A stretch of 64,000 bases of DNA, from the NCBI RefSeq assembly GCF_015277855.1, contig NZ_CP063812.1, forward strand, positions 3,038,001 through 3,102,000. Reading direction: 5' to 3'. The notes beneath the pieces were generated by a model. That model was not told where the DNA came from. It did no database searches and saw only the letters and a program-made list of their open reading frames with translations. Source of the DNA: Microbacterium cremeum. GTDB taxonomy: Bacteria > Actinomycetota > Actinomycetes > Actinomycetales > Microbacteriaceae. Position 1 is the stretch's first letter. Every line of letters begins with the position of its first letter. Shown here piece after piece: positions 1 through 64,000 of the stretch. The translations under genes were made by a program, and so were the position numbers.

Positions 1-24
1 TTCTCTAGTCCTCTGTCCCGACCG

Positions 25-330
25 TCAGCCGACTGCCGTGAAGATGTCGATGGTGCCCGACTTCAGGGTCACGATGGCGCGCTTGGTGTCCTTGCGCTTG
101 CCGGTGCCGAAGCGGGTGCGGCGTGCCTTGCCGACACGGTTGATCGTGTTGACCGCGGCCACCTTGACACCGAAGATCTTCTCGATCGCGAGCTTGATCT
201 CGGTCTTCGAGGCGCGCGGGTCGACGAGGAAGGTGTACTTGCCCTCGTCGATGAGCCCGTAGCTCTTCTCGGACACGACCGGCTTCAGGATGATGTCGCG
301 CGGGTCCTTGTTCACGGCGATGCTGCTCAT
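25..330 (-). CDS. rplW: 50S ribosomal protein L23
   Basis: Large-subunit protein L23, which binds 23S rRNA at the mouth of the peptide exit tunnel and is the docking point for trigger factor and SRP. The 101-residue product has the family start [10 protein letters not shown] near residue 15, a basic loop [16 protein letters not shown] and the usual length. The ATG (328-330) overlaps the rplD stop codon in an ATGA arrangement, so translation is probably coupled. It is the last gene of the S10 operon inside the window; the operon would continue with rplB beyond base 1. The identification rests on whole-protein similarity and gene order. Confidence 0.98.
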
Positions 331-989
331 GCCGAGACCTCCTCGGTGGTGGTGCTCTTCGAGGCGACGAACGCGCCGAAGGCAGCCTTGGTGAAGACGA
401 TGTCGTCCGAGACGAGCACGTCGTAGGCGTTCAGCTGGTCGAACGGCAGCACGTGGGCGTAGGCGATGTTGCGGACGCTCAGCACGCTGAGGTCGTCGTC
501 GCGGTCCACCACGACGAGCACGTTCTTGGTGGCGCCGAGCGAGGCGAAGACCGACGCGGCGGCCTTGGTCGAGGGCGCGCCCTCGATGTCGAACGACTCG
601 ACGACGTGAAGACGCTCGCCGCGAGCACGGTCGCTGAGCGCACCCAGCAGGGCGGCGGCGATCATCTTCTTGGGCGTGCGCTGCGAGTAGTCGCGCGGCT
701 TGGGGCCGTGCACGATGCCACCGCCGGTCATGTGCGGCGCGCGGATCGAGCCCTGGCGGGCGTTACCCGTGCCCTTCTGCTTGAAGGGCTTGCGGCCGGC
801 GCCCGAGACCTCACCGCGACGCTTGGTCGAGTGGGTGCCCTGGCGTGCCGCCGCGAGTTGCGCGATGACGACCTGGTGGATGAGCGGGATGTTCGTCTTG
901 ACGTCGAAGATCGAGGCCGGCAGTTCGACGGAACCAGCCGCCGTGCCGTCTGCCTTCACGACGTCGAGCGCGAGAGTCGAGTCAGCCAT
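327..989 (-). CDS. rplD: 50S ribosomal protein L4
   Basis: Large-subunit protein L4, an early assembly protein whose extended loop lines the exit tunnel. The translation carries the family core ([19 protein letters not shown], with [12 protein letters not shown] following) and the [11 protein letters not shown] segment. I chose ATG at 987-989 (MADSTLALD): AAGGGTG lies about 12 bases upstream, and a GTG at 999-1001 would add four residues without a better site. The gene starts just after the rplC stop at 994 and overlaps rplW by four bases. In E. coli L4 represses the S10 operon through its leader; whether that happens here cannot be seen. Confidence 0.97.
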
Positions 990-993
990 GAGT

Positions 994-1653
994 TCAGGCA
1001 CCCTTCACTGCGTTGCGGACGTAGACGATGCGGCCGCGCGCGCCGGGGACGGCGCCCTTGACGAGCAGCAGACCCTTCTCGGCGTCGACGGCGTGCACCG
1101 TGAGGTTGAGGACGGTCACGCGCTCGCCACCCATACGGCCGGCCATGCGCATGCCCTTGAACACGCGGCTCGGGGTCGACGAGGCGCCGATCGAACCGGG
1201 CTTGCGGTGGTTGCGGTGCGCACCGTGCGAAGCGGAGACGCCCTTGAAGTTGTGGCGCTTCATGACACCCGCGGTGCCCTTGCCCTTGCTGGTGCCGACG
1301 ACGTCGACCAGCTGGCCGGCCTCGAACGTGCCCTCAGCCGTGAGCTCCTGACCGAGTGAGTAGTCAGCAGCGTCCGCGGTGCGGATCTCGGTGAGGTGGC
1401 GGCGCGGCGTGACGCCGGCGGCCTCGAAGTGGGCCGTGAGGGGCTTGTTCACCTTGCGGGGGTCGATCTGGCCGTAGGCGATCTGGACGGCGTTGTAGCC
1501 GTCCTTCTCCGGCGTGCGCACCTGGGTGACGACGTTCGGAGCGATCTCGATGACGGTGACGGGAACGAGCTTGCCGTTCTCATCCCAGACCTGGGTCATG
1601 CCGAGCTTGGTGCCGAGCAGGCCCTTGGAAACCTTTTCGTTGATGTGTGCCAT
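994..1653 (-). CDS. rplC: 50S ribosomal protein L3
   Basis: Large-subunit protein L3, one of the first proteins to bind 23S rRNA, with a loop reaching toward the peptidyl-transferase centre. The 219-residue translation begins with [18 protein letters not shown] and contains the conserved central segment [19 protein letters not shown] followed by [13 protein letters not shown]. The length is normal. It is the second gene of the S10 operon, eight bases after rpsJ, with rplD immediately after it. No unusual residues or codon use are apparent. Confidence 0.98.
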
Positions 1654-1661
1654 GTCGAACC

Positions 1662-1970
1662 TCAGAGCTTGATCTCGATGTTGACGTCAGCGGGGAGGTC
1701 CAGGCGCATGAGCGAGTCGACGGCCTTCGGCGTCGGGTCGACGATGTCGATGAGGCGCTTGTGGGTGCGCATCTCGAAGTGCTCGCGGCTGTCCTTGTAC
1801 TTGTGGGGAGAACGGATCACGGCGATCACGTTCTTCTCGGTCGGAAGGGGCACGGGGCCCACGACGGTCGCGCCCGCACGGGTCACGGTGTCGACGATCT
1901 TGCGTGCCGACGAGTCGATGACCTCGTGGTCGTACGACTTCAGGCGAATGCGGATCTTCTGTCCCGCCAT
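1662..1970 (-). CDS. rpsJ: 30S ribosomal protein S10 (NusE)
   Basis: Small-subunit protein S10, also NusE, the partner of NusB and NusG in antitermination complexes. The start is the ATG at 1968-1970 ([19 protein letters not shown]), giving 102 residues, the family length; reading further upstream adds arginine-rich sequence unlike any S10. The motif [20 protein letters not shown] is intact. It is the first gene of the S10 operon. A promoter is visible about 330 bases upstream, so the transcript has a long leader. Confidence 0.98.
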
Positions 1971-2302
1971 TGTCTGCTCACTCTCTTTCCGCGTCGTACC
2001 TCTCGGGCATTGGACGCACATGGCGCTCGCGCGCCGGGCATGTTCCTCGCGGCTGGAGGCCTTCCGGCCGCCGAGCCCGTCGAGGGGCACCGCTGTTCTG
2101 CTGTCAATCCGGGGCCGCGCCGAAGCGCCGTTCCCGGCATCCGTTCTCCGCCCGCACGGAACTGTGTCCGCAGAGGGAGGATTGGAGATGTGGTGGTTCT
2201 GCTGCCCGCGGCCTAGGACCCTGCGCGTGTGCGCCGCCTATGCACTGCCCTGGCAGTGATCCGGTGCACGCCAAAAGGGGCGCCGGAATGTGGAACCTCA
2301 CT
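1971..2302 (-). other. S10 operon leader, no gene seen
   Basis: About 330 bases separate the predicted transcription start near 2296 from the rpsJ ATG. I see no credible small gene and no single dominant hairpin. In other bacteria the S10 leader is the target of L4 autoregulation or of antitermination; a role of that kind is only an inference here. Confidence 0.5.
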
Positions 2303-2331
2303 AGTCTACGTGCAGCCCGGGCGTGTCGCAA
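2303..2331 (-). promoter_or_regulatory. Housekeeping promoter of the S10 operon
   Basis: On the minus strand a -35 TTGCGA (2331-2326) and a -10 TAGACT (2308-2303) are separated by 17 bases, which fits a vegetative sigma factor. It points toward rpsJ and lies downstream of the terminator of the preceding surface-protein gene, as expected for an independent ribosomal operon promoter. Confidence 0.7.
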
Positions 2332-2398
2332 ACTCGGGCGTGTCGCGCGAGCAGTACGCTCGGCGGCTTCCCAGCCGCCGGCCGGCGCGCGGGAACGC

Positions 2399-2432
2399 CA
2401 GAGGCGGCCGCGCCGGAGCGCGACCGCCTCTG
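2399..2432 (-). terminator. Terminator after the LAXTG surface-protein gene
   Basis: Nine-base arms CAGAGGCGG (2399-2407) and CCGCCTCTG (2424-2432) enclose a second GC stem (CGCGC/GCGCG). It lies 18 bases beyond the stop codon of the minus-strand gene ending at 2450. There is no strong U-tract, which is common for actinobacterial hairpin terminators. Confidence 0.7.
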
Positions 2433-2449
2433 TTGCTGTGTTGCGTCTG

Positions 2450-3871
2450 TTACGACGCGGTGTGACGACGGCGCACGGCGACGACCGCGAGGGCCGCGAT
2501 GCCGAGCAGGACCGCGAGGCCTGCCGCTGCCGGGATCAGGGGGCTCACGCCACCGCCGGTGGCCGCGAGGCCGGGCGTCGTGCCGGGAGTCGAGTTCTCG
2601 AACGGCTCGCCGCCGCCCACGGGCGGGTTCGCGCACAGCGCGGTGGCCGGCGGGTACTCGACCTCGGTGGAGTACGACGGGTTCACCTCGAAGCGGATCG
2701 TGATGCCCTCGCGCGTCCAGGCGAAGTTGCCGTCGGTCTGCGCGTACTCACCGTCGACCAGCTCCCAGCCGGGCCACATCTTCGGCTCGGTCGCCGAGGC
2801 GCCGGGCCACAGCAGCGTGCCCGCGAGGGGCTGGCCGGGAACGACGTGGTCGTCGCCGTCGGGGTTCAGGAACGTGATGGTCACCGGCGTCTCGCTGTCG
2901 ACCTCGTAGCCCTCCGGGAGGATGACCTCGTAGCCGAGGTACGGCACGTCGCCCACGCACACCGACAGGATCTCACCGGGCAGCAGCGGGCAGTCCGCCA
3001 GCTCGTCCTGCGTGAGCGGCCGCTCGGTCACCTCGTCCGTCGAAACCGGCTCGCCGAGCACCCAGGTCTCGGTCTCCGCGTCCCAGACGTGCTCGGTGAC
3101 CGTCGTGGTCGTGGTGACGACGGCGGTCGTGCTGTCGCAGTCGAAGGTGGTCTTGGTGGTCACCGACCGGAGCGGCTCGGGCTTCTCGGGGTCGCCCGAC
3201 TCGCACCCCTCCGTGAGCTTCGCGAGGTTGGGAGTCGTCCAGCTGATCTTCACGCCGGTCTCGAAGACCGTGCCCGCCTTCGGCACGGCGGTCCACGTGG
3301 TCGTCCCGTCCTCGTGCTCCTGCGACGTCCAGTCCGCGTTCTCGCTGCGGGTGATGAGCCCCTCGGCGAGACAGGTCGGCGGGGTCAGCTGGAGATCCGG
3401 CACGACGACGGCCGGCGCGGGGGTGGTGCCCTTGCAGACGATCCAGTGCGAGACGTCAGCCTGGTTGTTGCCGTTGGACGGCGATGCGTAGGCGACACCG
3501 GCCTCCGGGTGACGGATCACGTTGTTCGTGTTGCCCGCCTTGATGATCAGGGCTTCCCAGTGGTCACCGGGCCACGCGTCCTGGAACGGGACCAGCGTGA
3601 TGGTCTTCTTGTCGGCGCTGATCGTGCCGTGCGAGGAGCTGCGAGCCCCATCGACCTTGTAGCACTCGGCCTGATGGTCGGCGTACCGCGTCTCCCAGTA
3701 CGACTCCTGGTTCGCCTCGGGCGTCGCCGCCTCCAGCGTGCCGACGACGCCGACCAGTGCCGGCTCCTCCGCGGCGGCACCATTCGCGACCACCGGGGCC
3801 ACGATCAGCGAGAATGCGACAGCCGCCCCAGCGACTATCTGAAACCTTTTCTTCGTGCGCAGTGCAGACAC
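2450..3871 (-). CDS. Secreted, LAXTG cell-wall-anchored surface protein
   Basis: A 473-residue exported protein predicted to be linked to the wall by a class E-type sortase. The start is GTG at 3869-3871, preceded by GGAAGGAG; reading further upstream enters the tandem hairpin repeats. The N terminus is basic (ALRTKKRFQ) and followed by a hydrophobic signal sequence ending near ANGAAAEE. The body is acidic and Thr/Val-rich, with several cysteines and two regions (SYSTEVEYPPATALC and a similar one) that resemble the C-terminal part of its 1,996-residue neighbour. The C terminus has LAATG, a hydrophobic helix and RRRHTAS, the classic sorting signal. No enzymatic domain is recognised; adhesion or envelope structure is inferred. 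It has its own leader, promoter and terminator. Confidence 0.85.
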   Translation of the reverse strand: MSALRTKKRFQIVAGAAVAFSLIVAPVVANGAAAEEPALVGVVGTLEAATPEANQESYWETRYADHQAECYKVDGARSSSHGTISADKKTITLVPFQDAWPGDHWEALIIKAGNTNNVIRHPEAGVAYASPSNGNNQADVSHWIVCKGTTPAPAVVVPDLQLTPPTCLAEGLITRSENADWTSQEHEDGTTTWTAVPKAGTVFETGVKISWTTPNLAKLTEGCESGDPEKPEPLRSVTTKTTFDCDSTTAVVTTTTTVTEHVWDAETETWVLGEPVSTDEVTERPLTQDELADCPLLPGEILSVCVGDVPYLGYEVILPEGYEVDSETPVTITFLNPDGDDHVVPGQPLAGTLLWPGASATEPKMWPGWELVDGEYAQTDGNFAWTREGITIRFEVNPSYSTEVEYPPATALCANPPVGGGEPFENSTPGTTPGLAATGGGVSPLIPAAAGLAVLLGIAALAVVAVRRRHTAS

Positions 3872-3891
3872 AGCGCTCCTTCCCCAAAATT

Positions 3892-4153
3892 CGGCGCGCG
3901 GACGCGCCGTCCCAGAGGTGCGCCGAAGCGCACCCATTCCCAGCGGCGCACCATGGCGCGCCGTACTCCCAGCGACGCACCGAAGTGCGCCGATCTTCCC
4001 AGCAGCGCACCGAGGTGCGCCGTACTTCCCAGCAGCGCACCGAGGTGCGCCGTACTTCCCAGCGACGCACCGAGATGCGCCGATCTTCCCAGCGACGCAC
4101 CGAAGCGCGCCGTACTTCCCAGCAGCGCGCGAACGCGCCGTTACTACTCCCAG
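3892..4153 (-). repeat. Nine-unit hairpin/CTGGG tandem array in the surface-protein leader
   Basis: Nine CCCAG boxes on the plus strand (CTGGG in the transcript) start at 3911, 3939, 3968, 3998, 4028, 4058, 4088, 4118 and 4149, so the period is 28-31 bases, mostly exactly 30. Each interval holds an inverted repeat whose transcript form is a stem closed by a UUCG, CUCG or UCCG loop, e.g. GGTGCGC-TTCG-GCGCACC at 3917-3934 and CGGCGCG-TCCG-CGCGCCG at 3892-3909. The stem sequences differ between units but remain complementary. The array lies between a predicted promoter and the ribosome-binding site of the gene starting at 3871, so it should form a chain of RNA hairpins. Confidence 0.85.
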
Positions 4154-4206
4154 CACCGCCGTTGCGTCGGGTGCGTCGGCGGACGACGGCGAACCGTCGG
4201 TCTGAC

Positions 4207-4235
4207 ACTATCGCGGTCTCGGCCGGGATCGCCAA
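4207..4235 (-). promoter_or_regulatory. Candidate promoter for the LAXTG protein gene
   Basis: On the minus strand TTGGCG (4235-4230) and GATAGT (4212-4207) are 17 bases apart. The predicted start near 4200 would place the whole hairpin array in a leader of about 330 bases. The -10 element is imperfect, so this is a moderate-confidence call. Confidence 0.45.
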
Positions 4236-4292
4236 TCGGCACGCGGACGGATGCTGCGGGCGAGGCATCCGTCATCGCCCCGCACAGCACGA

Positions 4293-4326
4293 CTCGAGCC
4301 CCCGCGTCACGTCGCGGGGGCTCGAG
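4293..4326. other. Strong 14-bp hairpin between the two surface genes
   Basis: Perfect arms CTCGAGCCCCCGCG (4293-4306) and CGCGGGGGCTCGAG (4313-4326) with a six-base loop. It lies downstream of the 1,996-residue protein gene and upstream of the next promoter, so it may be a back-up terminator or an insulating element. Confidence 0.6.
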
Positions 4327-4407
4327 CGTCATCGGGCACGGCTCGGGAATCCCCCTGCCCAGGCATGGCATGTGGGGGTCCGAGCATCGGAACGGCCCGA
4401 CAGGTGG

Positions 4408-4441
4408 GAGAGGACGGGTCTTGGGGGCAACCCGTCCTCTC
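4408..4441 (-). terminator. Terminator of the giant LPATG protein gene
   Basis: Twelve-base arms GAGAGGACGGGT (4408-4419) and ACCCGTCCTCTC (4430-4441) with a ten-base loop, seven bases past the stop codon at 4448. No U-tract follows. Confidence 0.75.
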
Positions 4442-4447
4442 TCACGC

Positions 4448-7400
4448 TCAGAGGGCGGGCTTGGCCTCCCCGCGCCGGCGGCGGACGACCACGAGCATCG
4501 TCGCGCCGGACAGGAGGGCGAGCAGCCCGAGGATGACCAGGACGGGGGCGGGGCCGCCACCGGTCGCCGGCAGTGCCGACAGGAGCACCGTCGCATCGTC
4601 CGCATCACGGCCCGGGTCGTCCGGGTCGCCGAACGTGTGGTAATCCACCACCGCGATGTTGGTGATCGAGCTCGCCTTCGACGCCGGGTTCACCGTCGCC
4701 GCGAGCGTGATCGTCGGCGCCGCAGACGGCATCTCGTTCGCTCCCGCGGGCTGCAGGGGCCCGAACAGCACGCACTCGAGCGTGCCGCCGTAGCCTCCGG
4801 CACCCTGACCGGTCACCGCGCACGTCTCCCAGTTCGGGAACACGCTGTCATCGCCCTTTCCGGGCCACGACACATCGGTGATCTTGATGTCGGCAGGGAT
4901 GTCGTCGGTCACGACGACCGACTCGGCGGCAGCGTCGTCGCTCACGTTGGCCACCTCGAGGGTGTACGTGAACGAGTCGCCGGCTGCGGTCTTCTCGATG
5001 CTCGCCGTCTTCTCGATCTGCACGTCGGAGTGGCGTGCCACGAAGCAGTCCGGCGTTGCCGGCGGGTACACCACCGCGAAGACCGACATCGGGTTCACGG
5101 TGAAGGTGACCGTCGAGTTGAGACGCCAGGCGTAGTCGAGCTCGCTGTCATCGAGGATCAGTCCGTTGAAGATGTAGTCAGCCACATCTCCCGGCGGAAT
5201 GATGTCGGTCGTGCCCGGGTAGTAGTACTGCAGCGGACTCGAACCGGGGACGATGTCGCTCGCGACGATGGGCCGCCATCCCGGGTAGTCGATGCTCACG
5301 CCCGACGGCGTGAACTCGGCGCCCGGCCACTCGATCTCATCCGACCAGGTGGTCGTGCCGCCCGGGTGGGTGATCGCGACCTCCGCGGGATCCGTCGACG
5401 CGTCGCCGCTGTCGGGAGTCCACAGGAAGTGGATCTCCTCGTCGATCAGCGACGGCGACTTGGCGATCGTCCAGCCGAGGAACGGGGCGTCCGCCACGCA
5501 CTCGGTGTAGACGATGGCCGTGATCTCGCGCACCGGGATGGTGACCGTGTCGCAGTTGTTCTCCTCGACCTGGTCGCGCTCCGCCGCGACGCACGCGGTG
5601 TTGACGAGCTCGTCGAGCGGCGCGGGCGGCGGGGTCGCCTCCCCCTCCGGCTCGACCGGCGGCTGCGCCGGCGCGGTGAACTCCACCGTGACGGTGATCT
5701 CGACCGACTCGCCGACGCCGAGGACCGGCGTGCTCACCTGCAGGACGTTGTCGCCGTCCACCAGGTCGGGCGCGTTGTCGTTGACCCAGCCCATCGGGAG
5801 CGTGATGCCGGTGACCTCGACCCGCTCAGGGATCGGGTCGGTGACCACCACGTCGATCGCGTCGCGCGACCCGTTGTTGGTCACGGTGAGCACGTACTCG
5901 AACTCCTCGCCCGGCTCCACCGCGTCATCGTCGAGTCCCGTCGCCGTCTTGGCGATGTCGACGTCGTCGAAGTGCACGGTGCCGCACGCGTCGTCGGAGT
6001 CCGGCTCGCGGTCGCCGACCGTCAGCACAGCCGTGTTGACGATTCCGATGCCTCCCTCTTCGCCTCCGCAGACGACCGGGTCACCGGGCATCGCCGCCAC
6101 CTCGACATCGACCGTCACCGTGTAGACGGCGTCGTTCGAGCCGTCGAACGCGGCGAGCTCCTGATCATCGGCCAGCTGCGCCGTGAGCGAGTCGTCGAGA
6201 TCGAACGATCCCGAGGTCGGACCCGTCCAGGAGGCGCCGGTGTACGTCACGCCTTCGGCCGGAGCGTCCAGAGTGTCGGTGAGGTCGTACTCGATCGGGA
6301 CGACGACGCTGTTGTTGTGCACCGTGATCTCGTAGATCACGGTCCAGCTGCCATCCTCGTTCTGCACCGAGTCCACGACGTCCTTCTCGAACTCGTAGCC
6401 CTGGTCGACGTGACGGTTGACGATCGTGCAGACCACGTCCTCGCCCTTGCCGACCGCCCGCAGCGACGCCGTCGTGGCCGTCTCGTCGGTGAGGTCGATG
6501 ACCCCGGCGATGTCGGAGACGCAGGACCAGCCGGCGCCCTCGAACTCGTCGAGTCCCGCAAGATCGCCGATGACCTCCTCGGACAGCGCGAACACGTCGC
6601 CCGCGACCACCGGTGTGGGTGCCACATCACCGCCCGCGGGATCGGTCACGACCGCCCCCTCGTCGGGGGTCCCGAAGAGCTGCCAGTTGGTGTCGGACAC
6701 GTCCGCGCCCTGCACCTCGACGACCTTCACGAGCGCGAGGCTCGGACGCTCGGCCGCGTTGGTGAACTCGCACCACACCGCCTGGTTCGGCATCACGAAG
6801 GTGCCCGACCGCGCGTCGACGGTGAGGATCGGCGTCTGGTCGGATCCGACGCACACCAGCGTGCTGGTGTAGTCGGATGCCTCACCCGCGACGACCTCGA
6901 TGAGCTCGCTGACCGTGACCTCGGCGCCGATGAGCGCCTCCTGCTCGATCGCGTTCTCGACGTCGGTCCACGTGCCGACGTCGCCGTTGGACACCGAGGT
7001 GCCCTCCGCCGTGGCGACGCCCTCGATCGACAGGTCGGCCGAGTCGCCCTCCTCACCGTTCACCCACGTCTTGACCAGGTGGACTGTCGAGGTCTGCGCC
7101 TCGTTGCGGAAGAAGCAGCGGATCTTGCCGTCGATGCTGTCCGCAGCGGTGACGGTCAGCGCGAAGGCCGTGCCGACTCCGTTGCCCGATACCTGACCTC
7201 CGCCGAGGCACCCGTAGGTCGAGTCGTACAGACCGCTCGCGGTCAGCGCCTCGGCGATGGGCAGCACGGCGCCGATGCGCGCCTCGACCTCGATGATGTT
7301 GATGTCATCCTGGAAGGTCGTCGGTCCGATGATCGTCGACAGCTTGGTCAGCAGCGGCCCGAATTCGGGCGTCAGCTGGAGCTCGGTCTTGTCGCCGTGG

Positions 7401-10400
7401 ATGCCGTCGACCCACCACTTGAAGAGGACGACGCCGACCTTGATCGCCGTGTTCGTGAACGTGCACGTGACGTCGGAGTCGGGAGCGACGAAGTCGAAGT
7501 CCCGTCCGTCACCCGTGCCGTTCTCGACGACGGAGCAGGCGTAGACGCTTTCGTACTCGCCGGTGTTGGCTCCGCTGCCGAGCATCTCGTGGATGTTGAC
7601 GTCATCGCCGACGCGCACGGTGACGACGACCACGTCCTCGTCGAGCTCGTTCGGCGCGCCGCTGGCGCTCGCATCGTTCGTGGTGCCGTTGATCGACAGC
7701 GCCGCGGTGTCGCCCTGGAAGGCGTCGACCCAGCGCTTGTCGAGCCGGACCGTGATCTCGTCCGCGGTGTTCACGATGGTGCAGTCGATGTCGCCCACGA
7801 CGGTGAACTCCGGGATGCTGCCACCCTGGCCGCTCGAACCGTCGGAGCACCACCACGTCGCGGTGTACTCGCCGGTGTTGCCGTCGGGCAGCGACTCACC
7901 CAGGGTGACTTCCTCACCCACGCGGACCTCGACCGACGCCATGTTCTCGGTGTCGGTGCTGTTGCCCTCGGTCGCGACCGAGGTCGCAGCATCCGTCGCC
8001 GCACCGGTGATCGAGAGATCTGCCTCGTCGCCCGCGAACGCGTTGACCCACTGCTTCGTCAGGGTGACGGTCGCGCGGTCGGCGGTGTTCTCGAACGTGC
8101 AGAGGACGTTCGCGTTCGGCATCGTGAGCGTGAAGGAGGTGCCGGTGCCGTCACCGGTCGTCTGCCCCGACGTGCACGAGTACGACGAGCCGTACGTGCC
8201 CTGTCCGCCGACGAGCTCGCTCAGCGCGACGGTGTCGCCGACACGCACCGACGTCGTCGCCGTGTTGAGCACGTCGAGCTGGTCGGCGGTGCCGTCAGCG
8301 GTCGACGTCGCCGTCGCGGGTCCGGCGTGGAGTTCGGCCGTGTCACCCGCGATCGCGTCGATCCAGCGCTTCTGCAGCGTCACGGTCTTCTCGAGCGCGG
8401 TGTTCGTGAACGTGCACTGGACGCCGTCGGCTGATGCCGGCCACTGCGGCACCGTGATGGCGCCGCCGGTTCCGGTGTTGTTCGACACCGTCGCCCCGAC
8501 GCACATGAGCGTCGACGAGTACTCGCCGGTGTTCGCGTCGGGCAGCGCCTCTGCCAGCGTCAGGTTCGAACCCGGCGCCACGAGGACCTGGATCACCGGG
8601 CCGTCGGTCGGCGCGGTCGATGTTCCCGCCGCCGCGGCGTCGCCGCCGATCGAGATGTCGGCCTGGTCGCCTGCGAACGAGTTCACCCACGCCTTGGTGA
8701 GCGTCACCGTGGCGTACGGCGTGTTCACGAAGGGGGTCGCGATCGTCGCGTTCGGGACGTCCTGCGAGATCGTGAAGGCCTGCGGCGTCGGGTCGAGCAC
8801 GTAGTTCGCCGGCGCCACCGTCTCCGTGGCGGAGTACGTGCCGGTCGGCAGGTTCACCACCAGGAACTCGCCCCAGTCGGGATCGGCGTCGTTCAGACCG
8901 TTGTCGACGACCATCATCGGGAATCCACCCGCCCAGGGCGCGGCCGCGGCGTCGCCACCGGTCGCGGTGATCTGGAACGTCGCGCCGCCGAGCAGCTGTC
9001 CGCTGCGGTCGTGCTTGACCCACGCGACCGACCCGAGCGGGTCGACGAAGGTGACCGTCTCGCTCTCGTTCAGGCCGATGTTGACCTGCTGCGGGTTGTT
9101 CGCCGTCGGGAGCAGGTACCCGGGCGGGGCGTCGATCTCGGTGATCGTGTAGTCGCCGGGCTTGACCGTGTGGGAGAACTGGAAGTTCCCGTCGCCGTCC
9201 GTCGTGACGTCGACGCTGCCGGTGCCGGTCGTGGGATCGGGCGCGACGGTGAAGGTCGCGCCGGCGAGGGCCTGACCGGCCTCGTTGCGCTTGACGATCG
9301 TGAGGCTTCCACACGTCGAGGGCGGATCGACCGTCATCGGTCCGACCCATCCCTTGAGGTTGCCGGTGGGGCCGAAGTTCTGACCCGTGAAGCTGCGCAT
9401 GTAGAGGGTCGCGTCAGCCGCGGCCGGGCATCCCGGGCGCACGCCGCCGTTCGTGAGGTCGGTGACGTTGAGACCGACCTCGAAGAAGCCGCCCTCTTCG
9501 ATCGCGGCGCCGAACGGGCTCACCAGAGGCTCGTTGTTCACGGCGCCGATGAAGCCGCCGGTGCCCGACGAACACGTGCCCGGGTAGTCGGCCAGGCTCG
9601 TGTACACACAGGCCTGGAGCAGTACCGGCGGGTTGCTGCCGTGCGTGGTGATGTAGAACACCGCGCCGCCGTTGGACCGGTCAGGCTGCGGAACACCGTT
9701 GCCGAAGTTCGTGCCGGCGTTCGTGACCTCGATCACGTAGCCACCGGTGCCGCTGGTCTGATCGCGCTCCCAGGCCACGTTGAGGAAGTAGTCGTCGCCG
9801 ACCGTCTCGGCGTAGGAGTACACGCGCTCGAAGTCGATCTTCGGGGGCGTGCCGCCACCGGTGGACCATCCGCTCGGATTGCTGTTGTCCTTGACGACCT
9901 GGTAGGTGCCGACGTTCGCCGTGGACTGGTACGAGACGTTGTTCCAGTCCTTGTTGCCGCCGCAGTCACCCGGTGCGTAGTTGCCGTCGATCTCGAAGCC
10001 GCCGTTGAGGCCGCCGCAGACGACGGCGAGTGCGCCGATCTCCGGTTCGGCGAGCGGGGCCGCGAGTGGCGCGATCCGCGCTGCCTCGTCGGGCGCAGCA
10101 CCCTCCTCGGCCTCCGGCTCCTCGACCGGCGCCGCGGGTTCTTCGGCCGGCGGCTGCTCGACCGCAGGCTCTTCCGCAGGAGGCGGAGTCGAGGCATCCG
10201 TCGAGGTCTCTTCAGTGGCGTCCGCCTGCTGTGTCGTTGCCGTGTCGCTGGGCGTCACCTCCTCGGCGACCGCGGGGGAAACCCCCGTGAACACGAGCGA
10301 ACCCGCGACGACCGCCGCGAGTGCACCCACATACCAGCGCTTCTGAAGAGCGATCTTGCGCTCTTGGGCACGCCCGAACCGCAGACTGCGACGCAGTCCC

Positions 10401-10438
10401 CCAGCGTTCGAAGCGTGCACGAATGCACGACTGAACAT
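4448..10438 (-). CDS. Giant LPATG-anchored surface protein with isopeptide-type repeats
   Basis: A 1,996-residue wall-anchored protein. ATG at 10436-10438 has AAGGGTG at good spacing; a GTG at 10447 is possible but lies too close to that site. Order: basic N terminus with a signal sequence (GALAAVVAGSLVFTGVSPA), a Glu/Pro/Ala-rich spacer, an adhesin-like head of about 250 residues, two SpaA/CnaB-like segments, seven related repeats of 100-120 residues (about 575-1340), DUF11-like conserved-repeat segments (DIAKTATGL and VQIEKTASIE), then LPATG, a membrane helix and an RRRRGEAK tail. Each repeat starts with a Lys-Trp strand (TKAWV-like), has a mid-repeat Glu and ends with Cys and Asn (CTFTNTA-like). 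This matches the Lys-Glu-Asn logic of self-crosslinking CnaB domains. Transcribed from its own promoter; role inferred as an adhesin or fibril. Confidence 0.85.
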   Translation of the reverse strand: MFSRAFVHASNAGGLRRSLRFGRAQERKIALQKRWYVGALAAVVAGSLVFTGVSPAVAEEVTPSDTATTQQADATEETSTDASTPPPAEEPAVEQPPAEEPAAPVEEPEAEEGAAPDEAARIAPLAAPLAEPEIGALAVVCGGLNGGFEIDGNYAPGDCGGNKDWNNVSYQSTANVGTYQVVKDNSNPSGWSTGGGTPPKIDFERVYSYAETVGDDYFLNVAWERDQTSGTGGYVIEVTNAGTNFGNGVPQPDRSNGGAVFYITTHGSNPPVLLQACVYTSLADYPGTCSSGTGGFIGAVNNEPLVSPFGAAIEEGGFFEVGLNVTDLTNGGVRPGCPAAADATLYMRSFTGQNFGPTGNLKGWVGPMTVDPPSTCGSLTIVKRNEAGQALAGATFTVAPDPTTGTGSVDVTTDGDGNFQFSHTVKPGDYTITEIDAPPGYLLPTANNPQQVNIGLNESETVTFVDPLGSVAWVKHDRSGQLLGGATFQITATGGDAAAAPWAGGFPMMVVDNGLNDADPDWGEFLVVNLPTGTYSATETVAPANYVLDPTPQAFTISQDVPNATIATPFVNTPYATVTLTKAWVNSFAGDQADISIGGDAAAAGTSTAPTDGPVIQVLVAPGSNLTLAEALPDANTGEYSSTLMCVGATVSNNTGTGGAITVPQWPASADGVQCTFTNTALEKTVTLQKRWIDAIAGDTAELHAGPATATSTADGTADQLDVLNTATTSVRVGDTVALSELVGGQGTYGSSYSCTSGQTTGDGTGTSFTLTMPNANVLCTFENTADRATVTLTKQWVNAFAGDEADLSITGAATDAATSVATEGNSTDTENMASVEVRVGEEVTLGESLPDGNTGEYTATWWCSDGSSGQGGSIPEFTVVGDIDCTIVNTADEITVRLDKRWVDAFQGDTAALSINGTTNDASASGAPNELDEDVVVVTVRVGDDVNIHEMLGSGANTGEYESVYACSVVENGTGDGRDFDFVAPDSDVTCTFTNTAIKVGVVLFKWWVDGIHGDKTELQLTPEFGPLLTKLSTIIGPTTFQDDINIIEVEARIGAVLPIAEALTASGLYDSTYGCLGGGQVSGNGVGTAFALTVTAADSIDGKIRCFFRNEAQTSTVHLVKTWVNGEEGDSADLSIEGVATAEGTSVSNGDVGTWTDVENAIEQEALIGAEVTVSELIEVVAGEASDYTSTLVCVGSDQTPILTVDARSGTFVMPNQAVWCEFTNAAERPSLALVKVVEVQGADVSDTNWQLFGTPDEGAVVTDPAGGDVAPTPVVAGDVFALSEEVIGDLAGLDEFEGAGWSCVSDIAGVIDLTDETATTASLRAVGKGEDVVCTIVNRHVDQGYEFEKDVVDSVQNEDGSWTVIYEITVHNNSVVVPIEYDLTDTLDAPAEGVTYTGASWTGPTSGSFDLDDSLTAQLADDQELAAFDGSNDAVYTVTVDVEVAAMPGDPVVCGGEEGGIGIVNTAVLTVGDREPDSDDACGTVHFDDVDIAKTATGLDDDAVEPGEEFEYVLTVTNNGSRDAIDVVVTDPIPERVEVTGITLPMGWVNDNAPDLVDGDNVLQVSTPVLGVGESVEITVTVEFTAPAQPPVEPEGEATPPPAPLDELVNTACVAAERDQVEENNCDTVTIPVREITAIVYTECVADAPFLGWTIAKSPSLIDEEIHFLWTPDSGDASTDPAEVAITHPGGTTTWSDEIEWPGAEFTPSGVSIDYPGWRPIVASDIVPGSSPLQYYYPGTTDIIPPGDVADYIFNGLILDDSELDYAWRLNSTVTFTVNPMSVFAVVYPPATPDCFVARHSDVQIEKTASIEKTAAGDSFTYTLEVANVSDDAAAESVVVTDDIPADIKITDVSWPGKGDDSVFPNWETCAVTGQGAGGYGGTLECVLFGPLQPAGANEMPSAAPTITLAATVNPASKASSITNIAVVDYHTFGDPDDPGRDADDATVLLSALPATGGGPAPVLVILGLLALLSGATMLVVVRRRRGEAKPAL

Positions 10439-10471
10439 CAACTTCACCCTTGGTCGAAATGACGCAGGGTG

Positions 10472-10577
10472 CCCCAGGTTGGAGCCCCTCCCAGCACGTC
10501 TCGACCCGAGAGAAGGTTGGTCGCTTCCCCAGAAGCTTCGGCGGTCTCCCCAGACACGAGCCGATACGTGTTCCCAG
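10472..10577 (-). repeat. Five CTGGG boxes in the giant-protein leader
   Basis: Plus-strand CCCAG boxes occur at about 10473, 10490, 10528, 10548 and 10573, giving CTGGGA or CTGGGG in the transcript. Small inverted repeats lie between them (ACACG/CGTGT, TCTCG/CGAGA, GGAG/CTCC). This is a looser version of the hairpin-plus-CTGGG layout in front of the neighbouring LAXTG gene, and it lies between the predicted transcription start and the start codon. Confidence 0.55.
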
Positions 10578-10582
10578 CGCTA

Positions 10583-10611
10583 AACGTAGGGCCCGGCGCG
10601 GGCTACGTCAA
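10583..10611 (-). promoter_or_regulatory. Promoter of the giant surface-protein gene
   Basis: On the minus strand a -35 TTGACG (10611-10606) and a -10 TACGTT (10588-10583) are exactly 17 bases apart. The inferred start near 10576 gives a leader of about 138 bases that contains the CTGGG boxes. Confidence 0.7.
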
Positions 10612-10660
10612 GTACCCAATCGGCGACGTCTCCCGGACGACGGTTCTCGGCCATGAAGAA

Positions 10661-10686
10661 GCGGCCCGGGGAACACCCCGGGCCGC
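10661..10686 (-). terminator. Terminator of the small antitoxin-like gene
   Basis: Eleven-base GC arms (10661-10671 and 10676-10686, GCGGCCCGGGG type) with a four-base loop. In the direction of the gene ending at 10708 it is followed by TTCTTC, a partial U-tract. Confidence 0.8.
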
Positions 10687-10707
10687 TGCTTCCGATGCCG
10701 TGCGCGT

Positions 10708-10923
10708 CTACTCGTTGCCGACGGCCTTGTCGATGTGGTCTCGCACGCCGTCCACGTGCTGGTCGACGCTGTCGGGGGCGACCTTCTTGACGAAGTCGGC
10801 CGCGGCGTCCAGAACGCTGTCGCTGACGTCCTCGGCCTGATCCGACTTGATCACGTCGTCGATCTTGTCCTTGTGCTGCTCCAGGAAGTCCTTGCCCTGA
10901 TTGACGAGGTCGTCGATTCCCAT
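10708..10923 (-). CDS. MT0933-type antitoxin-like small protein
   Basis: A 71-residue, highly charged, mostly helical protein beginning MGIDDLVNQGKDFLEQHKDK. The start is ATG at 10921-10923 with GAAGGAGC in front. It resembles the actinobacterial MT0933 (Rv0909-type) family, which is labelled as the antitoxin of a toxin-antitoxin pair. No toxin-like gene lies beside it; it is flanked by tuf and the giant surface gene and has its own terminator. A stress or housekeeping role is as likely as antitoxin function, since many members of the family are orphans. Confidence 0.7.
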   Translation of the reverse strand: MGIDDLVNQGKDFLEQHKDKIDDVIKSDQAEDVSDSVLDAAADFVKKVAPDSVDQHVDGVRDHIDKAVGNE

Positions 10924-11020
10924 GTCTGCTCCTTCTCGGTCCCCCGCTGGGGCACTCGAGGACATTCTGTCGTGACGGATGCCGGGCGCAACAGCCCCGG
11001 CCCCTCATCCTGAAGACGCG

Positions 11021-11052
11021 GAAAGCCCCCGGGATCTCTCCCGGGGGCTTTC
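11021..11052 (-). terminator. Terminator of tuf
   Basis: Fourteen-base arms GAAAGCCCCCGGGA (11021-11034) and TCCCGGGGGCTTTC (11039-11052) with a four-base loop, 28 bases beyond the tuf stop. It ends the str operon. Confidence 0.85.
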
Positions 11053-11079
11053 GCAGGACGCGCGCTGCGCGTCGAAGGG

Positions 11080-12273
11080 TTACTTCAGGATCTTCGTCAC
11101 CGTGCCGGCGCCGACGGTGCGGCCACCCTCACGGATCGCGAAGCCGAGGCCCTCCTCCATGGCGATCGGCTGGATGAGCTCGACCGTCATGTCGGTGGTG
11201 TCGCCGGGCATGACCATCTCGGTGCCCTCGGGCAGCGTGATGACGCCGGTGACGTCGGTGGTGCGGAAGTAGAACTGCGGGCGGTAGTTCGTGAAGAACG
11301 GGTTGTGACGGCCGCCCTCCTCCTTGGACAGGATGTACGCCGTGCCCTCGAAGTTGGTGTGCGGGGTGACCGAGCCGGGCTTCACGACGACCTGGCCGCG
11401 CTCGACGTCGTCACGCTTGGTGCCGCGAAGAAGCAGACCACAGTTCTCGCCGGCCCACGCCTCGTCGAGCTGTTTGTGGAACATCTCGATACCGGTGACG
11501 ATCGTCTTCTGCGTCGGGCGCAGACCCACGATCTCGACCTCGGAGTTGATCGCGAGGGTACCGCGCTCGGCGCGGCCCGTGACGACCGTGCCACGGCCGG
11601 TGATGGTGAAGACGTCCTCGATGGGCATGAGGAACGGCTTGTCCTTGTCACGCACCGGGTCGGGGATCGACTCGTCGACGGCGTCCATGAGCTCGACGAT
11701 CTTCTCGACCCACTCGGCGTCGCCCTCGAGAGCCTTCAGGCCCGAGACGCGCACGACCGGAGCGTTGTCACCGTCGAAGTCCTGCGACGACAGCAGCTCG
11801 CGGACCTCGAGCTCGACGAGCTCCAGGATCTCCTCGTCGTCGACCATGTCGGACTTGTTCAGCGCGACGAGCAGGTAGGGGACGCCGACCTGCTTGGCGA
11901 GCAGCACGTGCTCACGCGTCTGCGCCATCGGGCCGTCGGTGGCCGCGACGACCAGGATCGCGCCGTCCATCTGCGCAGCACCGGTGATCATGTTCTTGAT
12001 GTAGTCGGCGTGACCCGGGGCGTCGACGTGCGCGTAGTGACGCTTCGGGGTCTCGTACTCGACGTGCGAGATGTTGATCGTGATACCGCGCTGGCGCTCC
12101 TCGGGAGCGGAGTCGATCGACGCGAAGTCGCGCTGCACGTTGGTGGCCGACGGGTACTTGTCGGCGAGCACCTTCGAGATCGCTGCGGTGAGCGTGGTCT
12201 TGCCGTGGTCGACGTGACCGATCGTTCCGATGTTCACGTGCGGCTTGGTGCGCTCGAACTTGGCCTTAGCCAC
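11080..12273 (-). CDS. tuf: Elongation factor Tu
   Basis: GTPase that brings aminoacyl-tRNA to the ribosome. The 397-residue protein shows all G motifs: [10 protein letters not shown] (P-loop), the RGITI switch 1 segment, DAPGH, NKSD, and a beta-barrel C-terminal half ending in [10 protein letters not shown]. The start is GTG at 12271-12273 with a strong GGAGG. It is the last gene of the str operon, 153 bases after fusA. A full hairpin terminator stands in that gap, so tuf probably also has its own promoter; an AT-rich patch at about 12340-12370 is the likely place, but no convincing -35/-10 pair was found. Confidence 0.98.
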
Positions 12274-12392
12274 TGGGTCCTCCTCAGGACGTTCGTGTAG
12301 AAGCTCCGGGCACTGGTTTGCGACCGGTCGTCTACGGGGATTTCTCTAGCTTAGTAGAGGGGTTCTGTTGAAGCTGTGTGAAGTTGTGGAAT

Positions 12393-12421
12393 CCCGGATG
12401 CCGCACGAAGCGGCATCCGGG
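12393..12421 (-). terminator. Hairpin between fusA and tuf built on the GGATGCCGC motif
   Basis: Twelve-base arms CCCGGATGCCGC (12393-12404) and GCGGCATCCGGG (12410-12421) with loop ACGAA, just after the fusA stop. It should act as a terminator or attenuator that lowers readthrough into tuf. Its arms contain the short motif that recurs all over the window. Confidence 0.8.
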
Positions 12422-12426
12422 AGGGC

Positions 12427-14541
12427 TCATTCGCCCTTGTTCTTCTGGATGATCTCGTCGGCCACGGCGCGAGGGACCTCGGCGTAGCTGTCGAACTCCA
12501 TCGAGTACACGGCGCGGCCCGAGGTCTTCGAGCGCAGGTCGCCGATGTAGCCGAACATCTCGGAGAGCGGGACCAGGGCACGGACGACCTTGACGCCCTG
12601 GGCGTCCTCCATCGACTGGATCTGGCCACGACGCGAGTTCAGGTCGCCGATGACGTCGCCCATGTACTCCTCGGGGGTACGCACCTCGACGGCCATGAGC
12701 GGCTCGAGGAGGACGGGGTTCGCCTTGCGGACGGCCTCCTTGAAGCCCATCGAACCGGCGATCTTGAACGCCATCTCGGACGAGTCGACGTCGTGCGAGG
12801 CGCCGTCCATGAGGGTCGCCTTCACGCCCACCATGGGGTAGCCGGCGAGCACGCCGACGGCCATCGCGTCCTGGAAGCCGGAGTTGGTCGGCTCGATGTA
12901 CTCGCGCGGGATGCGGCCACCGGTGACCTTGTTCTCGAACTCGTACGTCTTGTCGGCCGTGACCTCGAGGGGCTCGAGCGCGAACTGGATCTTCGCGAAC
13001 TGACCCGAACCACCGGTCTGCTTCTTGTGCGTGTAGTCGTGACGCTCGACGGTCTTGCGGATCGTCTCGCGGTACGCGACCTGCGGCTTGCCGACGTTGG
13101 CCTCGACCTTGAACTCGCGCTTCATGCGGTCCACGAGGATGTCGAGGTGCAGCTCGCCCATGCCCTTGATGACGGTCTGACCGGTCTCGGAGTTCTGCTC
13201 GACGCGGAACGTCGGGTCCTCTTCGGCGAGCTTCTGGATCGCCAGACCCAGCTTCTCCTGGTCGGCCTTCGTCTTGGGCTCGATCGCGACCTCGATGACC
13301 GGCTCGGGGAAGGTCATCGACTCGAGGACGACCTGGTTCGCGCTGTCGGACAGCGTGTCACCGGTGGTGGTGTCCTTGAGGCCGATCACGGCGTAGATGT
13401 GACCTGCGGTGACCGAGTCGACCGGGTTCTCCTTGTTGGCGTGCATCTGGAAGATCTTCCCGATGCGCTCCTTCTTGCCCTTGGTCGCGTTGACGACCTG
13501 GGCGCCGGAGTCGAGGTGGCCCGAGTACACCCGGATGTACGTGAGGCGGCCGAAGAACGGGTGCGACACGATCTTGAACGCGAGCGCCGCGAACGGCTCG
13601 TCGCGGTCGGCGTGACGCTCGATGACCTTCTCTTCGTCCTTCGGGTCGTGCGCCTCGATGGCGGGCACGTCGAGGGGCGACGGCAGGTAGTCCACGACCG
13701 CGTCGAGCATCGGCTGCACGCCGCGGTTCTTGAACGCCGAGCCGCAGAGCACGGGGTACAGCTCGCCCGAGATGGTGAGCTTGCGGATGGCGCCCTTGAT
13801 CTCGGCGACCGTGAGCTCCTCGCCGCCGAAGTACTTCTCGAGCAGCGCCTCGTCGGACTCGGCGACCGTCTCGAGCAGTTTCTCGCGGTACTCGGCAGCA
13901 CGGTCGGCGAGATCGGCGGGGATCTCCTGCACCTCGTACTTGGCGCCCATGGTCACGTCGCCCTTGGCGTCGCCGGGCCACACGAGCGCACGCATCTCGA
14001 CGAGGTCGATGACGCCCACGAAGTCGTTCTCGACGCCGATCGGCAGCTGCAGCACGAGCGGCTTGGCCTTCAGGCGGTTGATGATGGTGTCGACGGTGAA
14101 GTAGAAGTCGGCGCCCAGCTTGTCCATCTTGTTGACGAAGCAGATGCGGGGAACGTCGTACTTGTCGGCCTGACGCCACACGGTCTCGGACTGGGGCTCG
14201 ACGCCCTCCTTGCCGTCGAACACCGCGACGGCGCCGTCGAGGACGCGGAGCGAGCGCTCCACCTCGACGGTGAAGTCGACGTGACCGGGCGTGTCGATGA
14301 TGTTGATCTGGTTCTTGTCCCAGAAGCACGTCACGGCGGCCGACGTGATCGTGATGCCGCGCTCCTGCTCCTGCTCCATCCAGTCGGTGGTGGCAGCGCC
14401 GTCGTGCGTCTCGCCGATCTTGTGGTTGACGCCCGTGTAGAAGAGGATGCGCTCGGTCGTCGTCGTCTTGCCGGCATCGATGTGCGCCATGATGCCGATG
14501 TTGCGGACCTTGTTGAGGTCGGTGAGCACTTCTTGTGCCAC
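12427..14541 (-). CDS. fusA: Elongation factor G
   Basis: Translocase GTPase, 704 residues, normal length. The G domain is complete: [34 protein letters not shown] and [10 protein letters not shown], followed by the domain II-V sequences ([32 protein letters not shown]). The start is GTG at 14539-14541 with AAGGA nine bases upstream. Third gene of the str operon; a very strong hairpin separates it from rpsG and another separates it from tuf, so each gene may be expressed at a different level from the common transcript. Confidence 0.98.
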
Positions 14542-14573
14542 GGGGTTTCCTTAATCTTGTGGAGGGCTGCGGG

Positions 14574-14649
14574 GCGTTTCGTCTCGCTCGTTCTTCGCTC
14601 GCTCGACGGCCGGACTCGGCCGTCGAGCGAGCGAAGCGGGACGAAACGC
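14574..14649 (-). other. Very long hairpin between rpsG and fusA
   Basis: A perfect 20-bp stem (14593-14612 with 14617-14636, loop GACT) is continued by an outer ten-base stem GCGTTTCGTC/GACGAAACGC (14574-14583 with 14640-14649). It fills the space between the rpsG stop and the fusA ribosome-binding site. Possible roles are an attenuator, an mRNA processing site or a ribosomal-protein control site; nothing in the sequence decides. Confidence 0.85.
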
Positions 14650-14654
14650 GCTGA

Positions 14655-15125
14655 TTACCAGCGGTAGTGCGCGAAGGCGCGGTTCGACTCGGCCATCTTG
14701 TGGGTGTCTTCGCGGCGCTTGACCGCGGCACCCAGGCCGTTCGAGGCATCCAGGATCTCGTTCTGGAGGCGCTCGGTCATCGTCTTCTCACGACGGCCCT
14801 TGGCGTAGCTCACGAGCCAGCGCAGGGCGAGCGTGTTGGCGCGGTGAGGCTTGACCTCGACCGGCACCTGGTAGGTCGAGCCGCCGACGCGGCGCGACTT
14901 GACCTCGAGGGTGGGGCGCACGTTGTCGAGCGCCTTCTTGAGGGTCGCGACGGCGTCCTGGCCGTTCTTGGCCTCGACGCCGCGGAGGGCGCCGTAGACG
15001 ATCGACTCGGCGAGCGACTTCTTGCCGTCGACGAGGATCTTGTTGACGAGCTGGGTGACGACGGGGGCGCCGTACACCGGGTCGTTGACGACGGGGCGCT
15101 TGGGGGCGGGTCCCTTACGAGGCAT
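14655..15125 (-). CDS. rpsG: 30S ribosomal protein S7
   Basis: Small-subunit head assembly protein that binds 16S rRNA near the decoding region. The 156-residue translation begins [19 protein letters not shown] and contains [30 protein letters not shown] and the C-terminal [20 protein letters not shown] of full-length S7. The start is ATG at 15123-15125, five bases after rpsL. Second gene of the str operon. In E. coli S7 controls this operon by binding the rpsL-rpsG gap; here that gap is only a few bases, so such a site would have to be elsewhere. Confidence 0.98.
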
Positions 15126-15130
15126 CTTTC

Positions 15131-15499
15131 TCAGCCCTTCTTCGCGCCGTAGCGGCTGCGGGCCTGCTTACGGTTCTTGACAGCCTGGGTGTCGAGCGCA
15201 CCGCGGATGATCTTGTAGCGGACACCGGGGAGGTCCTTCACACGACCGCCGCGGACGAGCACGAGCGAGTGCTCCTGCAGGTTGTGGCCCTCGCCGGGGA
15301 TGTAGGCGGTGACCTCGGTGCCGTTGCGGAGCTTGACACGGGCGACCTTGCGCATCGCCGAGTTCGGCTTCTTGGGCGTGGTCGTGTACACGCGGGTGCA
15401 GACACCCGCCTGCTGCGGGTTCGCCTTGAGCGCCGGCGCCTTGGTCTTCGAGACCTTGGGCGAGCGACCCTTGCGAACCAACTGCTGAATGGTTGGCAC
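15131..15499 (-). CDS. rpsL: 30S ribosomal protein S12
   Basis: Decoding-centre protein of the small subunit and the site of streptomycin-resistance changes. The 122-residue protein reads [16 protein letters not shown] at the start and carries [18 protein letters not shown] and [19 protein letters not shown]. The lysine usually changed in resistant mutants (TPKKPNS) is present, so the sequence is wild type there. The start is GTG at 15497-15499. First gene of the str operon, with a leader of about 210 bases. Confidence 0.98.
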
Positions 15500-15715
15500 G
15501 TTCTCTCCTCGTTGTGCTGCACGGTGACAGCGATGGTGTTTTCACCACAGATCCACCGGCACGGCACGATGATGCCGGGCGTTCACTGGTGGATATGCCG
15601 TGGGGGTGGCCTGTTCGCAGGCCGTTCCCTGAGAGTGGGCGGCCCCGCGACCGCACCCCGTTCCCGGCATTGCACCGGGCACGGCGGACGGCGCGCGCGA
15701 GCGCACACCCGATCA
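15500..15715 (-). other. str operon leader, no gene seen
   Basis: The transcript from the promoter at 15716-15745 would run about 210 bases before the rpsL start. I see no small gene and only weak self-complementary patches here. With the promoter and a 57-base tail after the gene ending at 15803, this accounts for the whole 303-base gap. Confidence 0.5.
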
Positions 15716-15745
15716 ATGATACGCGGGATGCCGGAGCCCGGTCAA
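15716..15745 (-). promoter_or_regulatory. Strong vegetative promoter of the str operon
   Basis: On the minus strand TTGACC (15745-15740) and TATCAT (15721-15716) are 18 bases apart, close to consensus at both elements. It starts 58 bases after the last gene of the kinase/FHA operon, with no terminator visible between, so that operon may read into the str leader. Confidence 0.8.
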
Positions 15746-15802
15746 ACGCGCGCGATCCGCGATCGATCGGCCCGCATCGTGCGGGTGGCCGCGCGGGGGC
15801 GA

Positions 15803-16555
15803 TCAGGCGAGCAGCAGGACGAGGGCGACCGCGGCGAGGACCGCGACCACCACGAGCGCGGCCCCGAGGATCAGCAGCCGTGCGCGGGCGCCCAGGCGGC
15901 GCGGCCGGTGCGAGCCGGGCGTCGGCGACCCGCCGCCGCTGCGGTCGAGCGACCGCGGCGAGGGCGTCTGAGAGCGCGGCGCGACGACGACCTCGGGCAC
16001 CCGCGGCTCGCGACGATCGCCGAGGTCGCCGGCGGTGGGCACGTAGGCGGCGCGGTGCGGCTGCGCGGCGCCGAAGGCGGGCTCCGGCGTCGCTGCTGCG
16101 GGCTGATCCGTCGTGGGTCGGAACGGCCGGAGGATCGTGTCGTCGACGACCTCGGGCACGGCGGGCGAGGTGGTGGCGCTCTCGGTCTCGGCGTCCGCCC
16201 CCGGCGTCGGGGAGCGGCGCGGCCCGACCGTGCTCCCGCCGCCCGGGCCCCCGCGCCGCACCGACAGCGCGGTGGCGTCGTCGGCCGGCCAGTCGTGCCG
16301 GGCCGACAGGCGGGTCGCCTCGTCCACCGGCTCGCCGCGCCGCCCCGACAGCGCGGTCGCGTCGTCCGGTATCGATTCGGCGCGACGGGTCGAGATCACG
16401 GTCTCGTCATCGGGCTCGGCGTCCGGCACCGGCTCGGCGCGACGGGCCGAGATCACAGTCTCGTCATCGGGCTCGGCGTCCGGCGCTGCCGGTTCGTGCG
16501 TCGTACGGCGCCGTGGGGCGGGCGCTGCCGCACCGGCGTCGCCGGGGCCGGTCAC
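15803..16555 (-). CDS. Membrane protein with repeated DDxT motifs and a C-terminal helix
   Basis: A 250-residue protein with no known enzymatic domain. The start is GTG at 16553-16555, overlapping the stop of the FHA gene as GTGA; reading further upstream is an arginine-rich shadow. The body is disordered and holds five degenerate repeats with the core DDETVISxRR (two near-perfect copies, then DDATALSGRR, EATRLSARH and DDATALSVRR), plus VVDDTILRPFRP. The C terminus is a basic stretch (SHRPRRLGARAR) and a single hydrophobic helix (LLILGAALVVVAVLAAVAL), so it is probably tail-anchored with the repeats in the cytoplasm. Acidic residues before Thr resemble FHA-binding phosphothreonine sites, and the operon encodes both a kinase and an FHA protein. 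A phospho-scaffold role is inferred. Last gene of the operon. Confidence 0.75.
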   Translation of the reverse strand: MTGPGDAGAAAPAPRRRTTHEPAAPDAEPDDETVISARRAEPVPDAEPDDETVISTRRAESIPDDATALSGRRGEPVDEATRLSARHDWPADDATALSVRRGGPGGGSTVGPRRSPTPGADAETESATTSPAVPEVVDDTILRPFRPTTDQPAAATPEPAFGAAQPHRAAYVPTAGDLGDRREPRVPEVVVAPRSQTPSPRSLDRSGGGSPTPGSHRPRRLGARARLLILGAALVVVAVLAAVALVLLLA

Positions 16556-18194
16556 TCTTCGCTCCGCACGAGGCGGACCTCGGCATCCCCCATCAGGAAG
16601 CGGTCGCCGGCTTCGACCTCCTCGCCGGGCGTCGCCTCGACCTCGGTGCCCATGAGGGTCGCGAACAGCACGCCGTTGGTCGAGTCGAGATCCGTGACGT
16701 ACCACCGGTCGCCGCGCAGTCGCAGGCGCGCGTGGGTCTTCGAGACGGTCCCGTCCTGGATGCCGACCAGCTGCGCCGTCGGGTACTCCGGGTCGCTGGA
16801 CGGGCGGCGGCCGAGGATCACGACGTCCGACACCAGGGCGATCGGGTCGCCCGTCGGCGGCACGAGAGACCAGTCGGTGCGCTTGCGGCGCGCGATGATC
16901 GTGTGGTCGAGGACGTCGTCCTCGTCGGGGATCTCGGGCTTCGCATGGTGCGCCGACACCGACGAGCGGGCGGCGCGGGGCGCGCCGGCGTCGGGTGCGC
17001 CGGCGACGGCGGAGACGGGTCCGGAGCTCTCGGGGAACGCGTCGGCGTCGTCCATCGGGGATCGCGCCGGCACCCAGGGCTCGCGGTCGTCGCCGGACGT
17101 GGCGGGCGGGGGCACACGGGTCACCGGCGGCCGGGTGATCCCGCCGCCGGTGGTGGCGGACTCGGGCGCGGTGAAGGCGTCGGGCGTGAACGGGATGGGC
17201 TCGGCGGCGGATGCCGGGACCGCCGAGATCGGCGCGGGCGCACCGGGCACAGCGCCGGTCACCTCGGCGCTCAGGTCGGCAGAGTCCGAGGCGAAGCCCT
17301 GCCACGGGTCGTCGGGCGAGGCGCCCTCACCGTCGTCGGGAAGGGCGTCGGGCGTGCCGCTCGCGGCGACGGGACGACTCGGCAGGGGCGGCGGCGTAAA
17401 GCCCCCGGCGGGCGGGGCCCACCCTTCGACGGGCGGCGCCACCTGCGCCGACGCCTGGAAGCGCGCCGCGCCGGCGGGCGCCGACTCGGCGGACTCCGGC
17501 TCGTGGGAGAAGGCCGCGGACGAGGGTGCACCGGTGGACGCCGGAGCGGACGGCGCCGGGGACGGCGTGTACGCGGGCGGCGGCGCGAACCCCGAGAACG
17601 GCGAGGAGTCCGACAGCGGCGAGGCGGATGCCGCGTCCCTCGGGTACAGCGGAGCCGCACCCTGCTCCGCAGCGGCCGCGGGGCGGCGGACGGGAAGGGC
17701 GGCAGCGGCGGCAGGACGGCGGGCCCGTCGCCCGTCCGGCGAGCGCCGAACGCGGGAGCGGCGGACCGGGCCCCGCGCGCGCTGTGCGCGCCCTGCGCGG
17801 GAACCTCCCTGCCGACCCAGCGGGCGCTCCCCCACCCGATGATCGACGCCCACACCGGGAACAGCAGGATGCCGAGCACCGTCATGCCGGCGCCGTAGCC
17901 GAACGCGACGCTGATGCGGTAGAGCGCGATCGCGAAGACGACGACGGCCACGAGGTTGAGGACGGGGACGAACGCGAGCAGGACGAGCCACGGCGAGAGT
18001 CCCGCCAGCTGCAGCAGCACGATGCTGTTGAGGATCGGCACCCACGCCTTCCAGCCCTCCTCCCCCGACTTGCGGAACACGGCCGACAGCGCGAGCGCGA
18101 TCCAGATGTACAGGCCGGCGGTCAGCAGCAGGGCGAACAGCACCCCGAAGAGCACGCCGGAGACGTCGGCGGCGGAGGCAGCGGTGGGAGTCAT
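16552..18194 (-). CDS. DUF5684-FHA membrane protein, interrupted by an apparent frameshift
   Basis: The N-terminal 130 residues (from ATG at 18192-18194) are a DUF5684 membrane domain with several hydrophobic helices and the conserved SGEEGWKAWVPILNSIVLLQ. A Pro/Ala/Ser-rich linker follows and the C-terminal 120 residues are an FHA domain (ILGRRPSS, SKTHARLRL, VTDLDSTNGV), which binds phosphothreonine. The two halves lie in different frames: the first becomes arginine-rich after about 17670, the second is sensible only from about 17720. One missing base in the GC tract between would restore a single gene of about 547 residues. The linker also has LDHTIIARRKR, like the repeats of the next protein. 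ATGA overlap upstream and GTGA downstream support one intact locus. Assembly error or a recent mutation are both possible. Confidence 0.75.
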
Positions 18195-20725
18195 GGCATC
18201 GGACGCGCGGGCTCAGCCCGTCGTCTCCCCCTTTCGGCGGTTCGCGTTCGGGCGCCCGGTTCGGACGCCGGCAATCGGAGCAACGATCTCAACGATACGG
18301 TCGCGAGCAGCCCGCGCCATACGCCGCGCTCACGCCGGAGGCCGCGGCGCTCGGCGTCGACGGCATCCCAATAGTGCCGAGCCTCGTCGTCGGCGACCGT
18401 CGCGTGCGAGAAGACCGCGCGGTCGGCGTCGCGGGCGAGGCCGGTTCCGGACGGCGTCGCGAAGGACGCCGCGAGCTCGGTGCGCGTCAGCGTGCGCGGA
18501 GCGTCGCGGCCCGCGTCGACGGCGGCGTCGACGTACTCGTCCCAGGCTCCGGAGATCCGTGCGGCGGGCGTCGGCGCCCGGCGACGACGCCGTCGGCGCC
18601 CGGACTTCACGCCGAGCACGATCAGGAACGGGCCGAGAGCGAGGCCCAGCACGAGCAGCACGATGCCCGACGTGCGCAGCGCGGGCCACAGCCAGGCCAG
18701 GTCGAGTGCCCCGTCCTCCTCCGCGGGGCGATCGGACGCGGAGTCCTCCTGTGCGGAGTCGGGCGGCACGACCTCCTCGACCGACTCGGGGCGTACCTCG
18801 GTCACGTTCTCGGGGTCGCGCTGCTCGGTGACCTCGAGGCTCGGCGACTGCTCGTACTGCGGCGTGACGTCGACGGCGACCCATTCCCCGGCGGTCGACT
18901 GCACCTCCGTCCAGGCTGAGAGGTCCTGCGCACGGCACACGCCCTCGTCGCACGCCGCGAGCCCGGGCTCGACGGCCGACAGGCGCGCCCCCAGCACCAC
19001 TCTCGACGGGAATCCGAGCTCACGGGCCATGAGCGCCACCGCGACGGCGAACTGCTCATCGTCGCCGACCGCCGCGACGTAGTTGCCGGATGCCGCGGCC
19101 CTCGGGTCCGACTCGCGCTCGAGCAGGCGCGAGAACATCGTGTCGACGCGCGCGAGCGAGTGGCCCGACGCGCTCGGCTGGAACGTGTAGTCGGGGATCG
19201 CACTCGCCCACGACGGGACCCCGTCGCCCTCGGCGAGCCCGTGGCTGAGGTACCCGCGCTCGCGCAGGAGCGACACCAGTCCGTCCAGCGCCGCCCCGCC
19301 GGCACCGCTGACGTGCTCGTCCATCCAGGCGCGAAGGCTGTCGGGAGCCGCGGCGCCTTCGAGCTCGCCTCCGGGCGCCTCGAGTCGCGCGAGGTCGGCC
19401 GGCTCCGGCTCGACGCCGCGCACGACGTAGCGGTCGCCCTCCTGCAGACCGCCGCCGGCGGTCTGCACCCCCGCCCAGGCCGCGGCGTTGTAGTAGAAGC
19501 GGTCGTCGAGCGACGATGCCCGGTCACCGGCGAAGTCGACGTTCTCGAGGCGGCCGATGGTCGGCATCCAGATCCCGTCCCAGCCGTCGATCTCGACTCG
19601 CGCCGCGATCGGGTCGCCCTCCCCCGCGTCGAGCGAGGACGGCACGCGCACGAAGCGGCCGGCATCCGCCGCGCCGGCACCGCCGGATCGGAACACCTCC
19701 CCGTCATAGGCGTCCAGCGTCGCGACCCGGATGCGCTCGGGGAGCGGCCCCGTCACCGGCTCGACGGTGAAGAGCACCTCGTCGTTGCGGCCCTCGGCGT
19801 ACAGCGAACGGTACTGAGCGAGCGGGCTCACCTCGGCCGAGAGGTCGATGTCGGGCCCGACCGCCGAGCGCAGCACCTCGCGTTCGGCGCCGCGGGCCGC
19901 GAACGGCACGATCCCCACGGCGAGCGCGAGGGCCACGGCCAGCATGCCTGCGCCGAGCGCGGTGCGACGGCGATCGGCGCGGGACGGACGCCGGGACACG
20001 CGTACGCCGCTGGACGCCGCGGCGCGCTGCAGCGCGTGCACGCGCTCGTCGTGGGTGCGCCAGGCGAGCCACAGCAGGCTCGCGGCGAGCGCGACGACGC
20101 CGATCGCGGTCTCGACGGGGGCGTACAGCACCACCGGTCCGATCCTCACCGGCGCGCTGACCGTGGTCCGGCCGAAGAACAGGCCGAACGACGTCATGCC
20201 CAGCGCGACCGGCACTGCCGAGTACGCCGCGCGGTCCTGCCGCCAGGCCAGCAGCAGCACGGCGCATGTGCCGACGAGGAACACGACCAGAGCCGGCACG
20301 AGCAGGTTGCGATACGAACCGACGGGGAGGTCGACGGTGATCAGGTCCTTCCAGCCGAGGACCAGGCCGCTCGCGAGCTCGCCGAGCCCGCGCAGGAGCT
20401 GCTCGGGCGCACCCAGGCGCGACGGCACGGCGAGCGGGACGCCGAGCACCAGGAGCAGCGCCGCGAGCGTGCCGGCGACGAGCCAGCCGTTCCAGCGCCG
20501 CAGCCACGCGAGCGTGGCGACCACGGCCGCCACCGCCGTGGCGACGGCCACGAGGAGCAGGAAGCTGCCCGACCGGTAGATCGGCCACGCGGCGACGGTC
20601 GCGACCAGGACGATCAGGGCGCCGAAGACCGTGCCGGCGGCCACGCGAGGCACGAACCGCACGCCGCGCGCGCCGGAGGACCGCGGCGCGGAGACGGCCA
20701 TCGCGTCACGTACGGCGGCGCTCAT
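18191..20725 (-). CDS. DUF3488/TgpA-like transglutaminase-fold membrane protein, catalytic residues lost
   Basis: An 844-residue protein with about seven N-terminal membrane helices, a large extracytoplasmic domain of transglutaminase-like fold, then another helix and a cytoplasmic tail with a DUF4129-like YWDAVDAERRGLRRERGVW-type segment. In active relatives the core reads GYCEQFA and HAWVEV. Here the matching places are GDDEQFAVAVALMAREL (near residue 554) and SAWTEVQ, so both the nucleophile Cys and the His are replaced, while the Asp in VAVDVTP remains. It is predicted to be catalytically dead and may work as a binding domain. The start is ATG at 20723-20725 with GAGGAG upstream and an ATGA overlap with the DUF58 gene; it overlaps the next gene by four bases too. 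Confidence 0.85.
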   Translation of the reverse strand: MSAAVRDAMAVSAPRSSGARGVRFVPRVAAGTVFGALIVLVATVAAWPIYRSGSFLLLVAVATAVAAVVATLAWLRRWNGWLVAGTLAALLLVLGVPLAVPSRLGAPEQLLRGLGELASGLVLGWKDLITVDLPVGSYRNLLVPALVVFLVGTCAVLLLAWRQDRAAYSAVPVALGMTSFGLFFGRTTVSAPVRIGPVVLYAPVETAIGVVALAASLLWLAWRTHDERVHALQRAAASSGVRVSRRPSRADRRRTALGAGMLAVALALAVGIVPFAARGAEREVLRSAVGPDIDLSAEVSPLAQYRSLYAEGRNDEVLFTVEPVTGPLPERIRVATLDAYDGEVFRSGGAGAADAGRFVRVPSSLDAGEGDPIAARVEIDGWDGIWMPTIGRLENVDFAGDRASSLDDRFYYNAAAWAGVQTAGGGLQEGDRYVVRGVEPEPADLARLEAPGGELEGAAAPDSLRAWMDEHVSGAGGAALDGLVSLLRERGYLSHGLAEGDGVPSWASAIPDYTFQPSASGHSLARVDTMFSRLLERESDPRAAASGNYVAAVGDDEQFAVAVALMARELGFPSRVVLGARLSAVEPGLAACDEGVCRAQDLSAWTEVQSTAGEWVAVDVTPQYEQSPSLEVTEQRDPENVTEVRPESVEEVVPPDSAQEDSASDRPAEEDGALDLAWLWPALRTSGIVLLVLGLALGPFLIVLGVKSGRRRRRRRAPTPAARISGAWDEYVDAAVDAGRDAPRTLTRTELAASFATPSGTGLARDADRAVFSHATVADDEARHYWDAVDAERRGLRRERGVWRGLLATVSLRSLLRLPASEPGARTRTAERGRRRAEPARPMP

Positions 20726-22125
20726 GAGGTGGCTCCTCGCACGAGGAGCCCCGACAGGTCGTCGAGGGTGCCGACGGTGAGCACGGTCATGCCCGACACC
20801 GCCTGCATGCGGGGGTGGGCACGCTCGTCGCACATGACGCCGACGACGGCCGTGTCACCGGGAAAAGCGAGCGCCGCCTGCTGCAGCCGCGTCAGCGGCA
20901 CCCGCGAGCCGACCACCACGAACGCGATCGACAGGCGGTCGCCGGACTCCGCGGTCACGCGGCACACGTCGCCGACGGGCATCGTGCTGTCGAGGAGGTC
21001 GATGGTGCTGAAGCCGTCGAGCATCGGCCGCGGCGCCGTCGCCGGAAGACGGCGGATGGCGCGCAGGCGACCCCGCACCACCCGGGGGATCTCGGTGGCG
21101 CTGACGATCTGCACATCGCGGGCGTCGTGCACGGCGCGCAGGCCGAGCGACGCGGCGCACGACACGGCCAGCTCGAACTCGTCGGCGTCGGCGTACTCGG
21201 CCCGCGCCACGGCGAGCACGACCGCCATGTGCGAGCGTCGCGACTCCTCGTACTGGCGCACCATGAGGCGCCCGGTCTTCGCGGTCGAGCGCCAGTGGAT
21301 CTGACGGCGCGAGTCGCCGGGGGCGTACTCGCGGATCGCGTGGAACGACATGTCGGCGTCCACGAGGCGGCGTGTCGGGCTGCCCTCGAGGTCGCGGATG
21401 AGACCCGCGCTCGTCGACGGAAGTCCGACCGTGCGCGGGTGGACGTACACCTCGTGCACGTCGTCGAACGCGTGCTCGCGCCGCAGCAGTCCGATCGGGT
21501 CGCTGCGCACGGTCGTCGCAGGACCCACGGTCACGATCCCGCGCCGCAGGCCCGGGATGTCGAGCGGCTGCGCCACCATGTGCCCCGGCCGCAGCAGCGG
21601 CACGCCGAACTCGACGAGCCCGGCGCCCACCGGGATGTCGATGCGCCCCGGCAGGGCGATGCGGTGCCCGTCGTTGCGGACCACGATCTCGCCCTCGACG
21701 CCGTCGCCGGCGACCACCCTCTCGTGGGTGAGGGCGAGGTCCACCTCGTACGAGCGCGCGCCGAACAGGAACGGCACCGCGGCGGCGAGGAGGAGGACGG
21801 ATGCCGCGCCCGCCACCATCAGCTCCACCCACCCGAAGACGAGTCCCAGCGCCAGCCCCGCCGACGCCGCGAGCACCACGAGCGCACCCGCGGGGCGGAT
21901 CGTCTCGGCGGCCCACTCGGCCGCGGCGGCGATTCCCGCGCCCGCCCTCCGCGCCGCGTTCGCCCCCCGCACCGCGGCGCGAACGAGCGCGCGGCTGCGA
22001 CGCGACGAGGCGACGCTCGTCGCGGTGGCGTGCGTGCGGCCCTCCGTCCCGGTCGAGTGGACGGTGCGGGTGAGGCGGGACTCGACGGCGCTCTCGCCGC
22101 CCCGCTGGCGCGCAGCGGTGCTCAT
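20722..22125 (-). CDS. DUF58 domain protein
   Basis: A 467-residue protein with two membrane helices (about residues 60-105) and a DUF58 domain whose signature YAPGDSRRQIHWRSTAKTGR is clear. DUF58 proteins have a von Willebrand A-like fold and nearly always follow a MoxR ATPase gene; they are thought to be its partner in assembling or activating membrane complexes. The N-terminal 60 residues are basic and polar, so the start could be somewhat internal, but ATG at 22125 overlaps the moxR stop in the ATGA manner shared by the whole operon. Its neighbours on both sides support a MoxR-DUF58-transglutaminase module. Confidence 0.88.
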   Translation of the reverse strand: MSTAARQRGGESAVESRLTRTVHSTGTEGRTHATATSVASSRRSRALVRAAVRGANAARRAGAGIAAAAEWAAETIRPAGALVVLAASAGLALGLVFGWVELMVAGAASVLLLAAAVPFLFGARSYEVDLALTHERVVAGDGVEGEIVVRNDGHRIALPGRIDIPVGAGLVEFGVPLLRPGHMVAQPLDIPGLRRGIVTVGPATTVRSDPIGLLRREHAFDDVHEVYVHPRTVGLPSTSAGLIRDLEGSPTRRLVDADMSFHAIREYAPGDSRRQIHWRSTAKTGRLMVRQYEESRRSHMAVVLAVARAEYADADEFELAVSCAASLGLRAVHDARDVQIVSATEIPRVVRGRLRAIRRLPATAPRPMLDGFSTIDLLDSTMPVGDVCRVTAESGDRLSIAFVVVGSRVPLTRLQQAALAFPGDTAVVGVMCDERAHPRMQAVSGMTVLTVGTLDDLSGLLVRGATS

Positions 22126-23087
22126 ACCGCTTCGCGCCTCGCGGGCGGCGCAACGTCGAGCAGCACCTGCCCGACCACGGTCTCCTGGGTGACGCCGTCG
22201 AACTCGGCCTCGGGGTGCAGGATCAGGCGGTGCGACAGCACCGGTACAGCGAGCGCCTTGACGTCGTCGGGCGTCGCGTACGTGCGGCCCTGCGACGCGG
22301 CGCGCGAACGGGTCGCGCGCGTCAGGGCGAGCGCCCCGCGGATGCTGACGCCCAGGCGCACCTCGTCGGCGGCGCGGGTGGCGTCGACCAGCCGGGCGAT
22401 GTAGTCCAGCACGAGCGCGTCGACGTACACCTGCGCGGCAAGGTCGGCCATGCCCACCAGTGCCTGAGGCGTGATGATCGGCGGCAGCTCGGCGGTCGCG
22501 ACCGCGGCGCCGTCGAGGATCCGCACGGTCGCGGCATGGTCCGGGTAGCCGAGCGACGTGCGCATCATGAAGCGGTCGAGCTGGGCCTCCGGGAGGCGGT
22601 AGGTGCCGGCCTGCTCCACGGGGTTTTGCGTCGCGAGCACGAGGAACGGCACGCCGACCGGGCGGGATACGCCGTCGATCGTGACGCGGCCCTCCTCCAT
22701 CACCTCGAGCAGCGCGGACTGCGTCTTGGGGCTCGCGCGGTTGATCTCGTCGGCGAGCACGATGTTCGCGAAGATCGGGCCCGCGTGGAACTCGAACACG
22801 CCCTCCTTCTGGTCGTAGACGCTGAGGCCGGTGATGTCGCTGGGCAGGAGGTCGGGGGTGAACTGGATGCGCGTGTTCGTGCCGTGCACCGACTGGGCCA
22901 CGGCCCGGGCGAGCGAGGTCTTGCCGGTTCCCGGCACGTCCTCCAGGAGCACGTGACCGTCGCTCAGCATCGCCGTGAGGACGAGTTCGACGACGTGACG
23001 CTTGCCGAGCACGGCCCGCTCGACGTTGTCGGCGATCTGCCCGAACGTCTGCGCGAACCAGTCGGCCTGCTCCTGCGTGATGGTCAT
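22122..23087 (-). CDS. MoxR-family AAA+ ATPase
   Basis: A 321-residue AAA+ ATPase of the MoxR branch, a group of chaperone-like ATPases that act with DUF58/VWA proteins. Walker A DVPGTGKTSLA is near residue 55, Walker B VLADEINRA near 115, with the sensor segment LATQNPVEQAGTYRLPEAQLDRF following. The start is ATG at 23087 and the length is standard. It lies 47 bases after the giant Ig-like gene and overlaps DUF58 by four bases. A role in maturing the giant surface protein or its complex is inferred from position only. Confidence 0.95.
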   Translation of the reverse strand: MTITQEQADWFAQTFGQIADNVERAVLGKRHVVELVLTAMLSDGHVLLEDVPGTGKTSLARAVAQSVHGTNTRIQFTPDLLPSDITGLSVYDQKEGVFEFHAGPIFANIVLADEINRASPKTQSALLEVMEEGRVTIDGVSRPVGVPFLVLATQNPVEQAGTYRLPEAQLDRFMMRTSLGYPDHAATVRILDGAAVATAELPPIITPQALVGMADLAAQVYVDALVLDYIARLVDATRAADEVRLGVSIRGALALTRATRSRAASQGRTYATPDDVKALAVPVLSHRLILHPEAEFDGVTQETVVGQVLLDVAPPARREAV

Positions 23088-23134
23088 GTGGTGTGTCCTC
23101 TGGTCGGTTCAGGGAAGGTGACGGATGCCGCGGC

Positions 23135-26100
23135 TCACGGCGTGGGAGGCCCCTGGCCGGAGTCGCACTGCGCGCTCAGCCGCTGGGTGGCCGGGTCGAG
23201 GTTCCAGGCGGCGTTCCATGACACCGTGACATCGACGCCCTCGACGCTCGTGGCGCCCGCGGGAACGGTCCAGGATCCGGCCGTGTAGGGCAGCACGGCG
23301 CCGTGCTTGTCGAGGAACCGGATGTTGGCGTCGGACCATGCGAACGCGCCGTCGCCGTTGCTGGACGATGTGCTCCGCTGCAGCGTCGCGCCGGCCACGC
23401 ACGAGTCGATCGACCAGCGCGCCTGCACCTGGTACGGAGCGCTTCCCGGTGCGGGCGTCACGATGCCGGGCGCGCTCATCGAACCCCAGAACCGGTGTCG
23501 GTAGTACACCTTGATCTCGGGATTCCGGTCGTAGATCGAGGTGCCGGACGACCAGCCGTCGAAGACCACGTCGTTGTTGCGCGGTACGCGCTCGGGCGAG
23601 ACCGGCGTGTCGACGATCCGCCACCGTGCCTGCTGGCCCTCGATCACCGGCTGCCGTGCGACGACGAACGTGTAGCCCTGCGGGGCCGCCCCGCTCTGCA
23701 TCGCGCGCACCGCGGCCTCGGCGGTGGCACGGCCGTACGCCGTCTCGCCGTACCAGGACTCGACGCAGACGAAGAACCGGTACTCCTCACCGTCCGGGAG
23801 GTCCGGGAACGATGCGCGGTCGCCGCCTGCCGTCGGCGCGCACCGCGATCGGTCGTCGTATCGCACGATGCCATAGCGCAACTGCGAGCCTGTGCCGTTC
23901 GGCTGCGCCGTCGCCACGGCATCCACCGTCGACGTCCCGTCGCCGGTCGAGCGCGACGAAAGCGACAGCGTCACGTTCGTCGGAGCTCCCACGCCGTTGG
24001 CGTTGATGGTGACCGCCTGGCCCGACGGCTGGCCGCCGAGTCCGGGCGGGAGCGAGAACCGCGAGTAGGGGGTGATGGTCACGGGCGACACCGAGTTGGA
24101 GCCGACCCGGTAGCTGCGCACCTCGACGCGCTCGTCGCCGCGACCGATGTTCACCCGCAGTGTCTCCCCCGTCGGGCTCGTGATTTCGAGGGTTCCCGTC
24201 TCGGCGACGTCGACACCCTGGATCACGAGCGAGATGACGCCGCCCTCGCCGCTGGTCACGACGGGGAGCCAGCTCACACTCGAGGGAGTGCCCGGCGCGT
24301 CGTACGCCCACGCGACGGTCCGGACGCTCGAGCGCGACTCGCCGACGGCGTTGACCGCCCATGCCTCATAGGTGCGCTGCTCGCCGTTGGGGGCGGGGAT
24401 GTCGGGGCAGACGCCGGCGGCCGTGCACCGCGCGACCTCCTGCCCGCCGGAGCGGACGACGAAGCCCGAGAGCGCCGGGTACGCCTGACGCGCCTCGCCC
24501 GGGTCGACGCGCAGCGTGACGGCGCCGTTGGCGTACGCGGTCTGCGCGATGCTCGACGGCGCCTTCGGGTACCCGAGCAGGTCGAGCAGGATGCGGCCGT
24601 CGCGCTCGGAGCTCGTGATGCGGCCCTGTGCGTCGCGTACCGAGAAGGTGGCCGTGCACGTCGCGCCCGGGGCATCCTGCGTCCACGTGGCGACGACCGT
24701 GGTCGGCGAGGCGACCTCGAAGCCGACGCCGGCGCACGCGCCCGTCGGGCGGACGCCGGCCACCTCGAGCGGCGTGCGCGGCAGCGGGTTCACCTCGCCG
24801 GGCCCGCCGATGACCGGGATCGTGCACGACGATCCCGACGCCTGCGAGCACTGCCGCACGACGGACGCGCCCTGCGGGAGCGTCGACGGAGCGGCGCCGA
24901 CCCGCAGGATCAGGCGCGCCGGGGCGACCGACGGGTGGCTGGTGACGCCGACGAGCGCGGCCTCCTCCGACCCCGGCACCGCCCGGTCGGCCCCGGTCAC
25001 CGTGAGAACGGAGCCCTGCTGGGTCACCTCGAAGCCCGGTCCGGCGTGGTCGACCCGATACTGGATGCCCGCCCAGTCCTCGCGCAGCTGCCACGTCGTC
25101 ATGTCGCGAAGGTCGTAGGTGGCCGTCTCGCCCGGCCCGACCGTGATCGACGCCGGCCGCAGCTCCGGCTGCGGGTCGCGCGGCCGCACGATGATGGGCA
25201 CCGACAGGTAGGTCCAGTCGTCGTGCCCGGTGAGGCGCACCGGCACCTGGCACGCGTCCACCCACGGCGCGCCGGCGCCGGCGTCGTAGCGCACGACGGT
25301 TCCCGACTCGAGGGTGCAGGCCGCCTCGAGGCGTGCCCCCGACACCCGCACCTCGGACCCCACCTCGACGCGCGCCCCGCGCGGGCGGGCGACGAGGCCG
25401 GCCATGTCGAAGGTGGTCGACTCGAGCTCGGCGACCTCGGGCGACGCCGCGCCCGCCCGCAGCGTCAGGGCGAGGTCGTCGTCTCCGGGGACGCGGAGGA
25501 ACCCGTACGAGGTGACCTCGCCGGACGCCCCCTCCCCCGTGACGGCGAACGGGATGAGCCGCGTCTTCGCGGGGAGCGCGCCGCGCAGGCGCGAGCCGTC
25601 GACCTCCACGCCGTCGGGCTCTCCCCACAGCGTCAGCTCCAGGTCCGACACGTCGCCACCCGACCACGCGACCTTGCCGTCGAGCACCTCGACGCCGCGC
25701 GGGAAGTCCTCGCGCGTCTCGACGGTCAGGCTGGTGTCGGACACGACCGGGTAGTCGGGCACGCTCTCGCGCACGACCCGCACGACGATGAGGCCGCGCC
25801 CGGTGTTGCCCGACGTCGACTCGACGTCGTACAGGAACGACATGGTCGCGGGCGCCTCGCCCGCCTCGATCACGACGGTCGCGTCGTCGACCGCGGCGAT
25901 GCGCTCGTCCAGGCGCGCGTACTCGGGGTTCTCGCTGCCGTCCACCAGCGTCGCGGGGGCATCCGGACGGATGTCGGTGACGCGCAGGGTGCCCAGTGTC
26001 GGGTCGACGTCGTTGGAGAGCGGGCTGACCCGGATCGTGTTGCCCGCGCCCGCCTGCACCTGCACGTAGTCGGTGAACGTGACCGGGCTGGGATTCGCCT

Positions 26101-29077
26101 CGCTGTCGAGGACCCCCACGCGCACCGTCCCCTCCGCGGTCTCGCCGAACGCGTCGACGACGCGATACCGGAACGAGACCTGGCCGCTGTCGCCGGGGAC
26201 GCTCGTGTACAGGATCGACGCGCCGTCGGCCGAGATCGTCGCGGCGCCGCGCTCGGGCTGCGCCACGATCCGGTCGAGCGTCACGACGTCGCCGTCGGGG
26301 TCCATGCCGAAGCCGGCGAACTCGATGAGCGCGGACTGTCCGCTGAGCGCGCGGCCCTCGAGCGTGTCGGCGGTCGGCGCACGGTTCGCGTCGTCGTCGA
26401 TCACGCGGATGCGCACCCTCGCCGTGTCGGCGAGCGCCGGAGCCCCGGTCGTGAAGACCGAGTACTCGACGGCGTACTCGCCCGGCTCGCGGGGCGCCAG
26501 GTAGCGGAGCAGATCGTCCGACGCGAACGCGAGTGCGGCATCCGTCGACGACGTCACCGACGCGGGGTTCAGGGTCGGCCGCCCGCCCGCCGGCGAGATG
26601 TCGTTGTCGAGCACCGGGATGTCGATCTGGGCGCCCGCGCGCACCACCACGGCGTCGTCGACCGCGATCGGGGCGAGCTCGGGAGCGGGCGGCAGCAGAT
26701 ACACCGTCGCCTGCCCCTCGACGCTCGATCCCGCGTCCTCGGTGCCGTCGCTGACGATGTACGAGACCGTGCCGAGCCGGCCCGGGCCGCCGTCGGCCGT
26801 CGTGCCCGACACCCTGAGATGGTTCTGCCCGACCGCGTCGACCGACAGCGTGGCTCCGGCATCCGCCCTCGCCACGACGTCGCTGAGCAGCAGCACCCGT
26901 CGAGTGGGGTTCGAGACGGCGTCGAACACCGCGAGCGTCGCATCCTCCTGCGGGTGGACGAACGCGACCACCGGCGACGTCGCGAGCTGCGCCGGCGCAT
27001 CGGCGGGGAGCACCGTGATCCGAGCCGTCCCGGTGGCATCGCTCGCGCCGTCGGTGACGGTGAAGTCCACGCGGTAGGTGCCGGGGTTCTGAGCCGAGAA
27101 GTCGAACGACGTCGACCCGCCGACGACCGTCGCTGTCGCGGCCGCGTCGTCGAGCACGCGCACCGAGTCCAGTGACAGGGTGCCGGCGGTGCCCGTGACG
27201 TGCCCTGCCACGTCGACCGTGAATCCCGAGGCGACGGTGTCGACCACTGCGAACGACTGCACCGCCAGCTGCGGCTGCGGCGAGACCTTCACCACGAGGG
27301 GCTTGACGGAGGACTGACCCTGCGTGTCGGCGACCGTCACGGCGAGCTCCACGAGCTGCTCTCCGCCCTCACCCGCGTCGCTGTGCTGGTAGACGACCTC
27401 GCCCGCGGGCGTGGCGGCCACGCTTCCGATGCCGGAGGTGTTCTCGACCGACAGCAGGAGGAGCGGGTCGCCTTCCGGGTCGACCCATCCCGGGAGCACC
27501 GGCACGGTCACCGTGCCGCCGCGCGCCACCTCGGGCTCGGGCCATTCGACCAGGCAGCGGTCGACGCCGCACCACTCGGGGGCGGACTCCGCCGTGGGAG
27601 CCACGACGTCGACCGTGACCGTCGTGGGCGCAGATCGCAGCCCGTCGCCGGTGGTGCCGTCGGTCACCGCGTACGAGAACGTGGCCGCTCCGGTCGCGGC
27701 GGGGTTCACGCGCACGGCGAAGCGCTGGCCGTCGTCGGTGATGCTGACGGTCCCGAAGCCCGGGTCGAGTCCGGTGACCGACGCGGGGTCGATCGCCAGG
27801 ACGTCCTCGTTCGGATCGTGGTCGTTCATCAGCACCGGCAGCGACGCGAGCGCCCCGGCGCGCACGCCGAACGCGTCGGGCTCGGCGACGGGCGGCTTGG
27901 GGTCGAGCACGACCTGCAGCTGCTCCTCGCTGGGCACGGCGTCGGGGTCGGTCTTGTCGTCGAGCGACCAGTCCTGGCTCGACGTGATGAGTGCACCGTC
28001 GGGCACCGACCACGCCCACCCGGAGCGCGTCTCGTTCAGGATCACCGCGGAGTCGTTGGCGACGAACACCGGCCGGCGATCGTCGGGCATCGTCTCGTCG
28101 CCGTACTCCAATTCGACGACGTCGCCGCGCGAACGCCACAGCGTGCCGTCGTTCTCGCCCTGCGGCAGCCACGCGGCATACGTCTCGCCGTCGTGCGTGA
28201 GGGGCTGGGCGGGCGTGCCGAGCACGGCGCCGGTCCCGCCGAACACCGAGACGGCGCCCGAGCCGTCGACGGGCACCCGCACGAGCGCGGTCTCGTCCGA
28301 GAGGAAGACCGCACTGCCCGCCGCGTCGGGCTTGCCGGCCACGACCGCGCCCGTCGTCGGCGCCTGGATCGATGCATCCGCCCCGCGAAGCCACACGTCG
28401 CCGTCCTCGGTGTCGACGACCGCCCACGTGTCGCCCGCCGCCGTGATGGCCGGCGCGGCCAGCCCTTCCGCGTCGAGCGGGTCGCGGCCGAGCACCTGCG
28501 CCTCGGCGATGTCGAACCGGAGCACCGATCGGTCGGCGCGGGAATAGGCGAACAGCACGCCCCGCTCGTCGACCGCGATGGCGTCGGCGGTGTACTGCGG
28601 GGCGTCCTCGTCGCGAGACGGGAACGGGTCGAGCTGCGGCGGCGTCCCCTTCGACAGCAGCCCCGCGAAGACCGCACCCGAGTCGGTGCGGTAGGCCACG
28701 TAGTCGTCGGCCGTGGCGACGTCGGTGGTGCCGGGCGGCGTCGACTCGGAGGCCTGCAGCGCCTCCTCGTCGAGATCGGCGGGCAGCGCCTCGTCGATGC
28801 GCGTCACCTTGCTGAAGCTGTCGCTGAAGAGGTACGCGGCGTCGGCCGTCTGCACCACCTGGTCGGGGTTGCTGATGCTGCGCACCGTGTCGAGCTCGCC
28901 CACCGACGTGTTGACACGCGCGTAGCGCCGGCCCTCGCCGGTCTGCAGCGCCCACACCGATGCGTCGACCTCGGGGGTCTCCTGCGCGTCGAGGCCCGGC
29001 CACACCACGCTCACGCCGATGATCACGGCCACCGCCGCGCCGGCGGCGACCAGGCCGGCGAGCGTGCTCCGCCGCAT
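23135..29077 (-). CDS. Giant membrane-anchored Ig-like/fibronectin type III protein
   Basis: A 1,980-residue protein starting at ATG 29075-29077 (MRRSTLAGLVAAGAAVAVII), with one N-terminal membrane anchor and the rest predicted outside the cell. Residues 30-400 have repeated segments of 40-50 residues that look like beta-propeller blades (AIAVDERGVLFAYSRADRSV, TWAVVDTEDGDVWLRGADAS). From about 420 onward come many Ig-like tandem domains with the recurring acidic turn VLMNDHDPNED, VLDNDISPAGG and SPLSNDVDPTLG. FN3-like segments follow near residues 1600-1750, and the last 150 residues contain several Cys. No sorting signal is present, so it is held by the N-terminal helix. It begins 19 bases after the kinase gene and precedes moxR. 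Adhesion or envelope scaffolding is the likely role; the partner is unknown. Confidence 0.85.
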   Translation of the reverse strand: MRRSTLAGLVAAGAAVAVIIGVSVVWPGLDAQETPEVDASVWALQTGEGRRYARVNTSVGELDTVRSISNPDQVVQTADAAYLFSDSFSKVTRIDEALPADLDEEALQASESTPPGTTDVATADDYVAYRTDSGAVFAGLLSKGTPPQLDPFPSRDEDAPQYTADAIAVDERGVLFAYSRADRSVLRFDIAEAQVLGRDPLDAEGLAAPAITAAGDTWAVVDTEDGDVWLRGADASIQAPTTGAVVAGKPDAAGSAVFLSDETALVRVPVDGSGAVSVFGGTGAVLGTPAQPLTHDGETYAAWLPQGENDGTLWRSRGDVVELEYGDETMPDDRRPVFVANDSAVILNETRSGWAWSVPDGALITSSQDWSLDDKTDPDAVPSEEQLQVVLDPKPPVAEPDAFGVRAGALASLPVLMNDHDPNEDVLAIDPASVTGLDPGFGTVSITDDGQRFAVRVNPAATGAATFSYAVTDGTTGDGLRSAPTTVTVDVVAPTAESAPEWCGVDRCLVEWPEPEVARGGTVTVPVLPGWVDPEGDPLLLLSVENTSGIGSVAATPAGEVVYQHSDAGEGGEQLVELAVTVADTQGQSSVKPLVVKVSPQPQLAVQSFAVVDTVASGFTVDVAGHVTGTAGTLSLDSVRVLDDAAATATVVGGSTSFDFSAQNPGTYRVDFTVTDGASDATGTARITVLPADAPAQLATSPVVAFVHPQEDATLAVFDAVSNPTRRVLLLSDVVARADAGATLSVDAVGQNHLRVSGTTADGGPGRLGTVSYIVSDGTEDAGSSVEGQATVYLLPPAPELAPIAVDDAVVVRAGAQIDIPVLDNDISPAGGRPTLNPASVTSSTDAALAFASDDLLRYLAPREPGEYAVEYSVFTTGAPALADTARVRIRVIDDDANRAPTADTLEGRALSGQSALIEFAGFGMDPDGDVVTLDRIVAQPERGAATISADGASILYTSVPGDSGQVSFRYRVVDAFGETAEGTVRVGVLDSEANPSPVTFTDYVQVQAGAGNTIRVSPLSNDVDPTLGTLRVTDIRPDAPATLVDGSENPEYARLDERIAAVDDATVVIEAGEAPATMSFLYDVESTSGNTGRGLIVVRVVRESVPDYPVVSDTSLTVETREDFPRGVEVLDGKVAWSGGDVSDLELTLWGEPDGVEVDGSRLRGALPAKTRLIPFAVTGEGASGEVTSYGFLRVPGDDDLALTLRAGAASPEVAELESTTFDMAGLVARPRGARVEVGSEVRVSGARLEAACTLESGTVVRYDAGAGAPWVDACQVPVRLTGHDDWTYLSVPIIVRPRDPQPELRPASITVGPGETATYDLRDMTTWQLREDWAGIQYRVDHAGPGFEVTQQGSVLTVTGADRAVPGSEEAALVGVTSHPSVAPARLILRVGAAPSTLPQGASVVRQCSQASGSSCTIPVIGGPGEVNPLPRTPLEVAGVRPTGACAGVGFEVASPTTVVATWTQDAPGATCTATFSVRDAQGRITSSERDGRILLDLLGYPKAPSSIAQTAYANGAVTLRVDPGEARQAYPALSGFVVRSGGQEVARCTAAGVCPDIPAPNGEQRTYEAWAVNAVGESRSSVRTVAWAYDAPGTPSSVSWLPVVTSGEGGVISLVIQGVDVAETGTLEITSPTGETLRVNIGRGDERVEVRSYRVGSNSVSPVTITPYSRFSLPPGLGGQPSGQAVTINANGVGAPTNVTLSLSSRSTGDGTSTVDAVATAQPNGTGSQLRYGIVRYDDRSRCAPTAGGDRASFPDLPDGEEYRFFVCVESWYGETAYGRATAEAAVRAMQSGAAPQGYTFVVARQPVIEGQQARWRIVDTPVSPERVPRNNDVVFDGWSSGTSIYDRNPEIKVYYRHRFWGSMSAPGIVTPAPGSAPYQVQARWSIDSCVAGATLQRSTSSSNGDGAFAWSDANIRFLDKHGAVLPYTAGSWTVPAGATSVEGVDVTVSWNAAWNLDPATQRLSAQCDSGQGPPTP

Positions 29078-29096
29078 CACCGCATCCCCGCGCGCA

Positions 29097-30239
29097 TCAC
29101 AGCACCCCCGTGGCGAAGAGCGCCGCCACCACGACGCCGGCGCCGAGCACCACTCCCGCCCCGATTCCGGCGACCCACGGCAGCGCGCCGCGCGCGCCGC
29201 GCCGCGCCGGAGCCGACAGCTCGGCATCCTCGTCGCGGGCCAGCGCCGCCACGCCGCTGCTGGTGCGCGCCTTGCGCGTCACGTCGCGCTCCACATGCGA
29301 GCGCGTGGGACCGCGCAGCGCGGAGTCGCCGAAATCGACGGGCGCGGATGCCGGAGACCAGTCCGAGTCCGGAACCTCGAGCGGCGTCGGCGACAGGCCC
29401 AGCTCGGCCTGCACCTCGCGCAGCGCCTCGGCGAACGCCCGCGCCGACGGGTACCGCCGCGCCGGGTCGCGGTTCATCGCGGTCGCCAGCACGCGCTGCA
29501 GCGACGGGGGCACCTCGTGACGGGGGATCTCGACGTAGGTCGCCCGGGCGATGCGGCGGCGCAGCAGATCCTTCGTGTTCTGCCCGCGTTCGCGGCGCTC
29601 GAACGGGCTGTGACCGGCCAGCAGCGAGTACACCGTCGCCCCGAGGCTCCACACCTCGCTCTCCACCGTGCCCGTGGTCTGCTCGGCGATCACCTCGGGG
29701 GCGCTCCACGGGATGGACATCGCGAGCACCTCCTCGCCGGTGCTCTTGCGCTGCAGCGACGCCGAGATGCCGAAGTCGGCGAGCACGGGCGTGCCGAAGG
29801 TGGTGATGAGGATGTTGCTGGGCTTCACGTCGCGGTGGATGAGGCCCGCGCGGTGGGCGGACTCGAGGGCGCTCGCCATCCGCACGCCGGTCGCGAGCAC
29901 CTCGTCGACGGGGATGCGCTCGACCCGGTAACGCTGCGCGAGCGACCCCGGGCAGAACTCCATGACGATGTAGGGGCGGCCGTCGGCCGAGATGCTCGCC
30001 TGATAGACGGTCACGATCGACGGGTGCGCCGACAGGTGCGCCAGCACGTCGGCCTCGGCGTTGAACATGCGCCGCAGCTCGGGATCGCGCACGTCGCTGG
30101 GCATGACCTTGACCGCGACGTTGCGGCGAGGCATGTCCTGCTCGTACAGGAAGACGTCGGCGAAGCCGCCGGAGCCGAGAGGACGGATGTAGGCGAGCCC
30201 GGGCAGGATCGGAGGCGCCGACGGAAGCCGTGTGGCCAC
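29097..30239 (-). CDS. Membrane-bound Ser/Thr protein kinase
   Basis: A 380-residue Hanks-type kinase. I chose GTG at 30237-30239 (VATRLPSAPPILPG), preceded by GGGGAGG; longer frames add an unlikely tail. All core motifs are present: GSGGFADVF glycine loop, VAVKVM lysine, HRDVKPSNIL catalytic loop, ADFGIS metal site and SAPEVIAE. A linker and a single C-terminal helix (WVAGIGAGVVLGAGVVVAAL) follow; there is almost nothing outside the membrane and no PASTA domain, so the sensing input must come from a partner. It is the first gene of the seven-gene operon that also contains an FHA domain and a multi-DDxT protein, the natural substrates or readers. Confidence 0.93.
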   Translation of the reverse strand: MATRLPSAPPILPGLAYIRPLGSGGFADVFLYEQDMPRRNVAVKVMPSDVRDPELRRMFNAEADVLAHLSAHPSIVTVYQASISADGRPYIVMEFCPGSLAQRYRVERIPVDEVLATGVRMASALESAHRAGLIHRDVKPSNILITTFGTPVLADFGISASLQRKSTGEEVLAMSIPWSAPEVIAEQTTGTVESEVWSLGATVYSLLAGHSPFERRERGQNTKDLLRRRIARATYVEIPRHEVPPSLQRVLATAMNRDPARRYPSARAFAEALREVQAELGLSPTPLEVPDSDWSPASAPVDFGDSALRGPTRSHVERDVTRKARTSSGVAALARDEDAELSAPARRGARGALPWVAGIGAGVVLGAGVVVAALFATGVL

Positions 30240-30304
30240 CTCACCTCCCCGCGGGCTGGAATGCCATGGACGACGCATGCCGCGGAGCGGCAGCAAACCT
30301 GGCC

Positions 30305-30313
30305 ATGCTAACA
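30305..30313 (-). promoter_or_regulatory. Candidate extended -10 promoter of the kinase operon
   Basis: On the minus strand TGTTAGCAT contains a TG plus a TAGCAT -10, about 60 bases before the kinase GTG. No good -35 is seen 17 bases further up, which fits an extended -10 or an activator-dependent promoter. Confidence 0.4.
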
Positions 30314-30367
30314 AAACCACCTCCGAGTCCCCGCCATCACCCCTCACCCTCGGCCACCTCCGCCGTG

Positions 30368-30447
30368 CGAAAAGTCACCCTGGTCGAACGACACGCCGGG
30401 TCAAGGCATCCGTCACCGGCGCGCCACCGTCACCGAGGTGACTTTCG
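30368..30447. repeat. 80-bp palindromic element, copy A
   Basis: An imperfect palindrome whose ends are CGAAAAGTCACC and GGTGACTTTCG, with a shared centre including GGCATCCGTCACCGGCG. A second copy in the same orientation, about 85 percent identical by eye, is at 31493-31572. The two copies bracket the DUF559 gene. Confidence 0.85.
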
Positions 30448-30485
30448 TCAGGAGGGGCGGGGACGACGGATGCCGCGACCCGGCG

Positions 30486-31373
30486 CTACCAGGTGAGCCC
30501 GGCGACGCTTCGATGGAGGTTACGACCCACGGCGGCGAGCACGGCGCTCTCGACAAGGGGCCAGTCGTGGACGATCATGGCGTAATCCAGGCGCAGCGTG
30601 ACGAAACCGAGCGCCATGGCCGCGGCATCCCGCACACGATCTCGGTGCCGCGCCGGCCCGTCGTGGGTGTCGCCGTCGGCCTCGATGATCAGGCAGTCGC
30701 CGATGACGAAGTCGACGCGCCCGACGCCGGGGATGGGGACCTGGCTCGCGAGGTGGATCCCGTGCTTGTGCAGCCGCAGCCTCAGGAGCGATTCGAGGCC
30801 GCTGTCGGCATCGGTGCGCGCGAAGTCGACGAGCCATCGGCACCGCGCCGGAACATGGCGACGCAGTCGAATCCGTCCTGGGGCGTCGACCAGTCCCTGG
30901 CGCAGCGCCGACTCGAGCGCCGCGAAGAAGGCCTCCTCGCCGCGGCAGTGGAGGATCTGGACCAGGCACTGGAGGACGCCGACGCGCCCGAGCTCCGGTT
31001 CGCCGAGGGGGTGGTCCCGGTGGAAGACGCAGCAGGAGCCCTGGTCGGGTTCCGGGTGGATGGCGACTCGAGTCGTCCGATACCCCGCCCGCACCCAGGT
31101 GTGCGTCGTCTCGGCGTCGGTGTCGTCCAGGACCCAGAGGCCGTGGTCCCGCCCCGCGGTGACGCACGCGACAGCGCCCCGATGGCTGAGCGCCTCGATG
31201 GTCGCCTCCGATGCGTCGGGCAGGACGTAAACACCGTGCCGCGGCCGCAGCAGGCGCGCCTCACGCACCGCGTGGGTGAGGTCGGCCTTCGCGACTCCGG
31301 CCTTCGCGAGCTGTGCCGTTCGTGCGATGCCGCCGGCGCGGCGCACGGCCTCGACTGCGGCATCGACGGACAT
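30486..31373 (-). CDS. AbiEi-like wHTH protein with a C-terminal DUF559 nuclease-like domain
   Basis: About 295 residues from ATG at 31371-31373 (MSVDAAVEAVRRAGGIART); a GTG at 31403 would add ten residues, and neither has a good ribosome site. Residues 1-80 match the winged helix of type IV AbiEi antitoxin-like proteins (RTAQLAKAGVAKADLTHAV, LRPRHGVYVLP). The C-terminal 110 residues are a DUF559/Vsr-type PD-(D/E)XK fold: VDFVIGDCLIIEADGDTHDG and RHRDRVRDAAAMALGFVTLR, with Asp, Glu and Asp in the expected places. No AbiEii toxin partner lies beside it. Two 80-bp palindromes flank it in direct orientation, suggesting acquisition or movement as a unit. Similar fused proteins are common in actinobacteria; function is unproven. 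Confidence 0.85.
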   Translation of the reverse strand: MSVDAAVEAVRRAGGIARTAQLAKAGVAKADLTHAVREARLLRPRHGVYVLPDASEATIEALSHRGAVACVTAGRDHGLWVLDDTDAETTHTWVRAGYRTTRVAIHPEPDQGSCCVFHRDHPLGEPELGRVGVLQCLVQILHCRGEEAFFAALESALRQGLVDAPGRIRLRRHVPARCRWLVDFARTDADSGLESLLRLRLHKHGIHLASQVPIPGVGRVDFVIGDCLIIEADGDTHDGPARHRDRVRDAAAMALGFVTLRLDYAMIVHDWPLVESAVLAAVGRNLHRSVAGLTW

Positions 31374-31492
31374 GTGTTGAGGCTGGCCGACGCCGGAGCC
31401 CACCCGAACGGAGTGCGGCCCTCTCTGTGGACAACTGTCGGATCCCGCCGCCTGTGGAGGAGCCGGTGGCTGCGCCAGGCCAGCCGCGGCTG

Positions 31493-31572
31493 CGAAAAGT
31501 CACCTCGGTCGTGCGACACGCCGGGCTGCGGCATCCGTCACCGGCGTGTCGCCGTCACCGAGGTGACTTTCG
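31493..31572. repeat. 80-bp palindromic element, copy B
   Basis: Same size and orientation as copy A at 30368-30447. This copy is the more perfect palindrome: AAAGTCACCTCGGT at the left matches ACCGAGGTGACTTT at the right, and GCGACACGCCGG matches CCGGCGTGTCGC inside. It could fold into a long stem if transcribed. Confidence 0.85.
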
Positions 31573-31655
31573 GCACCCGAGAAGCACTGTCCGCACGGCG
31601 GAAGGCAAGAAGGGAGTGACGGATGCCGCACCCCGTCCGGCCCGGGACGAGCGGG

Positions 31656-32312
31656 TCAGTCGTTGCGGGGGTCTTGGGGATCGAAGGGGGCGTCGAGCGA
31701 CTTCGTGAGGTCGGCGAGCATCGCCTCGATCTGCGGCTCGACGAACTCGGCGATCGCCGCCTGGATGCGCAGGCGGTGGTGCAGCAGGATCGTGCACACT
31801 TCCCGTCCGACCATGTTGGCGTAGTCGTCGGCGAGGCCGACCTCCTGCCGCAGCGCGGCCTTGGCCTCGTCGCTGAGCGGCGGCAGGTCGGGCACATCGG
31901 CATCGGACTGTTCGGCCAGCCCCGCGATCGTGAAGAGGAACGGCGCGCCGGGCACCGGATCGGGGTCGAGCGGAAGCCCCTCGAACTCGGGGTCCAAGCC
32001 CTCCGAAGGGCGGTAGCTGCGCGCGCGGTTGCGCGCGGCCTGCTGGTCGAGCTCGGACTGCAGCATGGGCAGGTTCACCGCCGTGTACTCGGCGACGGCG
32101 CGGTCGACGATCGTCTTGATGCGGGTCGAGAGCCCGTGCTGGACTCCGTGCGGAACGTCGGCGCCCAGCCCCGCGGCCGACAGCACGGGCGAGCCGAAGC
32201 AACGACGGCACGGCGCGGTGCGACCGCGATGCGTCGACGGCTCCCACCGCGGCAGCCAGGCGAGCCAGGCGTCCACCGCCTGGCTGACCTGGGTCTCGAG
32301 CGACCGCTCCAC
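31656..32312 (-). CDS. Hypothetical acidic protein
   Basis: A 218-residue soluble protein that I do not recognise. The likely start is GTG at 32310-32312 (ERSLETQVSQAVDAWLAWLP); translation further upstream is a shadow of the neighbouring membrane-protein gene. It has an early CRRC pair, a Pro/Asp-rich middle (EGLPLDPDPVPGAPFLF) and a helical, acidic C-terminal part ending DAPFDPQDPRND. Two cysteines as CxxC might bind metal, but no other ligands are obvious. It follows two membrane-protein genes on the same strand with a gap of 47 bases, so it may be the last gene of a three-gene operon. Confidence 0.65.
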   Translation of the reverse strand: MERSLETQVSQAVDAWLAWLPRWEPSTHRGRTAPCRRCFGSPVLSAAGLGADVPHGVQHGLSTRIKTIVDRAVAEYTAVNLPMLQSELDQQAARNRARSYRPSEGLDPEFEGLPLDPDPVPGAPFLFTIAGLAEQSDADVPDLPPLSDEAKAALRQEVGLADDYANMVGREVCTILLHHRLRIQAAIAEFVEPQIEAMLADLTKSLDAPFDPQDPRND

Positions 32313-32359
32313 GGGCTCAACGGTAGTACGGGCAGGCGATCGGCGCCCGGTTTCGCGGG

Positions 32360-32935
32360 TCACTCGTCGAACTCGTCCTCCCACGGCCAGCGCGGACGAT
32401 GGGCGCGTGTGCGCACGAGGGCGATGCCCGACCATGCGCACACGAAGGCCGCCGCCGCGATCGCGAGCCCGAACCACGACGTCGCCAGGCGCCCGGCGAC
32501 TCCCGCGGCCACGCCGAGCCCCGCGCCGGACGCCAGCACGCCGAACCACACGCCTCCGATGTACGCGAGGAAGCACGCGGCCGTCGTCCACGCGGCGCCC
32601 CAGAACGACGGATGCCTCGGCCTCGCGGCGCTGCGGCCGACCCCCGGCCGGTCGTTCCGGGCGTCGGCGTCTGCGCGTGCGGCCGAGGCATCCGTCGCCC
32701 CCGCGCCGCGGATGGCGGCCCACAGCCCGCCCGCGAAAGCGAGGGTCGTCAGCACCATGCCGGCGATGCCGGGGACCTGGCCGAGCCCGGGGGTCTCGAT
32801 GATGTCCTGGCTCGTCGCCAGGCTCGTGATGCCGAGGCCGAAGATCGCGAGGGCGACGAACCCGAGCGTGGCGAACACGAGCGCCGTGACGGGGCGGACC
32901 TGTCCGCCATCGCGTCCCGGCGCCCCGTTCGTCAC
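32360..32935 (-). CDS. Four-helix membrane protein, hypothetical
   Basis: A 191-residue protein beginning with GTG at 32933-32935, which overlaps the stop of the upstream gene as GTGA. Four hydrophobic segments are visible: VTALVFATLGFVALAIFGLG, IAGMVLTTLAFAGGLWAAI, AAWTTAACFLAYIGGVWFGV and FGLAIAAAAFVCAWSGIALV. A polar, Ala/Asp-rich loop lies between the second and third, and the acidic tail WPWEDEFDE is cytoplasmic if the topology is even. No family is recognised. Translational coupling with the preceding gene suggests that the two membrane proteins form one complex. Confidence 0.75.
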   Translation of the reverse strand: MTNGAPGRDGGQVRPVTALVFATLGFVALAIFGLGITSLATSQDIIETPGLGQVPGIAGMVLTTLAFAGGLWAAIRGAGATDASAARADADARNDRPGVGRSAARPRHPSFWGAAWTTAACFLAYIGGVWFGVLASGAGLGVAAGVAGRLATSWFGLAIAAAAFVCAWSGIALVRTRAHRPRWPWEDEFDE

Positions 32936-33930
32936 GGCCGGACGATCTGCGGCCCAGCCTCGAGCGTGCGCTCGTACTCCCGCTGCGCCTCGACGTTCAG
33001 CTCGGTGACGCGCTTGCCGCGCGCCGCCGCCCACGTGCCGAACCAGATGGTGAGCTCGCGCCCGATGACGAACGCCGCGAACGCCATCGGCGTGAGCAGT
33101 TCAGCCGAGACGAGCGCCTGACCCTCGCTGAGCGTGAGGTCCCAGAACGGCGCCTGGAACAGCGCGCCGAGCAGGTGGCCGCCGTACGCGGCGAACCCGA
33201 CCAGCAGGCCGAAGACCACCCACGCGCCCCACCGGCCGCGGTTGATGATGGCCCCGAGCAGCCAGAACGCGAGGAAGAAGACGATGACCGGCACCCACAG
33301 CGACCACGTCGCGAGGTGCTCGAGCGCCACCGCACCGACGTTCTCGGCCGTCACGTCGCCGCGGATCGCGCCGACGCCGAGCCACACCGCAAAGTAGAGG
33401 ATCGCGAACGACAGCGCTGCCAGAAGACCGATCGCGCCCGCCGCGGCGCGGTTGCCGCGGGGTCGAGGCGCTTCGGGCGCCTGCACGAAGATCGGCTGCG
33501 GCGCCGCCGTGTACGCGGGCTCCGACACGGGCTCGCTGGGCGTCACCACGGGCGCGGCCACGACGGTGGGAGAGTCGTCGGCAGGCGTGTAGACCGCGGT
33601 GTCGCCTGCGGCGTCGCCCGCGGGCGGACGGTAGTCGAGCGATGCCGCCTCGGGGGTGTCCCACGGGTCGGGCTCCGCGGGCTCGGCGGGAGCCGCCGGT
33701 GCGGCATCGGGGGTCGGGGAGTCCGGCTCGGACGACGCACGCATCTCGGCGCGGGACGGCGCCGGGGTGTCGGCGCCGGCGTCCGCCGGTTCGGGAGCGG
33801 GTGCATCCGCGCCCGCGTCGCGGCGGGCGGCCTCCGCCTCTGCGAGACCCTCGTTGGCACTGCCGACGACATCGTCGACGTCGCCGGGCTCGTCGACGGG
33901 CTCGCCGTAGGACGATCTGGGGTCACTCAT
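32932..33930 (-). CDS. Membrane protein with a long disordered N-terminal arm
   Basis: A 332-residue protein from ATG at 33928-33930 (MSDPRSSYGEPVDEPG) with GAGGAG nine bases upstream. Residues 1-160 are acidic and rich in Ala, Pro, Asp and Glu and likely unfolded in the cytoplasm. Residues 165-310 carry four hydrophobic helices (IGLLAALSFAILYFAVWLGV, WVPVIVFFLAFWLLGAI, GAWVVFGLLVGFAAYGGHLL and LTPMAFAAFVIGRELTIWFG). The protein ends in a basic amphipathic tail. It resembles other actinobacterial hypothetical proteins in composition only. It is the first gene of the 33.9-31.7 kb operon, with a divergent lipoprotein gene upstream. Confidence 0.75.
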   Translation of the reverse strand: MSDPRSSYGEPVDEPGDVDDVVGSANEGLAEAEAARRDAGADAPAPEPADAGADTPAPSRAEMRASSEPDSPTPDAAPAAPAEPAEPDPWDTPEAASLDYRPPAGDAAGDTAVYTPADDSPTVVAAPVVTPSEPVSEPAYTAAPQPIFVQAPEAPRPRGNRAAAGAIGLLAALSFAILYFAVWLGVGAIRGDVTAENVGAVALEHLATWSLWVPVIVFFLAFWLLGAIINRGRWGAWVVFGLLVGFAAYGGHLLGALFQAPFWDLTLSEGQALVSAELLTPMAFAAFVIGRELTIWFGTWAAARGKRVTELNVEAQREYERTLEAGPQIVRP

Positions 33931-34065
33931 CGCAAGCACTCCTCACGCGGGCTGGTTTCCCGCAGTGCGAGAGTAGTCCCCGCACCGGCCTGCGCCGCGG
34001 AGGCGTGCCGCGGGAATCCGTACGCCCGGCGGCGCGCTGCACGCGGGGGCGGCGACGGATGCCTC

Positions 34066-34071
34066 TAACCT
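34066..34071 (+). promoter_or_regulatory. -10 element of a leaderless lipoprotein gene
   Basis: TAACCT ends six bases before the ATG at 34078, and no ribosome-binding site is present. This is the usual pattern for leaderless actinobacterial transcripts, which would start at or next to the A of the ATG. Confidence 0.5.
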
Positions 34072-34077
34072 GGGCGC

Positions 34078-34680
34078 ATGTCACATCCAGCGACGCGGCT
34101 CGCGGGCGCCGCCGGAACCCTGGTCCTCGCGATGGGGCTGCTCGCCGCGTGCGCGCCGGATCCTGGAACCGAAACTCCCGGCCCTTCGGCATCGGGTTCC
34201 GCGACGTCATCGCCCGACAGCACGGCCACGCCCACGCCCACGCCCACGTCGTCGGCCGCCGCCCGCGTCGAGATCCCGGACGACTGCCGCGCGATCCTCT
34301 CCGCGGCAGTGCTCGCCGAGCTCGACGGCGTGCCGCTCAACGACCCCGCGTTCGGGCCCTCCGGTCCGCAGGCGGACGGCAGCCTCATCTGCGTGTGGGG
34401 CGATCCCGCCGCTGACACGACGAGCCTCGTCACGACCCTGTCGTACATGTCGCGCGGCCCCGCCCTCGACATGCTCAACGCCCTCGTCGCCGACGAGGGA
34501 TTCACCTGCTACACCCCCGACGAGGGCACCCGCTGCGAGAAGACCTGGCAGAACGAGTCGTACCCGGTGACCGACGGGCGCACGCTGTACTGGCGCGACG
34601 ACGTCCTCATCGACTCGCGCTACTCGAACCTCGCCCCCAGCGGATACACCGCCGCGATCGTCGCGAGCCTGTTCGGCTAG
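34078..34680 (+). CDS. Lipoprotein with a DUF3558-like two-cysteine domain
   Basis: A 200-residue predicted lipoprotein: a hydrophobic signal with lipobox LLAAC near residue 25, a Ser/Thr/Pro linker (about 27-60), then a globular domain with four more cysteines (DDCRAILSAAV, LICVWGD, GFTCYTPDEGTRCEKTW). The pattern recalls actinobacterial extracytoplasmic domains of the DUF3558 type, without certainty. The protein encoded convergently at 34709-35323 is a paralogue of this domain. It is probably leaderless. It could be a surface receptor or an accessory of the membrane proteins encoded divergently from it. Confidence 0.8.
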   Translation: MSHPATRLAGAAGTLVLAMGLLAACAPDPGTETPGPSASGSATSSPDSTATPTPTPTSSAAARVEIPDDCRAILSAAVLAELDGVPLNDPAFGPSGPQADGSLICVWGDPAADTTSLVTTLSYMSRGPALDMLNALVADEGFTCYTPDEGTRCEKTWQNESYPVTDGRTLYWRDDVLIDSRYSNLAPSGYTAAIVASLFG

Positions 34681-34708
34681 CTCTGGCCGCCTCGCGTCGG
34701 CGGTGCCG

Positions 34709-35323
34709 TCATCTGAAGACGTTGCGCTCCAGCCGCGCGCCGTAGTCCTCGGGGTGCCAGCGCGTCTCGGCGCTCGCGAGCCACAGCCCGTCCCGGAGGG
34801 TGTGCTCCTCGAGCACCCCGCCCTCGGTGCGCGTGCAGACCAGTCCGGCGGCCGACGACGCGCACGCGAACCCCTGGCCCGCGAGTGCCGCCTCGGCGAT
34901 CGTTCCCGCGTCGGCGTCGACCCGCGACAGCGTCGTGACGATGCCGCCGTCCGCCGAGCGCCACTCGCACGTGACGACGACATCGGGGGTCACCGCGTCG
35001 GAGAACGACGTGGCCCGGGTGACCGGCGCGGCCGCGCTCTGGTCGAGCCGTGAGCCGGCACGCCACATGAGCTCGTTCCAGAGGTCGTCGGGATAGAGGC
35101 TGCGACAGTCGATCTGCGCCCCGCCGGCCGCCTGCCGGGCGATCGACTCCTCGGGCGCGGGCGCCGGCTGCGCGGTCGTCGCCTTCCGCAGCGTGTCGCC
35201 CACCCACGTCACCGACACGGGGACCATCGGCAGCGCGAGATAGGCCAGACCCGCCACGACGGCCGCGCACGCGAGTCCCGCGGGCACAGCGATCCACGAG
35301 TTCCGACCGCCGACGCGCGCCAT
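34709..35323 (-). CDS. Membrane-anchored paralogue of the neighbouring lipoprotein
   Basis: A 204-residue protein from ATG at 35321-35323 (MARVGGRNSWIAVPAG). One N-terminal helix (IAVPAGLACAAVVAGLAYLA) anchors it, and the rest is extracytoplasmic. The domain aligns with the convergent lipoprotein: DCRSLYPDDLW versus DCRAILSAAVL, EWRSADGGIVTTLSRV versus VWGDPAADTTSLVTTLSYM, GFACASSAAGLVCTRTEGG versus GFTCYTPDEGTRCEKTW. The two genes therefore arose by duplication and inversion and now differ in how they are anchored. No enzyme motif is seen. Confidence 0.75.
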   Translation of the reverse strand: MARVGGRNSWIAVPAGLACAAVVAGLAYLALPMVPVSVTWVGDTLRKATTAQPAPAPEESIARQAAGGAQIDCRSLYPDDLWNELMWRAGSRLDQSAAAPVTRATSFSDAVTPDVVVTCEWRSADGGIVTTLSRVDADAGTIAEAALAGQGFACASSAAGLVCTRTEGGVLEEHTLRDGLWLASAETRWHPEDYGARLERNVFR

Positions 35324-35599
35324 GGGCCCCCACCTCCGTGTCCACGGTAAGCCGCCATGGCGGCCACTCCGGTGCGGCGCGCAGCACTCGCTCGGGGATG
35401 CCCTGGCAAGTGGCATCCGTCTCCCGATCTCGACTGGACCGGAGTCCACCGAGGCCGGAGGGCGCGCACATTACTCCGTCGCCTCGAATCTGGCGACCCC
35501 CTCTGCCCCACACGTCGCAGAACGGATCGTGGTTCGCCACGGCGGCGACGGCAGCACCGGAACCGAACGGGCCACCGCGCGTGAGAGTGGAGAACGAGG

Positions 35600-36388
35600 A
35601 TGCCTTCAGAGGGAATGGGGCAGCGCACCGACGCCGCCACGAGCGGCGACGGCCTCAAGGAGCGCACGATCGAGACGGTCGCGGAGGTCGACGCGGCCGC
35701 CATGCACGTCGCGGACGTGGCCGGCGACGAGGCCGGACACGTCGCTCACGAGGCCGAGAGAGCGGCCCGCGGCTTCTTCGACGAGACGCGGATGCAGGTG
35801 ACCGAGCAGGCGTCGACGCAGCAGCACCGCGCCGCGGAAGCTCTGCGGACGGCGGGCGACGAGCTGAGCGAGATGGCCGGCGCCGCGCCGGCGGACGGCA
35901 TGGCCGTGGGACTCGTGCGCGGGCTCGGCCGCCAGACCCGCACCGCGGCGTCGTGGCTGGAGCAGCGCGAGCCCGCCGACCTGGTGCAGGAGGTCCGCGG
36001 GTTCGCGCGCCGCCACACCGGTGCGTTCCTCGTGGCCGCCGTCGGTCTCGGCATCGTCGCCGGGCGGCTCACGCGAGCCCTGATGGCCGAGCGTGGCGGC
36101 GGTGGCGGCACGAACGTCGCCGGCGGCGGGTCCGGCGGCGGGTACGGCGCGGCGACGGCAGCCACCGGGCAGGGGATGCCCACGACCGGCGTCGGCGCAG
36201 ACGTCCCGGGCGAGCGCGTTCCCGGCGCGGGCGTCCGAAGCGGCGACACGCCCATCGCGGACTCCCTGGCCGGCGAGCCTGCCGTGCCCGGCGCGGGCAT
36301 GCCGGCGACTGCCGTCCCCCCGGGCACCGGCGGACCGGACGACACCGGCCAGGACGAGTGGTCGCCGAGCGGTGAGGAACGACGATGA
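35600..36388 (+). CDS. Envelope protein with a coiled-coil N terminus, one helix and a Gly-rich tail
   Basis: A 262-residue protein. Residues 1-120 are polar and helical (DEAGHVAHEAERAARGFFD), of the type found in apolipoprotein-like or DUF3618-like envelope proteins. One hydrophobic helix follows (HTGAFLVAAVGLGIVAGRLT), and residues 170-262 are a low-complexity Gly/Pro/Ala tail (GGGGGTNVAGGGSGGGYGAA). The ATG at 35600 has GGAG eight bases upstream. The stop overlaps the holin-type gene in ATGA. First gene of a three-gene operon conserved in related actinobacteria that probably serves envelope integrity or stress. Confidence 0.75.
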   Translation: MPSEGMGQRTDAATSGDGLKERTIETVAEVDAAAMHVADVAGDEAGHVAHEAERAARGFFDETRMQVTEQASTQQHRAAEALRTAGDELSEMAGAAPADGMAVGLVRGLGRQTRTAASWLEQREPADLVQEVRGFARRHTGAFLVAAVGLGIVAGRLTRALMAERGGGGGTNVAGGGSGGGYGAATAATGQGMPTTGVGADVPGERVPGAGVRSGDTPIADSLAGEPAVPGAGMPATAVPPGTGGPDDTGQDEWSPSGEERR

Positions 36389-36804
36389 CCGACATGCCGA
36401 CACCGTCGCAGGAGAAGGCGGCCACGACATCGCTCGGCGAACTCGTCGGCGAGGTGTCGCGCGACCTGTCGGAATTGATGCGCAAGGAGCTCGAGCTCGC
36501 CAAGGCCGAACTCTCGGACTCCGCGAAGCGGAGCGGCGCCGGCGCCGGTCTGCTCGGCGGCGCCGCCTACGCCGCCATGATGACGCTGCTGTTCCTGTCG
36601 ATCGCGCTCTGGTGGGCGCTGGGACTGCTCGTCGGCGGCGGGTGGTCCGGCGTCATCGTCGCGGCGATCTGGGCGATCGCGGCGATCGTGCTGTACGCCG
36701 TCGGCATGGGGCGGCTGCGCTCCGTCCGGGGCGCGCCGCGCACCGTCGAAACCGTCAAAGCCATCCCCGATGCGTTCAAGAGGAACGAGGAGAACCGATC
36801 ATGA
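36385..36804 (+). CDS. Superfamily III holin-like membrane protein
   Basis: A 139-residue protein of the actinobacterial 'phage holin family, superfamily III' type. It begins with a conserved amphipathic helix (LGELVGEVSRDLSELMRKEL, continuing ELAKAELS) and has two membrane helices (LLGGAAYAAMMTLLFLSIAL and a second near residue 95). Despite the name, chromosomal copies next to DUF3618 genes are common and are not evidence of a prophage; no other phage gene lies near. It overlaps both neighbours by four bases, indicating tight co-translation. An envelope role is inferred. Confidence 0.9.
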   Translation: MTDMPTPSQEKAATTSLGELVGEVSRDLSELMRKELELAKAELSDSAKRSGAGAGLLGGAAYAAMMTLLFLSIALWWALGLLVGGGWSGVIVAAIWAIAAIVLYAVGMGRLRSVRGAPRTVETVKAIPDAFKRNEENRS

Positions 36805-37388
36805 GCACCCCCGAACAGATCCGCACCGACATCGAGGTCACCCGGGCCGAGCTCGGGCGCGACGTCGACGCGCTCGCCGACAAGGTGACGCCTGACAAGA
36901 TCGTGGAGCGCCAGAAGACCCGCGTGCGTCGCGCGTTCGAAGACGCGAAGGAGCGCGTCATGGGCGTCGCGGAAGACGTCGGCCAGGCCGCGTCCGACGC
37001 AGCCGGCGGCGCCGCGCACGGCGTCGCCGAGGTGCCGCACCGCGCGGCCCGGACCGCGCAGGGCGCCCCCATCGCGGTCGGCCTCGTCGCCTTCGGCCTG
37101 GGCTGGCTCGCGGCGTCGTTCGCGCCGCCGACCCCGACCGAGCGCCGACTCGCGAACTCGCTGCGCGAGACCGCAGCGCCGCTCGTCGACTCCGCCGCGC
37201 AGGCCGCGAAGGACGTCGCCGAAGGGCTGGAGCAGCCTGCACGCGACGCGGTCGAGCAGGTCAAGGAGGAGGCCGTGGACGCCGCGGAGCGGGTCAGGGA
37301 CGAGACCCGCGACACCGCCGATCGCGTGAAGGAGAATGTCGGACCGGGCAGCGGCGGCGACACCGGGACGTCGCGGCCGGCCGGCTGA
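36801..37388 (+). CDS. DUF3618 domain protein
   Basis: A 195-residue protein from ATG at 36801 (MSTPEQIRTDIEVTRAELGR), which is the DUF3618 signature. A VDALADKVTPDKIVERQK segment, a long Ala/Glu/Lys-rich helix, one hydrophobic segment (IAVGLVAFGLGWLAASFA, about residues 95-112) and a second long charged helix (EGLEQPARDAVEQVKEEAVD) follow. Such proteins are thought to be membrane-associated apolipoprotein-like factors. It is the last gene of the operon begun at 35600, ending before a bidirectional terminator shared with rpoC. Confidence 0.9.
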   Translation: MSTPEQIRTDIEVTRAELGRDVDALADKVTPDKIVERQKTRVRRAFEDAKERVMGVAEDVGQAASDAAGGAAHGVAEVPHRAARTAQGAPIAVGLVAFGLGWLAASFAPPTPTERRLANSLRETAAPLVDSAAQAAKDVAEGLEQPARDAVEQVKEEAVDAAERVRDETRDTADRVKENVGPGSGGDTGTSRPAG

Positions 37389-37406
37389 GGCATCCCTCGC
37401 GTACGA

Positions 37407-37436
37407 CGAAGGGCCCCGGCGAACCGGGGCCCTTCG
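37407..37436. terminator. Bidirectional terminator between the DUF3618 gene and rpoC
   Basis: Thirteen-base arms CGAAGGGCCCCGG (37407-37419) and CCGGGGCCCTTCG (37424-37436) with a CGAA loop, between two convergent genes. Confidence 0.88.
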
Positions 37437-37458
37437 CTCGCATTGATCCGAGCCGCGT

Positions 37459-41331
<3,873 letters not shown>

Positions 41332-41372
41332 TAGTTCTCCTGTGTCGGAATTCTTTATCGGACCGGCCGGGC

Positions 41373-44873
<3,501 letters not shown>

Positions 44874-45037
44874 GGGGATTACCTCCGTGGGCCCCGTCAG
44901 GGGCTCGTTTCCTTGTCGTCAGGTGGAGTGCTCCGGTCCCCGAAGTCCATGCGTCGCACACCGCAAACCGAGCGGGGGCACACGGGCACAGCCGACCACC
45001 ATATGAGGGCAGGGGGAATCCAAGAGCGCAAAGACCC

Positions 45038-45066
45038 ACTATATGCCAGAAGACGCGCCGTGTCCA
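45038..45066 (-). promoter_or_regulatory. Promoter of rpoBC
   Basis: On the minus strand TGGACA (45066-45061) and TATAGT (45043-45038) are 17 bases apart, close to consensus. The predicted start near 45031 gives a leader of about 158 bases, which contains a GGGCCCC/GGGGCTC hairpin at 44896-44913. The rest of the gap 44874-45181 holds nothing else that I can identify. Confidence 0.8.
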
Positions 45067-45181
45067 CCTGGATTCTTGAAATGTTCCGGATGCTGCGGTA
45101 TAAGCCCACCGGAACCCGCGGCGCGGGCGGATCGCCGCCAGCCCGGGCGTCGTTGCGGCGGGCGGGCGGCGATCGCGTGCG

Positions 45182-45511
45182 CTATTCCTCGAACACCGCG
45201 TTGCCGCGGCAGGCCATGCCCGGGTTGACTCCCACGTCGACCCCGGCACTCACGAACATCCCGTAGCTCTGGATGCCGCGGTATCCGTGCTTCTGGTTGC
45301 CCCGCATCGCGAGGGCGTCGTCGTCGAAGCCCGGCGGGTTGCCCTCGATGGCGTCCGCCGTGTCCTGCCCCGAGAACGCGCACGCCGACTTGGCGTGTGC
45401 CGCCCCCTGGGCCTCTCCTCCGTTTCCGTTGACCTCGCCCGCCATCGCGGCGCCGCCGCCGCCGAGCACGAGCGCGACGGCGACCGCCGCGCACGCCAGT
45501 GTCTTCCTCAT
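45182..45511 (-). CDS. Small secreted protein
   Basis: A 109-residue exported protein from ATG at 45509-45511, with GGGAGG upstream. The signal sequence is clear (MRKTLACAAVAVALVLGGGG, cleaved after AAMA). The mature part of about 83 residues has two cysteines (KSACAFSGQDTADAIEG and GMACRGNAVFEE) that could pair, and a GNQKHGYRGIQSYGMFVSAG segment. I do not know the family. It is transcribed divergently from the STAND-CHAT-caspase cluster and lies upstream of the rpoB promoter on the same strand. Its place next to the cluster could be coincidental. Confidence 0.75.
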   Translation of the reverse strand: MRKTLACAAVAVALVLGGGGAAMAGEVNGNGGEAQGAAHAKSACAFSGQDTADAIEGNPPGFDDDALAMRGNQKHGYRGIQSYGMFVSAGVDVGVNPGMACRGNAVFEE

Positions 45512-45692
45512 CGCGTATCCCTCCCCAGAGATGACGCCCGGCGCGGCCCCCATCAGGTCGGGCACGCGGCGACCACTGCGGCGCCGCCGCGCGGCACGAT
45601 ACTCCTGCGCACCCGGCGGCGAAAGGGGCCCGCGGCGGATTTCCTCCGGTCGGCCATGGCGCAACCGCACCGTGCGGGTCCATGATGTGCAC

Positions 45693-48317
45693 ATGACCGG
45701 GGAGGGACACCCCGTCATCCGCACGCCAGATCAGCGGATCCGGGTGTTCGTGAGCTCGACACTGCGCGAGCTCGCAGAAGAACGGCAGGCCGTGCGCCGC
45801 GCCGTCGAGCGACTGCGCCTGGCGCCCGTGATGTTCGAGCTGGGGGCGCGGCCCCACCCTCCGCGTGACCTGTACCGCTCGTACCTGGCGCAGAGCGACG
45901 TGTTCGTCGGCATCTACGGGGCCAGCTACGGCTGGGTCGCGCCCGACGAGGAGGTATCGGGTCTCGAGGACGAGTACAACCTCGCACCCCGCGCGATGCC
46001 GAAGCTCATCTACGTCAAGGAGACGGTCGCGCGGGACGAGCGCCTCTCCGAGCTGATCGCACGCATCCAGGCCGATGACACCGCCGCGTACCTGCACTTC
46101 ACGACGCCCGACGAGCTCGAGGACCGGGTCGCGGGGGATCTCGCCACGCTGCTCGCCGAGCGCTTCGATCAGTCCACTGCCCGCGGCGACGCCCCGGAAC
46201 GCGCAGAGCCGGGGCCCGGGGCGCGCATCCCGGCTCCGTACACGGCGACGATCGGCCGCGAGGGCGAGCTCGCGGAGCTCCGCGCGCTGCTGGCCGGCGG
46301 GCAGCACCGGGTGGTGAGCCTCATCGGCCCGGGCGGCATCGGCAAGAGCAGGCTGGCGATCGAGGCGGCGCACGCGAACGCGGATCTGTTCCCCGACGGG
46401 ACGTTCTTCGTGCCGCTGGAGGGCGTCCTCGAAGCGGGGCTCCTGCTGCCCACGATCGCCTACGTGCTGGGCGTCCGCGACACCGGCGCCGGCGGCACCC
46501 TCGAGGACCGCCTGGCCCAGTCCCTGGGCGACCGCCGCGTCCTCATCGTGCTCGACAACTTCGAACAGCTGGTCGAGGAGGCGCCGCTGCTGGTGCGCCT
46601 CTACTCCCTCGCACCGCGCGCGTGCTTCCTGGTCACGAGCCGAGCCGTCCTGCGCATCCGCGGCGAGCGCGTGTTCGAAGTGGAGGCGCTCGAGACGCCC
46701 GCGCCGGGGTCCGCCGCGACGCTCGCGCAGGCCGAGGGATCCGCGGCGTGCCTGCTCTTCGCCGAACGCGCGGCCGCCGCCCAGCCGGGCTTCAAGCTGA
46801 ACGCGGCGAACGCGGGGGCGGTCGTCGAGATCTGCCGGCGCCTGGACGGCCTGCCCCTCGCGATCGAGCTGGCGGCGGCGAGGATCCGGCTGCTGTCGCC
46901 ACAGGACGTGGCGGCCCGACTCGAGCGTTCGCTCGCGTTCCTGTCCACACCGGTGCGGGATCTGCCCGAACGGCACCGGACGATGCGGGCCACGATCGAC
47001 TGGAGCGTCGGGCTGCTGTCCGACGTGCAACGCAGCATGCTCGAGGATCTCGGGGTGTTCGCGGCCCGGTTCACCCTCGAGGCCGTGGAGTCGGTCGGCG
47101 CGACGCGACCGTGGGGCGACGAGGCGATCGAGACCCTCGCCGGGCTGATCGACGCCTCGCTCGTGCAGCGCGTCGACGCGGACGGGCGGTCGGTGTTCTC
47201 GCTTCTGTCGATCGTGCGCGAGCACGCCCTCGGAGTCCTCGAGCGCCGGGGCGACGCGGATGCGATGAAGCGGGCGCACGCCGACCACTACCTCGCGCTG
47301 GTCCACGCGACGGCGCCCCGTCTGCGCGGCGCCGGGCAGGTCGACGCGGTGATCGAGCTCGGCCTCGAGGTGCCGAATCTCCGCGCGGCCGCCAGGCACC
47401 TCGTGCAGACGGGCCGCCTGGACGACGCCGGCGACTTCGCGTGGACGCTGGTGGTCTACTGGTGGATCTCGGGCTACTTCGCAGAGGTCCGCCTCTGGAT
47501 GCTGGAACTCCTCGCCGCGCAGCGGCCGGTCTCCGATCGCACCCGGGCCGTGGCGCTGTTCTTCACCCTGTGGGCCGAGATGTGGCAGCGTCCGAGCGCC
47601 CAGGTCGTGTCGGGGCTCGGCGAGGCGATGCGGCTGTTCGCGCGGGACGGCGACGAGCACGCCGCCGCGATGGCGCTCGCCGCTCAGGCGTCGACGAGGC
47701 TGCAGTTTCCCGATCTCGACCCTGCGACGGCGCGGGCCGAGCTCGAGGACGCGGTGGCGAGGCTCCGCGCTCTGGGCGACCGCTGGGCGGAGTCGCTCGC
47801 CGAGGTGGCGCTCGGCCAGCTGGCGGTGGTGTGCAGCGACATCCCCGGGGCGAGCGCGCACTTCGACCGTGCGGTCGAGATCGCCGAGTCCGCGCAGGAC
47901 GCGTTCACCCGCGTGGTCGCGGGGAACAATCGCGCACGCCTCCGCTTCCTGCTGGGCGATCGCGACGCGTCCGAGCCGGAGTTCCTCCTCACACTGCGGC
48001 TCTCGACGCAGCTGCACTTCGTCGACGGCGCGACCTACGGGATCGAGGGCGCGTGCGCCTTGGCTGCGGCACGCGGGGACGCCTGGAAGGCCGGCGCCCT
48101 GGCGGCCGCCGCGGCGACGCTGCGAGAGACGACCGGCGTGTACGACATCGCAGGCCTCGCCATCCATCTCGAGCCGCTCGCCGCGCTGCGCAGATCCGAT
48201 CCGGCCGCTGTCGCCGCGGGTGAGCGCGCCGGCCGCGAGCTGAGCCTCGCCGAGGCGATCGAACTGGCGATGCCGGATGCCGATGCCGACCTGCGCCGGG
48301 CGGTCGCGGCCTGGTGA
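45693..48317 (+). CDS. DUF4062-NB-ARC-type STAND ATPase with TPR-like repeats
   Basis: An 874-residue predicted sensor and switch. Residues 8-150 are DUF4062 (RIRVFVSSTLRELAEERQAV), a TIR-related fold. A P-loop ATPase of NB-ARC/STAND type follows: Walker A GPGGIGKSRLA near residue 211, Walker B RRVLIVLDNFEQL near 283, VTSRAVLRIRGE, and the GLPLAIELAAARIRLLS motif near 390. A winged-helix segment (FAARFTLEAVESVG) and about 330 residues of TPR-like helices make up the rest. It lacks a LuxR or SARP DNA-binding domain, which sets it apart from look-alike transcription factors. The start is ATG at 45693 without a strong ribosome site. It is followed by CHAT and caspase genes on the same strand (gaps 140 and 36 bases). 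Role inferred: NTP-dependent oligomerising sensor of a conflict or cell-death system. Confidence 0.88.
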   Translation: MTGEGHPVIRTPDQRIRVFVSSTLRELAEERQAVRRAVERLRLAPVMFELGARPHPPRDLYRSYLAQSDVFVGIYGASYGWVAPDEEVSGLEDEYNLAPRAMPKLIYVKETVARDERLSELIARIQADDTAAYLHFTTPDELEDRVAGDLATLLAERFDQSTARGDAPERAEPGPGARIPAPYTATIGREGELAELRALLAGGQHRVVSLIGPGGIGKSRLAIEAAHANADLFPDGTFFVPLEGVLEAGLLLPTIAYVLGVRDTGAGGTLEDRLAQSLGDRRVLIVLDNFEQLVEEAPLLVRLYSLAPRACFLVTSRAVLRIRGERVFEVEALETPAPGSAATLAQAEGSAACLLFAERAAAAQPGFKLNAANAGAVVEICRRLDGLPLAIELAAARIRLLSPQDVAARLERSLAFLSTPVRDLPERHRTMRATIDWSVGLLSDVQRSMLEDLGVFAARFTLEAVESVGATRPWGDEAIETLAGLIDASLVQRVDADGRSVFSLLSIVREHALGVLERRGDADAMKRAHADHYLALVHATAPRLRGAGQVDAVIELGLEVPNLRAAARHLVQTGRLDDAGDFAWTLVVYWWISGYFAEVRLWMLELLAAQRPVSDRTRAVALFFTLWAEMWQRPSAQVVSGLGEAMRLFARDGDEHAAAMALAAQASTRLQFPDLDPATARAELEDAVARLRALGDRWAESLAEVALGQLAVVCSDIPGASAHFDRAVEIAESAQDAFTRVVAGNNRARLRFLLGDRDASEPEFLLTLRLSTQLHFVDGATYGIEGACALAAARGDAWKAGALAAAAATLRETTGVYDIAGLAIHLEPLAALRRSDPAAVAAGERAGRELSLAEAIELAMPDADADLRRAVAAW

Positions 48318-48457
48318 CGGCCCTCGTCGGAGCAGGCGGTATCAGCGTCGCCGGGCGAACGCTCTGTGACGGAGAGGGCGTGCCGGGTGCATCGCGCCGG
48401 GCAGCGCTCCCCCGGAGCTCCTGCCGAGCCTGCGGGGCGGATTGACGAGGGATCGGG

Positions 48458-50503
48458 ATGGATCGCGTTCCGGACGTGCCGCGCGGCACCGTCGAGATCG
48501 ACGGCGCCGGGATCGACGCGCGGATCGACATCCCGCCGGCCGGAACGGTCGACGCCGGGGGCATCGCACTGCTGGCGGACGCGGTCATCGAGTCCGAGCG
48601 GGGCGGAGTGGCCGCGATCCGGGTCCGTGGCGCCGAAGGCGGGCACGTCGCCGTGATCGTGAGCCGCGAGCGCGGCGCGGAGCTCGTCCGCCTGAGTGGA
48701 GACGGCACGGACCGCATCGCCCATGTTCGACTCGCCGCCGGCGAGCGCGTCCACGTGTCGGTGGTCGTGAGCGGATCGTGGGCCGGGATCGAATGGCTCG
48801 CGCGCCAGGTCTCACGGGGCGGCATGGGCGCCGGCGGCGCGGAGGCGAGCGCGGACGACGGGATGCCGGAGACCGCACCGCCGCCTCCCCCGCCCGCGGC
48901 GGAGATCGACCTCGGCGGCGCGGAGGCCGCGCCGGACGGTGCCGCGGCGGAGGAGGAATCGCCGAGGACCGCCGCGCACGTCGACGCCGAGATGCCGGCC
49001 CGTGCCGCACCCGGGCAGGAGGTCGCCGTGCGCGTGCGGCTGTCGCGGGATCCGCTCGCCCCCACCCCCGGCGCTTCCCACGACGACGCGGTGATCGCGA
49101 TCGACGCCGCACGGCCTGTCACCGTCACGGTGATGCCCCGCGGTCTGCGGTTCGCGCGCCGGGTGCGCGCCACCCGCACGCTCCGTCTTCCCGATGCCGG
49201 GCGGTCGCCGGCGATGGCGGTCTTCCGCCTGACGGCGCTGGACACCGGGATGGTCGAGGTGTCGGTCATCGTGCGGCAGGAGCCGATCGAACTGCCGCTG
49301 GCCACGCTGCGGCTCACCGCGGAGGTCGCGGCGGCCCGGGAGCCGGACGCCGAGCCCCCGGCCCGGACGGCGCGTGCCGCCGTGGCGGGACGCCCCGCCG
49401 AACTCGCGGGGCTCCCCACGATCCGCGTGGACGAGTCGATCGCCGGCGGGCGCTCGACGCTGCGGGTGGCGGCGACGATCGGCGGGGAACGCGCGGAGCA
49501 TCGCGCCGACCTCGGCGACAAGGCGCGCTTCGTCGACCTCCTGTACCGCGACCTGCGCGGCATCCGTGAGCATCTCGACGGCTTCCGCGACGACGCGGAA
49601 CGGGCGAAGGCCGCCGAGGGGAAGCTCGCCGATGTCGGCGGACGGCTGGCGCGGCGGATCCTCGGACCCGACGTGCGCGCCCTCCTGGGCCGCCACCGCG
49701 GGGAACTGGACGGCCTCATCGTGCAGACCTCGGCCGAGGTCGACCTGCCGTGGGAGATCGTGTGCATCGCCCCGCCCGGCGCCGCGTCGCCCGCCCTGTT
49801 CCTGGGCGACGCCGGTCTGGTGCGGTTCGTGTACGACACCGCCCATCCGCAGCGCATCACGGTCTCGCCCGACCGGGTGCTCACCGTCTCACCCGCGTAC
49901 GTCGACCAGAGGCTGCGGCTCGAACGCACCGCCGAGGAGGTCGCGGAGCTGCGCGCGCGCTTCACCGGGATCACGCCCGCACCCGAGGACCGCGGGCAGC
50001 TGAGCGCGAGCATCGCGGCCGGGTTCGACCTGCTGCACTTCGCCGGACACGGCCGGTGGCGTCCCGACGACCCGGCCTGCCAGGAACTCGTGCTGGCGTC
50101 GTTCTCGGAGCCGGTGGCGCCCGACGGCTCCAGCTACGCCGAGACCGACGCCCGCCGCGACCTGCCCGACCGCGGGATCGTCGAGCCCGAGACGCCCGGC
50201 CCGTTCGTGTTCCTCAGCGCCTGCGACGTCGGCCGGCTCCAGTCCGGGGCCGCCGGCCTCGGCGGGTTCGCCGAGGCGTTCCTGCGGGGCGGGGCGGCCG
50301 CGTTCGTCGGCTGCGGCTGGGCGGTGCGCGACGACGTCGCGTCGCGCTTCGTCACCACGCTCTACCGCGCGCTCCTCGACGACGGCCTGCCGCTCGCGCA
50401 GGCGACGCGGCTCGCTCGTGCGGCCTGCCGCGACGCCGGGGATCTCAGCGCCTACGCCTTCGCCGTGTTCGCCGATCCGCGCGCACGGATCAGCACGCCG
50501 TGA
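48458..50503 (+). CDS. CHAT-domain cysteine protease
   Basis: A 681-residue protein with a C-terminal CHAT (clan CD) protease. Catalytic His531 lies in LLHFAGHGRW and Cys589 in FLSACDVGRLQSG, both intact, with the usual GGFAEAFLRGGAAAFVGCGW following. Residues 1-330 are a beta-rich region that I cannot assign to a family, interrupted by an acidic Pro/Ala linker (about 130-170); they may recruit an upstream switch or a substrate. The ATG at 48458 has GAGGGAT upstream. It stands between the STAND ATPase and the hydrolase-caspase gene. CHAT proteases cleave partner proteins on activation in other bacterial systems, e.g. with type III-E CRISPR. Here the likely activator is the STAND protein and a substrate could be the next gene product. 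Confidence 0.9.
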   Translation: MDRVPDVPRGTVEIDGAGIDARIDIPPAGTVDAGGIALLADAVIESERGGVAAIRVRGAEGGHVAVIVSRERGAELVRLSGDGTDRIAHVRLAAGERVHVSVVVSGSWAGIEWLARQVSRGGMGAGGAEASADDGMPETAPPPPPPAAEIDLGGAEAAPDGAAAEEESPRTAAHVDAEMPARAAPGQEVAVRVRLSRDPLAPTPGASHDDAVIAIDAARPVTVTVMPRGLRFARRVRATRTLRLPDAGRSPAMAVFRLTALDTGMVEVSVIVRQEPIELPLATLRLTAEVAAAREPDAEPPARTARAAVAGRPAELAGLPTIRVDESIAGGRSTLRVAATIGGERAEHRADLGDKARFVDLLYRDLRGIREHLDGFRDDAERAKAAEGKLADVGGRLARRILGPDVRALLGRHRGELDGLIVQTSAEVDLPWEIVCIAPPGAASPALFLGDAGLVRFVYDTAHPQRITVSPDRVLTVSPAYVDQRLRLERTAEEVAELRARFTGITPAPEDRGQLSASIAAGFDLLHFAGHGRWRPDDPACQELVLASFSEPVAPDGSSYAETDARRDLPDRGIVEPETPGPFVFLSACDVGRLQSGAAGLGGFAEAFLRGGAAAFVGCGWAVRDDVASRFVTTLYRALLDDGLPLAQATRLARAACRDAGDLSAYAFAVFADPRARISTP

Positions 50504-50539
50504 CCGACCGAGACCAGCACACGACCGACGGGAGCCGAC

Positions 50540-52726
50540 ATGCCCTCCACCACACGCACGCGCGCCGAGGCGCCAGAGACGAGCCCGGATGCCGCGGGCA
50601 CCGGAGCATCGCGCGGCGGGCTCACGCCCGCACAGCTGGCGGCGCTGCGCCCGCACGTCGTCGCCACCGAGGACGGCGAGCTGGCGAAGACCTCGACGGC
50701 GCGCCCGAAGACCGTGGCCGAGTTCGCCACGACGGCAGCCGACATCCGCCGCATCTTCTCCAAGGACCTGCCCGCATTCCTCGCGGCGCACCCCGAGGCG
50801 CCCGTGCCGATCGTGATCTACGCGCACGGCGGACTCGTCGACAAGGCGGCGGGGCTTGCGACCGCCCACGCGCAGGTCGACTGGTGGAAGGAGAACGGCG
50901 CCTTTCCGATCCACATGGTGTGGGAGAGCGGACTGTTCACCGCGCTCGCGGATGTGATCATGCGCCGCCGGCCCGGCAAGCGCGGTTTCGCCGACTACAC
51001 CGACGGCGTCATCGAGGCCGCCGCGCGACTGCTCGGCGGCACGCAGGTGTGGGGCGACATGAAGCTCGACGCCGCGGCCGGGTCGATGGACGGCGGCGGA
51101 GCGAGCGTGCTCGCCGACGAGCTCGCGAAGTTCGTCGCGGCGCACCGCGACGACGTGACGGTGCACGCCGTCGGGCACAGCGCCGGATCCATCTTCCACG
51201 CCCACTTCGTGCCCCGCGCGCTCGCGGCGGGGGTGCCGAGGTTCGACTCCGTCTCGCTGCTCGCGCCGGCGGTGCGGGTCGACACCTTCGAGCAGACGCT
51301 GCTCCAGGCCGCCGAGGACGACCGTATCGGCGAGCTGTCGGTGTTCACGATGACCGACGCCAAGGAGCGCGACGACAACTGCTTCACGCTCTACCGCAAG
51401 TCTCTGCTCTACCTCGTGTCGCGGGCGTTCGAGCCGGAACGGGATGCCGCGATCCTCGGCATGGAGAAGTACCTGCGCGGCAGCCGCCGCAGCGTCGAGT
51501 ACCTCAGCGCCCACGCCGATCGCCTCGTGCTGAGCCCGGTCGCCGGCCCCGCTCGGCGCAGCAGCAGCGCGACCAGCCACGGCGGGTTCGACAACGACCC
51601 TCCGACGATGACCGCCGTCGCGCTGCGGGTGACCGGCGGCGACACGGTCACGCCCTTCCCGGCCCGCCCGCGCGAGGTCGAGATGCCTCCTCTCCCGGTG
51701 GACACCGGCGGCGGCTCACGGGGAACGGCACCGGCCAAGCGCGCACTGTGCATCGGCGTCAACGCCTACGAGGAGCTGGGCGACGTGCTGCACGGCTGCG
51801 TCGCCGACGCCACCGCGTGGTCGCAGGCGCTCGGCGCGGCGGGCTTCAGCACGGACGTGATGCTCGACGCGGAGGCCACGCGCACCGGCATCCTCAGCGC
51901 CATGCTCGACATCGTCGCCGAGGCGAAGGCCGGAGACGTCGTCGCGATCCAGTACGCGGGGCACGGCACGTACGTGCCCGATCTCGACGGCGACGAGGAC
52001 GACGCGGCCGGGCCGACCGACGAGGCCCTGTGCCCGGTGGACTTCCGCCAGGGCCGGCTCATCATCGACGACGACCTCGCCCAGATCTGGGACCTCATCC
52101 CCGAGGGCGTCGCCGTCACGCTGCTGTTCGACAGTTGCCACTCCGGGACCGCCAACCGAGGCGGCCGTCCCGACCCTGCTCCGCCCGCGCCGACCGCACG
52201 GGCGCGCCTGGTCCGGCCCGACAAGGAGCTCGAGCGGGACTACGCCCGCAGCCGCGGCGTGCCCACCGGCGACGAGCGCCGGGAACGGGCCCGCGACGTC
52301 GTGATCGCGGCGGAGCCCGCCCGCAGCCGCAACACCACGCACAACCGCCCGACCGCGGTCCGCCGCGAGGTGCTCATCAGCGCGTGCCTTCCCAACGAGG
52401 TCGCCATGGAGCGCGACGGCCAGGGGGTGTTCACCGCCGCGGCCCTCCAGGTGCTCGCGCGCGGCGAGTCGCTCACCAACCGCGGCTTCGTCGACGCCGT
52501 GATCGCACAGCTCGGCGTGCGCACGCAGACTCCGCAGCTGACCGCCGACGACGTGCTGGCGGCGCGGCCCCTGCTCGCGTCCGCGATCGACGCCGTGACG
52601 ATCGCGGCGCCCGCAGCCGCGGTTGCCGGGGCACGTGATCGGGACGGAGAGGGCAAGCGCACCGCGGCGATCGTCGCGATCCTGCGTGCGACGGCCGATC
52701 TGCTCGAGGACGACGGCGTGGGCTGA
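50540..52726 (+). CDS. Alpha/beta-hydrolase fused to a caspase-family protease
   Basis: A 728-residue bifunctional protein. The N-terminal half is a lipase-like alpha/beta hydrolase: oxyanion motif YAHGGLVDK near residues 94-102 and nucleophile elbow GHSAG with Ser214. Residues 400-660 are a C14 caspase-like domain: ALCIGVNAYEELG, His475 in YAGHGTY and Cys533 in LLFDSCHSGT, both catalytic residues intact. A disordered linker (about 350-395) separates the two. The C-terminal stretch (LRATADLLEDDGVG) is helical. ATG at 50540 is 36 bases after the CHAT stop. Fusion of a membrane-attacking-type hydrolase with a caspase suggests a self-processed or protease-released effector. No transmembrane segment or signal peptide is present, so it is cytoplasmic. 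Confidence 0.9.
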   Translation: MPSTTRTRAEAPETSPDAAGTGASRGGLTPAQLAALRPHVVATEDGELAKTSTARPKTVAEFATTAADIRRIFSKDLPAFLAAHPEAPVPIVIYAHGGLVDKAAGLATAHAQVDWWKENGAFPIHMVWESGLFTALADVIMRRRPGKRGFADYTDGVIEAAARLLGGTQVWGDMKLDAAAGSMDGGGASVLADELAKFVAAHRDDVTVHAVGHSAGSIFHAHFVPRALAAGVPRFDSVSLLAPAVRVDTFEQTLLQAAEDDRIGELSVFTMTDAKERDDNCFTLYRKSLLYLVSRAFEPERDAAILGMEKYLRGSRRSVEYLSAHADRLVLSPVAGPARRSSSATSHGGFDNDPPTMTAVALRVTGGDTVTPFPARPREVEMPPLPVDTGGGSRGTAPAKRALCIGVNAYEELGDVLHGCVADATAWSQALGAAGFSTDVMLDAEATRTGILSAMLDIVAEAKAGDVVAIQYAGHGTYVPDLDGDEDDAAGPTDEALCPVDFRQGRLIIDDDLAQIWDLIPEGVAVTLLFDSCHSGTANRGGRPDPAPPAPTARARLVRPDKELERDYARSRGVPTGDERRERARDVVIAAEPARSRNTTHNRPTAVRREVLISACLPNEVAMERDGQGVFTAAALQVLARGESLTNRGFVDAVIAQLGVRTQTPQLTADDVLAARPLLASAIDAVTIAAPAAAVAGARDRDGEGKRTAAIVAILRATADLLEDDGVG

Positions 52727-52774
52727 TCCGCCCTCGCTTCGCGGCAGCGCCCCGTTCGGCCGGGGACGGGGGCG

Positions 52775-52820
52775 ACGGATGCCGCGGACCGGGCCGAGGG
52801 CACCGGTCCGCGGCATCCGT
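52775..52820. terminator. Bidirectional terminator built on the GGATGCC motif
   Basis: Eighteen-base perfect arms (52775-52792 and 52803-52820, beginning ACGGATGCCGCGGACC) with a ten-base loop. It separates the convergent caspase and surface-protein genes. Confidence 0.88.
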
Positions 52821-52822
52821 GA

Positions 52823-54019
52823 TCAGCGCCCGCTGCGCCGCAGCCGGGCGGTCGTCATCGCGAGCGCACCGGCCAGAGCGAGCACGGCGGCTCCGGCGAG
52901 GGGCCCGGCGACGTCGGCGCCGGTCGCGGCGAGAGCGCGCGCGGTGGCCGCTGCCGGCGCGGCATCCGCGCCGTCGGGGTCGTCCGTCGTCGCGGTCTCG
53001 TCGTCCGAGGGAGTGACGGGCTCGGTCGGCATCGTGGGACCCGCCTCGAACGGGTCGATCGGGTCCGTCGGGTCCGTCGGGTCCGTCGGGTCCGTCGGGT
53101 CCGTCGGGTCCGTCGGGTCCGTCGGGTCCGTCGGGTCCGTCGGGTCCGTCGGGTCCGTCGGGTCCGTGGGGTCCGTCGGGTCCGTCGGGTCCGTCGGGTC
53201 CGTCGGGTCCGTCGGGTCCGTGGGCTCGACCGGGTCGGTCGGGTCCGTCGGGTCGCCGACGGGAACGATGTCGACGGTGAGGAGGCTCGTGACCGAGCCG
53301 GTGCCGTCCGACACGCGCACGGTGAGAGCGCGCGTGCCGACGAAGTCGACCGGCGGGATGTAGCGGATCCCGGTCGGGTCCGAGTGCCACTTCTCGCCCG
53401 GAAGCGCGGGCGACACCCCGCCCAGCACCGACACCGTCAACGCATCGCCCTCGGCGTCGAAGTCGTTCGCGGTGAGATCGGCGTGCACGAGGGTCAGCTG
53501 CGTGTTGACCGGCGTCGAGGCGACGTCGTCCGCGGCGACCGGCAGCGTGTTGACGGGCTCGGCCGGGGGCGGGCCGACCACGATCGTCACCGTCGCCCGT
53601 TCGGCGCTCTGGATCGTCCAGTCCCAGCGGTCCATCGCGACGTATGTGAAGGAGGCGACGCCCGAGAACCCGGGGTGCGGTGCGAAGTCGAACGTGCAGA
53701 GCTGGCCGTTCGCGCCCACGATGGCGCCTCCGACGATGTCCTGCACGAACCCGGCACCGATGGGATCGCCCTCGGCGTCGGTGTCGTTGGCGCACGGCGA
53801 CAGCGTCACCTCGGTCTGGTACGGGATCTCGAAGTAGTCGTCGACGGCGACGGGCGGCGTGTTCGCCGCGACGGGCTCGTCGTCGGCGCGGGCCGGCAAT
53901 CCGACCGCGAGCGCCGAGGCCGTGACGGCGCCGGCAGCGGCGACGAGGGCGCCGATGCGGATCGCGTCCGGCAGAGCGAACCGGCCGGGTCTGCGCGGTG
54001 TCGTGGGGGCGAGGTTCAT
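52823..54019 (-). CDS. LAXTG-anchored surface protein with a Pro-Thr-Asp stalk
   Basis: A 398-residue wall protein from ATG at 54017-54019 (MNLAPTTPRRPGRF), with AAGGA upstream; an ATG at 54034 would add five residues. A signal sequence ends near GLPARADDE. Two Ig-like/cadherin-like tandem domains follow (AVDDYFEIPYQTEVTLSPCA and AADDVASTPVNTQLTLVHA starts), then a stalk of about 60 residues made of Asp-Pro-Thr repeats, and a C-terminal LAATGAD signal with helix and RLRRSGR tail. The stalk is encoded by 18 near-identical 9-bp units and would hold the domains clear of the wall. The promoter region is shared with the divergent LuxR regulator. Confidence 0.85.
   Translation of the reverse strand: MNLAPTTPRRPGRFALPDAIRIGALVAAAGAVTASALAVGLPARADDEPVAANTPPVAVDDYFEIPYQTEVTLSPCANDTDAEGDPIGAGFVQDIVGGAIVGANGQLCTFDFAPHPGFSGVASFTYVAMDRWDWTIQSAERATVTIVVGPPPAEPVNTLPVAADDVASTPVNTQLTLVHADLTANDFDAEGDALTVSVLGGVSPALPGEKWHSDPTGIRYIPPVDFVGTRALTVRVSDGTGSVTSLLTVDIVPVGDPTDPTDPVEPTDPTDPTDPTDPTDPTDPTDPTDPTDPTDPTDPTDPTDPTDPTDPTDPTDPTDPIDPFEAGPTMPTEPVTPSDDETATTDDPDGADAAPAAATARALAATGADVAGPLAGAAVLALAGALAMTTARLRRSGR
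53061..53222 (-). repeat. Eighteen 9-bp units encoding the Asp-Pro-Thr stalk
   Basis: The plus strand repeats GGGTCCGTC for 162 bases with one variant near 53167. Because the unit is a multiple of three, gain or loss of units keeps the frame and changes stalk length only. Confidence 0.9.
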
Positions 54020-54127
54020 GGTGTTCCTTGTCATCAGGTCTGGGCGTGCGGATCCGCACGTCGTCCACCTTCGCGTCCGCGCTTCCCCGCGGGATGGGGG
54101 ACGCGTGCTCAACCCGACGGGCTGCGA

Positions 54128-54156
54128 CTACTCAGCTGCGCCGGCGCGCTACTCAG
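54128..54156. promoter_or_regulatory. Paired CTACTCAG boxes, candidate LuxR-regulator sites
   Basis: Two exact copies of CTACTCAG at 54128-54135 and 54149-54156, starting 21 bases apart, i.e. two helical turns. TACTCA fits the first six positions of the TACYYMT heptamer known for NarL/FixJ-type HTH domains. They lie between the divergent LAXTG gene and the LuxR gene. A third copy is near the haemoglobin gene. Confidence 0.55.
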
Positions 54157-54160
54157 GCGG

Positions 54161-54191
54161 CGACGGATGCCGCGGCACGCGGCATCCGTCG
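54161..54191. repeat. GACGGATGCC palindrome in a divergent promoter region
   Basis: Fourteen-base perfect arms CGACGGATGCCGCG (54161-54174) and CGCGGCATCCGTCG (54178-54191) with a three-base loop. Its position between two divergent genes makes a simple terminator role unlikely. Confidence 0.75.
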
Positions 54192-54194
54192 ATG

Positions 54195-54224
54195 ATGACT
54201 GCGAGGGCGCTGCGGCCCTAGAAT
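54195..54224 (+). promoter_or_regulatory. Promoter of the LuxR-type regulator gene
   Basis: ATGACT (54195-54200) and TAGAAT (54219-54224) are 18 bases apart. The predicted start near 54231 is about 29 bases before the ATG at 54260, leaving room for the GAGGAGG ribosome site. Confidence 0.6.
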
Positions 54225-54259
54225 CGCGCTCAGCGGCTGGGGAGCCACGAGGAGGACCG

Positions 54260-56880
54260 ATGGTCGGGGAAGCCACCGAGCAGGCGTTCGCGCCCTGGCC
54301 GCTGACCGGTCGCGACACCGTGGTGTCGCGGGCCACGACGGGTCTGCGGGGCCGCGTCCGCACGATCCTCATGTGGGGAGCGTCCGGCGTCGGCAAGAGC
54401 CGCACCGTCGAGTCGGTGGGCGACGCGCTCGCGGCCGAGGGCTGGACCGTGCTGCGCGCCTCCGCCACCGCGATCATGTCGCACGTGCCGCTGGGCGCAC
54501 TCCTCCCGCTCTTCCCGACGGGCAGGGCGCAGCTGACCGACACCTCGATCGACCCCGGCGCGCTGCTGGATCGCGCCATCGACGCGCTCGAGACGCGCGG
54601 CCCCGCGCCCCGCCTCCTCGTGATCGACGACCTCGGACTCCTCGACCCGCTGTCGGCGACGCTGGTCGCCCAGCTCGTCGCCGTCGACGCGCTGCGGCTC
54701 GTCGCGACGATCCGGTCGGGCGATCCGCTGCCCGATCCGTTCGTGTCGACCTGGAGCCCCGACCGCTCGCTGCGGGTCGAGCTGTCACCGCTCGACGTCG
54801 ACACGATCGGCGACCTGCTGACCGCCGTGCTCGGCGGCCCCGTCGCGCATCGCACGACGAGCGATCTGCACCGCGAGAGCGGCGGCAACCCGCTCTACCT
54901 GCGCGAGCTGGTGGTCGGCGCGCTCGAGTCGGGCAGGCTGGCCGAGGAAGCCGGCGTGTGGCACCTCACCGGCGCGCCCGTGGGGTCGTCGGCGCTGCGC
55001 GACCTCATCCTCGCCCGCGTCGCCCAGCTCGACGCCGACGAGCGCGACGTCGTCGACCGGCTCGCCGTGTGCGGCGAGCTGCGCGCCGCGCATCTGACCG
55101 CGCCGGGCGCCCGGGCGGCGCTGGCGCGGCTCGAGAACGCGGGCCTGGTGCACATCGGCGACCGGCTCGACGTGCGCCTGTCGCATCCGCAGTACGTCGC
55201 GGTCGTGGCATCCGCGGTCCCGCGTCTGCGCGCCGCCGACCTGCTGCTCGAGCAGTCCGCCCTCCTCGACGGCGACGGCGCGACCGCCGCCGACGCGCTG
55301 CGCGCGGTGACGTGGCGGCTCGCGGCGGGGGCGGATGCCGACCCTGAGATCCTCGCGAGCTCTGCGCGGCTGGCACGGCAGGCCGGCGACCACCGCACCG
55401 TCGAGCGGCTGACGGCGGCAGCCCTCGCCGCGGGCGGCCCGCGTCCCGACCTGCTGCTGCTGCGCGGGGAGGCCCTGCTGCGCATGGGCCGCGTCGCCGA
55501 GTCGCTCGACGTGCTGCGGTCGGCCGACGCGCTGGCCCCCGAGGGAGAGCTCGCGACGGCGATCGCCGCGACCACCGCGATGGCGCACGTCAGCGTGCAC
55601 GAAGGGCTCGCCGATGCGCTCGAGGTGCTGCGCCGCGCCGACGCGGGAGAGCATCCCGACCCGTCGCTCGACTTCATGCGCGCGCTCGTCGAGCTGTACT
55701 CGAACAACGCCGCCGAAGCGGACCGCATCGTCTCGGCGCTCGCGGGCGGCTTCGGCGACTCGCCGGCCGAGCAGGCGATCATCGCCGCGGCGCGCGCGCA
55801 GCCGCTCGCCGCCCTCGGCGCACCGACGAGGCGATCGCCGCCGCCCGGACCGCCCTCGAGTTCGCGCGGGCGACCGAGGGTGCGGCGATCCCGGGGCACA
55901 CGGTCGCGAACGCGCTCCACACCCTCGCGACGGTGCTGCTGCACGCGGGGCGCGTCGACGAGGCCCGCGGGGCGGCCACCGAAGCCCTCGTCGAGGCGAT
56001 CGACGCCGACGACGAGATCGTGTCGCGCTCCATCGAGTTCCTGCTGGCGCGGATCGCCGCCGACGCGGGGCGCCTCGAGACCAGCGCCCGGTGGTGTCGC
56101 GACACGATGAGCGGGGCCATGACCGCCGGACCGATCAGCCTCTACATCCCAGCGCTGGCGAGCCTCGTCATCGTGCTGGTCGCGCACGGCGACCTCGACG
56201 AGGGCCGCGCGCTGCTCGCGACGGTGCCGGCGGAGGTCGACACCGGCCCGGGCGGCGTCGTCGCCCGCGCCTGGATCGCCGCCGCCGAGGGCGACACCGC
56301 GACGGCCCGGCGCCTGCTGCTGAGCGAGGCCGAGGCCATGACCGCATCCGGCCACGTGTTCCTCGCGGGCACGTTCCTGCTGCACCTCGCCCGCCTGGGC
56401 GGGGCGGATGCCGCAGCCGCACCCCTGGCGCGGCTCGCGGCCGCGCATCCCGGCGAGCTGCTCGCCTGCCAGGCGGCCCACGTGGCGGCCGAGGCCGCGG
56501 GCGACCGCGCCGGGCTCGAGGCCGTCGGAGACCAGTGGTCGCGCTCCGGCGCGCACCTGCTGGCCGCCGAGGCCTTCGCCTCGGCCGCGCGCGTCGCGCG
56601 CGCGGACGGCGAGCAGCGCGTCGCCGTGGCACTGCAGGCGCGCAGCGACGAGGAGGCCGCGCGCTGCGAAGGCGCCGCGACGCCGCTCCTCAAGTTCACC
56701 GAGGAGCTCACCCCGCTCACCCGGCGCGAGCGCGAGATCGCCGCCTTGGCCGCCGAGGGGGCGAGCTCGAAGCAGATCGCCTCGAAGCTGTTCCTCTCGA
56801 CGCGGACCGTCGACAACCACCTGCAGTCCGTGTACGGCAAGCTCGGCATCAGCGGGCGGCACGAGCTCGCTCGGCTCTGA
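54260..56880 (+). CDS. LuxR-family STAND (LAL-type) regulator with an apparent frameshift
   Basis: A large ATP-dependent regulator of about 873 residues if repaired. ATG at 54260 follows GAGGAGG. The N-terminal AAA/STAND part has Walker A MWGASGVGKSRTVE near residue 40 and Walker B RLLVIDDLGLLD near 120. Helical TPR-like repeats follow. The C terminus is a LuxR HTH (LTPLTRREREIAALAAEGAS, then SKQIASKLFLSTRTVDNHLQ). The frame breaks at about 55817-55822: the first part reads AQPLAALG and then turns arginine-rich, while the other frame continues as TDEAIAAARTALEFARAT. Inserting one base there restores a continuous TPR repeat, so a single-base deletion, real or in the assembly, is the simplest reading. 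It lies divergent to the LAXTG gene and probably controls it. Confidence 0.8.
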
Positions 56881-56908
56881 GCCGCCGTCCCTCCCGCGGG
56901 CCGTGCCG

Positions 56909-57271
56909 TCAGGCCGAGACGGCCGTCACGACCTCGCCGCGCAGCGCATCGAGCCGCTCCCGCACGCGGGCGACGACGTCGTCGTCGGTGCCGAGGTCGT
57001 GCAGCGCGACGGCGAGGTGCTCGACCACGGCGTCGAAGGCCTCGGACGTGATCCCGAGGTGCGCGTGAGCGGCATCCAGTCCCCGTCCGGTGAACAGCTC
57101 CGGCCCGCCCAGCGCGGCCGCGAGGAACGCCCGCTGATGCGCCTTCAGGCGCGTGAGGTCGACGTCCTGGAACCAGGTGGCGAGTTCCGGGTCGGACGTC
57201 ACCCGCTCGTAGAACACGGTGACCGCCGCCTTCACTGCGGGGGCGCCCCCGATCTCGTCGTACACGCTCAC
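56909..57271 (-). CDS. Group I truncated haemoglobin
   Basis: A 120-residue globin of the trHbN type, which binds oxygen or nitric oxide and is often part of NO detoxification. The sequence follows the family pattern: SVYDEIGGAPAVKAAVTVFY with Tyr at the B10 place, RLKAHQRAFLAAALGGPELF and GLDAAHAHLGI, which holds the haem-binding His. I chose GTG at 57269-57271, six bases after GGAGG; the longer frame adds a basic, unlikely N terminus. Convergent with the LuxR regulator gene and preceded upstream by a CTACTCAG box, it is a possible regulon member. Confidence 0.9.
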   Translation of the reverse strand: MSVYDEIGGAPAVKAAVTVFYERVTSDPELATWFQDVDLTRLKAHQRAFLAAALGGPELFTGRGLDAAHAHLGITSEAFDAVVEHLAVALHDLGTDDDVVARVRERLDALRGEVVTAVSA

Positions 57272-57336
57272 GGCGTCCTCCGTTCTGTGGAATCGCTCGC
57301 AGACTATCCGAGCGCGCCACCTGCTCACCTAGGCAA

Positions 57337-57347
57337 CGACTACTCAG
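57337..57347. promoter_or_regulatory. Third CTACTCAG box, upstream of the haemoglobin gene
   Basis: CGACTACTCAG is identical over 11 bases to the sequence at 54125-54135. A degenerate second box (CTGCTCAC) lies about 20 bases closer to the gene, and GATAGT on the minus strand (57308-57303) is a possible -10. The spacing suits an activator bound next to the -35. The box also overlaps the pxpBC stop codon. Confidence 0.45.
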
Positions 57348-59085
57348 ATCTGCGCGCGTGGCGGAACCGGATGCGAGTGCCCGGCCGAGCCTGCGCGACG
57401 AGGTCGAGCGCGGCATCCGTCACCACCGCGATGACGGGGTAGCCGCCGGTGACCGGCCCGTCGGCGAGGAGGATCGTGGGCCGGCCGCTCGGCGGCACCT
57501 GCAGCGCGCCCGGAACCATGCCCTCGCTCGGCAGCTCGTCGGCGCGCACGCGCGCGAGCTCGGGGCCGTCGAGGCGCGCGCCCACCCGATCGGCCGCGTG
57601 GGAGACCGTCCACAGCGTGTCGAAGAGGGTGCCGAGCGCGTGCGCGGCGAACCAGTCGGCGCGGGGCCCCGGTGCCAGCTCCAGCTCGAGCTCGTCGTCG
57701 TGCGGCGCTCCCCACGGGCTCGGCGGCACCGCCGGGATGGGCATCGCCGCATCGGCGCGCACGCCCACCACGTCGCCGGCCTGCAGCCGGCCGGGGCCGA
57801 GCCCGGCGAGCAGGTCGGTCGAGCGCGAGCCGAGCACCAGGCGGCCGTCGAACCCGCCGCGCACCGCGACGTAGGCGCGGGCGCCGTGCGCGAACCAGTC
57901 CACGTGCAGCTCGGTGCCCGCGCGCCACTCGTGCGCCTGGTACGGGTCGACCTCGCGCCCGTCCAGGCGCAGCGGACCCCATGCGCCGGTGACCGCGACC
58001 CACAGGTCCGCCTCGGCGACCGCACGCAGCCCGCCCATCGTGACCTCGATGCCGGTCGCGCCCTCGGGATTGCCGAGCAGCCGGTTCGCGGTGCGCAGCG
58101 CCGTGCGGTCGAGCGCTCCCGACACCGCGACGCCGACGGATGCCGAGCCCTCCCGCCCGAGATCCTGCAGGGTGGCCAGAAGCCCGGGCTCGGCGATGCG
58201 GATTCCCGCCCCGGTGCCGGTGCCCGGGGCCGTGACCGTGCCGGTGCTTGTCGCGAGATCAGGTGATCTCGCGGAGGCAGGAGGATTCCGCGCCGAATCT
58301 CCTGCGTACGCCAGATCACCTGATCTCGTCACGGTGGCACGGGGCCGGAACCGCACGCGGGTGCCGGGGACGAGAAGGGCAGGGGTCCTTCCGCCCTCTC
58401 CAGCCGCCGGCGCGTCGCGCGGAGCCTCCGGGTGCGGGGGCGCGGGCGCATCCGGGTCCGGGGGCGCGGGCGCATCCGGGTCCGGGGGCGCGGGCGCATC
58501 CGGGTCCGGGGGCGCGGGCGCATCCGGGTCGAACAGGCGCGCATCGGTCGTGCCGATCAGGCGCCAGCCGCCCGGCGTCTCGCGCGGATACGCGCCCGTG
58601 AAGGGTCCGGCCAGCCCGACCGAACCGGCCGGCACGCGCGTGCGCGGCGACGACAGGCGCGGCACGTCGAACGGCCAGTCGTCGCTGACGAGGTACCCGA
58701 ACCCCGGCGCGAACCCGGTGAACGCGACCCGCCACTGCGCGCGGCTGTGGCGGGCGACGAGCTCGTCGACGTCCAGCCCGAGCACCGCGGCCGTCTCGGC
58801 GAGGTCGGCGCCGTCGTAGGCGACGTCGAGCTCGACGAGCGGCCCTTCCGCGGTCGAGTCGCGCGTGGCCCCGGCGGCCGTGCCGAGCGCCCACGTGCGC
58901 GCCGACGACACCGCGAGCCGCCGCGGGTCGACCCGCACCAGGACCGTCCGGGCGGCCGGCACGAGGTCCACGACGCCAGCGGGGCGCGAGGCGCCGAGGG
59001 CGGCGTGCACGGCGAGCACGTCGTCGAGGGCCTCGACCTCGAGGAGGAACGCCCGCTCCCCCATCGGCCGTACGATCGCCGTCAC
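57340..59085 (-). CDS. pxpBC: Fused 5-oxoprolinase subunits B and C (PxpB-PxpC)
   Basis: A 581-residue fusion of the two subunits that work with PxpA to hydrolyse 5-oxoproline (pyroglutamate) to glutamate with ATP. The start is GTG at 59083-59085, overlapping the pxpA stop as GTGA. Residues 1-185 are PxpB/KipI-like (FTGFAPGFGYLV, RVPAGSVGLAGPFTGAYPRE, GGWRLIGTTDARLFDPD). Residues 285-581 are PxpC/KipA-like (GLLATLQDLGREGSASVGV, NRLLGNPEGATGIEVTMGG). The linker of about 100 residues is unusual: DPDAPAPP repeats and then a stretch encoded by a 78-bp DNA palindrome. Fusions of these subunits are known in actinobacteria. Confidence 0.92.
   Translation of the reverse strand: MTAIVRPMGERAFLLEVEALDDVLAVHAALGASRPAGVVDLVPAARTVLVRVDPRRLAVSSARTWALGTAAGATRDSTAEGPLVELDVAYDGADLAETAAVLGLDVDELVARHSRAQWRVAFTGFAPGFGYLVSDDWPFDVPRLSSPRTRVPAGSVGLAGPFTGAYPRETPGGWRLIGTTDARLFDPDAPAPPDPDAPAPPDPDAPAPPDPDAPAPPHPEAPRDAPAAGEGGRTPALLVPGTRVRFRPRATVTRSGDLAYAGDSARNPPASARSPDLATSTGTVTAPGTGTGAGIRIAEPGLLATLQDLGREGSASVGVAVSGALDRTALRTANRLLGNPEGATGIEVTMGGLRAVAEADLWVAVTGAWGPLRLDGREVDPYQAHEWRAGTELHVDWFAHGARAYVAVRGGFDGRLVLGSRSTDLLAGLGPGRLQAGDVVGVRADAAMPIPAVPPSPWGAPHDDELELELAPGPRADWFAAHALGTLFDTLWTVSHAADRVGARLDGPELARVRADELPSEGMVPGALQVPPSGRPTILLADGPVTGGYPVIAVVTDAALDLVAQARPGTRIRFRHARRSE
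58253..58330. repeat. 78-bp palindrome inserted in frame in the pxpBC linker
   Basis: Two 36-bp arms (58253-58288 and 58295-58330) around CGCGCC. The left arm begins GCGAGATCAGGTGATCTCGC and the right arm ends CAGATCACCTGATCTCGTC; the inner GGAGGATTC and GAATCTCC also pair. The length keeps the reading frame and encodes residues 252-277 of the fusion protein. Confidence 0.82.
58438..58522 (-). repeat. 24-bp repeats encoding DPDAPAPP in the pxpBC linker
   Basis: Three to four copies of a 24-bp unit containing GCATCCGGGTCCGGGGGCGC, in frame, giving a flexible Pro/Asp-rich spacer between the two subunit domains. Confidence 0.85.
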
Positions 59086-59837
59086 CACGGTGCGCGCACC
59101 TCCACGCCCTCGGCGTCCAGCGCCGCGCGCACCGCGCGCGCCATCGCGACGGCCGCGGGCGAGTCGCCGTGGACGCACAGCGACGCCGCCGTGACGGCGA
59201 TCGACGTGCCGTCGGCGGCCTCGACGACGCCGTCGCGCGCGAGCTGGACGGCGCGCGCTGCCGCCGCGGCAGGGTCATCGAGCACGGCACCGGGCTGCGT
59301 GCGCGGCACGAGCGTTCCGTCCGCGAGATACGCGCGGTCCAAGAACGCCTCGTACACGAACGGGAGGCCGACGGATGCCGCGGCCCGCGCGAACTGGCCG
59401 CCGAGGCCGAGCAGGGGCAGAGGCCGGCCGGCGCGTGCCGAGAACGCCGCGACGGCGCGGGCCACGGCATCCGCCATCTGCACGTCGGCGGTGACGGCGT
59501 GGTAGAGCGCGCCGTGCGGCTTGACGTAGCGGACGTCGGCGCCCGCCGCGGCGAGCGCCTCGAGCTGCCCTTCGACGACGGCCTGCAGCGGCCCCGCGGC
59601 GATCGCGACAGGCACGCGTCCGAAGTTCGCGCGATCGGGGTAGGACGGGTGCGCCCCGACCGCGACGCCGAACCGGTGCGCCCGATCGACCGCGTCCCGC
59701 ATCGAGGTCGCGTCGCCGGCGTGGCCGCCGCAGGCGACGTTCGCGCTCGAGATCACGGCGAACATGGCCTCGTCGTCGGCCGTGGGCCGGCCGTCGACCG
59801 TCTCGCCGAGGTCCGCATTGAGGTCGATCGCCGCCAT
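59082..59837 (-). CDS. pxpA: 5-oxoprolinase subunit A (LamB/YcsF family)
   Basis: A 251-residue protein of the LamB/YcsF family, the PxpA subunit of 5-oxoprolinase. The signatures are complete: IDLNADLGE at the start, ANVACGGHAGD near residue 33, GAHPSYPDRANFGR near 61, YVKPHGALYH near 104 and LCVHGDSP near 225. The start is ATG at 59835-59837. It is the first gene of a two-gene operon with the fused pxpBC and overlaps it by four bases. The pathway salvages pyroglutamate formed from glutamine or peptides, which fits the peptide transporter gene next door. Confidence 0.95.
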   Translation of the reverse strand: MAAIDLNADLGETVDGRPTADDEAMFAVISSANVACGGHAGDATSMRDAVDRAHRFGVAVGAHPSYPDRANFGRVPVAIAAGPLQAVVEGQLEALAAAGADVRYVKPHGALYHAVTADVQMADAVARAVAAFSARAGRPLPLLGLGGQFARAAASVGLPFVYEAFLDRAYLADGTLVPRTQPGAVLDDPAAAAARAVQLARDGVVEAADGTSIAVTAASLCVHGDSPAAVAMARAVRAALDAEGVEVRAPW

Positions 59838-59971
59838 CTCTCCACGGTACTGCGGCGCGGTCGCGCCGTCCGCGACTCTCGCCCACCCTCATCCCGCGCT
59901 CCCGTTACGGATGAGTAAAGGCTGGGCCGGCACCGGTGCGAGACGCGGCGCCAGCAGGCAGGATGGAGCGC

Positions 59972-61735
<1,764 letters not shown>

Positions 61736-61739
61736 CCCC

Positions 61740-62027
61740 CGAATCCACCACGCGTGCGTCCTCCACACGCGCGCCCTCCACACGCGCGCGTCCTCCACAC
61801 GCGCGCTCGACACGCGCGCCCTCGCCCTCGCGCCCCCTGTGCCCTCGCCCTCTGTACTCGCGCGCCCTGCCCTCGCCCTCTGTACTCGCGCGCCCTGTAC
61901 TCGCGCCCCCTGTACTCGCGCGCCCTGAGCGCGCGCCTCTGTGCGCGCGCCCTGCCCTCGCGACCCCTCCGCGCGCGCCTCTGTGCGCGCCCTCTACCCT
62001 CGCGCGCCCTGCCCTCGCGCCCCCTCC
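61740..62027. repeat. Pyrimidine-rich low-complexity tract
   Basis: About 290 bases of C/T-rich repeats such as CTCGCGCGCCCTGTA and CCACACGCGCG. Reading frames across it are trivial products of low complexity. With the following array it fills the space between the ATPase and the permease genes. Confidence 0.8.
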
Positions 62028-62365
62028 GCTCCCCAGTCACATTCCGCGCCTCGTTCGGCCCCTAACCTGCAGAACCTGACTGCGGAGCAACAGCCCCTTC
62101 TGCTCCGCAGTCACATTCCGCGCCTCATACGGCCCCACCCCGCAGAACCTGACTGCGGAGCATCAGAGCGCGGAGCGCACGACACGGCGAGCCCACCCCT
62201 CCGCTCCGCAGTCACATTCCGCGCCTCGCGGCCACTGCGCACCGCAGAAACTGACTGCGGAGCACCAGGACCCCGCAGCCCACGACGCGGCGAGCCCACG
62301 CCTCGCTCCGCAGTCACATTCCGCGGCCCTCACGGCCTCCGCACCGCAGAAACTGACTGCGGAGC
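62028..62365. repeat. Four ~61-bp palindromic units
   Basis: Units at 62028-62088, 62102-62161, 62203-62263 and 62305-62365. Each starts GCTCCGCAGTCACATTCCGC (one mismatch in the first unit) and ends with a GCAGAAMCTGACTGCGGAGC-type sequence, so it is an inverted repeat with arms of about 22 bases. Unit starts are 74, 101 and 102 bases apart. The units lie between convergent genes; the remaining bases to 62462 hold no gene. Confidence 0.9.
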
Positions 62366-62462
62366 GGCAAGACCTCGGAGCGGCAAGGCCTCGGAGCGTC
62401 AAGACCTCGGCGTAGCCGGGCGCGGGGGGTGCGCGGGGAGCGGGGCGGGGGCGACGGATGCC

Positions 62463-63425
62463 TCAGCGGGCGCGCGTGCGCGGGTCCATGGCCTCGCGCA
62501 ACGACTCGCCGAGCAGCGTGAAGCCCAGTGCCGTGACCGTGATGCAGATGCCGGGCAGGAACGCGATCCACGGGTTCACGGCGAGCTCGAGCTGCGCGTA
62601 GCTGAGCATGCGGCCCCACTCCGCGGTCTGCGGCACGCCACCGCCCAGACCCAGGTACGACAGGCCCGCCGCCTCGATCACGGCGGTGGCGAGCGTCAGC
62701 GTGGCCTGCACGATGACCGGTCCGACCGCGTTGGGCAGCACGTGGGTCATCGTGATGCGCCCGCGGCCGAGGCCGAGGGTCGCCGCCGACAGCACGTAGT
62801 CGCTCGAACGCTGCTGCAGCATCGACGCCCGCAGCAGTCGCGCGAAGATCGGCACCTGGGCGGCACCGATCGCGATCATGATCGCGAGAGGCGTCTGACC
62901 CATGATCGCGGCGATCGACACCGCCAGCAGCAGCGACGGCACCGACAGCAGGATGTCGACGAACCGCATCACCAGCGTGTCGACCCAGCCGCCGAACGTC
63001 GCCGCGATCAGGCCGAGGAACATTCCGCCCACGAGGCCCACGAGGGTCGACACGATGCCGATCACGAGCGACGCGCGGGCACCCCAGATGAGCTTCGACA
63101 GCAGGTCGCCGCCGAATCGGTCGAGGCCGAGCGGGAAGCCGGGCACCTCGCCGGGGCCCGGGATGTGCCCGGGCGTGATGTACTCGCGGCCGGGCAGCGC
63201 CTCGGGCCCGTACGGCGCGAGCAGGGGCGCGAAGATCGCGACGAGCACGAAGATCGAGATGATGACGGCGCCCACCCATGCGCTGGGGTTGCGGCGCAGC
63301 CGACGGAAGACGTCGCGCCAGAAGCCGCCGCCGCGGGTCTTCGCCGACAGCAGCTCGCGGTCGTCGACCGAGGTGTCGTCGACGGGTCCGCCGCTGGGGG
63401 CGGGGGGAAGCATCGCGGATGTCAT
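62463..63425 (-). CDS. Peptide ABC transporter permease (DppC-like)
   Basis: A 320-residue inner-membrane permease from ATG at 63423-63425, with GGAGG upstream. The N-terminal cytoplasmic arm (RDVFRRLRRNPSAWVGAVII) is followed by six helices and the binding-protein-dependent permease motif (GLGRGRITMTHVLPNAVGPV, preceded by SAATL). The DppC-type segment GLDRFGGDLLSKLIWGARAS is present. It lies 34 bases after the DppB-like gene. The partner ATPase is presumably the fused protein encoded convergently. Confidence 0.92.
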   Translation of the reverse strand: MTSAMLPPAPSGGPVDDTSVDDRELLSAKTRGGGFWRDVFRRLRRNPSAWVGAVIISIFVLVAIFAPLLAPYGPEALPGREYITPGHIPGPGEVPGFPLGLDRFGGDLLSKLIWGARASLVIGIVSTLVGLVGGMFLGLIAATFGGWVDTLVMRFVDILLSVPSLLLAVSIAAIMGQTPLAIMIAIGAAQVPIFARLLRASMLQQRSSDYVLSAATLGLGRGRITMTHVLPNAVGPVIVQATLTLATAVIEAAGLSYLGLGGGVPQTAEWGRMLSYAQLELAVNPWIAFLPGICITVTALGFTLLGESLREAMDPRTRAR

Positions 63426-63459
63426 GCCGCGCCTCCGTTCTGAGTGCCTGGGCTCGGCA

Positions 63460-64000
63460 TCACTGCACCCGCACTCTCGGATCGATGAAGCTGTACGACA
63501 CGTCGACGGCGAGGTTGATGAGCGCGTACAGGATCGCGATGAACAGGATGAACCCCTGCAGAACGGGGAAGTCGCGCGTGAAGATCGCGCGGGCGAGGAA
63601 CGAGCCGATGCCGGGGTACGCGAACACCGACTCGGTGAGGATCGCCCCCGACAGGAGCAGACCCACCTGGAGCCCGATCGTCGTGACCACGGGGAGCAGC
63701 GCGTTGCGCAGGATGAAGCGGCCCCGGATCGTCGATCGCGAGATGCCCTTCGCCATGCCGGTGCGGACGTAGTCGGAGTTCTGCACCTCGAGCACCGACG
63801 CCCGCGTGATCCGCACGATGATCGCGAGCGGGATGGTCGCCAGCGCGATGCCGGGAAGGATGAGGTGCTGGAACGCGTCCCACGCGGCATCCCACTCCCC
63901 CGTCATCACGCCGTCGAGGACGTACAGGTTCGTGTAGTGCGTGGCATCGAGCCGTGGATCCTGCCTGCCGTCGGAGGGAAGCCATCCCAGCTGCACGGCG
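63460..64000 (-). CDS. Peptide ABC transporter permease (DppB-like), 5' part outside the window
   Basis: The C-terminal 180 or so residues of a DppB-type permease; the frame is open to base 64000, so the start lies beyond the window. It has the permease coupling motif GMAKGISRSTIRGRFILRNA, with LLPVVTTIGLQVG following, and ends in VDVSYSFIDPRVRVQ, the DppB terminus. It is first in the permease pair; a substrate-binding protein gene is expected upstream, outside the window. Confidence 0.92.
   Translation of the reverse strand, partial: AVQLGWLPSDGRQDPRLDATHYTNLYVLDGVMTGEWDAAWDAFQHLILPGIALATIPLAIIVRITRASVLEVQNSDYVRTGMAKGISRSTIRGRFILRNALLPVVTTIGLQVGLLLSGAILTESVFAYPGIGSFLARAIFTRDFPVLQGFILFIAILYALINLAVDVSYSFIDPRVRVQ

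Follow-up and report, generated by a model that had tools for sequence, protein, structure and literature searches.

In the SAVED-CHAT cascade, a CHAT protease reportedly acts upstream of a caspase, PCaspase. Effectors that are activated by proteases have been described in Avs, Hachiman and canu (PMC12799240). A preprint of May 2026 reported DUF4062 to be a family of TIR-like NADases, some of which act against phages and are called Swarozyc (PMC13174449). The locus described here contains a DUF4062 protein, a CHAT protease and a caspase fused to a hydrolase. Among the titles and abstract openings of the top literature matches, no description was found of the last two as a pair, or of a hydrolase-caspase paired with a metalloprotease.

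The window (the whole stretch of DNA analysed) is 64 kb of the single-contig genome of Microbacterium cremeum, which has 3,982,951 bases. Three open reading frames on one strand, A, B and C, are located after the divergent rpoB, with gaps of 140 bp between A and B and 36 bp between B and C. The first-pass annotation had described three co-oriented genes encoding a DUF4062-NB-ARC-TPR protein, a CHAT protease and a hydrolase-caspase fusion, and this is borne out by the open frames, their coordinates and the Pfam matches. A scan for promoters and terminators found no element in the A-B or B-C gap, which says little because the DNA is so GC-rich. The features are:

45693..48317, + strand: gene A, DUF4062 - NB-ARC (STAND) - TPR-like protein, 874 aa (Pfam; 27 homologue rows compared)
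45741..45986, + strand: DUF4062 (TIR-like NADase) domain of A, residues 17-98 (Pfam E 2.3e-21; KpSwz PDB sequence match E 0.0047)
45966..45968, + strand: Glu92 of A, aligned with the conserved DUF4062 Glu (KpSwz alignment; homologue rows)
46287..46646, + strand: NB-ARC match of A, residues 199-318 (Pfam 22.3 bits, cut-off 23.5; conserved Walker stretches)
48458..50503, + strand: gene B, two strand-rich N-terminal domains and a CHAT protease, 681 aa
48986..49315, + strand: DUF7363 β-sandwich of B, residues 177-286
49634..50434, + strand: CHAT protease domain of B, residues 393-659
50048-50050, + strand: CHAT His531 of B
50222-50224, + strand: CHAT Cys589 of B
50540..52726, + strand: gene C, fusion of an α/β-hydrolase-like and a metacaspase-like domain, 728 aa
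50621..51664, + strand: hydrolase domain of C, residues 28-375
51179-51181, + strand: hydrolase Ser214 of C
51578-51580, + strand: hydrolase His347 of C
51656..51733, + strand: hydrolase-caspase linker of C, residues 373-398 (mostly low pLDDT; Arg378 conserved in close homologues)
51737..52546, + strand: caspase domain of C, residues 400-669
51962-51964, + strand: caspase His475 of C
52136-52138, + strand: caspase Cys533 of C
52646..52708, + strand: C-terminal helix of C, residues 703-723, a possible docking element (conserved in close homologues)

Most of the flanking genes scanned have metabolic or transport functions. When 120 neighbours (at least 120 aa) of nine B-C loci were compared with PADLOC at E<=1e-5, 8 models matched, the top one with 3 members, in a count made without a control. 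A small protein adjoining rpoB (45182-45565, - strand) is conserved in five clustered loci, has no family match, and is also matched in four loci without A. Beyond C lie a Big_9/cadherin-like protein with a long DPT repeat (52823-54019, - strand) and an AAA_16 protein (54260-56110, + strand), whose C-terminal end gives the impression of out-of-frame sequence.

The DUF4062 match of A is well above the Pfam cut-off (76.2 bits against 24.7). In the PDB sequence search, A aligns with KpSwz at residues 13-99 only. Of 29 homologue rows, 27 have Glu at the position of E92 and two have a gap; on our own reading of the KpSwz alignment, E92 would correspond to E97 of KpSwz. Since DUF4062 is a reported NADase family and A keeps the catalytic Glu, A is predicted to have an effector of its own, and need not activate CHAT. 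The NB-ARC match lies just below the curated cut-off, with the Walker A and B stretches conserved. Mean identity among the 27 long A rows is 72% for DUF4062, 64% for NB-ARC and 54% for the C-terminal part. Such a gradient fits an effector that is retained while the sensor changes, so that A resembles a complete NLR-like unit. It also forms arrays, of two or three copies at rpoB in 7 of 16 loci of the genus; three DUF4062-NB-ARC-TPR genes are found there in L026 and in L032 (the middle copy of L032 being in two frames).

Ten A matches occur in the genome of Agromyces ramosus (G118). The genome of the window has a second A-like gene (L040:8796-12244, at about 2.98 Mb of G000:C1), which is in two overlapping frames; the protein encoded beside it is hydrophobic and has about 295 residues. 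In L037-L039 the A-like gene is a single ORF beside the same partner. This partner (c18), which accompanies a second clade of A, was judged hydrophobic by eye, and the one member scanned had no Pfam match.

The CHAT domain of B (E 2.5e-20, Pfam) has the His/Cys dyad, H531 and C589. The first-pass annotation had called both intact, and they are conserved across the homologue rows: H531 is kept in 18 of 19 (one gap) and C589 in 17 of 19 (one Phe, one gap). In a further homologue, P0025, Ser replaces the CHAT Cys. The N-terminal half had been considered unassigned. That description can now be replaced, as the model shows a pair of strand-rich domains there, at residues 11-105 and 170-290, of which the latter is Pfam DUF7363 (E 1e-28). 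Pfam shows only DUF7363, CHAT and C25 in B, with no SAVED domain and no TPR match. No literature was found on DUF7363, DUF7362 or DUF7379. A second CHAT protein of the same genome, a 708 aa ORF (G000:C1:3165204-3165884, L001), has no B match at E<=1e-10.

The caspase domain of C (E 1.2e-23, Pfam) has the features of a metacaspase (C14), namely the caspase fold, the His/Cys dyad and acidic S1 residues. The hydrolase part of this C has no Pfam match and no PDB relative by sequence (best E 0.42). The N-terminal part is tentatively assigned as a hydrolase because of a GHSAGS elbow, an HGG motif, the invariant His347 (74 of 74 rows) and weak DUF900 matches in relatives. In the fold search of C the matches were filled by caspases and barely covered the hydrolase part, so this was hardly a test of the hydrolase fold. 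The annotation of Ser214, His475 and Cys533 as intact holds over 74 homologue rows, in which they are kept in 74, 73 and 74, respectively. Arg378 in the linker is present in at least 90% of 44 close rows and in 23/74 over the wide set, and was therefore rejected as a universal cleavage site. The C-terminal helix is likewise less conserved over the wide set than in close homologues.

In PADLOC only a generic caspase model matches C, and none matches A or B; a known defence system was rejected on these grounds. Spread on plasmids or phages was also rejected, as there were nearly no C matches at the limits used (3 of 72,556 plasmids at E<=1e-30, two of these by the hydrolase part only, and 1 of 50,697 phages at E<=1e-10). 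Six of 12 scanned C relatives carry an N-terminal Amidase_2 domain (L063, L066, L082, L090, L107 and L108). Four others (L116-L119) carry a papain domain and no caspase, and L117 also has GH19. The window's C has none of these additions in Pfam.

B is present in 6 of 118 genomes (own genome included) and is followed by C in all six. The partnership with A is looser. Among 16 A loci beside rpoB in the same genus, B and C lie between A and the pxp genes in five and are absent from 11; in the five, A and B are separated by 125-202 bp, and B and C by 18-67 bp. A fixed three-gene operon was rejected because of this synteny. Different A paralogues adjoin B: the copies beside it in L021-L024 have only 62-66% identity to the window's A over NB-ARC, while other copies have 77-80%. 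In G032, B-C lies elsewhere in the genome and there is no A match. Outside the genus, none of eight named B-C loci has A beside it; four of these eight genomes have no A match anywhere at E<=1e-20, and only G118 and G123 have A matches that include the DUF4062 part. The earlier idea of one conserved three-gene system is thus not upheld: A is without B/C in 11 of 16 loci, and B-C without A at nine. On whether the genes stay together in related genomes the answer is divided, as A separates and the B-C pair holds. A is resident at the rpoB-pxp locus, where it duplicates, and B and C are a conserved unit, of which fusions exist.

For comparison, rpoB was found in 50 further genomes of the genus, and its surroundings were examined in 40 of these (in two cases over a short stretch); tblastn located B or C at the rpoB locus in 0/40. 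Twenty of these loci have pxpBC within 3.6 kb of rpoB and no intact A between, one of them with a decayed A remnant (L134:301-625, approximately; G013). All B/C seen at rpoB accompany A (5/16 vs 0/40; Fisher p 0.001, a soft value as kinship is ignored; p 0.012 against the 20 loci with pxpBC, again ignoring kinship). This makes a functional link of A to B-C possible inside this genus, and speaks against A as a bystander. The C genes of the eight distinct A-B-C loci (A being cut by the contig end in L042) are one clade, with SH-aLRT 100 in a quick tree without bootstrap. The cassette therefore probably entered the locus once and was then lost repeatedly.

The wider family was sought by scanning genome contigs with the C alignment, which confirmed at least 494 of 590 stretches; the best 79 loci were kept, and the counts in this and the next paragraph are for these best 79 of at least 494. 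Gene calls are from a simple ORF caller, and small genes and starts may be wrong. L102 has no C ORF, which leaves 78 of the 79 loci; L110 and L113 lie near contig ends. Hydrolase and caspase are both present in 68 of 78 loci, and the hydrolase only in 10. A C tree of 73 rows (L057 was left out, being from the same genome as L021) covers eleven phyla: Actinomycetota, Pseudomonadota, Verrucomicrobiota, Acidobacteriota, Planctomycetota, Bacteroidota, Gemmatimonadota, Thermodesulfobacteriota, Chlorobiota, Thermomicrobiota and Armatimonadota.

Of the 68 full loci, 43 have an HExxH metalloprotease within three genes, mostly directly 3' (among L048-L114, for example L063:9284-14002). These partners have 537-728 residues, with HExxH in 43/43; four scanned with Pfam and three with NCBIfam were all below cut-off, Peptidase_M4 being closest. 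A B-profile match lies within three genes in 15 of 68, with a CHAT protein in 14. The 15 comprise 12 B-type proteins, of which three are fused to C, together with L071 (a CHAT-CHASE2 protein three genes from C), L082 (an LCAT-like and CHAT partner) and L051 (a DUF7363 gene without CHAT, counted as no CHAT). No full locus has both proteases (0/68), and 10 have neither within three genes; L070, whose short metalloprotease-like gene is four genes away, is counted as having none. A protease is thus near C in 57/68 full loci vs 0/10 without caspase, which favours an action of the second protease on the caspase or together with it. The C tree has two changes between partner types, with its starred branches forcing at least 2 (13 groupless rows were left out), and metalloprotease loci of Cryobacterium and Arthrobacter nest among actinobacterial CHAT loci. 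The second-protease slot is apparently exchangeable between CHAT and HExxH metalloprotease.

A small caspase gene (about 274-285 aa) is added in nine Cryobacterium loci (L048, L049, L052-L056, L058 and L099), with a metalloprotease called in all but L053. P0144, from a short metagenome contig, fuses CHAT to hydrolase-caspase; it has an internal Met at the junction and is not relied on.

A related arrangement is found in Agromyces cavernae (L045:4149-14269), in a VMAP-MoxR-like locus. The upstream genes encode an α/β-hydrolase (Abhydrolase_6, 30 bits, cut-off 26.3), a caspase-VMAP-C protein (VMAP-C 41.1 bits, cut-off 27) and an AAA protein with weak MoxR matches, below or near cut-off (24.6 bits, cut-off 27). 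A 1,927-residue ORF follows, starting with a SAV_2336 N-terminal domain (345.6 bits, cut-off 200) and ending in hydrolase-caspase and DUF7363-CHAT. SAV_2336 is presumably the vWA component of VMAP ternary systems. In the alignment the caspase His is replaced by Gln and the CHAT Cys by Phe, and these domains may therefore have become structural. The gene order is that outlined for VMAP-MoxR-vWA systems (Kaur 2020, PMC7159879).

On the basis of these observations, the reading that we favour, with somewhat less than even confidence, is that B-C is a two-protein, protease-gated hydrolase cassette and A a separate NLR-like receptor, not an obligatory activator of CHAT. C would join a lipase-like hydrolase to a metacaspase, the latter probably specific for Arg/Lys, in a zymogen-like fusion, and B would be a CHAT protease with its strand-rich N-half as a docking or sensing part. 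We infer that on a trigger B would cleave C or open it allosterically; alternatively, the metacaspase of C may cut its own linker. The freed hydrolase and caspase would damage the cell and stop the phage or other invader, the hydrolase being the putative killing end. A would probably destroy NAD+ via DUF4062 upon NB-ARC oligomerisation, acting in parallel by NAD+ loss or as a second input in this genus only, and the two may be layered at a shared locus in this Microbacterium lineage. Most likely B licenses C, by analogy with Avs, Hachiman, canu and the SAVED-CHAT cascade, and B-C looks like a portable cell-death switch between sensors. Counting against this are the 10 of 68 full loci without a second protease and the CHAT-less L051 (among the best 79 of at least 494), the altered active sites of L045, the poor conservation of Arg378, the few plasmid and phage matches, and the metabolic and transport neighbours.

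The first-pass annotation had proposed a linear pathway, in which STAND A senses and oligomerises, activates CHAT B, and B activates C. Its second half survives, as the CHAT and hydrolase-caspase proteins are a conserved pair for which cleavage by CHAT or self-cleavage is plausible; A is not obligatory. The whole pathway is unlikely. The A-B-C order in eight loci with one C clade, the restriction of B/C at rpoB to loci with A, and published operons of caspase and AP-ATPase genes (Kaur 2021, PMC8195603) would fit it, but A so often stands without B/C, and B-C without A, different A paralogues adjoin B, A carries its own predicted NADase effector, and the A-B spacing is wider than that of B-C. 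A slightly better, still low, probability attaches to A and B-C being functionally unrelated, B-C having entered once beside a duplicating A array and been lost many times. B/C are scattered on the rpoB tree, needing 4 changes (235 of 500 shuffles are as low, though support is good for only 2 of 13 inner branches), and A multiplies and decays independently. Against this stands the absence of B/C from all 40 loci examined without A, with a p-value softened by kinship.

Two other readings concern function. C and its protease partner could be a lytic or digestive set, for self-lysis, antagonism or predation and not for antiphage defence. The Amidase_2, papain and GH19 domains of the scanned relatives suggest this, and an amidase-lipase-metacaspase has been termed a destructive weapon (Asplund-Samuelsson 2012, PMC3501461), but the window's C has no such domain and related domains are located in the conflict locus of Agromyces; we give it little chance. 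It is very improbable that A regulates transcription in the manner of AfsR, with ordinary proteolysis for the rest. The NB-ARC-TPR part does resemble AfsR and HaaT models (45-47 bits), and an HTH-AAA-TPR protein (L064) matches the A core, but those scores are far below the cut-offs of 1430 and 1125 bits, for which the idea was rejected, and A carries DUF4062 at its N-terminus, in place of HTH or SARP.

The protease-gated cassette may be part of something broader. It is possible, although rather doubtful, that the hydrolase-caspase is the core of an unrecognised, widespread effector cassette, in which an exchangeable second protease (CHAT in some actinobacteria, a thermolysin-like HExxH enzyme elsewhere) licenses a death-dealing hydrolase, and which plugs into different sensors (DUF4062-NB-ARC in Microbacterium, VMAP-MoxR-vWA in Agromyces). 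If true, bacteria would keep a lipase-like killer under a protease lock with two keys, of which the second comes from unrelated protease clans; this would be a bacterial counterpart of initiator and executioner proteases. It would also allow a clean test of interchangeable effector cassettes common to immune systems, and the DUF4062-NB-ARC arrays would be marked as likely NLR-like NADases in actinobacteria. The B-C pair with its exchangeable slot is a more interesting result than the three-protein pathway, which is partly supported at best.

Several known systems have parts in common with this locus. A caspase and α/β-hydrolases also appear as effectors in VMAP-MoxR-vWA ternary conflict systems (PMC7159879), but Pfam finds neither VMAP-C nor MoxR in A, B, C or the six flanking genes scanned; such a set was seen in L045 only. 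A genome-wide VMAP-C search of the same genome was empty, as was its control. Craspase (gRAMP/TPR-CHAT) has the CHAT protease fold in common with B, without the TPR part being found in B. Compared with SAVED-CHAT/PCaspase, B has no SAVED match in Pfam and the partner caspase is fused to a hydrolase. A resembles Swarozyc (KpSwz) and other DUF4062 TIR-like NADases in its DUF4062 with conserved Glu, and human TEP1-type proteins in joining DUF4062 to a STAND ATPase; KpSwz, however, is described with an HTH/winged portal-binding auxiliary domain, where A has the borderline NB-ARC match and a TPR-like C-terminus (PMC13174449). The Amidase_2-metacaspases recall the C relatives with N-terminal Amidase_2, although the hydrolase domain and partner protease do not figure in the passages describing them (PMC3501461). 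The canu caspase-nuclease loci and trypsin-MBL pairs, as outlined in PMC12799240, resemble B-C in coupling a protease to a proenzyme effector reused by unrelated systems; in C, by contrast, the effector is a hydrolase in the caspase's own chain, and a second protease, CHAT or metalloprotease, is added.
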